From a virus, in the IMG/VR virus record IMGVR_UViG_3300040770_000209, positions 1 to 40,940 of that record: DNA of 40,940 nucleotides. One strand, written 5' to 3'. The notes under the pieces were generated by a model, which saw only the letters and a list, made by a program, of their open reading frames with translations, was not told where the DNA came from and ran no database searches. How positions within the stretch are numbered: the first letter of the stretch is position 1; each line of letters starts with the position of its first letter. Positions 1 through 40,940 of this stretch are shown one piece after another. The translations under genes and the position numbers were made by a program.

Positions 1-132
1 GATTTATTAGGTGATTATTGTGGTAAATCACGTGAACAAGTATTAGAAGATGCTAATCGTGATTTATGGTTAGATGCTGAAGAAGCAAAAGCTTACGGTA
101 TAATCGATGGTGTTATAACAAAAAGAAAATAA
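1..132 (+). CDS. clpP: ATP-dependent Clp protease proteolytic subunit, C-terminal end only
   Basis: The first 43 codons of the window are the C-terminal end of a ClpP serine protease; the catalytic Ser/His part lies outside. The segment GKSREQVLEDANRD followed by LDAEEAKAYGIIDGVI is the typical ClpP ending, where the helix after the active-site Asp is followed by the 'AEEAKxYGLID' signature. ClpP forms the barrel protease that works with ClpX or ClpA unfoldases. The gene ends in TAA and is followed by its own promoter-tmRNA unit, so a tagging RNA and a protease subunit that degrades tagged proteins are neighbours. The family call is firm although only the tail is visible; whether the N-terminal part is intact cannot be seen. 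Confidence 0.85.
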   Translation, partial: DLLGDYCGKSREQVLEDANRDLWLDAEEAKAYGIIDGVITKRK

Positions 133-156
133 AAATAGAAATAAATTGTAAAATAC

Positions 157-187
157 TTGATTTAAGTAAATTAATGTAGTATCTTTG
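157..187 (+). promoter_or_regulatory. Bacteroidota-type promoter for the tmRNA
   Basis: TTG at 157-159 and TATCTTTG at 180-187, 20 bases apart, match the Bacteroidota -33/-7 promoter consensus (TTG and TAnnTTTG). It lies about 60 bases before the mature tmRNA 5' end, leaving a short leader for 5' processing. Confidence 0.75.
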
Positions 188-248
188 TATAAATGTGTGG
201 GTTTATTAAAACTCACATATTTATTACAAATAAGTTCTTAAACATTAT

Positions 249-620
249 GGGGGTACACGGTTTTGACTGGATATAGTCGTAAATTGTAAGCATGTAGTGC
301 TAAATTGGAAGCACTTAAAACTATCTATTAAAACATTGAATTGACAACGATTATATCGTATCAGAAAATTTCCTTAATGAAAGCAGCGTGTCTGTTTTCG
401 AAGGAGAGGTTGCATTTGCCTAACAATTGTAAATGGTAGTAAACTACCTATGGTGTTGAAACACCAAAAAATACGTTTATAACGTGTTTAAATATATATA
501 GGTTGTTATAGATATGGAACCATAATCATCTTAAAAGGATTGCCAGTTTATGAATTGGATAAACATGTAGAAATCGTTGAAGAATATCTTAGGACAGGGG
601 TTCGAATCCCCTTACCTCCA
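249..620 (+). ncRNA. ssrA: Transfer-messenger RNA (tmRNA) with a noncanonical tag ending in VAFA
   Basis: tmRNA rescues ribosomes stalled on broken mRNA and adds a degradation tag. The 5' end GGGGGTA (249-255) pairs with TACCTCC (613-619), followed by discriminator A620; CCA is not encoded. The T arm has the loop TTCGAAT, and the conserved GTAAGCATG (287-295) and TAAACATGTAGAAA (560-573) stretches bracket the pseudoknot region as in Bacteroides tmRNA. An open tag frame ends at TAA 421-423. The most likely resume codon is GTA at 358, giving a tag of about 21 residues that starts VSENF and ends EGEVAFA. Most bacterial tags end ALAA; an AFA ending is known from mycoplasmas. The gene call is firm, the resume codon is inferred. 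Confidence 0.88.
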
Positions 621-737
621 AATTATCAAAATTAACTCACCTCCACGTGGTGATAATTGGAAACAGATAAAGCTGGCAAAGAAGTTAATAAAAGTGGAGA
701 TATTCGGTTTTTTCTAAATATACACATATTTATATGT

Positions 738-1274
738 ATGGAAGTGAAAATAAAATATCATAGACCACAAAGCGAAGTTAAATGTTATTGTTGTGGTAAT
801 ATTTTTAAAAAAGATGGTAGTGAAATAAGACGCACTGAAAAATTAGGGAAAGAACACTATTGTTCGTTTACTTGTGTTAGAACGGGTAGAGTTTCAAATA
901 TTAAAGGTAATGTCTCATTTTTACAATCAGATAATAGAAAAGATAAATACACAGGTTTACGAGAACATTTAAATAGAGCTAAAAAACGAGGTAAAGAAGT
1001 TAGTATTGATTTAGTGTATTTATTAGAAATATGGGAAAAACAAAAAGGTATTTGTCCATATACTGGTATAAAATTAACCCACCCTAAAGACGCTAAATCA
1101 ATACCAATGATGTACAAAGCATCTTTAGATAGGATTGATTCATCTTTAGGGTATATAATAGGTAATATTCAATTTATCAGTGCTACAGCCAATTTAGGTA
1201 AAGGTTCTATGACACATGTTGAAATGATAATGTTTTGTAAATTAATAAGGGATAATTGGAATAACGTAGATTAA
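738..1274 (+). CDS. HNH homing-type endonuclease inserted beside the tmRNA
   Basis: A 178-residue protein starting at ATG 738 (an upstream TTG at 657 is possible, but it would lie in the tmRNA trailer). Residues 16-46 carry C-x2-C and C-x3-C pairs, a zinc-finger-like DNA-binding part. The C-terminal half has the HNH pattern of phage endonucleases: ICPYTGIKL, then ASLDRIDSSLGYIIGN and NLGKG. Such free-standing HNH enzymes cut a specific site and spread their own gene. Its stop codon TAA (1272-1274) runs into an exact copy of the last 16 bases of the tmRNA, so the insertion looks targeted to the tmRNA 3' end and restores it. No intron is needed to explain the layout. Family call strong; cleavage target inferred. 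Confidence 0.8.
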   Translation: MEVKIKYHRPQSEVKCYCCGNIFKKDGSEIRRTEKLGKEHYCSFTCVRTGRVSNIKGNVSFLQSDNRKDKYTGLREHLNRAKKRGKEVSIDLVYLLEIWEKQKGICPYTGIKLTHPKDAKSIPMMYKASLDRIDSSLGYIIGNIQFISATANLGKGSMTHVEMIMFCKLIRDNWNNVD

Positions 1275-1288
1275 TCCCCTTACCTCCA
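1273..1288 (+). repeat. Duplicate of the tmRNA 3' terminus (att-like repeat)
   Basis: AATCCCCTTACCTCCA at 1273-1288 is identical to the tmRNA end at 605-620. Both copies are followed by a related A/T stretch (AATTAT against CAAATTAT). The two copies flank the HNH gene as direct repeats, which is what insertion at a tRNA or tmRNA 3' end leaves behind. Confidence 0.75.
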
Positions 1289-1350
1289 CAAATTATTAAT
1301 AATTGTTCAGAAATGATTCTATCCATAACACCTTTTGGAATAGAACTAAC

Positions 1351-1389
1351 AACCCTCGATAAATCGCTTTGTCGGGGGTTAATTTTTTT
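1351..1389 (+). terminator. Rho-independent terminator after the tmRNA/HNH unit
   Basis: Nine-base stem AACCCTCGA (1351-1359) pairs with TCGGGGGTT (1372-1380) with one G-U, followed by a T-rich tract. Confidence 0.7.
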
Positions 1390-1419
1390 CATTTTTTTGT
1401 ATATTTATAATTAAAAGAA

Positions 1420-1707
1420 ATGCGAAACTTTATAAATAAATTACTTAGTGGTGAATCAGAAATATCTAGCAAAAGGTTTATAACACTTGTTGCTTTTTTC
1501 TTAATGGGAACTGGTTTTATTACCAATTTATTTTGGGGTTTAACAGTTGAAGAATTTATATATGATTCAATGAAATGGATTGTAATTGGCGGTTTAGGGT
1601 TTACAGCTTCAGAACAATTTAGTAAAACAAAGAATGATAAGGATAATAATACTAAACAAGACACTAACGACGAAGAACCTATAGATTATTATAGTGATAA
1701 AAAATAA
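1420..1707 (+). CDS. Small two-span membrane protein
   Basis: A 95-residue protein of unknown family. Residues about 20-40 (ITLVAFFLMGTGFITNLF) and 51-66 (MKWIVIGGLGF) are hydrophobic and look like two membrane spans; the tail is charged and rich in Asp, Asn and Lys. The N-terminus (MRNFINKLLSGE) is an amphipathic helix resembling the start of several other proteins here (7164, 9122, 17165). Size and topology would fit a holin-like or other inner-membrane phage protein, but no lysin is adjacent, so I do not assign a function. It ends in a bidirectional terminator shared with the tiny minus-strand gene at 1729-1773. Confidence 0.6.
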   Translation: MRNFINKLLSGESEISSKRFITLVAFFLMGTGFITNLFWGLTVEEFIYDSMKWIVIGGLGFTASEQFSKTKNDKDNNTKQDTNDEEPIDYYSDKK

Positions 1708-1725
1708 AGGCCCATATGGGCCTTT
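1706..1725. terminator. Bidirectional hairpin terminator
   Basis: Perfect palindrome AAAGGCCCATATGGGCCTTT. On the minus strand it is followed by a strong T-run (TTTATTTTTTATC), on the plus strand by a weaker one, so it can end both the 1420 gene and the tiny gene on the opposite strand. Confidence 0.7.
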
Positions 1726-1728
1726 AAA

Positions 1729-1773
1729 TTATTTCTTAGGTGGTTTGCACCCACAATCTTTTTGTGCTTTCAT
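1729..1773 (-). CDS. Tiny Cys/Pro/Lys peptide of 14 residues
   Basis: A 14-codon frame encodes MKAQKDCGCKPPKK. It is very short, but three things support it: it ends right at a hairpin with a strong T-run in its own direction, it has an A/T-rich leader of about 40 bases, and upstream on its strand sits TTACTTTG (about 1813-1820), close to the TAnnTTTG promoter box. CGC with flanking Lys and Pro could bind metal or form a disulfide; that is a guess. No known family. It could also be a chance frame next to a terminator. Confidence 0.35.
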   Translation of the reverse strand: MKAQKDCGCKPPKK

Positions 1774-1846
1774 AGTTATATTTTTTAGTTAATGTTATGT
1801 TATTTATAAATACTTTACAAAGTAAAAATAGTTAATATATTTATAT

Positions 1847-2056
1847 ATGTTAAAAGAAGAATATACGGTATCAATACTAGATAGTAAATGGAAAGAGGTA
1901 AAAAGAAATATTAATATTTTATTTATACCTAGAAAAAATGAATATATATACTTAGATGAACAATATTATGAAGTAATAAATATTGTACATGTAATTAATG
2001 AAAAACAAGATATTTTTATAATTATTGACGAGGTAGTTAAAAAAGAAGTACCATAA
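1847..2056 (+). CDS. Small hypothetical protein
   Basis: A 69-residue acidic protein (starts MLKEEYTVSILDSKWKEVK) with alternating hydrophobic stretches that suggest a small all-beta fold, such as an SH3-like barrel. I do not recognise the family. ATG 1847 is the only reasonable start, within a very A/T-rich leader. It is followed by more than 450 bases without a clear larger gene, which hold a promoter and a structured RNA region. Confidence 0.5.
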   Translation: MLKEEYTVSILDSKWKEVKRNINILFIPRKNEYIYLDEQYYEVINIVHVINEKQDIFIIIDEVVKKEVP

Positions 2057-2109
2057 AATGCTGATAATCAGGTGTTTAATAAATAAGTTAAAAATAAGGT
2101 AAAAAAAAC

Positions 2110-2140
2110 TTGACATAACACGTATTTATTAGTATCTTTG
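2110..2140 (+). promoter_or_regulatory. Bacteroidota-type promoter for the Met-tRNA/release-factor operon
   Basis: TTGACA at 2110-2115 and TATCTTTG at 2133-2140. It is the nearest upstream promoter for everything to 3575; no other box is seen before the release factor, so that gene probably depends on readthrough of the 2839 terminator. Confidence 0.75.
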
Positions 2141-2149
2141 TATATAATT

Positions 2150-2510
2150 AATAATAAACGTTCTTAAATATCTAAAAAAATAGTTTCGGCATACAAAAAA
2201 AACAATTAGAGAAAAAGTTGTGAGTCTTGGGTTACTTATTTAACGGAAATACAATGTGTTTTTCTTATAAGTTCACGAAAGTGTAATAAAACTCATCATG
2301 TTATGGTATCATGTAAAAAGTTAACCCATGAGCACGTTAATCATGTAAAATAATACGAACCACTATTTTGAGATAATAATATGGTAAAAGAATCAGTTCA
2401 GCAATTAAAAACTTATAAAGTAAAAAAAATGATTCTGACCAAATAAATTACTATTCGCACCGATATGTGCGACACTGAAAAGTGAGAGGTGTAACCCCTT
2501 TATAGTGAAC
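2150..2510 (+). ncRNA. Candidate structured RNA leader upstream of the tRNAs
   Basis: About 360 bases transcribed from the 2110 promoter with no gene of normal size. Several pairings are visible: CTTGGGTTA (about 2227) with TAACCCATGAG (about 2323), enclosing a CAC-GAAA-GTG tetraloop hairpin (about 2273-2283); AGAATCA with TGATTCT (2389-2435); a perfect hairpin TCGCAC/GTGCGA (2455-2472); and CACT-GAAA-AGTG beside it. A 21-codon frame (2381-2446, starts MVKESVQQLK) lies inside and could be a leader peptide. Large structured RNAs are known beside phage tRNA genes (for example the GOLLD and ROOL classes), but I cannot match this to any class by eye. Confidence 0.4.
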
Positions 2511-2516
2511 TAAATA

Positions 2517-2588
2517 GCGGAATAGAGCAGTAGGTCAGCTCGCAAGGCTCATAACCTTGAGGTCGTAGGTTCGAATCCTTCTTCCGCA
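2517..2588 (+). tRNA. tRNA-Met (anticodon CAT)
   Basis: Anticodon arm CAAGG-CTCATAA-CCTTG gives CAT. Acceptor GCGGAA/TTCCGC, T loop TTCGAAT, discriminator A, CCA not encoded. Elongator versus initiator identity is not settled by eye; the D-arm (AGAGCAGTAGGTCAGCTC) resembles Bacteroidota initiator tRNA. Confidence 0.85.
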
Positions 2589-2615
2589 ACAACGTTGGAG
2601 AACATAAACTCATAT

Positions 2616-2682
2616 GGGGAAGTCGTCTAAGATTAAGAACCACCATTAGGTGGTGATAATGGTTCAAGTCCATTCTTCCTTA
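2616..2682 (+). tRNA. tRNA-like element with abnormal anticodon loop
   Basis: Acceptor GGGGAAG pairs with CTTCCTT and the T arm AATGG-TTCAAGT-CCATT is good, but the element is only 67 bases. The D loop lacks the usual GG, and the anticodon arm is ACCACC-ATTA-GGTGGT: a 6-base loop at most with a 5-bp stem, so no standard anticodon can be read. It may be a decaying tRNA or a tRNA mimic. Confidence 0.5.
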
Positions 2683-2689
2683 CTAAATT

Positions 2690-2760
2690 GCGAGGTAGAG
2701 CAGTAGGTAGCTCAGCAGGCTCATAACCTGAAGGTCGGTGGTTCGAGTCCATCCTTCGCT
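2690..2760 (+). tRNA. tRNA-Met (anticodon CAT), second copy
   Basis: Anticodon arm GCAGG-CTCATAA-CCTGA gives CAT; acceptor GCGAGG/CCTTCGC; T loop TTCGAGT; CCA not encoded. Together with 2517 it may provide initiator and elongator Met, or one may be a lysidine-type Ile tRNA. Confidence 0.8.
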
Positions 2761-2838
2761 ACAAAAGAATAGTTACAGCAAGTAAACAAAAAAACTTTAA
2801 ATCTTAATTAAACTAAAAACATGCTATTCTGAAACACA

Positions 2839-2868
2839 AATCCTCACTCAAAAAGTGGGGATTTTTTA
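2839..2868 (+). terminator. Terminator between the Met tRNAs and the release factor
   Basis: AATCCTCAC (2839-2847) pairs with GTGGGGATT (2855-2863) and runs into six T. Since no promoter is seen between this and 2897, the release factor would be expressed by readthrough. Confidence 0.75.
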
Positions 2869-2896
2869 TAATAATAAAGACTAAAAACAAGTAAAA

Positions 2897-3575
2897 ATGA
2901 AAACAATTCATTTAGAAATCAGAGATGGTAACGGTGGGTCCGATGCAAAGCTATTAGTAACACAAATGCAAGACATTTACACTAAAACAGCTAAAATTAA
3001 CAATCTAGAATGTTCAATAGTTGACGTTAGAGATGGTTTTGTTCATCTATGTCTTTAGCGGTTCTGACCCAAAAAAAATATTTAATAATGAACAAGGTGT
3101 GCATTCTTGGCATCGAGTCCCACCAACAGAAAAAAAAGGTAGAGTTCATACAAGCTCCATAACAGTTGTTATTTTAGAAGATAATAACTATAAAGAGAAA
3201 AACCTTTCAACTAATGAAGTTAAAATCGAAACAACTAGAGGTCAAGGTCCAGGTGGTCAGCATCGGAATACCACAGATTCAACGGTTGTAATAACTCATG
3301 AATCCACAGGTATCAAAGTTGTTAGGAATGGAAGATGTCAACATAAGAACAAAGCTGAGGCTTTAATTGAATTAACCAAAAGAGTTAATGAATTTTATAG
3401 ATGTGGACATAATTCTATCGACATTGAACATCGAAGAGGTCAGATAGGTAATGGTGAAAGAAGTGATAAACGAAGAACATATCGTGTAAAAGATAATTCA
3501 GTCAGTGACCATATAACAAACAAAACAGCGTCACTAAAAGATATACTTAGAGGTAAAATAGAATTATTATCATAA
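2897..3575 (+). CDS. RF1-like peptide chain release factor lacking domain 1, expressed by +1 frameshift at UAG
   Basis: Class-I release factors read stop codons and hydrolyse peptidyl-tRNA. Frame 0 starts at ATG 2897 (MKTIHLEIRDGNGGSDAK, matching the start of RF1 domain 2) and stops at TAG 3056-3058 after codon 53. The +1 frame from AGC 3057 continues exactly where RF1 would (SGSDPKK...GVHSWHRVPPTE) to TAA 3573-3575. The joined product is 225 residues. PPT (75-77) matches the PxT motif by which RF1 reads UAG/UAA, GGQ (119-121) is the catalytic loop, and GERSDKRRTY with SDHITN is the domain-4 signature. The slip site CTT-TAG-C copies the RF2 frameshift site CTT-TGA-C with UAG in place of UGA. 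Domain 1 is absent, as in PrfH-type factors. No SD-like element precedes the site. Confidence 0.85.
3051..3059 (+). promoter_or_regulatory. Predicted programmed +1 frameshift site (CTT TAG C)
   Basis: Codons TGT-CTT-TAG followed by C. Slippage of tRNA-Leu from CTT to TTT skips one T and reads AGC next. The two frames join without loss or gain of conserved residues. Stop-codon context with a following C is the slow-termination context known from RF2. Confidence 0.75.
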
Positions 3576-3577
3576 TT

Positions 3578-3603
3578 AAATTCCCCAATTGGGGAATTTT
3601 TTA
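3578..3603 (+). terminator. Terminator after the release factor
   Basis: AAATTCCCC (3578-3586), loop AATT, GGGGAATTT (3591-3599), then T-run. Confidence 0.85.
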
Positions 3604-3637
3604 TTTAAAAAAGTTAGAATATTTAAATAAATAAATG

Positions 3638-3645
3638 TATCTTTG
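3638..3645 (+). promoter_or_regulatory. Bacteroidota -7 box (TATCTTTG)
   Basis: TATCTTTG ends six bases before ATG 3651. That ATG opens a five-codon frame (MINML) ending in TAG 3666-3668, immediately before the ATG of the next gene at 3670, so the mRNA may be nearly leaderless and begin with a minicistron. Confidence 0.65.
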
Positions 3646-3669
3646 CTTTATGATAAATATGTTATAGAT

Positions 3670-4038
3670 ATGGGTATGTTTGATTTTTTAATAAATAGTA
3701 ATAAAAAAGCTAAGGTTGGTATAGAATATATCTATCTATCAAATACAGCTTGGGTAGATTGGACTGAAAAACCAGTCAAATATGGGTCAATTATGGTAGA
3801 TGTTATTAAACTACCTAATGATTCTTTTGAGTTTACCGATAAATTGAGTGGAATTAGATATACAACTAATTATGGGTGGTCTTTAGCTGAAAACACACCA
3901 GAGAATATAATGAGTATTAATGATTATTTAGTATCTAATGCTAAATTAGAAATATTAGAAAGAAGTACAAGATTATTACGTAAGAAAATAAATGACTTAA
4001 ATGGTCCTAGTAAAATAAATAATAACGATTTAAAATAG
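3670..4038 (+). CDS. Hypothetical protein ending in UAG, in frame with the next gene
   Basis: A 122-residue protein (starts MGMFDFLINSNKKAK; ATG 3676 is an alternative start). No family recognised; it has an aromatic, beta-rich first half and a Lys/Glu/Leu-rich helical second half. A longer start at TTG 3643 lies inside the promoter and is unlikely. The stop is TAG 4036-4038, and the codons after it (AAA AAT ATG) run in the same frame straight into the kinase gene at 4045. Decoding of this UAG, for instance by the suppressor tRNA at 5128, would make a fused protein of about 295 residues. Confidence 0.55.
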   Translation: MGMFDFLINSNKKAKVGIEYIYLSNTAWVDWTEKPVKYGSIMVDVIKLPNDSFEFTDKLSGIRYTTNYGWSLAENTPENIMSINDYLVSNAKLEILERSTRLLRKKINDLNGPSKINNNDLK

Positions 4039-4044
4039 AAAAAT

Positions 4045-4557
4045 ATGAATAATAATAAATTTCCTAAATTACTCTTGGTTGGAAATATGAGACATGGGAA
4101 AGATTCAATGGCTGAAATACTAGGTGAAAATTTTGGTTTAAAATTTAAATCGTCATCACAAGCTGCTGCTGATATTTTTATATATGATAAATTGAAGGTT
4201 AAGTATGGTTATAAAACATCTGAAGAATGTTTTGAAGACCGAGTAAACCATAGAAGTGAATGGTATGATATGATATGTGAATATAATTTAAATGATAAGG
4301 CTAAATTAGCTAAGGGTATTTTAGAAATCACTGATTGTTATGTTGGAATGAGGGATAGAAATGAAATAAGCGAGTGTATTAATCAAGGGTTATTTGATTT
4401 AATTGTTTGGGTCGATGCTAGTGATAGATTACCGTTAGAGGATAGTTCATCGTTTAATATTGATAAAGCATGTGCTGATGTTATATTAGATAATAATGGT
4501 ACTTATGAACAATTTGTTGAGCGTGTTATTAGGTTTGGTAAAGTTTTAATAAAATAA
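4045..4557 (+). CDS. P-loop nucleoside/nucleotide kinase-like protein
   Basis: A 170-residue protein with a Walker A loop GNMRHGKDS at residues 13-21, the form seen in deoxynucleoside monophosphate kinases and dephospho-CoA kinases. A later GMRDRNE (about 98) and VDASDR (about 123) fit the strand-then-Arg LID region of this superfamily. T4-type phages encode a dNMP kinase that feeds DNA precursor synthesis; this is the most natural role, but substrate is inferred. It starts six bases after the UAG of the preceding gene and in the same frame. Confidence 0.6.
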   Translation: MNNNKFPKLLLVGNMRHGKDSMAEILGENFGLKFKSSSQAAADIFIYDKLKVKYGYKTSEECFEDRVNHRSEWYDMICEYNLNDKAKLAKGILEITDCYVGMRDRNEISECINQGLFDLIVWVDASDRLPLEDSSSFNIDKACADVILDNNGTYEQFVERVIRFGKVLIK

Positions 4558-4559
4558 TT

Positions 4560-4961
4560 ATGGCATATATAAGTAATGTTGAATACGAAAAATATAAAAA
4601 TGGTGCTATGGATGGTACCAAGGAAAACCCAGTTATTGGGAGATTTGATAAAAACTATAAATTAGCTCTATATTTAGGTTACAAATTAAAATGGGATTAT
4701 GATTATAGTTATAATAATTCAATTAATGGTTATTTTCATGTAATAGAACCAATGTTTAAAAAATCATATAATAGGTTTGACTTTGAATACGTGTCTGATG
4801 ATACAATTAATTATACTTGGGATTTCATCATGGTAGAGGTTCTGCCTAAAATTAAAGAAGATGGTCTTTACGATGATACTATGAGTAAATCGTTAAATGA
4901 TTTAGATTTAGTATCTCTATTTAATGCTATTATGGTAGTTATAAATAAAAAATATATTTAA
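4560..4961 (+). CDS. Hypothetical protein
   Basis: A 133-residue protein rich in Tyr, Asp and Asn (starts MAYISNVEYEKYKNGAMDG). It begins two bases after the kinase stop, so it is probably co-transcribed with it. No family or motif recognised; the C-terminal 30 residues (SLNDLDLVSLFNAIMVVINKKYI) form a likely hydrophobic helix. The region after it holds a promoter and tRNAs. Confidence 0.5.
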   Translation: MAYISNVEYEKYKNGAMDGTKENPVIGRFDKNYKLALYLGYKLKWDYDYSYNNSINGYFHVIEPMFKKSYNRFDFEYVSDDTINYTWDFIMVEVLPKIKEDGLYDDTMSKSLNDLDLVSLFNAIMVVINKKYI

Positions 4962-4968
4962 TATTTAC

Positions 4969-4998
4969 TTGTATATTTAAAATATAGTTGTATATTTG
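4969..4998 (+). promoter_or_regulatory. Bacteroidota-type promoter for the suppressor tRNA unit
   Basis: TTG 4969-4971 and TATATTTG 4991-4998. About 130 transcribed bases precede the tRNA; they contain a direct repeat GTTG-n-GCTAATA (about 5042 and 5090) of unknown meaning. Confidence 0.7.
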
Positions 4999-5127
4999 CA
5001 CAAGATAAATGAGGTGGTAACTTTTTACTAGGATAAAAATCGTTGAAGCTAATAAGACAATTAGGTTGGTAAACAATACGTTGGGAGCTAATAGTTGAGA
5101 AAATAAAGCGGTAATAAATAACCAAAT

Positions 5128-5199
5128 GGTCTATTGGTCGAGTGGTAAGATAGTAGTCTCTAAAACTAAAGATGGTGGGTTCGAGCCCCACATAGACTA
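5128..5199 (+). tRNA. Amber suppressor tRNA (anticodon CTA, reads UAG)
   Basis: A full cloverleaf: acceptor GGTCTAT/ATAGACT (one G-U), D stem GTC/GAT with GTGG in the loop, anticodon arm GTAGT-CTCTAAA-ACTAA, T arm GTGGG-TTCGAGC-CCCAC, discriminator A. The loop CTCTAAA has U33 and A37, so the anticodon is CTA (5160-5162), complementary to UAG. Only the G27-A43 pair is off. Which amino acid it carries is not clear; the short D arm resembles Gln tRNAs but the acceptor does not settle it. It lies directly upstream of the hydrolase gene with an in-frame UAG at codon 3. Confidence 0.85.
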
Positions 5200-5212
5200 C
5201 AAAAAATAAGAT

Positions 5213-5284
5213 TCCGTGTTGTGGGTAACGGCAACTTAACCTCGAAAGCAGGGGGTGATTCTGGTTCGAATCCAGAGCACGGTA
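5213..5284 (+). tRNA. tRNA-like element without a readable anticodon
   Basis: Acceptor CCGTGT pairs with GCACGG and the T arm TCTGG-TTCGAAT-CCAGA is perfect, but the middle is unusual: GTTG/CAAC closes a D-like loop with no spacer from the acceptor, and the next stem ACCTC/GGGGT closes GAAAGCAG, with no U33. It sits between the suppressor tRNA and the hydrolase gene and could be a mimic or a processing signal. Confidence 0.45.
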
Positions 5285-5348
5285 CAAATTAACTTGACTT
5301 TTTAATTAAATGTCATATATTTATTATTAACAAACAAAAACAATAAAA

Positions 5349-5696
5349 ATGAAGTAGGTAAACGAAAAATTAAGGGTAGTTACAAGACGAGATTTAAATC
5401 TTGCACATCAAGCAGTTCAATCTGGACATGCAGCTATTGATTTTCAACATGAACACTTAGTTGAAGCAAAACAATGGCAAACACAATCAAATTATTTAGC
5501 ATTTTTAACGGTAAACGATGAACCAGAATTAATTAAATTAATTTCTAAGGCAATACTAATTGGTATAAAGCACACTATTTTTAGAGAACCAGATATAGGT
5601 AATCAAATAACAGCTGTAGCGTTTGAACCAAGTGATTTATCTAGGAAATTAACTAGTTCATGTAGTTTATTAGGGAAGGAGTTATCCAATGCTTAA
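5349..5696 (+). CDS. Peptidyl-tRNA hydrolase 2 family protein with in-frame UAG at codon 3
   Basis: PTH2 enzymes cleave the peptide from peptidyl-tRNA that dropped off ribosomes. The frame starts ATG AAG TAG GTA (5349-5360) and then runs open for 112 codons to TAA 5694-5696. The product after the UAG matches PTH2: LRVVTRRDLNLAHQAVQ, SGHAAIDFQHEH, SNYLAFLTV, FREPDIGNQITAVAFEPSD and RKLTSS. There is no ATG, GTG or TTG in this frame after the UAG and before the conserved core, so synthesis needs UAG decoding. The suppressor tRNA (5128) is 150 bases upstream. A weak promoter (TTGAC at 5292, TATATTTA near 5323) would give a short leader starting at this ATG. The stop overlaps the next gene's ATG by eight bases. 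A sequencing error is the alternative. Confidence 0.82.
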
Positions 5697-5952
5697 TATA
5701 TCAATACAAAAAAGAACTGATATTATTTTACACTTTAATAAAATGCATTTACAAGATGCTAACATCCCAATGTGGGTAATTAAAGCTAAAGGTCAGACAT
5801 ATTATGTAAATCATGTTGATATGGATTCTGGAATTGGTTTTTCAACAAAAGAAACACCAGATAATCCATCAACAAAGGGTTCATTAAAATTTAAAGGTAA
5901 GTTAGATATAACTGATGAAAATAATACCGTAAACGCAAGGATTTACGGTTAA
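5689..5952 (+). CDS. Hypothetical protein coupled to the hydrolase gene
   Basis: An 87-residue protein whose ATG (5689) overlaps the end of the hydrolase gene (ATGCTTAA), a layout that normally means translational coupling. Content such as PMWVIKAKGQTYYVNHVDMDSGIGFSTKETPDNPSTKGSLKFKGKL suggests a small beta-sandwich; similar small proteins occur in large phages without known function. Its coupling means that failure to read through the UAG in the hydrolase gene could also reduce this product. Confidence 0.55.
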   Translation: MLNISIQKRTDIILHFNKMHLQDANIPMWVIKAKGQTYYVNHVDMDSGIGFSTKETPDNPSTKGSLKFKGKLDITDENNTVNARIYG

Positions 5953-5957
5953 AACAA

Positions 5958-6026
5958 GGCGAGGTAATCAAATGGTAGGTACAGTTTTGAAAGACTGGTA
6001 TGTTGGTTCGAATCCAGCCCTCGCCT
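5958..6026 (+). tRNA. Atypical tRNA, probably Ser-like (TGA) with an expanded or shrunken anticodon loop
   Basis: Acceptor GGCGAGG/CCTCGCC is perfect and the T arm GTTGG-TTCGAAT-CCAGC is good. The anticodon arm reads CAGT-TTTGAAAG-ACTG (8-base loop) or CAGTT-TTGAAA-GACTG (6-base loop); neither is the standard 7. The tRNA-Ser at 14067 has the same arm without the extra G (ACAGT-TTTGAAA-ACTGT). Anticodon is therefore uncertain. No long variable arm, which argues against true Ser identity. Confidence 0.5.
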
Positions 6027-6029
6027 CTG

Positions 6030-6155
6030 ATAATAATAATAATAATAATAATTTAAAAATAGAAACTATGAAATAGATACGAAAAAAACCACCTTAAGTT
6101 TTATTACTTTACATGACTCGGATATTCAGTTATCCAATAAAATAAAATTATAAAA
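6030..6155 (+). promoter_or_regulatory. Triplet repeat and structured leader before the 6171 gene
   Basis: About seven ATA/TAA triplets (6030-6051) are followed by a two-codon frame ATG AAA TAG (6068-6076) and then a nested hairpin: AAGTTTTAT (about 6096) pairs with ATAAAACTT (about 6150), enclosing GGATA-TTCAGT-TATCC (about 6119-6134). This looks like a folded 5' leader. No promoter box of the usual kind is seen here. Confidence 0.35.
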
Positions 6156-6170
6156 CTTAAAAAAAACAAA

Positions 6171-6542
6171 ATGAAAACACAAGAACAAAAAATGAAAGAA
6201 GCAAAAAATTATCTTACTACGTCAGCACAACATTTATTTATCGTTAATGATAAATTTATTTTTAAACTTATAGAATTTGAAGTAGATGGTAAATTACATT
6301 ATGCTAAATTAATGGTTAACCCACAAAGTGTGACAATTACAAATATTGTTACGACTTGGTATAAGCAGAGTTATAAACAAGATTTGTTTCCACAATATTT
6401 AAAAACAAAATCGATACCTCATTTTAAAAAAATGAAAGAAATTATAGAATTAGTTAAACGTGATATTAGTTTAACTGATAATAAAGTTTTAATTGAAAAG
6501 ATTAAATTATTAGCCAACAAATTTGAAATTGTAAAACAATAA
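6171..6542 (+). CDS. Hypothetical protein
   Basis: A 123-residue basic protein (starts MKTQEQKMKEAKNYL), probably helical at both ends with a beta-rich centre around IFKLIEFEVDGKLHYAKLMV. No family recognised. It stands alone between the structured leader at 6096-6155 and a terminator at 6554, so it is likely its own transcription unit or the last gene of the hydrolase unit. Confidence 0.5.
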   Translation: MKTQEQKMKEAKNYLTTSAQHLFIVNDKFIFKLIEFEVDGKLHYAKLMVNPQSVTITNIVTTWYKQSYKQDLFPQYLKTKSIPHFKKMKEIIELVKRDISLTDNKVLIEKIKLLANKFEIVKQ

Positions 6543-6553
6543 AATAATAAATT

Positions 6554-6582
6554 AAAGGACCTTATGGTCCTTTTTTATTTAT
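6554..6582 (+). terminator. Rho-independent terminator
   Basis: AAAGGACC, loop TTAT, GGTCCTTT, then T-run. Confidence 0.85.
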
Positions 6583-6607
6583 CTGTATAATTATAAATAA
6601 AAATAAG

Positions 6608-7075
6608 ATGAAAAATTTAATCAAATTTATATTATCATTGTTTAAGGTTAATAAAAAATTACCTACGAAAACTTATACAATTAAATCACGTAACCCTGAT
6701 GTATTTGAGAGTAAGGTTTTAGCTTTAATAAATGAATATAGAAAACCTATTAATCTTCCTGAATTGGAGATGAATAAAATTGTTTGTAATGTATGTTTTA
6801 AGAACAATGAGAGGATGATTTTAACGAATAACTTTTCGCATGATGGTGCGGTAGAAAGATTTAATGAAGTCATGGCAATTTGTGACAGTTATTATGCTGC
6901 TGAAAATTTAGCAAAAAATTATAATACAGCTGAATCGGTGGTAAATGCTTGGATAAAAAGTGATACACATAGGAAAAATTTAGAATGTGCTAAATGTAAT
7001 AGTTTTGGTATATCAGTTACAAAAGATAGTTCCAATATCAATTATTATACAACAATGTTTACTATAATTGATTAA
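6608..7075 (+). CDS. CAP/SCP-domain protein (YkwD-like)
   Basis: A 155-residue protein with the CAP-superfamily pattern: LINEYRK near residue 40, NNERMI and FSHDGAVERF in the middle, AAENLAKNYNTAESVVNAWIKSDTHRKNLE in the C-terminal half. The two His residues (in FSHDG and DTHRKN) and Glu (in AENLA) are the usual cavity residues of the family. CAP proteins occur in bacteria as envelope or secreted proteins and in some phages; the biochemical role is not settled. The N-terminus (MKNLIKFILSLF) is hydrophobic-amphipathic and could be a membrane or capsid-targeting helix rather than a cleaved signal. Followed by a hairpin terminator. Confidence 0.75.
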   Translation: MKNLIKFILSLFKVNKKLPTKTYTIKSRNPDVFESKVLALINEYRKPINLPELEMNKIVCNVCFKNNERMILTNNFSHDGAVERFNEVMAICDSYYAAENLAKNYNTAESVVNAWIKSDTHRKNLECAKCNSFGISVTKDSSNINYYTTMFTIID

Positions 7076-7116
7076 ACCATTCGTTTACAATTATTAAATT
7101 TGAACTACATTAATTA

Positions 7117-7142
7117 AATGGGCCTATTATGGGCCTTTTTTA
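7117..7142 (+). terminator. Probable terminator
   Basis: GGGCC-TATTAT-GGGCC flanked by A and T runs; the GGCC/GGCC core pairs and a T6 tract follows. Weaker than the other hairpins here. Confidence 0.5.
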
Positions 7143-7163
7143 TTTATATCGATATTTATAATT

Positions 7164-9122
7164 ATGAAATTGTTAATTAAAAAATTACTTAGAGAAAACA
7201 TACAGTTAGCTGATAAACTTTATTTTAATCAAAATAAATTATCACCACAAGCTAGAGAGCTTATCCTTAGAATAACTAATGGTGACCCCTATACTAAACT
7301 AATAACTGATATGTACTATTATCAATTATTTAAAAGTCATAAAATGGATAGTTCTGCTATGGCTGGTGCTGACCCAAATTATAAAGAAAGTGAAACTCCT
7401 GAATCTGATATTTTAGCTATGCAAGATATGAAAGATATTAAAGGTTTATATAATATATTAAAAACATATAACAAAAATATTTTCCCAATAAAGAGTTTCA
7501 ATATCAATGGTGTTGATGACATTGGTACTTTTATGCGCACATTGAAAAATAGAGAAAAGATAATACAAACTTTAAATAGTTTACCATCAATAGCTATTAG
7601 GAATATGAAAAATGATATTCGACAAGAAAGAGATTTTAGCGAAACTAAAGATTATATGCAAGAACTAGACTATTTTCAAGGGTTATTTAGTCAATTGGGT
7701 AATAGAGATGTTGAATTAAGAAAAAATATTGAAAAGAAAATGTTTAGGTCTAATATTACGTTAGAAGATTTATTAGATTTTGCACAAGAAAAGGAAAACT
7801 TATTAGGTGGTGTAGAATTCACAAAGCAAAAGATAATCGAAATTGTTAAAGAAGAAAATAATGAATACGATGAACTTAAAATAAAATTTAATAAGGGTGA
7901 TGTTATGGTGATAGAAGTATCTGGACCTAACGGAATAAAAAAAATTGGATGTAATTCATTGTGGTGTTTTACATATGGTAGAAATGGGGCGATGAATTAT
8001 AATGACTGGTATAATTATTCTACAAATGACTTAGTATATGTTATAATTGATTTTAAAGAACCAACTGATTCGCCAGACTTTATGCACGTTCTAATTAAAC
8101 CTTTAATGGTTGATTACTCGGTTGTTGGTAGTGATGGTGACGATGTTTTATTTAATATGGCAAATAGTGGTGAGGAAGAACCTAATTCCATAATTCAACA
8201 TTATTTTGACTTTGATTTCGCTAAAAGACTTATGAATTTTGGTGTCAAACCAGAGAGAACCCCAAAACCTAAAAAAAATAGAACAGACCCAAATCAATTA
8301 TCGATTGACTTTAACCAACCAGCTGAAATAAACGAATATGATGATGAAGAAGATGACTACGAAGATGACGAAGATGAATATTATTATGGTGATGAAGAAC
8401 AATATTTTAAACCTAAATTAGATGCTGATGTTAAAGCAAATAGTTCTAGATATGAAGGTAGAAACGTTGTTTGGTATGGTTCTATTGGTAATATGATTGT
8501 TTTAACTAGAGATGAAGTAGATGGTATGACTGGTAATATCTACGATGAGGAAAAATTAGCTTATTTAACCAAACTAATACGTGATTACCCTGAAAAGGTT
8601 GAGTTAGAATGTTCTTACGCTCACGGTCATGTTATTAATCTTATAGATATTAAAGAAGAATTAGAATCATTTTATAATGATAGATTTGTTGTTGAATACG
8701 ATGGGCATGAAGAACCTAACCGTACTGGTGATGAAGAACTTGATGAATATATTGGTAAAGACCTTGATAATAATTATTGGTATAATTTAGATTATGATAA
8801 TGATAATATTGAACCATTTTTTGAAAAATATAGAACAAGTGTCGCTCAAGGTAAAAGTGTAGATGAATTAACATTAGAGTTTAAACAATTAAACCCAACA
8901 GAAAATGAAATCGATACCTTTAAGGAATTTATTAATATGGAGAACAAATTAAAAGATGCTCAAGCTAATGATGAGGGTGATTTTAATAAATTTAAAGTAC
9001 AATTAAGAGATGGTCACCATAGAGTATTCGCAGCCTTTAATTCAGGTGAAAGATATGTTTGTGTTGATTTAGTTGATGATGGTATTAAAAAATATAAAGG
9101 GTATTATAATTTAGTTAAATAA
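7164..9122 (+). CDS. Large hypothetical phage protein with acidic centre and DGHHR motif
   Basis: A 652-residue protein. It starts with the short helix MKLLIKKLLREN shared with other proteins here. About residues 250-350 contain an aromatic module (LWCFTYGRNGAMNYNDWYNYSTNDLVYVIIDFK) seen in large phages. Residues about 390-415 are almost all Asp, Glu and Tyr. Near the C-terminus LRDGHHRVFAAFNSG resembles the D-G-x-x-R signature of ParB/sulfiredoxin-like folds. No catalytic role can be assigned. Its stop codon overlaps the next ATG (TAATGG), so the two genes are coupled. Given the N-terminal motif it may be packaged in the virion; that is inference. Confidence 0.55.
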   Translation: MKLLIKKLLRENIQLADKLYFNQNKLSPQARELILRITNGDPYTKLITDMYYYQLFKSHKMDSSAMAGADPNYKESETPESDILAMQDMKDIKGLYNILKTYNKNIFPIKSFNINGVDDIGTFMRTLKNREKIIQTLNSLPSIAIRNMKNDIRQERDFSETKDYMQELDYFQGLFSQLGNRDVELRKNIEKKMFRSNITLEDLLDFAQEKENLLGGVEFTKQKIIEIVKEENNEYDELKIKFNKGDVMVIEVSGPNGIKKIGCNSLWCFTYGRNGAMNYNDWYNYSTNDLVYVIIDFKEPTDSPDFMHVLIKPLMVDYSVVGSDGDDVLFNMANSGEEEPNSIIQHYFDFDFAKRLMNFGVKPERTPKPKKNRTDPNQLSIDFNQPAEINEYDDEEDDYEDDEDEYYYGDEEQYFKPKLDADVKANSSRYEGRNVVWYGSIGNMIVLTRDEVDGMTGNIYDEEKLAYLTKLIRDYPEKVELECSYAHGHVINLIDIKEELESFYNDRFVVEYDGHEEPNRTGDEELDEYIGKDLDNNYWYNLDYDNDNIEPFFEKYRTSVAQGKSVDELTLEFKQLNPTENEIDTFKEFINMENKLKDAQANDEGDFNKFKVQLRDGHHRVFAAFNSGERYVCVDLVDDGIKKYKGYYNLVK

Positions 9123-10549
9123 TGGAAAATTTTATAAAAAAATTACTAAGAGAGTCTTTGATTAATGAAGGTGTAAGTGATATTACATATCATTTTACTA
9201 ACACCTATAAACTTGATGAGATTCTAAAAACAAATAAGATTAATTTATCAGCAGCTTTTGGTTCACCTTCTGATAATGAGATAAATAAAAATAAATTATT
9301 TTTCTTATCTACTACTAGTTCAAGAAATTCTGATATTGGATACGCTGCCTCATTACCTAAAGATAATATAGTTAGAATAACCTTAAATGGAAGGTTATTA
9401 AACCAGAATAACAAGTCTACTAGGGTTGACTATTGGCAAAGACCTAAAGACCCTAGAAACAAGCTCTATAACCCAAATGATGTGCCTACAACTGGTAAAG
9501 ACTTCTATAAAAAAGTATCTAGACAAGATGAATTAGAAGATAGGTTTATTAGTGATAAAAATGAGATTAAACCAGCTAATAAATATATAATATCTATTGA
9601 AATTTTTAGTGATAATAATATGGGTAAATTGAAATATTTAAGTGATAATCTAAACATACCATTTTTCGTTTATGATAATATAAATTATTTTAATGGTTCA
9701 GTTAAGAATAAAGCTATTGAAGTTGCTTCTGATAGTATACCTAATGATGTTGAAAAACGTAGAGGTTATCTTGATACTAATATTATTGCATATTTAGTTT
9801 TTAGAGATGATAAATTAAGAGCTAAAATATTTAATGATATACAAGCTTTTGATATTGATATTGATTGGGTTAAAAATAAGGTTGATGATAGAATAAATGA
9901 TAAATTAAATTATTATTTACGAAATGGAAGTGAATTTTATATAAATGATTTTGCGAGCAGTATGAGTGCTGATGTACATAATATGAGGTCGAGTTCAAAT
10001 GAATTTGATAGATACCTAATAAAAGAATTGGGTATGGATATGAAAAGGAATAATGTAAACTCAATCAAGGGTTATTTAAATTATAAAGTTTGGAAGGGTA
10101 AAAAAACTCAAAATGATTATAATAAAGAGCTAAACCAAAAATTTATGAACTTTATTGACGATAATTTTAAAGAACAAATTAGCAACTATACAAATTACTC
10201 TTTTGATGCTGATGGTGTTGAATATGAAAATATTTTAGATTATAAACCAATTATGGATTTATTTAATAACTTTTTAATAAAACTAAAAAAATATGTTTCA
10301 GATTATATGTTAACTAATGATGATATGTATAGATTAAAATATGTTTTAGATAGCTCACATATTAAAGAAACTGTAAATATAAGCAAACCTGAAATCAATA
10401 GTATACTAGATAATATTGATTTTTATGGTAGTAAATTTACTGCCGATGATGTTAAAGCTATATTATATTATATTGTAAGTGATTTTAGTAATTATGCATA
10501 TGATGAACTAGAACAAGCTAAAAAAGAATTTAATGAACAATTCACATAA
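9122..10549 (+). CDS. Hypothetical protein, possibly ADP-ribosyltransferase-like N-terminal domain
   Basis: A 475-residue protein with the N-terminal helix MENFIKKLLRESLINEG. Residues about 22-160 run ITYHFTNTYKLDEILKTNKINLS, then FFLSTTSSR, then a Gly-Arg-x-L element, then DELEDRFIS and YIISIEIF. This order (YH-x-T, ST-x-SR, then an Asp/Glu-rich ED-R segment) resembles ADP-ribosyltransferase-like domains of phage polyvalent proteins. I cannot confirm the catalytic Glu. The rest is helical and very rich in Asp, Asn and Tyr with no recognised motif. Coupled to 7164 by a one-base overlap. Confidence 0.45.
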   Translation: MENFIKKLLRESLINEGVSDITYHFTNTYKLDEILKTNKINLSAAFGSPSDNEINKNKLFFLSTTSSRNSDIGYAASLPKDNIVRITLNGRLLNQNNKSTRVDYWQRPKDPRNKLYNPNDVPTTGKDFYKKVSRQDELEDRFISDKNEIKPANKYIISIEIFSDNNMGKLKYLSDNLNIPFFVYDNINYFNGSVKNKAIEVASDSIPNDVEKRRGYLDTNIIAYLVFRDDKLRAKIFNDIQAFDIDIDWVKNKVDDRINDKLNYYLRNGSEFYINDFASSMSADVHNMRSSSNEFDRYLIKELGMDMKRNNVNSIKGYLNYKVWKGKKTQNDYNKELNQKFMNFIDDNFKEQISNYTNYSFDADGVEYENILDYKPIMDLFNNFLIKLKKYVSDYMLTNDDMYRLKYVLDSSHIKETVNISKPEINSILDNIDFYGSKFTADDVKAILYYIVSDFSNYAYDELEQAKKEFNEQFT

Positions 10550-10577
10550 AATATTTGTTTAATCAATAATTTAGTAA

Positions 10578-10585
10578 TATCTTTG
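10578..10585 (+). promoter_or_regulatory. Bacteroidota -7 box (TATCTTTG) giving a near-leaderless mRNA
   Basis: TATCTTTG ends five bases before ATG 10590, so transcription should begin at or next to the start codon. The -33 TTG is at 10556-10558. Confidence 0.65.
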
Positions 10586-10589
10586 TTGC

Positions 10590-11789
10590 ATGAAAAATAA
10601 GATAGAACAAATATTAGGTGAAGGATTAGTTATTGGTAAACGAATTAAATTTGATTTATCAATACCTGAAGATATTAGTGAGTTAAACCATATCTTTAAA
10701 AGAAATGGTTTTGAACTATTTATTGTTGGTGGTGCTATACGTGATGCTTTATTAGGTAAATCACCAAAAGATTACGATTTAGCTACCAATGCTTTACCTG
10801 ACAAGGTTGAAGAAATGATGAATACAAACAACATTAGAACTATAGCTACTGGTAAAGCATTTGGTGTTATTAATGTATTTACCAACCAAGGGGAATACGA
10901 AATAGCAACCTTTAGACATGATATTGGCTCTGATGGTAGAAGACCAGATAGTGTTAAATTTACTAATATTGAAGGGGATGTTAAAAGACGTGACCTCACT
11001 ATCAATGCACTTTTTTACGATATTGAGAAAGGTGAGATTGTTGACCTTGTTGGTGGTATTAATGATATTAAAAATGGTGTTGTTAGAACGGTTGGTTTAG
11101 CTGAAGATAGATTTGGTGAAGATAGACTTCGTATTCTTAGAGCAATTAGATTTGCTGCTAGGTTTGGAAGTGAATTAGAGACAAAAACTGATATAGCGTT
11201 ACAAAAAAATGCAAATCTTGAAGGTATTTCCAGTGAACGTATTAGAGATGAATTCATCAAGGGTATTAAATCGGCTAAATCAACATCAGCTTTTTTAATG
11301 TTGAATGATAAATACGAATTGTTTGATTGGATATTCCCAGACTTAAAAATTGTCAAGAGTATGTTTAATAGAGGTGATGATTATATGTTTAATGATTACT
11401 TAGTTGTTTTAGCTAGGTTATTAAAAAACAATACCGTTGAAACTATTAGAGAAAAACTAAATATTTTAAGTTATTCTACTACAGAAATTAAAGGTATTAT
11501 ATTCTTAGTTACGTTATTAAAATTAGATTCTGATAATGCGTATTCCTTGAAAAAATCCCATTTAAAATCTGGTATTAGTAATAACCAAATTAGAGATTTT
11601 GGTTCAAGTGAAGGTATTCCATCTCAATTGCTAGATGCTTTTGAGGAATTTACATTAACAGTTTCTGGGTCAGAAATTATGTTTGATTTTAATTTAAAGC
11701 CTGGTAAAAATGTGGGTGAATTGATGCAAAAAATAGAAACAGAAAACTTTAACAAAATATTAAAACCTTATCTAGTAAACTCTAAATAA
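10590..11789 (+). CDS. cca: CCA-adding tRNA nucleotidyltransferase (class II)
   Basis: A 399-residue enzyme that adds or repairs the CCA end of tRNAs. The head domain has FIVGGAIRDALLG (residues 45-56), the metal-binding pair D61-Y-D63, then TFRHD, and RRDLTINALFYD (133-144). The neck has GEDRLRILRAIRFAARF (about 176-192) and ISSERIRDEF. All are class-II CCA/poly(A) polymerase signatures. None of the tRNAs or the tmRNA in this window encodes CCA, so the enzyme fits as the maturation and repair factor of phage tRNAs. A poly(A) polymerase activity cannot be excluded from sequence alone. Expressed from its own promoter at 10578. Confidence 0.88.
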   Translation: MKNKIEQILGEGLVIGKRIKFDLSIPEDISELNHIFKRNGFELFIVGGAIRDALLGKSPKDYDLATNALPDKVEEMMNTNNIRTIATGKAFGVINVFTNQGEYEIATFRHDIGSDGRRPDSVKFTNIEGDVKRRDLTINALFYDIEKGEIVDLVGGINDIKNGVVRTVGLAEDRFGEDRLRILRAIRFAARFGSELETKTDIALQKNANLEGISSERIRDEFIKGIKSAKSTSAFLMLNDKYELFDWIFPDLKIVKSMFNRGDDYMFNDYLVVLARLLKNNTVETIREKLNILSYSTTEIKGIIFLVTLLKLDSDNAYSLKKSHLKSGISNNQIRDFGSSEGIPSQLLDAFEEFTLTVSGSEIMFDFNLKPGKNVGELMQKIETENFNKILKPYLVNSK

Positions 11790-11834
11790 GGTTTATTTTA
11801 ATTAGAAAATAGTTATAATTATAAAAAAAAACAA

Positions 11835-12185
11835 ATGGCAAAATACTTAGCAACATTTAGTGATGTAATCGATGAAACCGAAATTAATGGTTTTACTATT
11901 ATGTCTGATAAAGAAATCGAGAAATTAGAAGAACTAGCATCAAGTATCACTTGGGCAATCTATTACAAATTTGATAATGGTAGTGAATTAGAATATTCTG
12001 ATGGTGAAGATTTAATATCACGAATTGAGTTTAAATTACTATCAGCAAGTGATGTTGAAACAATTGGTAAATTATTTAATGATAGTTTTGGGGTTTTTAT
12101 TGGGATGGATTTTTTATTAAGTATTATTAACGATGTTGATGATGAAGAAGATATCGAAGACGATGACGAAGACGATGAGTATTAA
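11835..12185 (+). CDS. Hypothetical protein with acidic tail
   Basis: A 116-residue protein (starts MAKYLATFSDVIDETEING) ending in about 18 residues that are nearly all Asp and Glu. No family recognised. The N-terminal 30 residues could form a ferredoxin-like or small alpha/beta fold. Its end overlaps the start of the peptidase-like gene at 12175 by 11 bases, so they are probably translated together. Confidence 0.5.
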   Translation: MAKYLATFSDVIDETEINGFTIMSDKEIEKLEELASSITWAIYYKFDNGSELEYSDGEDLISRIEFKLLSASDVETIGKLFNDSFGVFIGMDFLLSIINDVDDEEDIEDDDEDDEY

Positions 12186-12657
12186 TTTCTTTAAACAACC
12201 GACTGGTAATACTTGTGGTCCAACATGTTTAAAAATGGCGCAATCAACTATACTAGGTTTAACGGATTCTAACTTTCCAACTATAGATGAAATTGCTATA
12301 ATTTGTGGTACTGACTGGTTTGTAGGTACACCACCAGATAGAATGAAAAAAGGTATGGAAGCATTAAAAATGGTGTATACTGAACATATTGGCTCTAGAT
12401 ACCCATTTTTATTATTAAATAGTGTTATAAATGATGGTAATATAGCTATTATTAGAACAATAAGCACTGGTGTTCCACATTGGATAATCCCAGTTAGTTA
12501 TGTAGATAATATTTATAATATTAATGACCCATGGTTAGGTAGAATACAATACAGTATAGAGGAATTAAAAGTAATTTGGGGTATAAGAGATTATCAATTT
12601 TTTGAAATTAAAAACAATGGAGATAAAAATAGGGGTTCCAATAGAAAAAAGAGTTGA
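12175..12657 (+). CDS. C39-like papain-fold cysteine peptidase
   Basis: A 160-residue protein starting at ATG 12175. Residues 8-20 read QPTGNTCGPTCLK, the Gln-x5-Cys-Gly-Pro active-site pattern of C39/papain-like peptidases (Q8, C14). A later VPHWIIPVSY (His near 101) and NINDPW (Asp near 120) complete the Cys-His-Asp order. C39 enzymes cleave leader peptides or act as peptidases/transglutaminase-like enzymes; the substrate is unknown. Longer starts are possible upstream but lie in the acidic tail of the preceding gene. The end overlaps the next gene by 41 bases. Confidence 0.7.
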   Translation: MSINFFKQPTGNTCGPTCLKMAQSTILGLTDSNFPTIDEIAIICGTDWFVGTPPDRMKKGMEALKMVYTEHIGSRYPFLLLNSVINDGNIAIIRTISTGVPHWIIPVSYVDNIYNINDPWLGRIQYSIEELKVIWGIRDYQFFEIKNNGDKNRGSNRKKS

Positions 12658-13552
12658 ATTTGCTAACTGGGCATACCCTCATTTTAAACATGTTATTGGT
12701 AAAACAATCTTTGATTTAGTAATTAATGATAGCGTAGATTTTCGAAAATCAGCATATATTATACAAGATGATACACTTTTAGGTCTTTATCTATTAGGCC
12801 CTACCCAAATCTATAACCCAATCTTTAGTAAATTATTAGGGATTGAAGGTGTGTTATTAGCTGTAGATGAGTCGATTAGAGGTATGGGTTGGGGTAATAA
12901 ATTAAAAGATTACCCAAAAACACTTAACGTTGATTATATTTGGGGTTACCAAGCTGCTGGGTTAAATAATATAGAATATTGGTTAAAACGTAGGGTTTTA
13001 GTTAATAAAGAAAATAATTGTTACGTTACTTGTGAGATTTTTGCTGATGACGTGATATTTATTAATAAAAAACTAATGAGAAGATTTGATAAACAAAAAA
13101 ATATCGCTGCTGCTAATTTATTATCAGAGCAAAGACACTTAACAGATAGAGACTCTGTAACTGAAGATTGGAAAACAAATGTAGCTGCTGGTTTAGCAAC
13201 TATTGGTGGTGTGGCTGGAGCTAACGCTCAAACAAATAAACCAATGGCACCACAACAAGGTAAAGAGATTCAATATTCACCAAGTGAAAAACCCACTTCA
13301 AATATGGCTAACCCATATGGTACAAAGGATGATTCAACTATTCACCCAAGAACAATACCAATCGTTGGTATACAATCAGGTGTGACTGATGGTAAGAGTG
13401 GACAATCAGCTGTTTATGTTTATCATAATCATTTACCAAGTGACCCTAATTTTAATGTTAAAAGAGATAGGGAAACAGTTTATACTAAAAATTTATCTGA
13501 CTTATATAAAACACAAGAATATCAAGAATATAAAAGAAGTCTTAATAAATAG
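12617..13552 (+). CDS. GNAT acetyltransferase-domain protein with a long C-terminal extension
   Basis: A 311-residue protein from ATG 12617. The first 150 residues fit a GNAT acyltransferase: LLAVDESIRGMGWGNKL is motif A (V-D-x3-R-G-x-G-x-G), which binds acetyl-CoA. From about residue 180 it changes: TEDWKTNVAAGLATIGGVAGANAQ is a hydrophobic Ala/Gly helix, followed by a Pro/Gln-rich stretch and a VYHNHLP segment. The second part resembles structural or secreted phage segments. The gene ends TAG TAG TAA, three stop codons in tandem (13550-13558), of interest because an amber suppressor is encoded nearby. Confidence 0.6.
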   Translation: MEIKIGVPIEKRVEFANWAYPHFKHVIGKTIFDLVINDSVDFRKSAYIIQDDTLLGLYLLGPTQIYNPIFSKLLGIEGVLLAVDESIRGMGWGNKLKDYPKTLNVDYIWGYQAAGLNNIEYWLKRRVLVNKENNCYVTCEIFADDVIFINKKLMRRFDKQKNIAAANLLSEQRHLTDRDSVTEDWKTNVAAGLATIGGVAGANAQTNKPMAPQQGKEIQYSPSEKPTSNMANPYGTKDDSTIHPRTIPIVGIQSGVTDGKSGQSAVYVYHNHLPSDPNFNVKRDRETVYTKNLSDLYKTQEYQEYKRSLNK

Positions 13553-13608
13553 TAGTAATCTAATAATCAAGTAATTACAAAATAAAATAAAAATAATTGT
13601 AAAAAGAC

Positions 13609-13639
13609 TTGCTTTATCTAAATAACCTTAGTATATTTG
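13609..13639 (+). promoter_or_regulatory. Bacteroidota-type promoter
   Basis: TTG 13609-13611 and TATATTTG 13632-13639, 20 bases apart, upstream of a small peptide gene. Confidence 0.75.
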
Positions 13640-13698
13640 CATAAGAATTAAAACAAACAAAAATAGTCTTTTTATAAAAAGACATATATTTATAACAA

Positions 13699-13824
13699 AT
13701 GGAGAAATCCAAAAATAAAAAAAAAATGAACACAATTAACATACATATGATATCGATTAGCAATTGGAGACGTAATAGTCATCTAATGTCGGGTATGTTA
13801 AATACTGGTGGTACTGAAGTATAA
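13699..13824 (+). CDS. Small basic peptide of 41 residues
   Basis: A short frame with its own promoter (13609) and terminator (13849). It begins MEKSKNKKKMN; an in-frame ATG at 13726 would give a 32-residue form (MNTINIHMISISNWRRNSHL at its start, ending NTGGTEV). No family recognised. The neat promoter-gene-terminator unit argues that it is expressed as a peptide or that the transcript itself is functional; the first part of the transcript is extremely A-rich. Confidence 0.4.
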   Translation: MEKSKNKKKMNTINIHMISISNWRRNSHLMSGMLNTGGTEV

Positions 13825-13848
13825 ATTTTAGAACACTTATAACAATAT

Positions 13849-13882
13849 AACCCGACTAGAGAAATCTAAGTCGGGTTTTTTA
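13849..13882 (+). terminator. Rho-independent terminator
   Basis: AACCCGACT pairs with AGTCGGGTT across an 11-base loop, followed by T6. Confidence 0.85.
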
Positions 13883-13895
13883 ATTTAATTAAGTT

Positions 13896-14084
13896 ATGGA
13901 ACATGTAAGAAGATTAGGTAGAGAGAAAACTATAAATTTTAAAAAAGATTTTTATTTAATAGTTGATAAGTACAGACTGATTGCAAATGCAAGTGGTTAT
14001 AATGGAGAATTAAGATTTCAAAAAGAAGGTGGATTTACAGCTATTTTCGTTGAAATTAAAAATAATGGAGAGGCAAGCCAATAG
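13896..14084 (+). CDS. Small hypothetical protein overlapping tRNA-Ser
   Basis: A 62-residue frame (starts MEHVRRLGREKTINFKKDFYLIVDKYRLI) with reasonable composition, ending at TAG 14082-14084 inside the tRNA-Ser gene. The 18-base overlap with a tRNA is odd for a real gene, yet the codon pattern resembles its neighbours and there is an A/T-rich leader after the 13849 terminator. No promoter box is visible. Real gene with moderate doubt. Confidence 0.4.
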   Translation: MEHVRRLGREKTINFKKDFYLIVDKYRLIANASGYNGELRFQKEGGFTAIFVEIKNNGEASQ

Positions 14085-14153
14085 GTGGTTGCCACAGTTT
14101 TGAAAACTGTTCGGAGACAATGGCTCGTGTGGGTTCGACTCCCATCCTCTCCG
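14067..14153 (+). tRNA. tRNA-Ser (anticodon TGA)
   Basis: Acceptor GGAGAGG/CCTCTCC, anticodon arm ACAGT-TTTGAAA-ACTGT, long variable arm, discriminator G; reads UCA codons. Confidence 0.88.
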
Positions 14154-14160
14154 CAAACAT

Positions 14161-14235
14161 GGTGATTGTAGCTCAGTTGGTTAGAGCGTTGGACTGTGAA
14201 TCCAAAGGTCATGGGTTCGAACCCCATTTTTCACC
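14161..14235 (+). tRNA. tRNA-His (anticodon GTG)
   Basis: Anticodon arm TTGGA-CTGTGAA-TCCAA. G at 14161 can pair with C at 14235 as the extra G-1:C73 pair typical of tRNA-His. The acceptor stem has T-T mismatches at two positions. D arm and T arm are standard. Confidence 0.85.
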
Positions 14236-14273
14236 CAAAAGTTGTTCGTTGACATATCGGTAAATATAAATAC

Positions 14274-14344
14274 ACGTCTATAGTGCAATGGTAGAATACG
14301 GGTCTCCAAAACCCTAGATGTAGGTTCGAGTCCTACTAGACGTG
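14274..14344 (+). tRNA. tRNA-Trp (anticodon CCA)
   Basis: Acceptor ACGTCTA/TAGACGT, anticodon arm CGGGT-CTCCAAA-ACCCT, T loop TTCGAGT, discriminator G as usual for Trp. Confidence 0.88.
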
Positions 14345-14355
14345 CAAAATAAAAA

Positions 14356-14427
14356 GATTTGGTAACTCAGAGGCAGAGTGGCTGTTTGTTAGGCAGCGGG
14401 TCGAGATTTCGAAATTCTCCCAAATCG
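14356..14427 (+). tRNA. tRNA-Asn (anticodon GTT)
   Basis: Acceptor GATTTGG/CCAAATC perfect; anticodon arm GCTGT-TTGTTAG-GCAGC; discriminator G. T stem has one T-T mismatch. Confidence 0.8.
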
Positions 14428-14434
14428 CAAAAAT

Positions 14435-14508
14435 TCTTCAATAGCTCAGTTGGTTAGAGCAACGCACTGTTAATGCGTGGGTCCTAGGTTCGAGTCCTAG
14501 TTGGAGAG
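14435..14508 (+). tRNA. tRNA-Asn (anticodon GTT), second copy
   Basis: Acceptor TCTTCAA/TTGGAGA, anticodon arm ACGCA-CTGTTAA-TGCGT perfect, discriminator G. Unlike the first Asn copy in all arms, so not a recent duplication. Confidence 0.88.
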
Positions 14509-14528
14509 CAAAATAAGTGAAAATAAAT

Positions 14529-14559
14529 TTGGTATAAACGAATATTATTTATACATTTG
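14529..14559 (+). promoter_or_regulatory. Bacteroidota-type promoter inside the tRNA cluster
   Basis: TTG 14529-14531 and TACATTTG 14552-14559, 20 bases apart. Confidence 0.7.
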
Positions 14560-14575
14560 CAAAAGTAAACTGAGC

Positions 14576-14617
14576 GTGGTGCTCGTATATTATCCATGTC
14601 TAGAAATGGAACACCAC
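14576..14617 (+). ncRNA. Hairpin between promoter and tRNA
   Basis: GTGGTGCTC (14576-14584) pairs with GAACACCAC (14609-14617) with one mismatch, and CCAT/ATGG inside extends it. It would fold at the 5' end of the tRNA transcript and may guide processing. Confidence 0.4.
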
Positions 14618-14621
14618 TAAT

Positions 14622-14708
14622 ACTATGCTTGACTGAGTGGCCTAAAGTGACTCCCGTTAAAAGGAGTGCCCTGTAAAGGGGCCGTAGGTTCGAATCCTAC
14701 ACATAGTC
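14622..14708 (+). tRNA. Type II tRNA, probably Leu (TAA) with an 8-base anticodon loop
   Basis: Acceptor ACTATG/CATAGT, D arm like Ser/Leu tRNAs (CTGAGTGGCCTAAAG), anticodon arm ACTCC-CGTTAAAA-GGAGT, variable arm CCC/GGG, T arm GTAGG-TTCGAAT-CCTAC. The loop has eight bases; with U33 placed normally the anticodon is TAA (Leu). TTA (an ochre reader) would put G at position 33 and is less likely. A homopolymer error in AAAA would also explain it. Confidence 0.55.
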
Positions 14709-14715
14709 TAAAAAT

Positions 14716-14802
14716 GGCGAGGTGTCAGAGTGGCCGATTGAGCTGGTCTTGAAAACCAGAGGCCGTGAAAGCGGTCCAAGGGTTCGAATCCCTTTCTCGC
14801 TT
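14716..14802 (+). tRNA. tRNA-Ser (anticodon TGA), second copy
   Basis: Anticodon arm CTGGT-CTTGAAA-ACCAG, long variable arm GGCCGTGAAAGCGGTC, T arm AAGGG-TTCGAAT-CCCTT. Discriminator T is unusual for Ser. Confidence 0.85.
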
Positions 14803-14803
14803 C

Positions 14804-14855
14804 AGTTTAATTATCGCAGTGATTGCGGCAATTATCACCGCAAAGTGATTAAACT
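14804..14855 (+). ncRNA. Large nested hairpin after tRNA-Ser
   Basis: AGTTTAAT (14804-14811) pairs with ATTAAACT (14848-14855), and inside TTGCGG (14823-14828) pairs with CCGCAA (14838-14843). No T-run follows, so it is not a simple terminator. Confidence 0.45.
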
Positions 14856-14872
14856 ATAAACATAGGGTAAAA

Positions 14873-14958
14873 TTCATTGGCAATCGGCTCGGAAAGCGCA
14901 TCGAGAGTTAGATATACGACTTAGTATGGAAAAAGTGGTTCGAATCCACCCAATGGAG
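14873..14958 (+). tRNA. tRNA-like element with a long, irregular middle
   Basis: Acceptor TTCATTG/CAATGGA and T arm GTGG-TTCGAAT-CCAC are clear and discriminator is G. The 54 bases between them do not give standard D and anticodon arms; CTCG/CGAG and ATAC/GTAT stems are possible. The tail TATACGACTTAGTATGG resembles the region after the anticodon arm in the unusual tRNAs at 15334 and 15422. No anticodon assigned. Confidence 0.45.
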
Positions 14959-14998
14959 CAAGAAAAAATAAAATATTAGTAAATAAAATTAATAAATT

Positions 14999-15325
14999 AT
15001 GAGTAAACAAAATGATAAATGGCTTGCCACCTATGCGCACTTTATTTTAGATAGTGAAACACGTAGGATATATGAAGGAGACTTTATTCAATATTTTGGT
15101 TCAAAAGATGTTTATATGTTTAAAGCAATATATTTCCAATCAATTGTTGATATCAACCTAAAAGTACTAGAGGTTGGTGATGAAGTGTGTTATGTCTTTG
15201 GTACTGGGTTAGATAAAGGGGTTATAGAAAGTATCACACCATTTGAATTTGGTACAAGTGGACCTAGGATTAAAATTAAGGGTAAGAAAAAATTAATTAA
15301 CGCATTTAATATTATGAAAATATAA
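14999..15325 (+). CDS. Hypothetical protein within the tRNA cluster
   Basis: A 108-residue protein (starts MSKQNDKWLATYAHFILD), probably all-beta, with aromatic strands and a basic C-terminal end (KIKGKKKLINAFNIMKI). No family recognised. It lies between tRNA genes on the same strand and ends nine bases before the first D-armless tRNA, so it is probably part of the tRNA transcript. Confidence 0.5.
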   Translation: MSKQNDKWLATYAHFILDSETRRIYEGDFIQYFGSKDVYMFKAIYFQSIVDINLKVLEVGDEVCYVFGTGLDKGVIESITPFEFGTSGPRIKIKGKKKLINAFNIMKI

Positions 15326-15333
15326 AAATAAAT

Positions 15334-15414
15334 TGAGATATATCGAGGCACGCTGATAACGTGTATATTCGTAACTGGTTATTGTAAATGTGGGTTCGAA
15401 TCCCATTGTCTCAA
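15334..15414 (+). tRNA. tRNA-Ile-like (anticodon GAT) without a normal D arm
   Basis: Acceptor TGAGATA/TGTCTCA (7 bp), anticodon arm GCACG-CTGATAA-CGTGT with U33 and A37, T arm GTGGG-TTCGAAT-CCCAT, discriminator A. Only seven bases (TATCGAG) lie between acceptor and anticodon arm, so no D arm fits. Instead 25 bases follow the anticodon arm, including GTAACTGGTTA, which looks like a D loop. CGAG can pair with TTCG on either side of the anticodon arm. The tRNA at 15422 has the same plan. Confidence 0.6.
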
Positions 15415-15421
15415 CTAAATT

Positions 15422-15503
15422 GGTCTGATACCGAGGCACACTCATAATGTGTATAGTCGTAATTGGTATGTTGTAAATGTGGGTTCGAATCCCACTTGGA
15501 CCA
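15422..15503 (+). tRNA. tRNA-like (anticodon CAT) without a normal D arm
   Basis: Acceptor GGTCTGA/TTGGACC, anticodon arm GCACA-CTCATAA-TGTGT, T arm GTGGG-TTCGAAT-CCCAC, discriminator A. As in the preceding element, only seven bases (TACCGAG) separate acceptor and anticodon arm, and 26 bases with GTAATTGGTA follow it. The shared plan in two different tRNAs argues against random decay. CAT could be Met or lysidine-type Ile. Confidence 0.6.
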
Positions 15504-15532
15504 CAAAAATAGGTTATTAAAATTATTTAACT

Positions 15533-15540
15533 TATATTTG
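15533..15540 (+). promoter_or_regulatory. Bacteroidota -7 box (TATATTTG)
   Basis: TATATTTG 29 bases before ATG 15569; TTATT rather than TTG at -33. Confidence 0.6.
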
Positions 15541-15568
15541 CATTTATTAATTATAAAAAAATAAGGAT

Positions 15569-15955
15569 ATGAGTTTTACTGGGTTTATGTTTGCTTTTAT
15601 GTTAGCATTATTAACATTCTATGTTAATCAAAGAATAGCGAAAATGACTAACATTAAAATATTAATAAATACATTATTTGACATTTATGGTGGTGAGCAA
15701 GCGTTTGATGATTTTGATAGTAAAGAAGTTGCTACCAGATTAATGAATGAAATAATCAATATTGAAAAGATGAATGATAATAATTTTTATGTTAATTTAG
15801 AATTAGAAACTTTAAAAGAATTAAGGTTAGTCTATTATCGTTTTACAGATAAAGAGATAGCTAAAGAACAAATTAATTCTTTATGTTTTAATAGGTTAAC
15901 TAGGAGTTTTATAATATTAGCTTTTTTAGATATAATCCCACCAAACATTAGATAA
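15569..15955 (+). CDS. Hypothetical protein with one N-terminal membrane span
   Basis: A 128-residue protein. Residues 3-19 (FTGFMFAFMLALLTFYV) are a membrane anchor, followed by a soluble helical domain rich in Glu, Asn and Leu. No family recognised. Own promoter box at 15533; followed closely by a 52-residue gene and the exonuclease, probably one operon. Confidence 0.5.
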   Translation: MSFTGFMFAFMLALLTFYVNQRIAKMTNIKILINTLFDIYGGEQAFDDFDSKEVATRLMNEIINIEKMNDNNFYVNLELETLKELRLVYYRFTDKEIAKEQINSLCFNRLTRSFIILAFLDIIPPNIR

Positions 15956-15970
15956 TTAAATGATGAAACA

Positions 15971-16129
15971 ATGATAAAAATAGAACAAGAAAAAATTGAA
16001 GAAGTTTACGCTTATTTAGATAAAATGGGTTTTAATTACACGATAGATAAAAACCCTACACCTGAAAAGATTGCTAGGATAAAAGCGCAAATAGAAAAAA
16101 ATAAAGAAAGGTTTATTATTAATAAATAA
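15971..16129 (+). CDS. Small helical protein of 52 residues
   Basis: Starts ATG 15971 (MIKIEQEKIEEVYAYLDKMG) and ends TAA 16127-16129. Lys, Glu and Ile-rich, predicted helical. It fits between the 15569 gene and the exonuclease with short gaps, and its composition is like the neighbours. No known family. Confidence 0.5.
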   Translation: MIKIEQEKIEEVYAYLDKMGFNYTIDKNPTPEKIARIKAQIEKNKERFIINK

Positions 16130-16146
16130 ATCCTTATACTTGTAAT

Positions 16147-16698
16147 ATGGAGATATTAGTAGTAGATATAGAAACAACTGGGTTTTTAGTAAATTCAGAT
16201 GCAATTGTTGAGATTGGGATTAGCCTTGTCAACACACAAACAAATGAAATAAAATTAGTTTTTGATAATGTTATCAAGGATAAGAAGTTTAAAAAATGGA
16301 AACATAAAAACGCTTGGATTTTTAATAATACGACACTTGAAGTTAGTGACGTTGAAAAAGCTAAAACTTTAGAAAGTTATTTTGATGAAATTCAATCCCT
16401 TTTTAGTAAATATAAAATGACCGCTTATAATTCAGCTTTTGACTTAAGATTTCTTAGGGGTGCTGGTTTTATTATTGACGATATTAAATGTTTAATGAAA
16501 ACAGCTACTAAATATTCTAAATATAAGGATAAAAATGGTAGGGTTAAAAAACCAAGTGTTGAGGAAATTTATAATCAATTTTTCATGAAAAAAGGTCAAG
16601 TTTATATCGAAGAACATAGGGCTGGTGCTGATGCACTTGATGAGGGTAAAATACTTTTACATATGGTTAAATTAAAGAATAAAAGATTAAAAAAATAA
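16147..16698 (+). CDS. DnaQ-like 3'-5' exonuclease (DEDDh)
   Basis: A 183-residue exonuclease. D7-x-E9 in VVDIETTGF is motif I, YNSAFDLRFL (about residue 96) is motif II, and HRAGADALDE (about residue 158) carries the catalytic His and last Asp of motif III, so it is the DEDDh type. Such stand-alone proteins act in proofreading, RNA trimming or primer removal; the tRNA genes start four bases after its stop, which makes a role in tRNA 3' trimming possible but unproven. A near-promoter (TATACTTG, 16135-16142) gives an almost leaderless start at 16147. Confidence 0.82.
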   Translation: MEILVVDIETTGFLVNSDAIVEIGISLVNTQTNEIKLVFDNVIKDKKFKKWKHKNAWIFNNTTLEVSDVEKAKTLESYFDEIQSLFSKYKMTAYNSAFDLRFLRGAGFIIDDIKCLMKTATKYSKYKDKNGRVKKPSVEEIYNQFFMKKGQVYIEEHRAGADALDEGKILLHMVKLKNKRLKK

Positions 16699-16701
16699 AA
16701 T

Positions 16702-16771
16702 GCCGAGACTTATTGGAAAAGAATTACCTTTCATATGGGTAGTCAAGTCGGTTCAACTCCGATACTCGGTA
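16702..16771 (+). tRNA. tRNA with CAT anticodon (Met or Ile2)
   Basis: Acceptor GCCGAG/CTCGGT, anticodon arm TACCT-TTCATAT-GGGTA, T arm GTCGG-TTCAACT-CCGAT, discriminator A. D stem is weak but the loop has GG. Confidence 0.7.
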
Positions 16772-16786
16772 CTATATTAAATACAT

Positions 16787-16859
16787 GGCCCTATCGTTCA
16801 ACTGGATAGGACTTAGCAGTACGATTGCTAGAATCAGGGTTCGAATCCTTGTAGGGTCA
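16787..16859 (+). tRNA. tRNA-Arg (anticodon ACG)
   Basis: Acceptor GGCCCTA/TAGGGTC, anticodon arm TAGCA-GTACGAT-TGCTA, T arm CAGGG-TTCGAAT-CCTTG, discriminator A. A34 would be edited to inosine by TadA. Confidence 0.88.
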
Positions 16860-16880
16860 CAATTTTAAAAATATTAAAAG

Positions 16881-16953
16881 GCCCCTATCGTTTAACTGGA
16901 TAGGACACAACTCTTCTAAAGCTGTAATCTGGGTTCGAATCCCAGTGGGGGTA
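16881..16953 (+). tRNA. tRNA-Arg (anticodon TCT)
   Basis: Acceptor GCCCCTA/TGGGGGT, anticodon arm CAACT-CTTCTAA-AGCTG, T arm CTGGG-TTCGAAT-CCCAG. Reads AGA, the favoured Arg codon in this A/T-rich genome. Confidence 0.85.
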
Positions 16954-17004
16954 CAAATGGATAATTACGAGAGTGGTCATTAGAACAGCTCAAAAATATT
17001 AATT

Positions 17005-17091
17005 GGAGAGGTACCCAAGTGGTTAAGGGGCCTGTTTGCTAAATAGGTAGGGCTCGTAAGGGTCGCATGGGTTCGAACCCCATTCTCTCCA
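17005..17091 (+). tRNA. tRNA-Ser (anticodon GCT)
   Basis: Acceptor GGAGAGG/TCTCTCC, anticodon arm CCTGT-TTGCTAA-ATAGG, long variable arm, T arm CATGG-GTTCGAA-CCCCAT region. Reads AGU/AGC. Confidence 0.87.
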
Positions 17092-17164
17092 CACACTTAC
17101 ATAACCAGAACTTTTTAAATTATTTAGATATTTATGATTAATGTAAATCAAATATTAAATAGTT

Positions 17165-17833
17165 ATGAAAAATAAAATACAATCAATATTAAGAGAATCA
17201 TTAAATAAAACAATTATTGAAAATTTAATAGATGAGGATTACCCAATAAATTTTAATATGGATGAATTTAAGGGTTTAATAACATTTAAAGATAGAATAA
17301 CATATTGTGATAATAATTTAAAGAAAATATCTTCTGGTAGCGGTAGAATTGTTTATATGATTGATGATATAAAAGTATTAAAATTATCTAAAAATAGTAA
17401 AGGGGTTGCTCAAACTAAAACTGAATCAGAATGGGGTCAAGATAGTTATTTTTCAAATATATTAGCACACACATTTGATTTTCACCCAGAATATTTATGG
17501 ATTGAAATGGAGTTAGCTAGAAAGGTTACAAGACGTAATTTTATAGAAATTGCTGAGTGTAGTATTGACAATATGTCTTATTATTTAAGAAATGACTATT
17601 CAGAAAGAAACGGTCAAAAACCTTTATTTGGTTTAGATAAAGATATCAAAGCTGAATTAGACGAAAACCATTTTGTTAGTTTAGTAAAAGATTTTATGGG
17701 AAATACACAATCTGATGTTGGTGATTTTGGTAGATTAAATAGTTACGGTCTTGTAAATAGAAATGGTGTTGACGATATTGTAATTATTGATTTTGGGTTA
17801 ACTAATGATATATATGATACCTATTATAGTTAA
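17165..17833 (+). CDS. Protein-kinase-like fold protein
   Basis: A 222-residue protein. After the N-terminal helix MKNKIQSILRESLN it has ISSGSGRIVYMIDDIKVLKLSKN (about 57-80), like a kinase glycine-rich loop followed by the ATP-binding Lys, and near the C-terminus VIIDFGLTNDIYD, a DFG-like magnesium loop. A clear HRD catalytic loop is not visible; GDFGRLNSYGLV may stand in for it. Similar kinase-like proteins are frequent in large T4-like phages. Active kinase or pseudokinase cannot be decided here. It ends tail-to-tail with the minus-strand receiver gene, overlapping by four bases. Confidence 0.55.
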   Translation: MKNKIQSILRESLNKTIIENLIDEDYPINFNMDEFKGLITFKDRITYCDNNLKKISSGSGRIVYMIDDIKVLKLSKNSKGVAQTKTESEWGQDSYFSNILAHTFDFHPEYLWIEMELARKVTRRNFIEIAECSIDNMSYYLRNDYSERNGQKPLFGLDKDIKAELDENHFVSLVKDFMGNTQSDVGDFGRLNSYGLVNRNGVDDIVIIDFGLTNDIYDTYYS

Positions 17834-18267
17834 CGAATAAAGAATTCATTTATTTGATGTAATACGTTTAATTCTTGATAAGGTTGGTCTGTTTTAATAT
17901 TAGTAACTTCTTTATATAAAAGTTCTAAAGAATCAGGGCTTTTAACTATATAATCATTTGCTCCACCCACTATATACTCAAAAACCACCTTAATATCTTT
18001 TTGGTTTGATAACACTATAATTGGTGTTGAAATATCTGTTTCTCTAATTTCTTTCAAAACGTCTAAACCAGTTAACCCATTTAAATCATTTAAAGTATGG
18101 TCCAATACTAGTAAGTCTAATATTGTGTCTTTATCGTTAAAATATTCTTCACGTGAGGTATATTTCAATATCTCTACATCTTTATCTTTCTTTAGTATAT
18201 AACTAATCATAGCTGAATATAGTTTACAATCATCAATTATCCCAACTAAAAATTTCGTATTATTCAT
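17830..18267 (-). CDS. Stand-alone CheY-like response regulator receiver
   Basis: A 145-residue single receiver domain on the minus strand. D12/D13 (GIIDD) form the acidic pocket, D56 (LLVLDHTL) is the phosphoacceptor, S87 (IIVLSNQ) and K109 (YIVKS) are the conserved switch Ser/Thr and Lys. No output domain follows. Receivers are rare in phages; this one could intercept phosphoryl flow from a host histidine kinase or act as an adaptor. It is one of only a few minus-strand genes, which suggests separate acquisition or expression. Confidence 0.8.
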   Translation of the reverse strand: MNNTKFLVGIIDDCKLYSAMISYILKKDKDVEILKYTSREEYFNDKDTILDLLVLDHTLNDLNGLTGLDVLKEIRETDISTPIIVLSNQKDIKVVFEYIVGGANDYIVKSPDSLELLYKEVTNIKTDQPYQELNVLHQINEFFIR

Positions 18268-18360
18268 TGTTACAAGTTATTAGGTATAACTATAAATACC
18301 TTAAAAAATATAAAAATGATAAAATATAGTTAAAATTAATATTATAACAATAAAAAATAG

Positions 18361-18368
18361 TATATTTG
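18361..18368 (+). promoter_or_regulatory. Bacteroidota -7 box (TATATTTG), near-leaderless
   Basis: TATATTTG ends four bases before ATG 18372, so the mRNA of the RNA-repair kinase should start at its AUG. Confidence 0.65.
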
Positions 18369-18371
18369 CAC

Positions 18372-19313
18372 ATGAAAAATAATATAAAAGAGACATTAAT
18401 AGATAATACCGTTAAAAATTCAATGGGTATTAATATTACAAAACCAAATTCAGAATTGATAATTTGTCGTGGAATCCCAGGCTCTGGTAAATCTACAAAA
18501 GCAAAATCTTTGGTTAAAAATGGTCGAATACATTCGACTGATGACGTAATAGAGGCCAGTGGTGATTACAAATTGTTTTTTGAGACTATGATAGCATCAG
18601 AAGATTTTAGGGGTTTAAATAGAGCGCATTCAACGAACTTAAAAAACGCTATAGAATCAATGATTAATGATGTATCACCTATTATTATAGATAATACAAA
18701 TATTAAAGCCAATGAATCTAAAGCATATGTTGTTAAGGCGCTAGAGTTAGGTTATAAAGATAGTAATATTTCTGTTGTAGATATTGGTACTGGTGGTTTA
18801 ACAGCTAAAGAATTATCTGAAAGGAATACACATGGTGTTCCATTTGATAAAATAGAAAAGATGATTCAAGTATATAATTCAGTTGGTGAGTTGACAATTA
18901 AAAAGATATTAGATTCAGCTGATATGTACAAAAAGTCAGATATTCTATATTCTGCGGTTGTGTTAAGCCAAGCGACTAAAAATAAATTATTAGAGGTTGT
19001 TGGTGATAGAATACCAGAGGGTTGGAAAATAATTGCACACCATATGACAATTTCGTTTGGTAAAGGTGTTAAAAACAAAGAAGATTTGGGTAAATCAGTT
19101 AATTTAACTGTAACCGATTTAGGTTTAAGTGATATGGCTATGGCTGTAAAAGTTAATGGTTATGATAGTTCTAATGATATAGCACACATAACTATCGCTA
19201 TAAATCCAAATGGTGGTAAACCAGTTATGTCAAACCAAATAACCAAATGGCAAAATATTAAACCATTTATTGTAGTTGGTATTGTAACTGATATAAAAAA
19301 AGGTGCTATATAG
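18372..19313 (+). CDS. Polynucleotide kinase fused to a 2H cyclic phosphodiesterase-like domain (RNA repair)
   Basis: A 313-residue protein. Residues 34-42 (GIPGSGKST) are a P-loop of the polynucleotide-kinase type; STDD and IIIDNTNIKANE follow as in T4 Pnk and eukaryotic homologues. The C-terminal half has two H-x-T motifs, HMTISF (H224) and HITIAI (H272), the signature of 2H phosphoesterases such as the cyclic phosphodiesterase of fungal tRNA ligase. Together these heal broken RNA: the 2H part opens 2',3'-cyclic ends and the kinase phosphorylates 5' ends. Two RNA ligases at 23118 and 28610 could seal. This is the classic answer to host anticodon nucleases. TAG stop lies within the terminator stem. 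Confidence 0.75.
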   Translation: MKNNIKETLIDNTVKNSMGINITKPNSELIICRGIPGSGKSTKAKSLVKNGRIHSTDDVIEASGDYKLFFETMIASEDFRGLNRAHSTNLKNAIESMINDVSPIIIDNTNIKANESKAYVVKALELGYKDSNISVVDIGTGGLTAKELSERNTHGVPFDKIEKMIQVYNSVGELTIKKILDSADMYKKSDILYSAVVLSQATKNKLLEVVGDRIPEGWKIIAHHMTISFGKGVKNKEDLGKSVNLTVTDLGLSDMAMAVKVNGYDSSNDIAHITIAINPNGGKPVMSNQITKWQNIKPFIVVGIVTDIKKGAI

Positions 19314-19323
19314 CACCTTTTTA
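19298..19323 (+). terminator. Terminator overlapping the gene end
   Basis: Perfect inverted repeat AAAAAGGTGCTAT/ATAGCACCTTTTT; it encodes the last residues and TAG stop of the kinase gene. Confidence 0.85.
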
Positions 19324-19396
19324 TTTGTTTAATTAGGTTAAATATTAATATCTTAAAATATAAGATTAAAGGAATGTTAAATAAAAATATTTTTAA

Positions 19397-20017
19397 ATGG
19401 AAAAAAACGAATTAGCTAATTATGTTCTTAATGAACTTAACATAACAGAAGAAATTCTAAACATATATCCTTATGGTAGTCGTGTTTATGGGACATTTGA
19501 TAAAGATTCAGATTCGGACTATATTATAGTCACAAAAAGTGGTATACTTAAAAGTGGTGGATTTAAACAAAATGCGATATCAAATAAAGATAGGACTATT
19601 CAAGGTGTATTATATTCTAGGAGTGGATTCATTGATGCTATCAATAGGTATGATATTTCAGCACTAGAATGTTTATCATTACCAGAATCTGATGTGGTAA
19701 AAAAACTTTGGAACTTTAAAGTTCAAAAATGGGATGATAAAGAATTTATTAAATCGATAATAAGTAAAATGTCTATGAGTTGGTTTAGCGCAGATGGACA
19801 TTCTAAAGATGGATATAAAGATTTAGCCAAAAAAGGTTTGTTTCATTCAATTAGAATCCTTATGTTTGCAAAACAATTAAAAGCGACTAAAACTGTTACT
19901 GATTTTACGGTTGCGAATAATTTTAAAGTGTCATTAAAATTAATTAATGACACTGATTTTGATGTTAGGGATTTTATAGGTATTAGAGATAAATTAGTAG
20001 ATGAATTAAAACAATAA
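19397..20017 (+). CDS. Nucleotidyltransferase superfamily protein
   Basis: A 206-residue protein with the pol-beta-type nucleotidyltransferase signature: YGSRVYG (residues 26-32) followed by DSDSDYIIV with two metal-binding Asp (39, 41). A helical domain follows (FHSIRILMFAKQLKA). Phage proteins of this type are common and their target (nucleotide, tRNA or protein) is generally unknown. A second, longer one occurs at 36421 in this window. Starts ATG 19397 after the 19298 terminator; no clear promoter box. Confidence 0.7.
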   Translation: MEKNELANYVLNELNITEEILNIYPYGSRVYGTFDKDSDSDYIIVTKSGILKSGGFKQNAISNKDRTIQGVLYSRSGFIDAINRYDISALECLSLPESDVVKKLWNFKVQKWDDKEFIKSIISKMSMSWFSADGHSKDGYKDLAKKGLFHSIRILMFAKQLKATKTVTDFTVANNFKVSLKLINDTDFDVRDFIGIRDKLVDELKQ

Positions 20018-20030
20018 CATATATTATTTT

Positions 20031-21437
20031 TTAATTCGAAATATAACTTACACTAGCTACCCAACGAGAATTAGCGGTTGTTGTTGGGTAAAATTGAACG
20101 GTTGCTGATGAAGTATTACCTTGAACAAACCCTGTACTATAAGGAGCTACACTACCAACGACAGAGCCAATATATTGGGTTCCCTCACCACTATTTATGT
20201 TAAATGGTATAGTAGCAGTCAAACTAGTATTAGTTGAAGCTGATATCGGTTGAACAAGAAAATCAAATTTTAGGGTAACTATATTACCAATTTTAGTCCA
20301 AGTACCTAATCTATCTGTTGATGAACTACTAACATTAGTACCATTCACAAGTATTGGTGTAAAAGTCCCAGATGTTATATTAGATACTGTACTAAATCCA
20401 GTTACGTTAAATGTTCCACCAGTATTATTTCTAAATGTTGCTGTTCCAGCTGTATAAGTTCCACCAGTTACTCTAATATCAGTTGGTAAATTTAAATAAG
20501 TTGTTGCTGATATTGTATTTGCACTTAAATCACCATATAATCTAGTGTTACCATATATTTGTAATTTATTAACAGTATCATCTACTCCACCAACTGATAA
20601 ATTACCAATATTAGAGATACTAGCTTGTTTAGTACTATTAGTGTAGAATGATAAACCACTAAAAATGTCTCGCTCAACAGCTACATCAGTAATGTTGAAA
20701 CCACCAAGACCCATTTCTAAACGCATGTTTGGGTATGAATTTAATCTAAACATAGGGTTTTCATCAGTTAATGAAGCAAACCCCTCAAAATGTGAACCAA
20801 TTTGAGTTTTAACAGATGCTACAATACCTTTTCTATCAATTTCAAAAACAGTTCTTTCATATGCAACATCATCACTATACATTATTCTAATTTCTGGGTC
20901 TCCATCTCCAGCTTGTATTATTCTACCAATTTGAAATATAGGATTTGTAGATATACCTGAACCTGTTTGTACACCTGAATTTTCCCCAGTGGTACTAAAG
21001 TCACGTTTAAATTTTTGGGCTACTTCTCCACCACCTTCAAGTAACATATTACCATCACCAATATGAAATAATTCACCAGGTATATTAACTGAACCTAAAC
21101 CGATATTCCCACCTGTTTGTGCAAAAGCGCTATCACCTAATGTATTACCACTAATGAAAAGTGGTAATCGATTAATAGTGCCTTGTGAAAAAGTATTACC
21201 AGTGCTAAAACCGCTTACATTAAATGTACCACCAGTATTATTTCTAAATAATGTAGTTCCATTTGAGTATGTTCCACCTGTAACAACTGTATCATTTGAC
21301 CCTGAAAAATAAGGCCCTAATGAGTTAACAAGAGTGTTAAATGTTGCTTGCGATGTAACCCCATCTGACACAATAGGTAAAATAGTTTGTTGATTGAATA
21401 AACCTTGAGGTAATTGAGTGATTTTACTATCAGCCAT
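20031..21437 (-). CDS. Tail-fibre/appendage-like structural protein
   Basis: A 468-residue protein on the minus strand, poor in Lys/Arg and rich in Gly, Thr, Ser and Asn, with no Cys. The start MADSKITQLPQGLFNQQTIL is the type seen in phage tail fibres and collar proteins of Bacteroidota phages. A repeat occurs twice: VTGGTYSNGTTLFRNNTGGT at about residue 53 and VTGGTYTAGTATFRNNTGGT at about 324, each followed by FNV(S/T)GFST. The C-terminal 130 residues look like a beta-sandwich receptor-binding or trimer tip. It is likely virion-exposed and host-binding. It is isolated from other structural genes, and no TAnnTTTG box precedes it, which may mean late expression by another mechanism. Confidence 0.65.
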   Translation of the reverse strand: MADSKITQLPQGLFNQQTILPIVSDGVTSQATFNTLVNSLGPYFSGSNDTVVTGGTYSNGTTLFRNNTGGTFNVSGFSTGNTFSQGTINRLPLFISGNTLGDSAFAQTGGNIGLGSVNIPGELFHIGDGNMLLEGGGEVAQKFKRDFSTTGENSGVQTGSGISTNPIFQIGRIIQAGDGDPEIRIMYSDDVAYERTVFEIDRKGIVASVKTQIGSHFEGFASLTDENPMFRLNSYPNMRLEMGLGGFNITDVAVERDIFSGLSFYTNSTKQASISNIGNLSVGGVDDTVNKLQIYGNTRLYGDLSANTISATTYLNLPTDIRVTGGTYTAGTATFRNNTGGTFNVTGFSTVSNITSGTFTPILVNGTNVSSSSTDRLGTWTKIGNIVTLKFDFLVQPISASTNTSLTATIPFNINSGEGTQYIGSVVGSVAPYSTGFVQGNTSSATVQFYPTTTANSRWVASVSYISN

Positions 21438-21557
21438 GATTATAGTTTAATTTTAATGTTGTTTTATGTTAGTTTTTAAAGTCCGTAATTAATAATTTAA
21501 ATCAGTTTATAAACTACACATGATTTACTATAAATATAATTAAAAAGTAAATAAAAC

Positions 21558-21587
21558 TTGTTAGTATTAAAAAATAGATTACCTTTG
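21558..21587 (+). promoter_or_regulatory. Bacteroidota-type promoter
   Basis: TTG 21558-21560 and TACCTTTG 21580-21587, before the Nudix gene. Confidence 0.7.
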
Positions 21588-21616
21588 TAATATGATAAAT
21601 TAATAAATAATTATAT

Positions 21617-22267
21617 ATGATAACAGCACAAGTAGTTTTAATAAATCCAGATGGTTTAGTATTAGGTGTTTCCAGAAAACATGACCATACTGATTTTGGG
21701 TTAATAGGTGGTAAAATGGACCCAGAAGATAATAATAACCCAATAAACACAGCAATTCGGGAGTGTAAAGAAGAAACTGGTTTAGATATCACTAATTTAA
21801 GGTTAGTTTTTGCGATACATAAAAATGGTAATATGGGTTTTACCTATTTAGCCGATTATACTGGTGAAATTAACCATGATGAACCACATGTTGTTGAATG
21901 GTTGCCATTTGAGGTATTAGTAAAAGGTAGTTTTGGGAAATATAATAAAATGGTTTCAGAATCACTTACTGATATGGGTATAAAATATATATTTGATATT
22001 GATATGGACCCACTTGTTGAAGAATTAGAAAAATTTATAAATTTAACCATTAGGAAGGGTTATATAAAACAGTTTATATTCGATGGAATATATCGAAATT
22101 TAAGTGGTTGGGGTAGTGATTTTAATATTACGTTAATTGATTGTAATGGTGATGATTTAGATAGTGAATGGGATGATTACGATGACGAATATGAAAATAA
22201 TATTATTTTAATTGGTAAAAAATACCATATTAATATTGGAATACCATCATACTATTATAAGAAATAA
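21617..22267 (+). CDS. Nudix hydrolase with C-terminal extension
   Basis: A 216-residue protein. The Nudix box is at residues 31-56: GGKMDPE then AIRECKEETGLDI, so the metal-binding REx2EE is complete, but the spacing between the first Glu and RE is three residues longer than the standard GX5EX7RE. The last 75 residues are an added domain rich in Asp and Tyr (about 145-216). Nudix enzymes cleave nucleoside diphosphates linked to another group, for example ADP-ribose, NADH or capped RNA. Its stop overlaps the NADAR gene start by one base, and a PARP is encoded at 31888, so an ADP-ribose substrate is attractive but inferred. Confidence 0.78.
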   Translation: MITAQVVLINPDGLVLGVSRKHDHTDFGLIGGKMDPEDNNNPINTAIRECKEETGLDITNLRLVFAIHKNGNMGFTYLADYTGEINHDEPHVVEWLPFEVLVKGSFGKYNKMVSESLTDMGIKYIFDIDMDPLVEELEKFINLTIRKGYIKQFIFDGIYRNLSGWGSDFNITLIDCNGDDLDSEWDDYDDEYENNIILIGKKYHINIGIPSYYYKK

Positions 22268-22749
22268 TGGACGTAATAAATTTCACTAAGAATAACTTAC
22301 CTTATGGTTGGTTAGGTAATATGTCACAATATCCAATAGATTTTGGTGGTGTTATATGGAAAACAACGGAAGCCTTATTTCAAGGGTTAAGGTTTAGGGA
22401 TAATGACATTAAAGAGTTAATAAGAAACGAAAAGTCACCAATGGGTGCTAAAGAGGTTATGAGGTCTAATTTTAAAGATATTATCGTTACACCCCATTCT
22501 AAGAAAGATATTTCAAATATGAAAATGTGTTTAGTATTTAAACTAATGCAACATCCAAAATTAATTGAGGAATTAATAAATACTGGTGATTTACTAATAG
22601 TTGAAGATGTTACAACTAGGGGTAATGTTGGTGGTAATCTATTTTGGGGTGCAATGTTAGTTAATAATGAATGGGTTGGTGAAAACACTTTAGGTAAAAT
22701 ATGGATGGATTTACGAAATGAGCACAAAAAAAATTGGAATTTAATATAA
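22267..22749 (+). CDS. NADAR (YbiA-like) domain protein
   Basis: A 160-residue protein covering one NADAR domain: YGWLGNMSQYPI at the start, WKTTEALFQGLRF (the TxExxxQxxRF signature, about residues 35-48), SPMGAKEV (about 57), MKMCLVFKLMQHP (about 84-96) and GNLFWGAMLV (about 124-133). NADAR proteins act as N-glycosidases in riboflavin metabolism, and some remove ADP-ribose from nucleic acid bases. Directly coupled to the Nudix gene. In a phage, an anti-toxin-like role against host ADP-ribosylation of DNA, or cooperation with the phage PARP, fits the context but is inference. Confidence 0.82.
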   Translation: MDVINFTKNNLPYGWLGNMSQYPIDFGGVIWKTTEALFQGLRFRDNDIKELIRNEKSPMGAKEVMRSNFKDIIVTPHSKKDISNMKMCLVFKLMQHPKLIEELINTGDLLIVEDVTTRGNVGGNLFWGAMLVNNEWVGENTLGKIWMDLRNEHKKNWNLI

Positions 22750-22756
22750 TTAGTTA

Positions 22757-22764
22757 TACCTTTG
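22757..22764 (+). promoter_or_regulatory. Bacteroidota -7 box (TACCTTTG)
   Basis: TACCTTTG 12 bases before ATG 22777; TTG at 22734-22736. Confidence 0.6.
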
Positions 22765-22776
22765 TAAAAAAATAGT

Positions 22777-23115
22777 ATGGAAAATATAGATAGAAGGTTT
22801 GAGTTAAGTAATAAATTTACTGAAATGGGTATGGCTTTGATAAAAGAAGGTAAAGAAGATGAAGACGTAATAATTAAATTTTCTGGGTCATTTTTGAATT
22901 TTTTATCTAATTTAATGTATGATGAGAAACAAATGATATTATTTTCAACTTTTTGTAATATGTTTTCAGCTAAAAAAATACTTGAAAATATGGAAGAAAC
23001 TCAACATGATTACATCGCTTTTTTAAAGGGTAAAAATGTTGGTGAAACTGATAGTGAATTTTTAAAACGATTAAATGATTTGAAAAACAATCAAGGTAAC
23101 AATGATATATTATAA
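22777..23115 (+). CDS. Hypothetical helical protein
   Basis: A 112-residue acidic protein (starts MENIDRRFELSNKFTEMG), predicted helical throughout with Met- and Phe-rich stretches. No family recognised. It has its own promoter box and ends two bases before the RNA ligase gene at 23118, so the pair should be co-expressed. Confidence 0.5.
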   Translation: MENIDRRFELSNKFTEMGMALIKEGKEDEDVIIKFSGSFLNFLSNLMYDEKQMILFSTFCNMFSAKKILENMEETQHDYIAFLKGKNVGETDSEFLKRLNDLKNNQGNNDIL

Positions 23116-23117
23116 TT

Positions 23118-24245
23118 ATGGAATTAAAAATAGTAGAATATTTAAAAAAAAATGGGTTAGAAAAAACAATTCGGGATTTTAAACTTAAAAGTAGGTTATA
23201 CGATAATAAAGTACTTTTAAAATATGACCAATTAGTGTCACCAACACTTATGGCATTACCAGAAATGCAAGAATGTCGTGGGTTAATCCTTGAGTTAGAT
23301 ACTTGGAAAGTTATGTCATTAGCGTTCAAGAAATTCTTCAATTCAGAAGAAGGAAATGCACATAAAATTGATTGGAATACCGCTAAAGTATTAGAGAAAT
23401 TAGATGGTTCACTTATACAAGTGTATTATGATGGGTTTGTGGATAAATGGTTTGCTGGTACTACTGGTACAGCTGAAGGTGAAGGTGAGGTAAATAATAA
23501 ATTAGGTACTACCTTTAATGATTTATTCTGGGATACTGTTAAAAGTAAATATGAATTAACTGAAGATAAATTAGATGTTACTAGGGTTTATATTTTTGAA
23601 CTTACTACACCGTATAATATTGTGGTTAAACCACATGGTGAATCTTCTGCGACTCTTTTGACTTGTAGAAACATATTCACGTTAAATGAGGTTAATTACG
23701 AAGCTTTATTTAGAATTGGTCTTGAGTTAAATGTGCCAGTAGTTAAAACATATGATTTAAACAAGGGTAATATGGGTGCCATTTTAAGGACATTTGAGGG
23801 TATGCCATGGTCAGAAGAAGGTTATGTGGTAGTTGATGATAACTTTAATAGGGTGAAGGTTAAAAACCCAGCATATGTGGCTGTACACCACTTAAAAGGT
23901 AAATCAGCTGAACATAATATATTAACAATTGTTAAAACTAATGAAATTGAAGAGTTTGCCACTACTTTCCCAGAAAGAAAAGAAGAACTATATAAATTAA
24001 AAGTTAATTATGATTTATTAAATGTTAAGTTAAATATGGTTTGGGACGAGTTAAAATTACATAAACCAAAGAATATACAACCATCAGAAAAGAAACGTTT
24101 TGCTGGTGTAGTATTTGAGATATGTAAAAAATATGAGATAAATAATTTTACTGGGTTATATTTTGGGTTAGCTGAAAATAAGATATCTAGCATTGATGAT
24201 TTTATGTTTAAATATGATGATAAATTATTATATAAACTTTTATAA
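23118..24245 (+). CDS. T4 RNA ligase 1-like (Rnl1 family) RNA ligase
   Basis: A 375-residue ATP-dependent RNA ligase. The nucleotidyl Lys is K94 in EKLDGSLIQVYY (motif I, KxDG). RGLILE (about 54) upstream matches the Rnl1-type N-terminal motif; later motifs are FELTTPYN (motif III), EGYVVVDD (motif IV) and VKVKNPAYV (motif V). The C-terminal 100 residues are helical as in T4 Rnl1, which recognises tRNA. T4 Rnl1 seals tRNAs cut at the anticodon by PrrC. With the kinase/cyclic phosphodiesterase at 18372 it forms a complete repair pathway. Followed by a strong terminator. Confidence 0.85.
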   Translation: MELKIVEYLKKNGLEKTIRDFKLKSRLYDNKVLLKYDQLVSPTLMALPEMQECRGLILELDTWKVMSLAFKKFFNSEEGNAHKIDWNTAKVLEKLDGSLIQVYYDGFVDKWFAGTTGTAEGEGEVNNKLGTTFNDLFWDTVKSKYELTEDKLDVTRVYIFELTTPYNIVVKPHGESSATLLTCRNIFTLNEVNYEALFRIGLELNVPVVKTYDLNKGNMGAILRTFEGMPWSEEGYVVVDDNFNRVKVKNPAYVAVHHLKGKSAEHNILTIVKTNEIEEFATTFPERKEELYKLKVNYDLLNVKLNMVWDELKLHKPKNIQPSEKKRFAGVVFEICKKYEINNFTGLYFGLAENKISSIDDFMFKYDDKLLYKLL

Positions 24246-24246
24246 A

Positions 24247-24279
24247 AAAATGACATAACTACTTGGTTATGTCATTTTT
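24247..24279 (+). terminator. Rho-independent terminator
   Basis: AAAATGACATAAC pairs with GTTATGTCATTTT across a 6-base loop. Confidence 0.88.
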
Positions 24280-24285
24280 GTTTAA

Positions 24286-24293
24286 TATATTTG
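24286..24293 (+). promoter_or_regulatory. Bacteroidota -7 box (TATATTTG)
   Basis: Placed 19 bases before ATG 24312; the -33 TTG falls in the loop of the preceding terminator. Confidence 0.65.
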
Positions 24294-24311
24294 CACTCTA
24301 AATAAAAAACT

Positions 24312-24503
24312 ATGGGAACAATTAAAGATTATGAGGTTAATATAGGTAAAGAATGTAAAAAAAAAGACAGACCATTTAAAAGTACCTTTAAGAAAAATAC
24401 AATTAAAGGTGTAATTAACCATCCACATTTAAATATACCAGCTTATGTATTCCATGAGGATGATAGTTATGTGGAATGTAGAAGAATAGAAATTTTAAAT
24501 TAA
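24312..24503 (+). CDS. Small conserved phage-type protein
   Basis: A 63-residue basic protein. The body CKKKDRPFKST then NTIKGVINHPHLNIPAYVFHEDDSYVECRRIEIL reads like a small SH3-type barrel that occurs in many large phages. Function unknown. First gene of the unit containing the HD hydrolase, with its own promoter at 24286. Confidence 0.55.
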   Translation: MGTIKDYEVNIGKECKKKDRPFKSTFKKNTIKGVINHPHLNIPAYVFHEDDSYVECRRIEILN

Positions 24504-24518
24504 AATTTTATTTTTGAC

Positions 24519-24995
24519 ATGGATGAAAAAATTATACGACCACAAGAATTAAGAGAAGGTGAGGAATGTGTTATCACACATTGGGTTAACCAACCGCAAT
24601 ATGTGGGCGATAAACTTAGAGTTGAAAACTGCCAATTTATTAGAACGACTAAAGATGGGCTTGATACAACTAGTGTTGATATGCGATACCCATCATATTG
24701 TAAATTAGTGTTATCTAGAAAAAAGGTTAAAATTTTAAAAATTAAAAATATGCGAGAAGAAATTAATGCAAAATGGGCAAATGAACAGGCTACTAAAGTT
24801 TTAGGTGAAAAAATAAATAATCAAATAAATACTTGTTTAAATAAAATAGAGGTAGCTGTTAAAGAAAATAAAATGAATTGTATCGTTTCTATTTATGCTG
24901 AAAGTTTAACGATGTCAGAATTGAGAAAACGTGGTTTTGTTCTTAGACAAGAAAATACACAAAAAGATGGTAGTTGGTTAACAATAAATTGGTAA
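24519..24995 (+). CDS. Hypothetical two-part protein
   Basis: A 158-residue protein. Residues 1-70 (IRPQELREGEECVITHWVNQPQYVGDKLRV) look like a beta-rich domain, 75-158 are helical and basic and end QKDGSWLTINW. No family recognised. It starts 15 bases after the previous gene and ends three bases before the HD hydrolase, so it shares that transcript. Confidence 0.5.
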   Translation: MDEKIIRPQELREGEECVITHWVNQPQYVGDKLRVENCQFIRTTKDGLDTTSVDMRYPSYCKLVLSRKKVKILKIKNMREEINAKWANEQATKVLGEKINNQINTCLNKIEVAVKENKMNCIVSIYAESLTMSELRKRGFVLRQENTQKDGSWLTINW

Positions 24996-24998
24996 GTT

Positions 24999-25916
24999 AT
25001 GAAAGAAGATTATAAAAAAATGAAAATATCACTAACATATTGGTTGTTAGGTAAGGGATATTACAATGCGTATAATGCGATGATTTTTGCTGAAAAATTA
25101 CATAATGGTCTTCGTAAAGATGGTGAGCATGAGTTTTCACATCAAATTTCACAAGCACTGTTAGCTAGAACGTTAATAGGTGATGTTATGTATAAAGAAG
25201 AGTTGTTTATGGTTATATTTTTACATGATGTGTGTGAGGATAAGGGCATTTCCTATGAAGAAATTGAAAAGTTATTTGGCGTTTTGGTTATGAACTCGGT
25301 TAAATTAATGACCAAAGTGTATCAAGGTGTTAAAACTCCAAATAATGAGTATTATGCTAAGATGATTGATTGTCCGATAACTAGTTTGGCAAAGGGTTTT
25401 GATAGAGTACATAATTTAATGAGTATGTTGGGTGGTTTCACAGTAGAAAAAAGAATTAGTTATGTGAATGAAACATTAGAGTACACCGTACCTATGTTAA
25501 AATTAGGTAGGCGTAATTTTCCAATGCAAGAATCGGTCTATGAAAATATAAAATTCATAATGACTAATCAAATAAAATTATATAACGCATTAAATAATGC
25601 TGAAACTGTAATTATTAGCTTGAAACTGGGAATTAATATAAGTGAAGAAACATATTTGGAAATGTGTAATTTAATTACACATTATAAAAATGTTCAATTA
25701 GGGATACATGAAGCTAATGATGATGATGGTGTTGAACCACCTTACATAAGAACAGCAACGGTTGATGTTCATTATACGTATAACCCAAAATTTGGTGACT
25801 ATAAGGAATGTGAATGTGGTCATGATTATCATCGTCATTTTGATGGGTATGATAATAATGAAGCTGTGGGTTGTAAGTATTGTGGTTGCTATGATTTTAA
25901 TGTAAAAACTGTTTAA
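24999..25916 (+). CDS. RelA/SpoT-type HD hydrolase with C-terminal zinc-ribbon-like tail
   Basis: A 305-residue protein. The HD-domain metal ligands are in SpoT order: H35 (FAEKLHNGLRKDGEHEFSHQ), H76-D77 with E80-D81 (FLHDVCED), and D135 with N139 (KGFDRVHNL). The AEKxHxGxxRKxG opening is the form seen in (p)ppGpp hydrolases such as SpoT and MESH1. No synthetase domain is present. Residues about 271-300 contain C-x-C, H-x3-H and C-x2-C-x-C groups likely to bind zinc. A phage would gain from removing the host alarmone during infection. The alarmone substrate is inferred from the motif spacing. Confidence 0.72.
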   Translation: MKEDYKKMKISLTYWLLGKGYYNAYNAMIFAEKLHNGLRKDGEHEFSHQISQALLARTLIGDVMYKEELFMVIFLHDVCEDKGISYEEIEKLFGVLVMNSVKLMTKVYQGVKTPNNEYYAKMIDCPITSLAKGFDRVHNLMSMLGGFTVEKRISYVNETLEYTVPMLKLGRRNFPMQESVYENIKFIMTNQIKLYNALNNAETVIISLKLGINISEETYLEMCNLITHYKNVQLGIHEANDDDGVEPPYIRTATVDVHYTYNPKFGDYKECECGHDYHRHFDGYDNNEAVGCKYCGCYDFNVKTV

Positions 25917-25917
25917 T

Positions 25918-26088
25918 ATGATGAATGAAAAAATTAAAAACGTTGGAATTGGTGTTGTTATATTGTTACTTTCATGGGTATTCATAACAAATATTATCCA
26001 GTCATTTTTATGTCCAAAAATGACACAAACAGAATTAGTTCTACATTTTTCTAAAACTATTTTATTAAATTGGTCGAAGTGTGAATAA
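25918..26088 (+). CDS. Small membrane protein of 56 residues
   Basis: Starts ATG 25918 (or 25921) overlapping nothing, one base after the previous stop. Residues 10-30 (VGIGVVILLLSWVFITNIIQSFL) are a membrane span, the rest is a short hydrophilic tail ending NWSKCE. No family recognised. Good fit with the spacing of the operon. Confidence 0.5.
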   Translation: MMNEKIKNVGIGVVILLLSWVFITNIIQSFLCPKMTQTELVLHFSKTILLNWSKCE

Positions 26089-26095
26089 TTTAACT

Positions 26096-26103
26096 TATAT
26101 TTG
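26096..26103 (+). promoter_or_regulatory. Bacteroidota -7 box (TATATTTG)
   Basis: Located 27 bases before ATG 26130. Confidence 0.6.
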
Positions 26104-26129
26104 CAGTCAACAAACGAAAAAAAATAATT

Positions 26130-26441
26130 ATGGCAGCTGAAATCATTGGAGAAGTATTAATTAGTGCCCTTGAATATATTGGCACCGATGGTGGTGATTC
26201 TAAGGATAAAAAAGGTTGTGGGTGTATGATTGTTATTATACTTCTGTTAATTATAGGTGGTTGGCTTTATTATGATATGACTTATACTAATCACGAACCA
26301 TTAAAGGGTATTATAAACAATAAATTACCAAATAATAAGGTATTGGTAAAGACTGTTAATGGTGAAGATGTTTATGTCATAACAAATGAATTATATTTAA
26401 ATAAAAAGTGTGGAGATTCAATAACTATAATAAACGATTAA
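26130..26441 (+). CDS. Single-span membrane protein
   Basis: A 103-residue protein: a 28-residue N-terminal part, a GCGC Cys-Gly motif just before a strong membrane span (MIVIILLLIIGGWLYYDM, about 33-50), and a soluble C-terminal part with a beta-rich stretch. No family recognised. The Cys residues at the membrane edge could be lipidated or bridged, which is speculation. Two bases separate it from the DNA ligase gene. Confidence 0.5.
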   Translation: MAAEIIGEVLISALEYIGTDGGDSKDKKGCGCMIVIILLLIIGGWLYYDMTYTNHEPLKGIINNKLPNNKVLVKTVNGEDVYVITNELYLNKKCGDSITIIND

Positions 26442-26443
26442 AT

Positions 26444-27847
26444 ATGAAAATTAAAGAAATTTTAGATGAAATCGCTAACATTAGCGGTAAAAACGATAAG
26501 GGTAAAGTATTAGCCAAATATAAGGATAATGAGTTACTTAAACGAGTAATTTATCTAGCACATTCACCTAGAATAAAATTCTACATAAAACAAATACCAG
26601 AATATGTTAAAGATGATTTTGAATTAAATATGCCGTTAGAGCAAGCATTAGTTACATTAGAAAACATATATTCTAGAAAAGTAACTGGTGGTGATGCAAC
26701 AGTTGTTTTACAAGCAATTTTAAATAGCGTATCACAAGATGATGCATATGTTATTGAACGTATTATCGATAAAAACCTTAAAATTGGTATGGACTCTGGG
26801 ATTAATAAAATAATTCCAAAGCTCATCGAGGAAACACCATATCAAGGGGCTAAATCATTTTCGGTTAAAGGTGCTATGAAATTATTCGAAAAGGGTAAAG
26901 CTGTAATGTCACAAGTTAAAGCTGATGGTACATATCGTAACGCTATTATCAGAGGTGGTGATGTTGAATTAATTTCAAGACAAGGGGAAGTATCAACACT
27001 TACTGGTGCTAAATTCTTAGTAGAATTAGGTCAGATGGAAGATTGTGTACTAAATGGTGAGTTAACAATAGATGGGTATAAGAGAACGATAGCTAATGGT
27101 ATGGTAAATTCTATTATGGATATTGTTGAAAAAGCTGAAGAAAGAGGTGAAGTTGAAACGGGTAAGAAAATCGCTGCGTTTGAAGATAAGCATGGTCCAA
27201 TGGCTGATGCATTAGATAAAATGAGGATTACTGTTTGGGATATGATTAGTGTTGATGAATACTTTGAGGGTAAATCAGTAACTGAATATCATATCAGATA
27301 TAATTCACTTAGAAAGATGGTTGAGAATAAAGCTTGTGTTCAAGTTCAAGTTGACCTTATTGAAACACGTTTCATTACAACCTACGAAGAAGCAATGGAC
27401 CACTTCTTAGATACTCAAAAAAGAGGTCTTGAAGGTACAATTATCAAAGCTGCTAATGCTGGTTGGAAGGATGGGAAACCAACATATCAAATCAAAATGA
27501 AACTTGAAATGGATATTGACCTTAGAATAGTTGGTTTTAATTATGGTTCAAAAGGTACTAAGAATGAGTCTGTAATTTCAGTATTACAACTAGAAAGTGA
27601 GTGTGGGTTATTGAAGACAGCACCTGGTGGGATGACTGAAGCTATGATGGCTGATATTACTAATAGACAAGAAGAATTAATGGGTACAGTTGTACAGATT
27701 AGATGTTGTGGTCTTTCAGAAACAGATAAAGGTTGGTCAACGCAACACCCATCAATTGAAGAATTAAGAACAGATAAAAATACTTGTGATACTTTAGAGT
27801 CTTGTATTGAGATTGAAGAAATGGCAAAAACATTAAAAATAAAATAA
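26444..27847 (+). CDS. ATP-dependent DNA ligase (T4 gp30-like)
   Basis: A 467-residue ligase starting at ATG 26444. The nucleotidyl Lys is K159 in SQVKADGTYRN (motif I, KxDG). Further motifs: NGELTIDG (motif III, about 210), GLEGTIIKA (motif IV) and YQIKMKLEMD (motif V). The N-terminal 150 residues are the helical DNA-binding part found in T4 ligase, including SRKVTGGDA. It seals nicks in phage DNA replication and repair. It is preceded by a membrane protein and followed one base later by another small membrane protein, with no obvious functional link. Confidence 0.88.
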   Translation: MKIKEILDEIANISGKNDKGKVLAKYKDNELLKRVIYLAHSPRIKFYIKQIPEYVKDDFELNMPLEQALVTLENIYSRKVTGGDATVVLQAILNSVSQDDAYVIERIIDKNLKIGMDSGINKIIPKLIEETPYQGAKSFSVKGAMKLFEKGKAVMSQVKADGTYRNAIIRGGDVELISRQGEVSTLTGAKFLVELGQMEDCVLNGELTIDGYKRTIANGMVNSIMDIVEKAEERGEVETGKKIAAFEDKHGPMADALDKMRITVWDMISVDEYFEGKSVTEYHIRYNSLRKMVENKACVQVQVDLIETRFITTYEEAMDHFLDTQKRGLEGTIIKAANAGWKDGKPTYQIKMKLEMDIDLRIVGFNYGSKGTKNESVISVLQLESECGLLKTAPGGMTEAMMADITNRQEELMGTVVQIRCCGLSETDKGWSTQHPSIEELRTDKNTCDTLESCIEIEEMAKTLKIK

Positions 27848-27848
27848 T

Positions 27849-28055
27849 ATGACTGTAATTTTTATAATATTAGGTGTAATACTTTGTTTAGTTGGTTTAG
27901 TAATCTTATTTTTTTTCTTAAGGTTGGTTTATTTCATTTATAAACTTAAACAAAAAAGTAAAGAATATATGAAAATTAATACTGAAAAATTATTTAAAGA
28001 ACATGTGAAAAATCTTAGTGATTTATACGTATTTAAAAATAACTTAAATAGGTAA
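27849..28055 (+). CDS. Small N-anchored membrane protein
   Basis: A 68-residue protein with residues 2-30 forming one long hydrophobic span (VIFIILGVILCLVGLVILFF) and a basic helical tail. No family recognised. It begins one base after the ligase stop. Confidence 0.5.
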   Translation: MTVIFIILGVILCLVGLVILFFFLRLVYFIYKLKQKSKEYMKINTEKLFKEHVKNLSDLYVFKNNLNR

Positions 28056-28084
28056 ACTACAATAACAATTAAATAAACAAAAAA

Positions 28085-28558
28085 ATGAAAAAAATAATAT
28101 TTTTATTCTTAACTTTAGTAAGCTTAAGTGTATTTTCGCAAACAGATTCAAAACAAGTTAAAACAAGTATGTACATTGGTGCGGGTTTATCAATGGCTAA
28201 TTCAAAGGGGCAAGCGTTTGACGTAACATCATATCCAAGTATTGAGTTTGGTATTACACGTAGTAATTTGTCTTATGGTCTTGTATTAGGTCGTGGTAAT
28301 TTAATAGGTTTAGCTCAATCTGGTGATGTATTATCTAATTACTTTTACGAAGTTAAAGTATCACCATCATTTCCTATAGGTATTGTTAATGCTAATATTA
28401 TTCTTGGTGTTGGTAGTTATTTTATTACTAGTAATGCAATGTTCATCGAATATGGTATTGGTGTCTCTAAATCATATGGTAATTTAACATATGGTGTATC
28501 CTATACGAATTGGGATGACATTAATTATATCACACCAAGCATATCTTACGGATTCTAA
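28085..28558 (+). CDS. Outer-membrane beta-barrel protein with signal peptide
   Basis: A 157-residue protein. Residues 1-19 (MKKIIFLFLTLVSLSVFSQ) are a typical Bacteroidota signal peptide, cut after FSQ. The mature part alternates hydrophobic residues and Gly/Ser turns in about eight strands and ends with SYGF, the C-terminal aromatic expected for Bam-inserted barrels. A phage-encoded outer-membrane protein may alter the cell surface to block superinfection or may be a moron taken from the host. Role inferred; localisation well supported. Confidence 0.7.
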   Translation: MKKIIFLFLTLVSLSVFSQTDSKQVKTSMYIGAGLSMANSKGQAFDVTSYPSIEFGITRSNLSYGLVLGRGNLIGLAQSGDVLSNYFYEVKVSPSFPIGIVNANIILGVGSYFITSNAMFIEYGIGVSKSYGNLTYGVSYTNWDDINYITPSISYGF

Positions 28559-28566
28559 TTAAACAA

Positions 28567-28583
28567 TTAACCATTGTGGTTAA
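28567..28583 (+). terminator. Weak hairpin after the barrel gene
   Basis: TTAACCA-TTG-TGGTTAA without a T-run; may attenuate or protect the 3' end. Confidence 0.4.
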
Positions 28584-28609
28584 GTAAAAATATAAATAAA
28601 TAAATAATT

Positions 28610-29644
28610 ATGAAAAAAATGATTAAATTTCCGTCTATCGACCAATTTAGAACAGTTGTTTCTAATATCAATAGACATTATAATTTTGTAGGATTAGACG
28701 AGAGTAGTGAGGCCATTTACGACCATACATTACCTAAACCAACACTTACGTTTACTGGTAAAGTAAAATTACATGGAACTAATGCCGCAGTATCTTTTAA
28801 CAAAGATGGATATTGGGCACAATCTCGTGAAAACATTATTACACCAGAAAAAGATAATGCTGGGTTTGCGTTTTTTGTTGAATCTAAAAAAGATGTATTT
28901 AAAAGATTCGTAAATGAAATTACATCACGTAATTTTGAAGATATTAACGATAACACTTTTACTATCTATGGTGAATGGTGTGGTGGTAATATACAAAAAG
29001 GTGTGGGTATTTCAAATTTACCAAAATCTTTCTTTATCTTTGGTCTTAAAGTTTCACCAAATTCAAAAGATGGTGAAGAAGCTAGGCCAGCATATTGGAT
29101 TCCATATCATTATTTATGTAGTTCAGAAGATAATATTTACAATATTGATGATTACACTAATTATACTATTGATATTGATTTTAACATGCCTCAGTTGGTT
29201 CAAAATACATTATCTGAGTTAACTATGGCGGTTGAAGAAGAATGCCCTGTAGCGAAAGCTTTTGGTTTTTCAGGTATTGGTGAAGGTATTGTTTGGTCTG
29301 TTAACGTTAATGGTACTATACATAGGTTTAAGGTAAAAGGTGAGTTACACTCTAGTTCTAAAGTTAAGACACTTGCAAGTGTTGATGTTGAAAAACTAGG
29401 TAGTATACAAAAATTTGTTGAATATGCTGTAACTGAAAGTCGTTTTAAACAATCAATTGAGAATATATTCCCAAATAACGAACCGATAGATGTTAAAAAG
29501 ATGGGTGATGTTATCAGATGGGTTGTTACTGATATTACAAAAGAAGAAATGGATACTATGGTTGAGAATAAGATTGAACCTAAAGACGTAAATAAATACG
29601 TATCTACGAAAGTTAGAGAAATGTTTTTTAAATTAAGTGTTTAA
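28610..29644 (+). CDS. RNA ligase, Rnl2-like family
   Basis: A 344-residue ligase. Motif I is K53-L-H-G in FTGKVKLHGTNAAV; IYGEWCGGNIQ (about 124) is motif III, GEGIVWSV (about 224) is motif IV and FKVKGELHS (about 240) is motif V. Rnl2-like ligases seal nicks in double-stranded RNA or RNA held on a bridge. The C-terminal 80 residues are helical. With Rnl1 at 23118 the phage has two RNA ligases of different types, as T4 does. Followed by a strong terminator. Confidence 0.8.
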   Translation: MKKMIKFPSIDQFRTVVSNINRHYNFVGLDESSEAIYDHTLPKPTLTFTGKVKLHGTNAAVSFNKDGYWAQSRENIITPEKDNAGFAFFVESKKDVFKRFVNEITSRNFEDINDNTFTIYGEWCGGNIQKGVGISNLPKSFFIFGLKVSPNSKDGEEARPAYWIPYHYLCSSEDNIYNIDDYTNYTIDIDFNMPQLVQNTLSELTMAVEEECPVAKAFGFSGIGEGIVWSVNVNGTIHRFKVKGELHSSSKVKTLASVDVEKLGSIQKFVEYAVTESRFKQSIENIFPNNEPIDVKKMGDVIRWVVTDITKEEMDTMVENKIEPKDVNKYVSTKVREMFFKLSV

Positions 29645-29664
29645 AAATACATTAAAAATAATAA

Positions 29665-29693
29665 AAATAAAGGGTTAAAACCCTTTATTTTTT
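29665..29693 (+). terminator. Rho-independent terminator
   Basis: AAATAAAGGGTT pairs with AACCCTTTATTT, followed by T-run. Confidence 0.88.
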
Positions 29694-29730
29694 ATAAAAA
29701 AAACGTATATTAAAGAAAAGAAAAGAAAAT

Positions 29731-31059
29731 ATGAATTCAAAACTATTTATTGCAGATAAATTTAAAGTTGGTTTTAATCTTCGTGATGACACTTACACTG
29801 GTAAATTAGGTTACGTAATTGGTTATGATGGTAAAAAATGGCGTAAGGAACCATCATGGGAAAGTTGGCGATTAAAATTTATCGAAGCTGATGAAATTGA
29901 AGTTAAAAAATTGGCAAGTTATAATTATGATATAAGTAGACAAACAACACATTATAATAGTATGGTTGAGAGTTTAAGTTCAACACCAGAAAAATATAGT
30001 AAAACACATTATTATAGAGAAGAGACTAAACTTAGTTTAGGTAAGCATTTAGATAATAGAGTGGGAAAATATGAAAATTATAAAACAAATTTAGGATTAA
30101 TTTCTTGTGATAAAGGTATTATACCACAAGAATATGATAATGTACCGACTGAAGGTTTTGTTTTAAATAAAAAAGCTGGTGGTGGGTCAAGTGGTTGGAA
30201 TCATAGGTCAACATATTGTAGGGTATATGACCCACGTGGTTTTGAGTTTGAAATATCAATACCTAATTTATTATACATCTTACAAGAATGCACCTCAACA
30301 AAAGGTAAAGGACTTGATGGTGAATTTGTTTACGCTTGGGATGGTAAAGATTTAGTATTACTACCAACAGTTTCTGAAGATTATCGGTCATCAACTAAGT
30401 TTACTAATTTACAAAGTGGTAAAGTAGGGACTAAAGACCTTATTGAAGGATGTGTTTACAAAGATAAAAATATGTTTGATTACGTATATTTAGGTAAATT
30501 TACTTGGGTTAGTGATTATAATTATACTGGTATTTCTTGTTTTGAAAAACGATATATTTTTTACGATGTTAGCGGTAATAGGTATGATAACTTTCATAGT
30601 TTTAAAAATACTAGTAATTTTGTCCAAATAGTTAGCAATATCGCAGTGTCTAATTATGGTGAATTATTAGATAAATATAATAAATCAAAATATAGTGGTG
30701 TTATAAATAATCCCATATTAAATGATGCGGTTATAAGTAAATTAAATGTACCATATACTAGTAGAAATAGTTTAAACAGGGTATGCGATGTTTTATTACC
30801 TTTAGGTGGTGACAAATTTGAAGTTTACTCAGTGGATGGTGAAATAGATTATATCATAACAAAAGATTATAAGTATTCGTATAAGCATTACAATTTAGTA
30901 TGTAGAAGAACATTACAATTAAAAGATGGTGGTGATTTTGAGATAAAAGCAATTAAAATAAAGAAATTAGATGCGCTAAAATATAGTGAGATAACTAATA
31001 TGGGTTTAAAAAATTTAAGTATTAAAAATAACGATAAGATAAAAATTTTAAAATTTTAA
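29731..31059 (+). CDS. Conserved phage-type protein of unknown function
   Basis: A 442-residue protein. The segments KVGFNLRDDTYTGKLGYVIGYD, KKWRKEPSWESWR, GFVLNKKAGGGSSGWNHR and YCRVYDPRGFEFEISIPNLLYIL are of a type I associate with a hypothetical protein widespread in large phages; no enzymatic motif is known to me. Residues 1-35 and the PRGFEFE block suggest repeated small beta domains. The second half is Lys/Asn-rich and less conserved in style. First gene after a terminator, and followed two bases later by 31062. Confidence 0.55.
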   Translation: MNSKLFIADKFKVGFNLRDDTYTGKLGYVIGYDGKKWRKEPSWESWRLKFIEADEIEVKKLASYNYDISRQTTHYNSMVESLSSTPEKYSKTHYYREETKLSLGKHLDNRVGKYENYKTNLGLISCDKGIIPQEYDNVPTEGFVLNKKAGGGSSGWNHRSTYCRVYDPRGFEFEISIPNLLYILQECTSTKGKGLDGEFVYAWDGKDLVLLPTVSEDYRSSTKFTNLQSGKVGTKDLIEGCVYKDKNMFDYVYLGKFTWVSDYNYTGISCFEKRYIFYDVSGNRYDNFHSFKNTSNFVQIVSNIAVSNYGELLDKYNKSKYSGVINNPILNDAVISKLNVPYTSRNSLNRVCDVLLPLGGDKFEVYSVDGEIDYIITKDYKYSYKHYNLVCRRTLQLKDGGDFEIKAIKIKKLDALKYSEITNMGLKNLSIKNNDKIKILKF

Positions 31060-31061
31060 TT

Positions 31062-31499
31062 ATGGTAAATGATAGAGATAAAATAGTTCAGGAACTCTTT
31101 AATGTTGTTCAAATAAAAAAAATAGAAATAGCTAAAGCTGAAAAACCAAATTGGGAAACTAATTGTGTATTTAGATACAATAAAGATTCATCTGTAAATA
31201 CAAACTTACAAGTTTGTAATAATGTTGAAGATTTAGTGAATATTTTGGGGTTTTTAATAGAAAAGAAAAATAGTTTTGATGCTGCCCAAAAAATACTTGG
31301 GACTAAGTTAAAATTCCAATGGTCTGGTTTTAGTTTTGAAAATTGGTCTTCTGATTTAAAAAGTACAGTGGCTAAAATTGAGATTAAGTTTAAGAAAAAA
31401 GAACTTGAAATACTTGAGGTAAGACTTAATGGTCTTGTTAGTAAAGAAATGCGAGAACAATTAGAATTAGAAGAAATTAGAAAAATATTAAGTTTATGA
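31062..31499 (+). CDS. Hypothetical protein with C-terminal coiled coil
   Basis: A 145-residue protein (starts MVNDRDKIVQELFNVVQIKK). Residues about 105-145 are Lys/Glu/Leu-rich with heptad-like spacing, consistent with a coiled coil. No family recognised. It overlaps the next gene by four bases (ATGA), a coupled arrangement. Confidence 0.5.
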   Translation: MVNDRDKIVQELFNVVQIKKIEIAKAEKPNWETNCVFRYNKDSSVNTNLQVCNNVEDLVNILGFLIEKKNSFDAAQKILGTKLKFQWSGFSFENWSSDLKSTVAKIEIKFKKKELEILEVRLNGLVSKEMREQLELEEIRKILSL

Positions 31500-31699
31500 T
31501 ATCAAATAGAGTTTATAGAGCAAAAAAAGAGATTGAATTACTCGAAAGAATGGTGATTAAGTCTGGTCAAGAATTAGAAATAGTTATGGACGTAGTATAT
31601 GTTAATGGTAATATGGTACCACCAAACTTACAGAACTTATTTTATAGTTATATTGTTAATAATCCAACATCATTTGATGATGTTACTAAAAATTGGTAA
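31496..31699 (+). CDS. Small hypothetical protein
   Basis: A 67-residue protein (starts MISNRVYRAKKEIELLERM) with a helical, charged N-terminal half. Coupled to 31062 by an ATGA overlap and immediately followed by the 38-residue membrane protein at 31700. No family recognised. Confidence 0.5.
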   Translation: MISNRVYRAKKEIELLERMVIKSGQELEIVMDVVYVNGNMVPPNLQNLFYSYIVNNPTSFDDVTKNW

Positions 31700-31816
31700 A
31701 TGGAAGATATTAAAGTATTTGACCCAATAGTTCAAGTAGCTATAGTAGTGGTTATTGGACTTGTATTATGTGTTTGGGTATTGGCTATACATACAAACTT
31801 TTTTAATAAAAAGTAA
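31700..31816 (+). CDS. Small membrane protein of 38 residues
   Basis: Starts ATG 31700 directly after the previous stop (TAA ATG). Residues 11-31 (VQVAIVVVIGLVLCVWVLAI) are a membrane span; the tail ends NFFNKK. It lies just before a strong terminator. Unknown role. Confidence 0.5.
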   Translation: MEDIKVFDPIVQVAIVVVIGLVLCVWVLAIHTNFFNKK

Positions 31817-31820
31817 AATA

Positions 31821-31852
31821 AAATGGAATAAAATTGTTTATTCCATTTTTTA
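31821..31852 (+). terminator. Rho-independent terminator
   Basis: AAATGGAATAAA, loop ATTG, TTTATTCCATTT, then T-run. Confidence 0.88.
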
Positions 31853-31855
31853 TTT

Positions 31856-31863
31856 TATCTTTG
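31856..31863 (+). promoter_or_regulatory. Bacteroidota -7 box (TATCTTTG) for the PARP gene
   Basis: TATCTTTG 25 bases before ATG 31888, directly after the terminator; TTG at 31834-31836 inside the terminator. Confidence 0.7.
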
Positions 31864-31887
31864 TAGAATAATTTATAAAAATATATT

Positions 31888-33177
31888 ATGATAACTAAAG
31901 AAAATGGTTTAAGGTATGCTAAATTAATACACGTATCAGTTGATAATGGTCAAACCGATAATAGCAACAAAATTTATATCATGGAAGAATTATCTGATGG
32001 TAGAATTCAATGTGAATACGGTAGAGTTGGTAAAAATATGGTAACTGTTTATAAAAATAGTAATGAATGGAATAAGATACTTAAATCTAAAGTTTCTAAT
32101 ACTAAAGGTTATACTGATGTAACTGAATTGTTAACTACAATCGTAGAGGTAACAGACAATAAAACAAATAATAAAACTGAGGAAATTAAAGATTCAATTG
32201 TAAAACAATTAATTGATGATTTAATGAACTTTGCTAATAAATCAATTCAAAAAAATTATAAAGTTACACAAGATTCTGTTTCTGAGCAACAAGTTAATGC
32301 TGCTCAACTAATAATTGATACTATTGGTAGTTTATTAGTTTTAGGGGTAGATAAAAAACACGTGAATGATATGTTACTTAAGTTGTATACTATCATACCT
32401 AGAAAAATGGATAATGTTCGTGACCATTTAATTGAGGATGTCAATGATTCAAACTCGTTAGATTTAGCACAAAAAATGATTGGGGAAGAACAAAGTACAT
32501 TGGATACTATGGCTGGGCAAGTAAGATTAATCAACCAACAAAAAGCAATAGTAGAAACCCCTGAAAATAAAGGTAAACAAAATCAAGTCACTATACTTGA
32601 CCAAATGGGGTTGAAAATTGAGGTTGAAAATGATAAGGAAACACTTACATTGATAAATAAATTAATGGGTAGTAACTCTAGTCAAATTAGAAAAGTTTAC
32701 AAGGTTATCAATACAAAAACACAGAAAACTTTTGAGGATAATTTTTCAAAATCTAAGGTTAAAAAGAAAAGGCTTTATTGGCATGGTTCACGTAATGAGA
32801 ACTGGTTTAATATTATGCAAACTGGGTTGTTAATTAGACCTTCTGGTGCTGTTCATACTGGAAGTATGTTTGGTGATGGTATTTATTTTGCTGATAAGGC
32901 TCAGAAATCTATTGGTTATTCATCTTTAAGTGGTTCACACTGGACCAAGGGTAATGAGAATAGAGCTTTTCTAGCATTATTTGATGTCCATGTTGGGAAT
33001 CAAAAAGAAATCTTACATCATACGTCTAGTTGTTATAGTTTATCTGATAGTGTCCTTAAAAAAGATGGTTTTGATAGTGTATTTGCTAAGGGTGGTGCTG
33101 ATTTAAGGAATAATGAATTTATAGTTTATAATGGTGCACAGTGCACTGTTTCACATTTAATTGAAATAGGAAAATAA
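31888..33177 (+). CDS. WGR-domain poly/mono(ADP-ribosyl)transferase (PARP family)
   Basis: A 429-residue PARP. Residues 1-90 are a WGR domain (NKIYIMEELSDGRIQCEYGRVGK). Residues about 105-220 match the helical regulatory domain of eukaryotic PARP1 in layout. The catalytic domain (about 270-429) has the H-Y-E triad: H299 in YWHGSR, Y333 in GDGIYFADKAQKS, E410 in NNEFIVYN, which is the set needed for chain elongation in PARP1. PARPs transfer ADP-ribose from NAD to protein or nucleic acid. WGR domains sense DNA ends. In a phage this could modify host proteins or respond to DNA breaks. NADAR and Nudix genes at 21617-22749 could remove or process the product. Confidence 0.85.
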   Translation: MITKENGLRYAKLIHVSVDNGQTDNSNKIYIMEELSDGRIQCEYGRVGKNMVTVYKNSNEWNKILKSKVSNTKGYTDVTELLTTIVEVTDNKTNNKTEEIKDSIVKQLIDDLMNFANKSIQKNYKVTQDSVSEQQVNAAQLIIDTIGSLLVLGVDKKHVNDMLLKLYTIIPRKMDNVRDHLIEDVNDSNSLDLAQKMIGEEQSTLDTMAGQVRLINQQKAIVETPENKGKQNQVTILDQMGLKIEVENDKETLTLINKLMGSNSSQIRKVYKVINTKTQKTFEDNFSKSKVKKKRLYWHGSRNENWFNIMQTGLLIRPSGAVHTGSMFGDGIYFADKAQKSIGYSSLSGSHWTKGNENRAFLALFDVHVGNQKEILHHTSSCYSLSDSVLKKDGFDSVFAKGGADLRNNEFIVYNGAQCTVSHLIEIGK

Positions 33178-33179
33178 TT

Positions 33180-33254
33180 ATGGGAATAACAAGTATAATA
33201 ATGGTGTATTTTATGATACTTTTAGTAGTTGGTTTAACATATCAAAAAGGATAA
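33180..33254 (+). CDS. Tiny membrane peptide of 24 residues
   Basis: MGITSIIMVYFMILLVVGLT then YQKG: one membrane span and a short basic tail. Starts three bases after the PARP stop and ends four bases before the next gene, so spacing supports a real gene. Confidence 0.4.
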   Translation: MGITSIIMVYFMILLVVGLTYQKG

Positions 33255-33258
33255 TAAG

Positions 33259-33969
33259 ATGGAAGAAAAAACAGGATATGATTGGTGTGAAGATGCCAAA
33301 CTAAGGGTGATAGATATCTCAAATTGGGATACTGATTGGGCTAATTTTAACGATTCTTATTATAAAGAAAAAATTAATGTACAAGAGTTTTATAGGAGAT
33401 TAGATATGTGCCGAGTAAAAGCTAACTCGATGCCTAGAAAAACAGAAATGTATCTTGAATATAGAATGTATGGTTTAGTACCATATAATTTAAGTCCAAT
33501 TCAACAAGGTATTCAATTTGGACATGGTGTTATCGAATATAGTTTAGATGTTTATGAAGTCCCACCATTTAATAAAATATACCAAAAATGGGCAAAAGAA
33601 GATAAAACATTTATAATTCTTAATGGTGGGACTACAAATCTAAATCCAGATAATTTAGGTACTCTTAATAAGCATTTTATGAATCTTCATTTTAATGGGG
33701 TTGCAACATCAATTTTTTGTGAACCAGATTTAGGTGACCAATTAACCGCTGTTGTTTTTTTAGTTGATGAGAGGGTTTTTAATAAGGTGCGTTACCCTGA
33801 TTTTAAACCAACACCATTATCTTGGTTAGCTGATAAAAAACCAACTGAAAAAGAACAATCAAAATGGCAAGTTGAGAACGATAAGCATTATGTAAAATGG
33901 GTTGAAAGTGTTGGTGGTGAAACTAACGTATATTTGCGAGAGTATTTAAAAACACTTAAATTAGCGTAA
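33259..33969 (+). CDS. PTH2-like fold protein (second in the window)
   Basis: A 236-residue protein. Its middle follows the PTH2 plan: LSPIQQGIQFGHGVIEYSLD (about 77-96) corresponds to LAHQAVQSGHAAIDFQHE of the 5349 hydrolase, then KTFIILNGGTT (about 118) and FCEPDLGDQLTAVVFLVDE (about 153) corresponds to FREPDIGNQITAVAFEPSD. Extra N- and C-terminal parts of about 70 and 55 residues are added. Similar longer proteins are frequent in large phages. Whether it hydrolyses peptidyl-tRNA is unknown. It lies in the same unit as the PARP gene. The relationship between the two window proteins is visible by eye but distant. Confidence 0.6.
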   Translation: MEEKTGYDWCEDAKLRVIDISNWDTDWANFNDSYYKEKINVQEFYRRLDMCRVKANSMPRKTEMYLEYRMYGLVPYNLSPIQQGIQFGHGVIEYSLDVYEVPPFNKIYQKWAKEDKTFIILNGGTTNLNPDNLGTLNKHFMNLHFNGVATSIFCEPDLGDQLTAVVFLVDERVFNKVRYPDFKPTPLSWLADKKPTEKEQSKWQVENDKHYVKWVESVGGETNVYLREYLKTLKLA

Positions 33970-34006
33970 CTATTTATTTATAATTAATTTTTCTGTATTA
34001 TTAAAT

Positions 34007-34378
34007 ATGGAAAAATTAATCATAAATTATTTAAATAAAAAATATAGTTTTTACACTGGTAAGTTCATTGGTAAAAATAACAATCAAGTTATTGATGGGT
34101 TTAAAATTATAGACTACTTAACTGATATTTTTAGTATTAAAGAAGAAACTTCTACTATTATATTTAATAATTGGGCTTTATTTAATGGTGTAACAATTAA
34201 AGACTATCGAGATGCTTGGGGTTATAAACGTGCATTTCAATGGTCATCAGAAGGTACACAAGACTTTAGTGTATTCCATAATATCGATGCTGAAGCTGAA
34301 TTAACTGCGCTGTTATCAGAAGCATTTGCTGCTGAAATTGACCGTGAAATAATTAAACAAATATGGGAAATACAATAA
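34007..34378 (+). CDS. Hypothetical protein
   Basis: A 123-residue protein (starts MEKLIINYLNKKYSFYTGKF). The C-terminal part AELTALLSEAFAAEIDREIIKQI is a clear amphipathic helix. No family recognised. Its end overlaps the start of the 2H-type gene at 34363 by 16 bases, so they are probably coupled. Confidence 0.5.
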   Translation: MEKLIINYLNKKYSFYTGKFIGKNNNQVIDGFKIIDYLTDIFSIKEETSTIIFNNWALFNGVTIKDYRDAWGYKRAFQWSSEGTQDFSVFHNIDAEAELTALLSEAFAAEIDREIIKQIWEIQ

Positions 34379-34887
34379 CCCTTACTGGTAAAATTAAGTT
34401 TGAACCAGAAGACAAGACAACAAAACATAAATCACAATCATCATGGAAAAAAATGGCCATGATATTATTAGATGGTGACGTAACAGAATACTATGCATGG
34501 TTTATACAAAAGAGATATAATTTAATATTAAATAAACCACTAAGGGGTGCGCATATATCTTTCATTAATGACTCAATGCGGGATTTAACCCATAATGGTA
34601 AAAAAACCGAAGAAGAAGCTTTATCATTATGGGAATCTGTTAAGGAAAAATGGGATGGTAAAAAAATACAAGTAGTATTAGATTTAGAACCACGAACTGA
34701 CGATAGAATATGGTGGTTAATAATACCACATGATGAAAGAAATGAGATTCAATCAATCAGAGATGAATTGGGTCTATCTAGACCATTCTTTGGTCTTCAC
34801 ATGTCTATTGGATATGCTAATGAAAAAAATATAGAACATAGTATTTATATTCACGAACTAATTAAAAATAATTTTATAACACATTAA
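34363..34887 (+). CDS. 2H phosphoesterase-like protein
   Basis: A 174-residue protein with two H-x-S elements at the expected distance: AHISF (about residue 67) and LHMSIGY (about residue 145). Paired H-x-S/T motifs mark the 2H phosphoesterase superfamily, which opens 2',3'-cyclic or 2',5'-linked phosphodiester bonds. ILLDGDVTEYYAWFI before and WWLIIPHDER between them are typical of phage members. It may help tRNA repair, or cleave oligoadenylate or cyclic nucleotide signals of host defence. Both roles are known within the superfamily; which applies is open. Confidence 0.62.
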   Translation: MGNTITLTGKIKFEPEDKTTKHKSQSSWKKMAMILLDGDVTEYYAWFIQKRYNLILNKPLRGAHISFINDSMRDLTHNGKKTEEEALSLWESVKEKWDGKKIQVVLDLEPRTDDRIWWLIIPHDERNEIQSIRDELGLSRPFFGLHMSIGYANEKNIEHSIYIHELIKNNFITH

Positions 34888-34901
34888 ATGAAACTTAAAA
34901 T

Positions 34902-35084
34902 ATGAGAATAATAAATAAATATTTAGTAAGACTACCAATATACGATGAGCTTTCAGATACTAGAATTTATAAAGTATTTGAATTAGATACTGGTGAATTT
35001 TATCGAGAATCTTGGAATAAAGGGAATGTTAATTATGAGATTGTCGATAAAGAATTATTTTATGAAAAAAATGAAAAATTATAG
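34902..35084 (+). CDS. Small hypothetical protein ending in UAG
   Basis: A 60-residue protein (starts MRIINKYLVRLPIYDELSD), mostly beta in character. Unknown family. It stops at TAG 35082-35084, and the same frame stays open through the intergenic region into the next gene (ATG 35148), so suppression of this UAG would give a fusion. The promoter lying in between makes a separate next gene the simpler reading. Confidence 0.45.
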   Translation: MRIINKYLVRLPIYDELSDTRIYKVFELDTGEFYRESWNKGNVNYEIVDKELFYEKNEKL

Positions 35085-35093
35085 CTATACTTT

Positions 35094-35122
35094 TTGATTA
35101 TAATATTATTAGTGTATCTTTG
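35094..35122 (+). promoter_or_regulatory. Bacteroidota-type promoter
   Basis: TTG 35094-35096 and TATCTTTG 35115-35122. Confidence 0.7.
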
Positions 35123-35147
35123 TCAGATAATTAAAAAAAACGTATAT

Positions 35148-35474
35148 ATGTCAGTAAAAAAATTAGTTAAACCTATTACTCCAGAAGAAATAATGGATAA
35201 TTTGGGTAAAATAATTCCATCAGTAGTATTCGAAGCTGTAAATTATTTATTAAAAGAAAAATATAGAGGGTCTTCACTAAGTATTAAACAAGATGAAATA
35301 ATAAATAAGATAATAAGTCTTAACAGTTCTATTACTAGGTTGATAATTTTTGAAAAAAAATATTTGGATATTGAGAGAATATATTCGGATAATGGTTGGG
35401 AAGTATCATATAAAACTCCTAGTTATAATGAAAGCTATTTTTTACCTTATTTCATTTTTAAACCAATTAAATAA
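35148..35474 (+). CDS. Hypothetical protein upstream of the metal transporter
   Basis: A 108-residue protein from ATG 35148 (MSVKKLVKPITPEEIMDNLG); longer starts would begin inside the promoter. Helical, with an amphipathic segment VVFEAVNYLLKEKY. Similar small proteins named only as hypothetical are common in large phages. One-base overlap with the CDF transporter gene shows coupling. Confidence 0.5.
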   Translation: MSVKKLVKPITPEEIMDNLGKIIPSVVFEAVNYLLKEKYRGSSLSIKQDEIINKIISLNSSITRLIIFEKKYLDIERIYSDNGWEVSYKTPSYNESYFLPYFIFKPIK

Positions 35475-36370
35475 TGAGTCATTCTAATTCAACAAAAGCA
35501 GTTGTGTTTGCCTTATTAGGTAACATGTTCATATCAATAATAAAATATATCGCTGCTTTTTTTACGTTAAGTGCTTCTATGTTAGCAGAAGCTATTCACT
35601 CGACAGCGGATTGTTTAAATCAAGTGTTTTTATTAATTGGTACAAAGAGGTCTAAAAAAGAAAATGATGAGTTACACCCATTTGGGTATGGTCGTGAAGA
35701 GTTTTTTTGGGGTTTTATGGTGGCGATACTATTATTTTTCGGTGGTGCTATTTTTTCAATATATGAAGGTGTGCATAAATTAATGGAACCAATAGCGATT
35801 AAAAATATTGGTTGGGGTCTTGCTGTTTTAGGTGTTTCAATGATTATTGAAGGTAAGACTTTTATGATTGCTCTAAAACAACTAAGAGAAACTTCTAAGA
35901 ATAGTATTATAAAAGCACTTAAAGATTCAGTTGATACTAATCTAATAGTTATTATACTTGAAGATTCAGCAGCATTATTAGGGTTGGTAATTGCGTTCAT
36001 TTGTACATTATTATCTTTATATAACCCAATATTTGATGCAATCGGTAGTATTAGTATTGGATTAATATTATCATTTGTTTCTTATTCATTAGTTAATGAA
36101 CTTAGAAAATTAATTATTGGTGAGAATATGCCAAGAGAGGAAAGAGGTAGAATAAAACAAATTTTAAATTCTTTCCCTGATGTGACACATGTTAACCGTA
36201 TTAAATCTATGACAATGGGTAGGAATAAATATCTTTTATTAATCTCTATTAATGTTAATGATTTTTTAAGAGGTCATAAAGTTGAAGATATGGTGGAGAA
36301 TATAAAAGAAGATATTAAAGAAGAATTTAACCATGTAGATGAAATATATGTAGAAATAAGTGATAAATAA
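35474..36370 (+). CDS. Cation diffusion facilitator (CDF) metal transporter
   Basis: A 298-residue inner-membrane transporter with about six membrane spans followed by a cytoplasmic domain (about 215-298). Metal-site signatures are present: AIHSTADCLNQ in span II (H-x3-D), HPFGYGREEFFW after it, and LKDSVDTN with EDSAALLG in span V. CDF proteins export Zn, Co, Mn or Fe in exchange for protons. Complete metal transporters are unusual phage cargo; it may counter metal stress or metal-based defence, or be a recent gain from the host. It shares the base and codon composition of its neighbours, so not obviously recent. Confidence 0.85.
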   Translation: MSHSNSTKAVVFALLGNMFISIIKYIAAFFTLSASMLAEAIHSTADCLNQVFLLIGTKRSKKENDELHPFGYGREEFFWGFMVAILLFFGGAIFSIYEGVHKLMEPIAIKNIGWGLAVLGVSMIIEGKTFMIALKQLRETSKNSIIKALKDSVDTNLIVIILEDSAALLGLVIAFICTLLSLYNPIFDAIGSISIGLILSFVSYSLVNELRKLIIGENMPREERGRIKQILNSFPDVTHVNRIKSMTMGRNKYLLLISINVNDFLRGHKVEDMVENIKEDIKEEFNHVDEIYVEISDK

Positions 36371-36384
36371 TTCAATAATTATTT

Positions 36385-36392
36385 TATCTTTG
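36385..36392 (+). promoter_or_regulatory. Bacteroidota -7 box (TATCTTTG)
   Basis: Located 29 bases before ATG 36421. Confidence 0.65.
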
Positions 36393-36420
36393 TCCAATAT
36401 TAATTAAAAATTAAAAAAAA

Positions 36421-37614
36421 ATGAAACAGATAACACATGAATACCTAGTAGAAAATGGTTTAATCCTTTTTGAGACAATTATTGGTTCACAAGCTTATGG
36501 TACTCAAACACCAGAAAGTGATATAGATAAAAAATTCGTTTATATTTTACCTATTGACCATATTTTAGGTATGGGGTATACTAAACAAATTAACGTAAAT
36601 AAAGATTATACTGGATGGGAATTAAATAGGTTCTTAGAACTTATGGAAACTAATAACCCAACAGTTTTAGAATTATTAAATAGCCCTGAAGATTGTATAA
36701 TTAGCAAACACCCATTATTTGATTTAGTATTAGGACATAAACAAGATTTTATAACAAAAATTTGTAAAGATTCATTTGGTGGTTATGCTAGACAGCAAAT
36801 TAAAAAGGCTAATGGTTTAGATAAAAAACAAAATTGGGAAAAAGATAAAGTTACTCGTAAAGATTTACTTGATTTTTGTTACATACTTGATGATGAAAAG
36901 TCTATACCTTGGAAACAATGGAATTTAGTTAAAAAATTTAATGAAAAGTTTATAGGTGCTGTGAACATACCTAATGCTAGGGATACATATGCTTTATTTT
37001 ATGATAGAACAGCTGAAATGATACATTCTGAAACATTTACCTCTGAAACTAGAGAAAGATATAAAAAAATTCTTAAAGAAGCTGGTAAACCAATGGGTTT
37101 TGGGTATAAGGGCTTGGTAAATACTGGACATGAAGATGAAGATGGTAAAATTAACTACGGTATTTCAAATCAATTAAGGTTATCTAGTATACCTAAAAAC
37201 GAAAAACCATTCGCTATAGTTATATATAATAAAGATGGTTATTCACAACATTGTAAAGATTATAAAGAATATCAAGAGTGGATAGAAAAAAGGAATGACA
37301 GTAGATACGTAGAGGTGCAAGGTCATGGTCAACGAATTGATGGTAAAAATATGATGCATTGTATGCGACTTATTCAAATGTCAAAAGAGATTGGTCGTGG
37401 TGAGGGTATTATAGTACGTAGACCAGATGCTGCTGAGTTACTTAAAATTAGACGTGGAGAGGTTAATTTAGATTCATTGATAGCAATCGCAGAACAAGAA
37501 TTAATTGAAATGGATAAGATATTTGATGAATCTGATTTACCACGTAGAGTTGAGCCAAATTTAGTAAATGATTTATTAGTTAAAATTCGTAGAGAGTTTT
37601 ATCGTTTATCTTAA
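36421..37614 (+). CDS. Nucleotidyltransferase-domain protein, long form
   Basis: A 397-residue protein. Residues 22-36 read GSQAYGTQTPESDID, the GS-x-AYG and S-D-x-D metal site of the pol-beta nucleotidyltransferase superfamily. It is followed by a large helical region with FGGYARQQIKKANGL (about 120), and later HCMRLIQMSKEI and IRRGE. This type (often called predicted nucleotidyltransferase) is frequent in T4-like phages, function unknown. Compared with 19397 the catalytic motif is the same class but the rest is unrelated in length and sequence. Confidence 0.7.
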   Translation: MKQITHEYLVENGLILFETIIGSQAYGTQTPESDIDKKFVYILPIDHILGMGYTKQINVNKDYTGWELNRFLELMETNNPTVLELLNSPEDCIISKHPLFDLVLGHKQDFITKICKDSFGGYARQQIKKANGLDKKQNWEKDKVTRKDLLDFCYILDDEKSIPWKQWNLVKKFNEKFIGAVNIPNARDTYALFYDRTAEMIHSETFTSETRERYKKILKEAGKPMGFGYKGLVNTGHEDEDGKINYGISNQLRLSSIPKNEKPFAIVIYNKDGYSQHCKDYKEYQEWIEKRNDSRYVEVQGHGQRIDGKNMMHCMRLIQMSKEIGRGEGIIVRRPDAAELLKIRRGEVNLDSLIAIAEQELIEMDKIFDESDLPRRVEPNLVNDLLVKIRREFYRLS

Positions 37615-37621
37615 AAATAAA

Positions 37622-37948
37622 TTACTCGAAGAGACTATTATGTTCAAATAGAAATTTGATATTATCATCAGCAATTTCACAATCAGTAATGAATGAAAAT
37701 ACTTGTTCATCGGTAAGCATACGCCATTCATTCTTAGCTTCAGATTTTGAACTAGAATGTTTTCGGTGTAACCATCGTTCTACTTTAAGGTAATTTTCAG
37801 TTATATATTGATTAAGTAAGCTAATTTTGTTAGGGTTACCTGTTTGAAGTTGTTTAATCCTAAGTTTAGGGTCATTTTTAGTAATACCAATTTTATGGCT
37901 CTCATGACCATCAATATCTGTCTGTAGTAAAAGGTAAACATATCCCAT
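37622..37948 (-). CDS. T5orf172/MUG113-type GIY-YIG-like nuclease
   Basis: A 108-residue minus-strand protein. GYVYLLLQTDI is the shifted GIY, SHKIGITKNDPKLRIKQLQTGNP is the second motif with the catalytic-type Arg, and KVERWLHRKH gives the late Glu/His part. These small nuclease-like domains are common as solitary phage genes and may be mobile. It ends tail-to-tail with the 36421 gene with seven bases between. Confidence 0.7.
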   Translation of the reverse strand: MGYVYLLLQTDIDGHESHKIGITKNDPKLRIKQLQTGNPNKISLLNQYITENYLKVERWLHRKHSSSKSEAKNEWRMLTDEQVFSFITDCEIADDNIKFLFEHNSLFE

Positions 37949-38030
37949 AATTAGAAATATAATTAATTTTAAAAATAAGTCAATAATTGTTTGATAATAT
38001 TAAATAAATAAAATTTTTATTAAAATAAAC

Positions 38031-38060
38031 TTGATATTTAAAAAACTTTTCGTATATTTG
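38031..38060 (+). promoter_or_regulatory. Bacteroidota-type promoter
   Basis: TTG 38031-38033 and TATATTTG 38053-38060, 19 bases apart, before a tiny gene and tRNA-Cys. Confidence 0.75.
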
Positions 38061-38109
38061 CTTATATTTATTAAACAACGTGGTATAACCACATAAAATA
38101 AAAAACAAA

Positions 38110-38184
38110 ATGAAAAATTTAACAATATTATTGGTCCTTGTATTATGTTCACTAGTCGTGAGCACGATGGGTTATAGTTGTTGA
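38110..38184 (+). CDS. Tiny hydrophobic peptide of 24 residues
   Basis: Begins MKNLTILLVLVLCSLVVSTMG and ends YSCC, stop TGA. The run after the Lys resembles a signal or membrane segment, with Cys in a lipobox-like setting (LVLC-S). It has its own promoter (38031) and a good terminator (38209). Expression as a membrane or secreted micropeptide is plausible. Confidence 0.45.
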   Translation: MKNLTILLVLVLCSLVVSTMGYSC

Positions 38185-38208
38185 TTAAATTTAATCATTC
38201 AAAATATG

Positions 38209-38245
38209 AAACCCATTTGAGATAGTAACTTAAATGGGTTTTTTT
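38209..38245 (+). terminator. Rho-independent terminator
   Basis: AAACCCATTT pairs with AAATGGGTTT, followed by a T-run. tRNA-Cys starts three bases later, so it relies on readthrough. Confidence 0.82.
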
Positions 38246-38247
38246 AT

Positions 38248-38328
38248 GGTGTGGTGGTAGAGTGGTCGAATGCGCCTGATTGCAAGTCAGGGAAATAAAC
38301 ATCGCTGGTTCGAATCCAGCCCACACCT
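38248..38328 (+). tRNA. tRNA-Cys (anticodon GCA)
   Basis: Acceptor GGTGTGG/CCACACC, anticodon arm CCTGA-TTGCAAG-TCAGG, T arm GCTGG-TTCGAAT-CCAGC. Variable region is longer than usual for Cys (about 12 bases). Confidence 0.82.
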
Positions 38329-38355
38329 CAAAACAATTAAATAAAATAAATAGTA

Positions 38356-38676
38356 ATGGTAGAAAACGAAGTTAAAAAAGACTTATACAAGTCTAAAGCA
38401 ATGGCTAAATTTAGTCATTATGTTAGTGGTAATTTATATTATAAAGTTGAGTTGGCTGATGGGATATATCAATTTCCAATTGCAACAGTAGAAGAAGGGG
38501 AAACATATATAGTTGCTGTAGCTTCAGATGGAATAGCTAATATTGACGATGTAGTAACAATAGAATTATCACATGATTTAGGTGATACAACTTTCGCTGC
38601 TGAAATTAAGGGTTCAGATTTAAATAGATGGATTTCAAAGGCAATCAAGAATGGAGAATTTATAAAAGTAGTTTAA
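38356..38676 (+). CDS. Hypothetical phage-type protein
   Basis: A 106-residue protein (starts MVENEVKKDLYKSKAMAKF). The end DTTFAAEIKGSDLNRWISKAIKNGEFIKV recalls a small conserved phage protein found near replication or nucleotide genes; no function known. Lies between tRNA-Cys and tRNA-Val on the same strand. Confidence 0.5.
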   Translation: MVENEVKKDLYKSKAMAKFSHYVSGNLYYKVELADGIYQFPIATVEEGETYIVAVASDGIANIDDVVTIELSHDLGDTTFAAEIKGSDLNRWISKAIKNGEFIKVV

Positions 38677-38689
38677 TACCTACTTATTT

Positions 38690-38764
38690 GGGGGTATAGC
38701 TCAGTTGGTTCAGAGTGTCTGTTTTACAAGCAGAAGGTCGTTGGTTCGAATCCAACTACCCTCA
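38690..38764 (+). tRNA. tRNA-Val (anticodon TAC)
   Basis: Acceptor GGGGGTA/TACCCTC, anticodon arm TCTGT-TTTACAA-GCAGA, T arm GTTGG-TTCGAAT-CCAAC, discriminator A. Confidence 0.88.
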
Positions 38765-38778
38765 CTAAAAAGATAAAG

Positions 38779-39015
38779 ATGACAAAATATGAAAAATATG
38801 TAGATAGTGATGGGAATTATTTCTACAAATTGAAATTAGAAAATGGGTCTGAATTCACGGTTGAAAAAGAGTTAGGTGATTATCTTCATCAACTTGAGCA
38901 AACAGTAAAGGGAGTTGAAAAACCATACAGTTGTAGTTGTGGATTAGGTGACAAGGTTATTGGTGAACACTATTGTCAGAAATGTTTAGGTGAAAACCCA
39001 TTTTATTGTGTTTAA
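38779..39015 (+). CDS. Small protein with zinc-ribbon-like Cys pairs
   Basis: A 78-residue protein. The C-terminal third has C-S-C-G, then H-Y-C-Q-K-C and a final Cys (YSCSCGLGDKVIGEHYCQKC), consistent with one zinc-binding site. The N-terminal part is a beta-hairpin-like segment (YFYKLKLENGSEFTVEKE). No family recognised. Confidence 0.5.
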   Translation: MTKYEKYVDSDGNYFYKLKLENGSEFTVEKELGDYLHQLEQTVKGVEKPYSCSCGLGDKVIGEHYCQKCLGENPFYCV

Positions 39016-39017
39016 TA

Positions 39018-39242
39018 ATGTTGGTAAATACCAACATATAACCCATTTTTATGCGTTTAACGTTGGTAAATACCAACACATAATGTATGTTATATCATAC
39101 GTTAAAGGGTTGTTTTAAGTGATAATGTATGATATAACATACATTAAAAATTGTCATCGCAAAAATTGCGAAGGACTTGGTAAGTGACTAGTTCACATCA
39201 AACGTAATACCTAAAGTTACGCTCCCTATATACGGTATAGGG
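39018..39242 (+). repeat. Array of hairpins and inverted repeats before tRNA-Leu
   Basis: About 230 bases without a gene, packed with palindromes: GTTGGTAAATACCAAC twice (39020-39035 and 39062-39077); an 18-bp inverted pair ATGTATGTTATATCATAC (39083-39100) and its complement (39127-39144); TCGCAA/TTGCGA (about 39157-39171); CGTAA/TTACG (39203-39221); CCCTATA/TATAGGG (39224-39242). Could be operator sites or a folded RNA. Confidence 0.6.
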
Positions 39243-39248
39243 TAATAT

Positions 39249-39330
39249 GCCCGTTTGGTGGAATTGGTAGACACGCACGGCTTAGACCCGTGTGCCGAAA
39301 GGTGTGTCGGTTCGAATCCGACAATGGGTA
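39249..39330 (+). tRNA. tRNA-Leu (anticodon TAG)
   Basis: Acceptor GCCCGTT/AATGGGT, anticodon arm CACGG-CTTAGAC-CCGTG, long variable arm, T arm TGTCGG-TTCGAAT-CCGACA, discriminator A. Reads CUN, mainly CUA. Confidence 0.88.
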
Positions 39331-39337
39331 CAAAAAT

Positions 39338-39372
39338 AAAAAGCTAAAGATTAGGTTCTTTAGCTTTTTTTA
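39338..39372 (+). terminator. Rho-independent terminator after tRNA-Leu
   Basis: AAAAAGCTAAAG pairs with CTTTAGCTTTTT, then T-run. Confidence 0.88.
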
Positions 39373-39374
39373 TA

Positions 39375-39382
39375 TATCTTTG
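39375..39382 (+). promoter_or_regulatory. Bacteroidota -7 box (TATCTTTG)
   Basis: TATCTTTG 18 bases before ATG 39401, with TTAGG at the -33 position inside the terminator loop. Confidence 0.65.
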
Positions 39383-39400
39383 TAATCTAAATAAAATAAA

Positions 39401-39859
39401 ATGGAAAACATTTATATAACAGAGTATCGTGTAGATAATATTGAAAATCAAGGTAGAGTATTATTTGAAACAGCTAAGTTGGCTAAAGAAAAAGGTTTTG
39501 ATTGGGAGTGTAAAAAAGCTTACATTGAAACATTGGAACATACTTTAGAGCTTAGTGATGGGGAACATTCTTTTCCCCATCACTTACCAAGAGTATTGGA
39601 TAATAAAGAATTAGATGAATATGATGTTTTTCACGCTAAAGCACCAACACAATCTAGGTTGCAAAAATGGTTACGAGAAGTTCATAATATACACCTTAAG
39701 CCAGATTTGCCTTGGATTGAACATGGTTGGGAATTAAAGGCTTATTCTTTAAAGGGTGGACGTGAATTATTTTCTATAAACAAATATAAAAAATATATTT
39801 CTTTTGAGCATGTATTAGAGGCTGGGTTAATTGAAGCATTAAAAAGAATAAAATGTTAA
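39401..39859 (+). CDS. Hypothetical protein
   Basis: A 152-residue protein (starts MENIYITEYRVDNIENQGR). Contains FPHHLPRV and PTQSRLQKWLREVHNIHLKPDLPW, a pattern I associate with a small phage protein that has no assigned role. Own promoter at 39375; first of three closely spaced genes. Confidence 0.5.
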   Translation: MENIYITEYRVDNIENQGRVLFETAKLAKEKGFDWECKKAYIETLEHTLELSDGEHSFPHHLPRVLDNKELDEYDVFHAKAPTQSRLQKWLREVHNIHLKPDLPWIEHGWELKAYSLKGGRELFSINKYKKYISFEHVLEAGLIEALKRIKC

Positions 39860-39891
39860 GTATTAGATTATAGAAAATATTAATTAAAATT

Positions 39892-40407
39892 ATGAAAACA
39901 TTAGTAATACATCCAAAAGATGATTCAACTTATTTTCTATCAACAATATATGAAGGTAAAGATTGGACAATAATAAACGATAGGCCAGGTAAAAGCTTAT
40001 TAAAAAAACTTATAAAAACACATGATAGAATTATAATGATGGGTCATGGTTGTGAAAAAGGCTTATTTGATTCTAATTTTGACACTGTAATAGATAGTAA
40101 TTATGTTTATTTATTAAGAGAGAAATATTGTGTTTCAATATGGTGTAATGCTGATATTTTCTTTTTAAAATATGGTCTTAAAGGTTTATATACTGGTATG
40201 ATAATATCAGATTATACTGAAGCCCAATATGAATCAGTAAACGCTACATACCATGAAATAGATGAATCAAATTTTCTGTTTGCTAAAGCAATTAAAAATG
40301 GTGTTGATAATGAAGATGTGCTTAAAGAAGTACAAAAACACTACGTTAGTGAAAATTTAAATAGGGTGATTAATTTCAATGAAACTAGAATTTATGAAAA
40401 ATTATAA
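39892..40407 (+). CDS. Caspase-fold-like hypothetical protein
   Basis: A 171-residue protein of a type common in large phages. IIMMGHGCEKGLF (about residue 48) places a His-Gly after a hydrophobic strand and VSIWCNADIFF (about 83) places a Cys after the next one, the His-then-Cys order of caspase-like peptidases. TGMIISDYTEAQ follows. Peptidase activity is possible but not established for these phage proteins. It overlaps the next gene by 14 bases. Confidence 0.5.
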   Translation: MKTLVIHPKDDSTYFLSTIYEGKDWTIINDRPGKSLLKKLIKTHDRIIMMGHGCEKGLFDSNFDTVIDSNYVYLLREKYCVSIWCNADIFFLKYGLKGLYTGMIISDYTEAQYESVNATYHEIDESNFLFAKAIKNGVDNEDVLKEVQKHYVSENLNRVINFNETRIYEKL

Positions 40408-40684
40408 ATTAGAAAGGTTAGAAAATGGTGAAACTTTTATCACCAAAGAAAAGGGTAATTCTATGAATCCATTGATAAAATCTGGACAAGAACATAGATT
40501 AGCACCAGCTACTTGGGAAAGTGTAAATGTGGGTGACATTGTTTATTGTAAAGTGAGTGGTAATTATTATACACATTTAGTTAAAGCTAAAAACCTAGAT
40601 AAAGGTTGTCAAATTGGTAATAATAGAGGTGGTATAAATGGATGGACCAAACAAGTATATGGTAAAGTAATTGAAGTTTTATAA
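40394..40684 (+). CDS. S24/S26-peptidase-like small protein
   Basis: A 96-residue protein from ATG 40394. GNSMNPLIKSGQEHRLAP corresponds to the G-x-S-M-x-P-x-I-x-x-G segment around the catalytic Ser of LexA/signal-peptidase-like folds, and VGDIVYCKVSGNYYTHLV to the following strand with a possible Lys. The end QIGNNRGGINGWT is typical of small phage members. Whether it is an active protease or only shares the fold cannot be told; it lacks a DNA-binding domain. Confidence 0.6.
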   Translation: MKNYKLERLENGETFITKEKGNSMNPLIKSGQEHRLAPATWESVNVGDIVYCKVSGNYYTHLVKAKNLDKGCQIGNNRGGINGWTKQVYGKVIEVL

Positions 40685-40713
40685 AAAATGTTAGTTTATA
40701 TCTATTTTTTATG

Positions 40714-40721
40714 TATCTTTG
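40714..40721 (+). promoter_or_regulatory. Bacteroidota -7 box (TATCTTTG)
   Basis: TATCTTTG 29 bases before ATG 40750. Confidence 0.65.
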
Positions 40722-40749
40722 CGTATTATTAATTTATAATTAAAATTAT

Positions 40750-40938
40750 ATGAAAATTTTTGAATATAGAATGATTGACTATGATATGTTTGATGAAGAT
40801 ATGTCAGTTGAAATCGAGGGTTTAACTTCTAGGGGTTGGAAAATAATTAGAATACTAGACCCATTACCATGGAAGAGTGATTATGATGGTATGTTCATTA
40901 GAATTTTCTATCAACGTAAAATAAAAAAAAATAACTAG
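40750..40938 (+). CDS. Small hypothetical protein
   Basis: A 62-residue protein (starts MKIFEYRMIDYDMFDED), containing GLTSRGWKIIRIL then FIRIFYQRK, which resembles the DUF4177-like small alpha/beta fold (short strand, helix with a Gly-Trp, strand). Ends in TAG at 40936-40938, two bases before the window end. Own promoter at 40714. Confidence 0.5.
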   Translation: MKIFEYRMIDYDMFDEDMSVEIEGLTSRGWKIIRILDPLPWKSDYDGMFIRIFYQRKIKKNN

Positions 40939-40940
40939 TT

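Follow-up and report, generated by a model that had tools for sequence, protein, structure and literature searches.

Two candidate recoding switches in a phage translation-termination island: an amber codon at the start of pth2 and an interrupted release factor gene

Introduction

In the autoregulatory +1 frameshift of prfB (RF2), a CTT slippery codon is followed by a stop codon and a C, and the release factor is made only after the shift (PMC12421855). A survey of thousands of bacterial genomes found no credible frameshift in prfA and no TAG in the prfB motif (PMC12421855). Amber codons are put to a different use in phages with genetic code 15, such as the crAss-like and Lak phages, which need a phage amber suppressor tRNA for gene expression (PMC10879173, PMC9523058), and in synthetic expression switches, in which a stop codon and a suppressor tRNA gate a gene (PMC7969014). 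Many phages with the ordinary code also carry amber suppressor tRNAs that have gone unexplained. An orphan tRNA(CUA) has been described in XacN1 (PMC5852040) and in RsoM2USA (PMC8504454), and the authors of the XacN1 study were unable to identify a target for it (PMC5852040).

Here, we analyze a 40,940-nucleotide stretch of phage DNA (IMG/VR record IMGVR_UViG_3300040770_000209; hereafter, the window), which shares features with each of these systems. Our main reading is that the window holds a termination and rescue island with two independent recoding switches, an amber gate on the peptidyl-tRNA hydrolase gene pth2 and a recoded RF1-like gene (mini-RF1); we give this a probability of roughly four in five. 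The reading draws on the anatomy of the genes, their conservation, the fold of Pth2, the co-occurrence of pth2 with tRNA(CUA), and evidence that UAG is not reassigned wholesale, all of which come from sequence comparison and structure prediction.

Results

The island. The features of the island are listed in Table 1. The ribozyme adjoins the 3' end of the tmRNA directly (621 follows 620), and its cleavage would leave CCA (618-620) as the 3' end of the tmRNA. In relatives, too, a tmRNA lies 2 to 3.5 kb 5' of the release factor gene. The best explanation for this part of the window seems to be a phage translation-termination and rescue island, comprising a tmRNA, initiator-type tRNAs, an RF1-like factor, tRNA(CUA), and Pth2. 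A preliminary description had placed a release factor, a tRNA with a CTA anticodon, and a UAG-bearing hydrolase in the window, and all three are there: the factor is of the RF1 type by its PxT and GGQ motifs, the tRNA is a tRNA(CUA), and the hydrolase is a Pth2 that begins with ATG-AAG-TAG.

Table 1. Coordinates of the island's features in the window
Feature	Position	Strand	Evidence or remark
tmRNA gene	249..620	+	Most 5' feature of the island; matched by ARAGORN and by Rfam RF00023 at 72.4 bits
HDV-like (theta-type) self-cleaving ribozyme	621..689	+	Rfam RF02682, 46.2 bits, above the gathering score
tRNA-Met (CAT)	2516..2590	+	tRNA prediction
tRNA-Met (CAT), second copy	2689..2762	+	tRNA prediction
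Release factor gene, first frame, ATG 2897 to in-frame TAG (codon 54)	2897..3058	+	Reading frame; PCRF domain starts here
Putative +1 frameshift site CTT TAG C (CTT 3053-3055, TAG 3056-3058, C 3059)	3053..3059	+	Same site in relatives L239, L240, L242, L243, L246, L248, L272, and L273
Release factor gene, second frame, with an anticodon-like PPT motif and GGQ	3057..3575	+	+1 frame open from AGC 3057 to TAA 3573-3575
Amber suppressor tRNA, anticodon CUA, A73	5128..5200	+	tRNA prediction; tRNA fold confirmed
pth2, peptidyl-tRNA hydrolase, TAG as codon 3	5349..5696	+	PF01981 above cut-off; AlphaFold/Foldseek
In-frame amber codon, proposed gate	5355..5357	+	Kept in 56/65 distinct relatives and in cultured phages

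An amber codon near the start of pth2. In the window, ATG AAG TAG is followed by a PTH2 domain that spans 112 codons, and the sequence from the TAG to the domain lacks any ATG, GTG, or TTG. The protein matches PF01981 at 30.1 bits (cut-off, 23). An AlphaFold model built with an alignment has a pLDDT of 94.6, and its top 14 Foldseek matches in the PDB are all Pth2-fold structures; folding from the single sequence gave a poor model. When we scanned the plus strand of the window for a start codon, zero to four codons, and a TAG before an open frame of at least 70 codons, pth2 was the sole case.

Among 65 distinct IMG/VR relatives, 56 have the same layout (ATG or GTG, zero to four codons, TAG, pth2), as compared to a background of 27 of 1,530 open frames (1.8%). 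TAG is the first upstream stop in 60 of the 65 loci. Close relatives of the window have the layout in 8 of 8 cases, and genomes that were found via the release factor gene rather than via pth2 have it in 7 of 10. A purine directly follows the UAG at 64 of 65 loci but follows just 37 of 72 TAGs at gene ends (P = 2.6e-11), as expected of a favored suppression context. The amber codon is also common to ten cultured phages: Gabriel, ScoobyDoobyDoo, pT24, GAP32, CBB, BF, ME3, Arash, XacN1, and CM1. In XacN1 and CM1, the protein alignment is continuous across the TAG (MK*TIKAMK and MK*TLNKLK). The XacN1 gene that opens with ATG AAG TAG is a second, fused Pth2 gene; we also considered ORF295 of XacN1, which is annotated as Pth, but it is an ordinary Pth2 without an amber codon. 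An amber codon so near the start leads annotation pipelines to miss the gene (Serratia phage BF) or to place its start downstream (GAP32, CBB, and pT24). Overall, the amber codon of pth2 is genuine and occurs widely.

A tRNA(CUA) lies within the 3.5 kb examined in 44 of 60 amber loci, and was not seen in the DNA examined for the other 16. All ten examined cultured phages with the amber codon have one. The association recurs in many unrelated phages, as the preliminary description's link between the tRNA and the hydrolase would lead one to expect. Pattern matches to tRNA(CUA) in further contigs were mostly not confirmed by ARAGORN. Base 73 varies among phages, which may thus insert different amino acids at the UAG. 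A few observations count against a gate or are weakly negative: the relatives L045 and L046 have pth2 and tRNA(CUA) without the amber codon, and in RaK2 we did not find an ATG-TAG start, nor a tRNA(CUA) among four pattern hits.

An interrupted mini-RF1. Joined by a +1 shift, the two frames of the release factor gene would encode 225 amino acids with Pfam matches to PCRF and RF-1 and with the motifs GPGGQ (GGQ) and RVPPTE (PxT). The joined protein scores best as RF1 (180.9 bits, versus 97.7 for RF2 and 70.3 for PrfH). It lacks domain 1, as it begins at about residue 104 to 112 of RF1, and its score is below the cut-off of 400 for full-length RF1. In the window, we found no SD-like stimulator upstream of CTT-TAG-C, where the sequence is GTTCATCTATGT; relatives with CTT-TGA have an SD-like GGAGG upstream of the frameshift site. 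The UAG in this site fits a PxT-type factor that would read its own stop codon.

Across phages, 62 of 66 distinct mini-RF1 genes are interrupted, 23 of them by CTT-stop +1 shifts and 39 by in-frame stops, mostly UGA. The form of recoding changes at least nine times on the mini-RF1 tree, and the interruption itself is nearly always kept. In many lineages, amino acids are conserved on both sides of the break. The family is essentially viral, as a profile scan of 84,980 prokaryotic genomes gave one distant match. UAG interrupts the gene in the window's lineage and a few others, and UGA is more common across the family. Because an RF1-type factor should not read UGA, simple self-feedback cannot be the general rule. 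We also considered whether TGA is reassigned in the relatives with UGA, but coding density showed no consistent gain near the release factor genes, and genome G006 terminates with TGA.

Alternative explanations. If UAG were reassigned throughout these genomes (code 15), pth2 would be merely one instance. Code 15 is frequent among phages with tRNA(CUA) (PMC10879173), and pth2 of the 735-kb phage LR756501 contains another in-frame stop besides the first. However, standard-code density is 0.74 to 0.86 in the six usable long relative contigs, TAG ends 3 to 31 open reading frames per genome in them, and the coding gained by reading TAG as sense is similar to that in the TGA control. (A near-identical 193-kb relative, G001, was excluded from the counts because of its low coding density; it is apparently error-rich.) In the window, UAG is the stop of just 3 of the 46 open reading frames of at least 100 amino acids. 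We also aligned TAG-, TGA-, and TAA-readthrough frames across genomes. Antisense and shadow frames swamped the raw alignments of internal stops, so we used only the 5' test and a filtered test; among the contigs compared, no gene besides pth2 shares a start-proximal TAG. Coding density and these alignments rule out global recoding of UAG, and code 15 is already refuted for the usable contigs; overall, we give it almost no credence. The preliminary description had held that UAG is rare as a normal stop in the window and that its use looks regulatory, and had proposed counting stops and searching for further 5' in-frame UAGs; coding density and the cross-genome search support a regulatory rather than a reassigned use.

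With the standard code, the start of pth2 might instead be a leader minigene: one to four codons would be translated before termination at UAG, with re-initiation at the next codon, and tRNA(CUA) would be unrelated or would lower expression. The codon directly after the TAG is ATT, ATA, ATC, GTG, or ATG in 42 of 65 loci, and annotators of mycobacteriophages put the start at the GTG after ATG TAG. ATT alone accounts for 31 of the 65, and at those loci the ribosome may re-initiate at a near-start codon. Nevertheless, 23 of 65 loci have non-start codons there (GTA, GTT, AGC, ACA, AAC, AGA, ACC, ACG, AAT, AAG, or CTT), and a start codon after the TAG is absent in nearly all pth2 loci. Re-initiation also does not account for the choice of TAG (TGA or TAA is upstream in just 5 of 65, although TAA is the commonest stop in these genomes) or for the tRNA(CUA) that travels with pth2, and we consider it unlikely. 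A related proposal, from the preliminary description, was a single three-part UAG circuit in which suppression at the release factor's UAG lowers the factor and thereby favors more suppression and more Pth2. It was right about the dead end: past the TAG, frame 0 reads CGG TTC TGA, so suppression there cannot yield the factor. However, low release factor itself favors frameshifting at UAG, which implies negative feedback, and phages of the window's own clade differ in whether UAG or UGA interrupts the release factor gene, yet keep tRNA(CUA) and the amber codon of pth2. The positive loop is thus unsupported, and a slightly less probable account than re-initiation. Less probable still is that the release factor gene is two separate or decayed genes, with the second frame made alone from an internal start and the TAG a relic. 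The open reading frames do include a 184-amino-acid frame from TTG 3021, but the conservation of both frames across the break, and the retention of CTT-stop or UGA interruptions in 62 of 66 homologs, speak against it.

Discussion

Under the two-switch reading, a ribosome that starts at the pth2 ATG would meet UAG after zero to four codons, and would pass only if the phage's tRNA(CUA) beats RF1. We infer that the tRNA is charged and that it reads this codon. Synthesis of Pth2 would then have to await the phage tRNA, and would scale with the balance of tRNA(CUA) to RF1. As for the release factor, the RF1 homolog without domain 1 would be made only via recoding, which in the window's lineage is predicted to be a +1 shift at CTT-UAG-C. 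This would be the UAG/RF1 mirror of prfB's UGA/RF2 switch, with negative feedback that holds a set point. Slow termination at UAG would raise the output of both Pth2 and the release factor. We infer the occurrence of the frameshift and the sign of its feedback, as well as the reason for gating Pth2, from this arrangement. Because the release factor's stop swaps between UAG and UGA while the pth2 amber codon and tRNA(CUA) stay, the two controls look separate.

We lean towards a broader view as well, with less confidence than in the two switches themselves: a stop codon and its own cognate suppressor tRNA probably form a dedicated, natural single-gene switch in standard-code phages that infect Bacteroidota, Proteobacteria, and Actinomycetota. 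This switch would be the main reason that they carry tRNA(CUA). Beside it, mini-RF1 would depend on recoding in nearly every case, and one lineage would have UAG/RF1 self-control. The amber codon looks like a dedicated on-switch, which suggests a role for unexplained suppressor tRNAs: pth2 is a specific and conserved candidate target. If so, large phages of very different bacteria share a natural single-gene amber switch.

Of the known systems, prfB is the closest to the release factor gene, but the window's product is of the RF1 type, the stop is UAG instead of UGA, and there is no SD-like stimulator. Also, the site is at codon 54, inside domain 2, and the product lacks domain 1. If the frameshift is real, this gene is a counterpart, on the RF1 side, of the textbook frameshift of RF2; the 2025 survey found no such counterpart in bacteria (PMC12421855). 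Pth2 of jumbo phages (PMC7824862) belongs to the same gene family as the window's pth2, and the amber start went unnoticed there. XacN1 carries both parts of the proposed switch, the tRNA(CUA) and the amber-start Pth2 fusion gene. Code-15 phages also depend on an amber suppressor tRNA, whereas the window's phage uses the standard code and has a single gene with one amber codon near its start. Finally, synthetic amber switches are engineered, whereas the gate that we propose for phage pth2 would be natural.

Gene layout in the window

A preliminary description of the window (a virus contig of 40,940 bases, GC content 0.29) had placed a release factor gene, a tRNA with anticodon CUA and a hydrolase gene within positions 2897-5696, and we found all three as described. 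The release factor (RF) would be formed by a +1 frameshift. The joined product, 225 residues long, contains the RF-1 domain and the latter half of the PCRF domain but lacks domain 1. Its nearest relative is RF1, both by profile and by solved structures, and it has PPT at the stop-codon-reading motif as well as GGQ. The hydrolase is a peptidyl-tRNA hydrolase (Pth2) by Pfam; its predicted model has a pLDDT of 94.6, and the top 14 PDB matches are all Pth2-fold structures. The gene (pth2) begins ATG AAG TAG GTA AAC GAA AAA TTA.

Features of the window discussed in the text
Feature	Positions	Details
tmRNA and theta-type ribozyme	249-689
tmRNA tag region	335-425
Open reading frame	738-1274	just 3' of tmRNA
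RF gene	2897-3575	ATG 2897; CTT then TAG 3056-3058; +1 frame from AGC 3057 to TAA 3573-3575
tRNA(CUA)	5128-5200	anticodon CUA
tRNA-like gene	5958-6027	6-base anticodon loop; anticodon read as 'ga'
tRNA-like gene	14622-14708	8-base anticodon loop; anticodon read as 'ttaa'

Several neighboring features are unusual. An HDV-like (theta-type) ribozyme begins directly at the base that follows the CCA of the tmRNA, so its self-cleavage would create the mature 3' end. Theta ribozymes have been reported adjoining phage tRNAs; the word tmRNA is absent from the text of the paper on theta ribozymes. The tag peptide given by ARAGORN looks wrong, and an alternative tag frame, IDNDYIVSENFLNESSVSVFEGEVAFA-stop, of unusual length, resembles the long predicted tag of the relative locus L006. 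The open reading frame beside the tmRNA has no Pfam match but resembles an HNH homing endonuclease (CPYTG...LDRID...GYIIGNIQF), and may be an inserted mobile gene. The two tRNA-like genes, the first of which occupies the place of tRNA-Cys(GCA) in relatives, are possibly frameshifting tRNAs or decaying genes.

An amber codon at the start of pth2

Among 19 pth2 loci from a search for close relatives, the arrangement of ATG, 0-3 codons, TAG and pth2 was present in all relatives down to about 47% identity, with the exception of L045-L047, which come last in the list. tRNA(CUA) was nearby in nearly all of these relatives; since IMG/VR contigs may be fragments, a tRNA that is missing from the DNA examined is not necessarily missing from the phage. 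L045 and L046 have tRNA(CUA) close by, yet their pth2 lacks the amber codon: possibly the gate was lost, or the tRNA has another target.

A profile search gave 80 pth2 loci, of which 65 are distinct. Reading upstream from the hydrolase, the first stop in frame was TAG in 60 of these and TAA or TGA in just 5, although most of these genomes use TAA far more often than any other stop. ATG or GTG lay 0-4 codons before the TAG in 56 of the 65 loci, as compared to 27 of 1,530 ordinary open frames in the same genomes. Among genomes sampled via RF, independently of the pth2 pattern, the amber layout was also found in 7 of the 10 that contain pth2, and in 8 of 8 close relatives. Four genomes encode a second, longer Pth2-like protein (229-329 amino acids) in addition to the amber-gated pth2 (G002:190932, G007:225850, G044:120845 and G045:67433). 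We did not find the amber start described in the open-access literature that we searched, although other papers or preprints may have it.

In six long usable relative contigs, standard-code open reading frames account for 74-86% of the sequence, and TAG serves as a regular, though uncommon, terminator. When TAG-readthrough frames were aligned between genomes, with TGA and TAA readthrough frames as controls, no gene other than pth2 shared a TAG close to its start. Global reassignment, which the preliminary description had named as evidence against a regulatory use of UAG, is therefore not what these contigs show.

Cultured phages show the same layout. In Mycobacterium phages Gabriel (ATG TAG GTG) and ScoobyDoobyDoo (GTG TAG GTG), an annotated tRNA(CUA) lies just downstream; in Acinetobacter ME3 (ATG ACT TAG), an annotated CTA tRNA lies 0.5 kb upstream. 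pth2 begins ATG GCA CAA TAG in both Cronobacter GAP32 and Pectobacterium CBB, ATG AAA TAG in Tenacibaculum pT24 (the annotated start sits downstream), ATG ACG CAC TAG in Serratia BF (the gene is unannotated) and ATG CTG TAG in Salmonella Arash. In XacN1 and Stenotrophomonas CM1, ATG AAG TAG opens a longer protein with a C-terminal Pth2, and the two proteins align across the TAG. All 10 of these cultured phages have tRNA(CUA). In Arash (L321 2798-2872), a tRNA annotated as tRNA-Phe has the anticodon CUA according to ARAGORN, and is probably the suppressor for its pth2. Two CUA tRNAs were reported in XacN1, whose authors were unable to identify their targets (PMC5852040); the amber start of pth2 offers one.

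A purine 3' of UAG favors amber suppression. Across 65 distinct loci, drawn from IMG/VR and from phage records combined, a purine followed the pth2 UAG in 64, versus 37 of 72 gene-ending TAGs (P = 2.6e-11). The next codon was NTN in 54 of the 65, mostly Ile or Val. This preference could stem from the protein itself, from the codon context or, in some of the phages, from re-initiation after the UAG, but in 23 of the 65 loci the next codon is not a translation start. In the window, ATG, GTG and TTG are all absent between the TAG and the Pth2 domain.

Predicted recoding of the release factor

A profile search for RF gave 80 loci, 66 of them distinct, and just 4 of these genes are uninterrupted. 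A +1 shift at CTT-stop is required in 23 (TGA in 12, TAG in 11), and 39 have one or two in-frame stops within a single open frame. Those stops are mostly TGA; TAG occurs in 4 (L244, L247, L249 and L257), 2 of which have TGA too. These 4 RFs would be directly suppressor dependent if the phages carry tRNA(CUA), which was not found in the examined flanks of L244, L249 and L257. The PxT motif is present in all RF genes where it is readable. Interruptions recur at two sites, near a Trp position of RF1 and about 13-15 codons later. We looked for TGA reassignment near RF genes and saw no consistent sign of it.

A quick tree built from the C-terminal half has few strong branches; on it, recoding switched between broad forms at least 9 times and between exact forms at least 14 times. 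The means of recoding varies, yet an interruption is nearly always kept; this points to the need for recoding as the selected property of the phage RF gene.

Two proposed switches

The preliminary description had joined RF, tRNA and hydrolase into a single UAG circuit. The order tmRNA, tRNA-Met, RF, tRNA(CUA), pth2 recurs in relatives. In the window's clade the RF interruption is UAG in some members and UGA in others, whereas the pth2 amber codon and tRNA(CUA) persist. The amber gate is also present in mycobacteriophages, and a tblastn search of phage records with RF had no mycobacteriophage among the matches listed. These patterns support two switches rather than one circuit.

From these sequences we infer how decoding, tRNA charging, feedback and purpose may fit together. 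Most likely, the ribosome pauses at the pth2 UAG with a peptide of one to five residues; RF1 would then terminate, or the phage tRNA(CUA) would permit continuation. Pth2 would be made only after this tRNA appears, and in larger amounts if termination at UAG is slow. The base at position 73 differs among tRNA(CUA) copies, so it probably matters little which residue is inserted; what counts would be the gate itself. Low UAG termination would also yield more RF via frameshifting, so one and the same stress would increase both Pth2 and RF. According to a published proposal, Pth2 of jumbo phages releases tRNAs from jammed ribosomes (PMC7824862), and gating by phage tRNA supply and slow termination would fit such a role.

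The RF elements can be compared to prfB, the bacterial gene for RF2. In relatives with CTT-TGA, the site is closely preceded by GGAGG, as in prfB, whereas the CTT-TAG-C elements of Bacteroidota-like relatives, with the shared sequence TATG(T/C)CTTTAGC, lack a Shine-Dalgarno-like stimulator. In the UGA lineages, the interruption is a codon that an RF1-type factor should not recognize, so the element may sense RF2 there, or termination in general. A 2025 survey found no TAG in the prfB motif and no credible frameshift in prfA, the gene for RF1 (PMC12421855). UAG is the cognate stop codon of an RF1-type factor, so the phage RF with UAG would be the mirror image of prfB.

Follow-up and report, generated by a model that had tools for sequence, protein, structure and literature searches.

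Many large phages probably gate a peptidyl-tRNA hydrolase gene with an amber codon and a nearby UAG-reading tRNA

A tRNA with anticodon CUA precedes a PTH2 gene with an amber third codon

We analysed a 40,940-base virus record from IMG/VR. The whole stretch (G000) is called the window here. It is probably an incomplete piece, as no end repeats are reported. The features discussed are collected in Table 1. A preliminary description, made from the sequence alone, had noted a full tRNA with anticodon CTA. Both ARAGORN and Rfam identify this canonical tRNA. The ARAGORN label for it, tRNA-Pyl, denotes the anticodon CTA and nothing more. Judged by its sequence, the tRNA is a candidate amber suppressor, presumably charged. 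Two other tRNAs of the window have odd anticodon loops, of 6 bases ("ga", 5958–6027) and 8 bases ("ttaa", 14622–14708).

Table 1. Features of the window discussed in the text
Feature	Position	Strand	Basis
tmRNA gene, same translation-rescue set	249–621	+	ARAGORN, Rfam
RF1-like release factor gene without domain 1, split over two frames	2897–3575	+	Pfam RF-1, PCRF
CTT TAG C, where the RF1-like gene presumably shifts frame by +1	3053–3059	+	Likeness to prfB
Candidate amber suppressor tRNA, anticodon CUA (5160–5162), CCA not encoded	5128–5200	+	ARAGORN; Rfam RF00005, 58.1 bits; drawn structure
Degenerate tRNA-like element between suppressor tRNA and PTH2	about 5211–5283	+	ARAGORN at relaxed threshold only; weak in Rfam
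PTH2-type peptidyl-tRNA hydrolase gene, frame open only with UAG read	5349–5696	+	ORF, Pfam, predicted fold
In-frame UAG at the third codon; next base a purine	5355–5357	+	Kept in relatives
87-aa gene, family not assigned	5689–5952	+	8-base overlap with PTH2 end

The PTH2 gene had been placed 150 bases behind the tRNA. The order is right; the gap to the ATG is 148 bases and holds the degenerate tRNA-like element, whose counterpart in the near-relative L008 is called tRNA-Leu. The gene starts ATG AAG TAG GTA AAC and is then open to a TAA at 5694–5696. Scanning the frame behind the UAG revealed no in-frame ATG, GTG or TTG. Hence, the earlier claims of an intact frame and of no alternative start before the conserved core both stand, as does that of an adjoining gene at 5689. 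The overlap with this gene looks conserved among close relatives. The preliminary description had supposed that the adjoining gene would be gated too; from its 8-base overlap with PTH2, it may be.

Several lines of evidence identify the product. Downstream of the UAG, the translated sequence matches Pfam PTH2 (E 6e-7). The PF01981 profile matches 18 of 18 aligned members, and the window protein lies above the cut-off. Comparison of profiles with solved structures also returned PTH2. The fold predicted for the window product (pLDDT 92.4) is that of PTH2, with Foldseek E values of 4e-8 to archaeal Pth2 and 1e-7 to human Pth2. Archaeal and human Pth2 and related proteins make up the best 14 PDB matches (TM 0.6–0.8). 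In the EPD...T motif, Asp and Thr are invariant or nearly so. The catalytic Lys of the GK..AQ motif in cellular PTH2 is not evident in the phage proteins. Sequence family and predicted fold nonetheless suggest hydrolase activity. In the predicted structure, the position of the UAG falls outside the folded domain, and relatives without the UAG begin right at the first strand.

The amber codon and the CTA tRNA in related phages

We gathered PTH2 relatives from IMG/VR and annotated phages, giving 69 non-redundant genes. An in-frame amber codon is present in 27, a further five are from mycobacteriophages and 37 have none. In 23 of the 27, the amber is at codons 2–6 with no usable start behind it. 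These are the window, L003, L004, L005, L007, L009, L010, L011, L013, L014, L016, L017, L021 (LR756500), L022 (LR756501), L023 (LR745206), L026 (Tenacibaculum phage pT24), L049 (LR756504), L050 (LR756511), L172 (Pectobacterium phage CBB), L174 (Acinetobacter phage ME3), L178, L179 and L180. Their PTH2 identity to the window reaches down to about 25%. One gene, L015, has an ATG behind the amber. The other three differ in layout: in L204 and L214 an upstream ORF reads via the UAG into PTH2, while L216 carries its UAG within the gene, at the F(R/K)EPD motif. An additional amber lies further inside L022 and L178, at about residues 32 and 36. None of these loci has UAA or UGA in the start-proximal place; it is always UAG.

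The amber is kept in all 18 non-mycobacterial PTH2 genes of the window's clade. On the PTH2 tree, presence of the UAG requires 8 changes, compared with 21.6 in shuffles, and at least three changes are forced. Among seven relatives compared with the window, all retain the UAG, and four-fold degenerate sites agree at only 29–48%. Synonymous sites are thus near saturation, and a neutral trinucleotide would not have persisted. The near-relative L008 (G005) was discounted, being indel-ridden with one indel inside PTH2. No relative was found in GTDB genomes.

The mycobacteriophage genes nest within the window's clade. They read ATG-TAG-GTG in RoMag and Cane17, and GTG-TAG-GTG in Myrna, Phabba and ScoobyDoobyDoo; this start region is common to 189 records. 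A separate Shine-Dalgarno sequence lies 7 bases upstream of the GTG that follows the UAG, so PTH2 can start at this GTG. For this reason, we did not count mycobacteriophages as UAG-dependent. RoMag also has a gene for an RF-1-domain protein of 141 aa (L249, 116589–116777), possibly an ArfB-like rescue factor.

The preliminary description had proposed looking in homologues for a UAG at the equivalent place with a CTA tRNA beside it. This arrangement recurs across phages. Homologues that start after the UAG, which it had named as evidence to the contrary, are confined to the mycobacteriophages and possibly L015.

Could PTH2 be translated without decoding the UAG? Conceivably, ATG-NNN-TAG is a two-codon minigene and PTH2 re-initiates at a weak start behind the UAG (ATT, GTG or ATG). 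Peptidyl-tRNA lost from the minigene would then be the substrate of the enzyme, and the leader would sense hydrolase activity. Lambda bar minigenes affect cells in which Pth is limiting, and they share with the PTH2 loci a tiny ATG-NNN-stop frame tied to peptidyl-tRNA hydrolase. Regulation by a minigene has also been described in axe-txe (PMC8708949). The distance of 1–5 codons fits this explanation. So do the ATT that follows the UAG in many loci and the well-placed Shine-Dalgarno of the mycobacteriophage GTG. Moreover, drop-off is frequent during early elongation in E. coli, and Met-Lys-tRNA is among the species with higher rates (PMC10192219). However, codons that are not starts follow the UAG in the window and L009 (GTA), L010 (ACG), L016 (AGA), L017 (AAC), CBB (AAT), L178 and L180 (AAA) and L050 (GTT). 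Unlike lambda bar minigenes, the short ATG-NNN-TAG stretch shares the reading frame of the hydrolase gene and belongs to it. The second ambers in L022 and L178, and the internal one in L216, cannot be minigenes. Re-initiation also leaves unexplained why UAA and UGA are never used at the site and why a CTA tRNA is nearby. We consider it unlikely.

A CTA tRNA lies near PTH2 in 23 of the 27 amber loci, at distances of 0.1–8 kb. For 21 of them it falls inside the fetched locus; in CBB it is within 4 kb, and in LR756511 at about 8 kb. For G001, G002, G003, pT24, RoMag and Myrna, the sole CTA tRNA in the scanned sequence is 0.14–2.6 kb from PTH2. The chance of such closeness is about 1.5e-7, counting one genome per clade. 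The tRNA bodies are highly diverse, and some have long variable arms. This suggests that the anticodon is conserved, not an isoacceptor. The nearest isotype gave no amino acid assignment for these diverse bodies.

A canonical CTA tRNA was not found in four UAG-bearing loci: LR756504, LR745206, and L013 and L017, which are fragments. Candidates from a pattern search in LR756504, LR745206 and the fragments proved on inspection to be Arg or Leu tRNAs. The same 8-base anticodon loop, ATTCTAAC, occurs in tRNAs of LR756504 (L265:2445–2520) and the L017 contig (G013, L288:19035–19108). It is only a suggestion that this loop might present CUA. Conversely, more than 20 related PTH2 genes without the UAG (mostly L183–L218) have a CTA tRNA just downstream. 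The pairing of the genes is hence wider than the gate. At these ungated genes, either the tRNA serves a different function or a former gate has disappeared. In L044/L190, also without the UAG, the adjoining tRNA carries an opal anticodon, TCA, in place of CTA (5421–5493 in L044).

Both sets of exceptions would fit leakage by the host. Here, near-cognate host tRNAs would read the UAG at a constant low rate, so that little enzyme is made, and the CUA tRNA would be incidental or have other targets. Against this stand the CTA tRNA at most UAG loci, its position beside PTH2 where a genome has only one, and the exclusive use of UAG at the start-proximal place. Such leakage is quite improbable as the whole explanation, although it may operate at the four UAG loci without a recognisable CTA tRNA.

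Jumbo phage XacN1 provides a further comparison. Like the phages with an amber PTH2, it has CUA tRNAs, two in number. Its authors sought readthrough targets for them and found none (PMC5852040). In the part examined, the PTH2-like ORF364 of XacN1 lacks the UAG. Hence, the PTH2 gate does not explain XacN1.

UAG usage elsewhere in these genomes

We next consider UAG outside PTH2. Among the AT-rich genomes, the share of called genes ended by TAG is 7% in the window, 7–9% in G001–G003 and 12% in pT24; in mycobacteriophages it is 29–40%. Within ORFs of at least 200 aa, TAG accounts for 0.02–0.07% in the window, G001–G003, pT24, LR756504 and LR745206, versus 1.33% in Lak. UAG is thus not a sense codon genome-wide, as it is under code 15.

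To find comparable genes, we scanned for an ATG, 0–5 codons and a stop at the head of a gene without a later start. This was preferred to an all-frames readthrough blast, which is swamped by shadow frames. PTH2 is the sole case in the window and the sole case common to G001–G004; in G001 and pT24, no other case has TAG. Because it is the only one that relatives share, and is kept in every non-mycobacterial relative of the clade, the amber of the window is more than chance.

Use of code 15 throughout, with the PTH2 UAG one of many, can therefore be rejected from TAG usage. A CTA tRNA is present, and recoding does occur in Lak phages and possibly in some rumen relatives, but here genes end in TAG and long ORFs contain almost none. 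We regard this explanation as highly improbable. A sequencing error or decaying gene might be suspected from metagenomic assemblies and from the indel in L008, but has a negligible probability, since assemblies made independently, and the isolates pT24, CBB and ME3, have the identical UAG, which excludes an assembly error, and reading frame and fold are under constraint.

The surroundings of the codon were also compared. The base after the PTH2 UAG is a purine in 27 of 27 loci, not all of them independent, compared with 43–57% after ordinary TAG stops and 67–68% of sense codons. A purine after UAG is a favourable context for amber suppression. Where a Shine-Dalgarno sequence is seen (L014, L022, L050 and CBB), its spacing suits the ATG before the UAG.

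A probable suppressor-dependent hydrolase and its translation-rescue context

The simplest description of the locus is as follows. Ribosomes would initiate at the ATG at 5349 and reach the UAG in a context that favours readthrough. There, either translation terminates or the neighbouring phage-encoded CUA tRNA inserts an amino acid. Only insertion yields hydrolase. Hence, output would track suppressor activity against RF1. With the UAG near the start, little would be lost when termination prevails. As the inserted residue would lie ahead of the first strand, any amino acid should be tolerated there. We put the probability that the phage suppressor decodes the UAG as sense, with hydrolase output following its activity, at roughly 0.6. 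The preliminary description had proposed that the suppressor gates synthesis of the hydrolase. Comparison across phages supports well both the need for UAG decoding and the association of the CTA tRNA with PTH2; the proposal need not extend to the mycobacteriophages, nor possibly to L015.

The purpose that we favour for the gate is homeostasis. A suppressor would read past host and phage stops and so raise peptidyl-tRNA loss, which the hydrolase would relieve. The antidote would then be produced in proportion to its cause. Timing of expression, the purpose given in the preliminary description, is as simple and equally possible.

Known systems share parts of this arrangement. In code-15 phages, such as Lak and crAss-like phages, suppressor tRNAs recode late genes (PMC10879173 and work cited there). 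There too a phage CUA tRNA reads UAG as sense and could time expression. The PTH2 loci differ: the genome is not recoded, a single small translation-factor gene has the amber at its very start, and many unrelated phages are involved. Bacterial prfB, which encodes RF2, is autoregulated by a +1 frameshift. As in prfB, a stop near the start of a translation-factor gene would sense how that stop is decoded. Unlike prfB, PTH2 would use readthrough by a tRNA, not a frameshift, and the product is a hydrolase, not a release factor.

A closer counterpart of prfB is the RF1-like gene of the window, which uses UAG. In E. coli prfB, the frameshift site is CTT TGA C. The RF1-like gene has a CUU-stop-C slippery site and continues in the +1 frame. 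CTT TAG C is kept in L003–L006, L008, L061, L063 and L064; it is at another position in L073 and L076, and L075 has CTT TAA C. In every case, the stop in the slippery site is one read by RF1. Other phage RF1-like genes have an in-frame UGA: L007, L052–L060, L068–L070, L078 (LR756504), L079 (LR745206) and L080 (LR756501). One such UGA is at a conserved VSI-UGA-LTG, which corresponds to the position of the +1 shift. Neither LR756504 nor LR745206 is recoded for UGA overall.

The tmRNA of the window has an unusual tag, GSKLPMVLKHQKIRL. An HDV-like ribozyme (RF02682, 621–689) directly follows it, reminiscent of theta ribozymes beside phage tRNAs. Between 10590 and 37614 there is a dense RNA-repair set: a CCA-adding enzyme, two RNA ligases, RlaP, an AAA kinase with a tRNA-ligase-like part, PARP and NUDIX. 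Together, the RF1 site, tmRNA, CCA-adding and RNA-repair enzymes make a UAG-decoding circuit plausible in the window. Such a circuit would comprise the suppressor tRNA, the readthrough-dependent hydrolase as antidote and, in the group of the window, an RF1 whose synthesis depends on slow termination at UAG. It may stabilise UAG decoding at a given level during infection, though we offer this tentatively and think it somewhat doubtful. Several phages with a UAG in PTH2, including pT24, CBB and ME3, show no RF1-like gene of this kind. Hence, this RF1-like gene is not required for the PTH2 gate.

Full-text searches of the literature outside subscription papers and preprints revealed no earlier description of an amber codon in phage PTH2 or of its link to suppressor tRNAs; the novelty of the finding is thus provisional. 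The gate explains why annotations of pT24, CBB and ME3 place the PTH2 start downstream of the UAG, within the conserved core. We conclude that many large phages probably have an amber gate in PTH2 with a UAG-reading tRNA nearby, so that the hydrolase is made only with a working suppressor. Many large phages have suppressor tRNAs. PTH2 would be a single, concrete and repeatedly kept target for them in genomes that are not recoded, and its gate would tie suppression to peptidyl-tRNA recycling.
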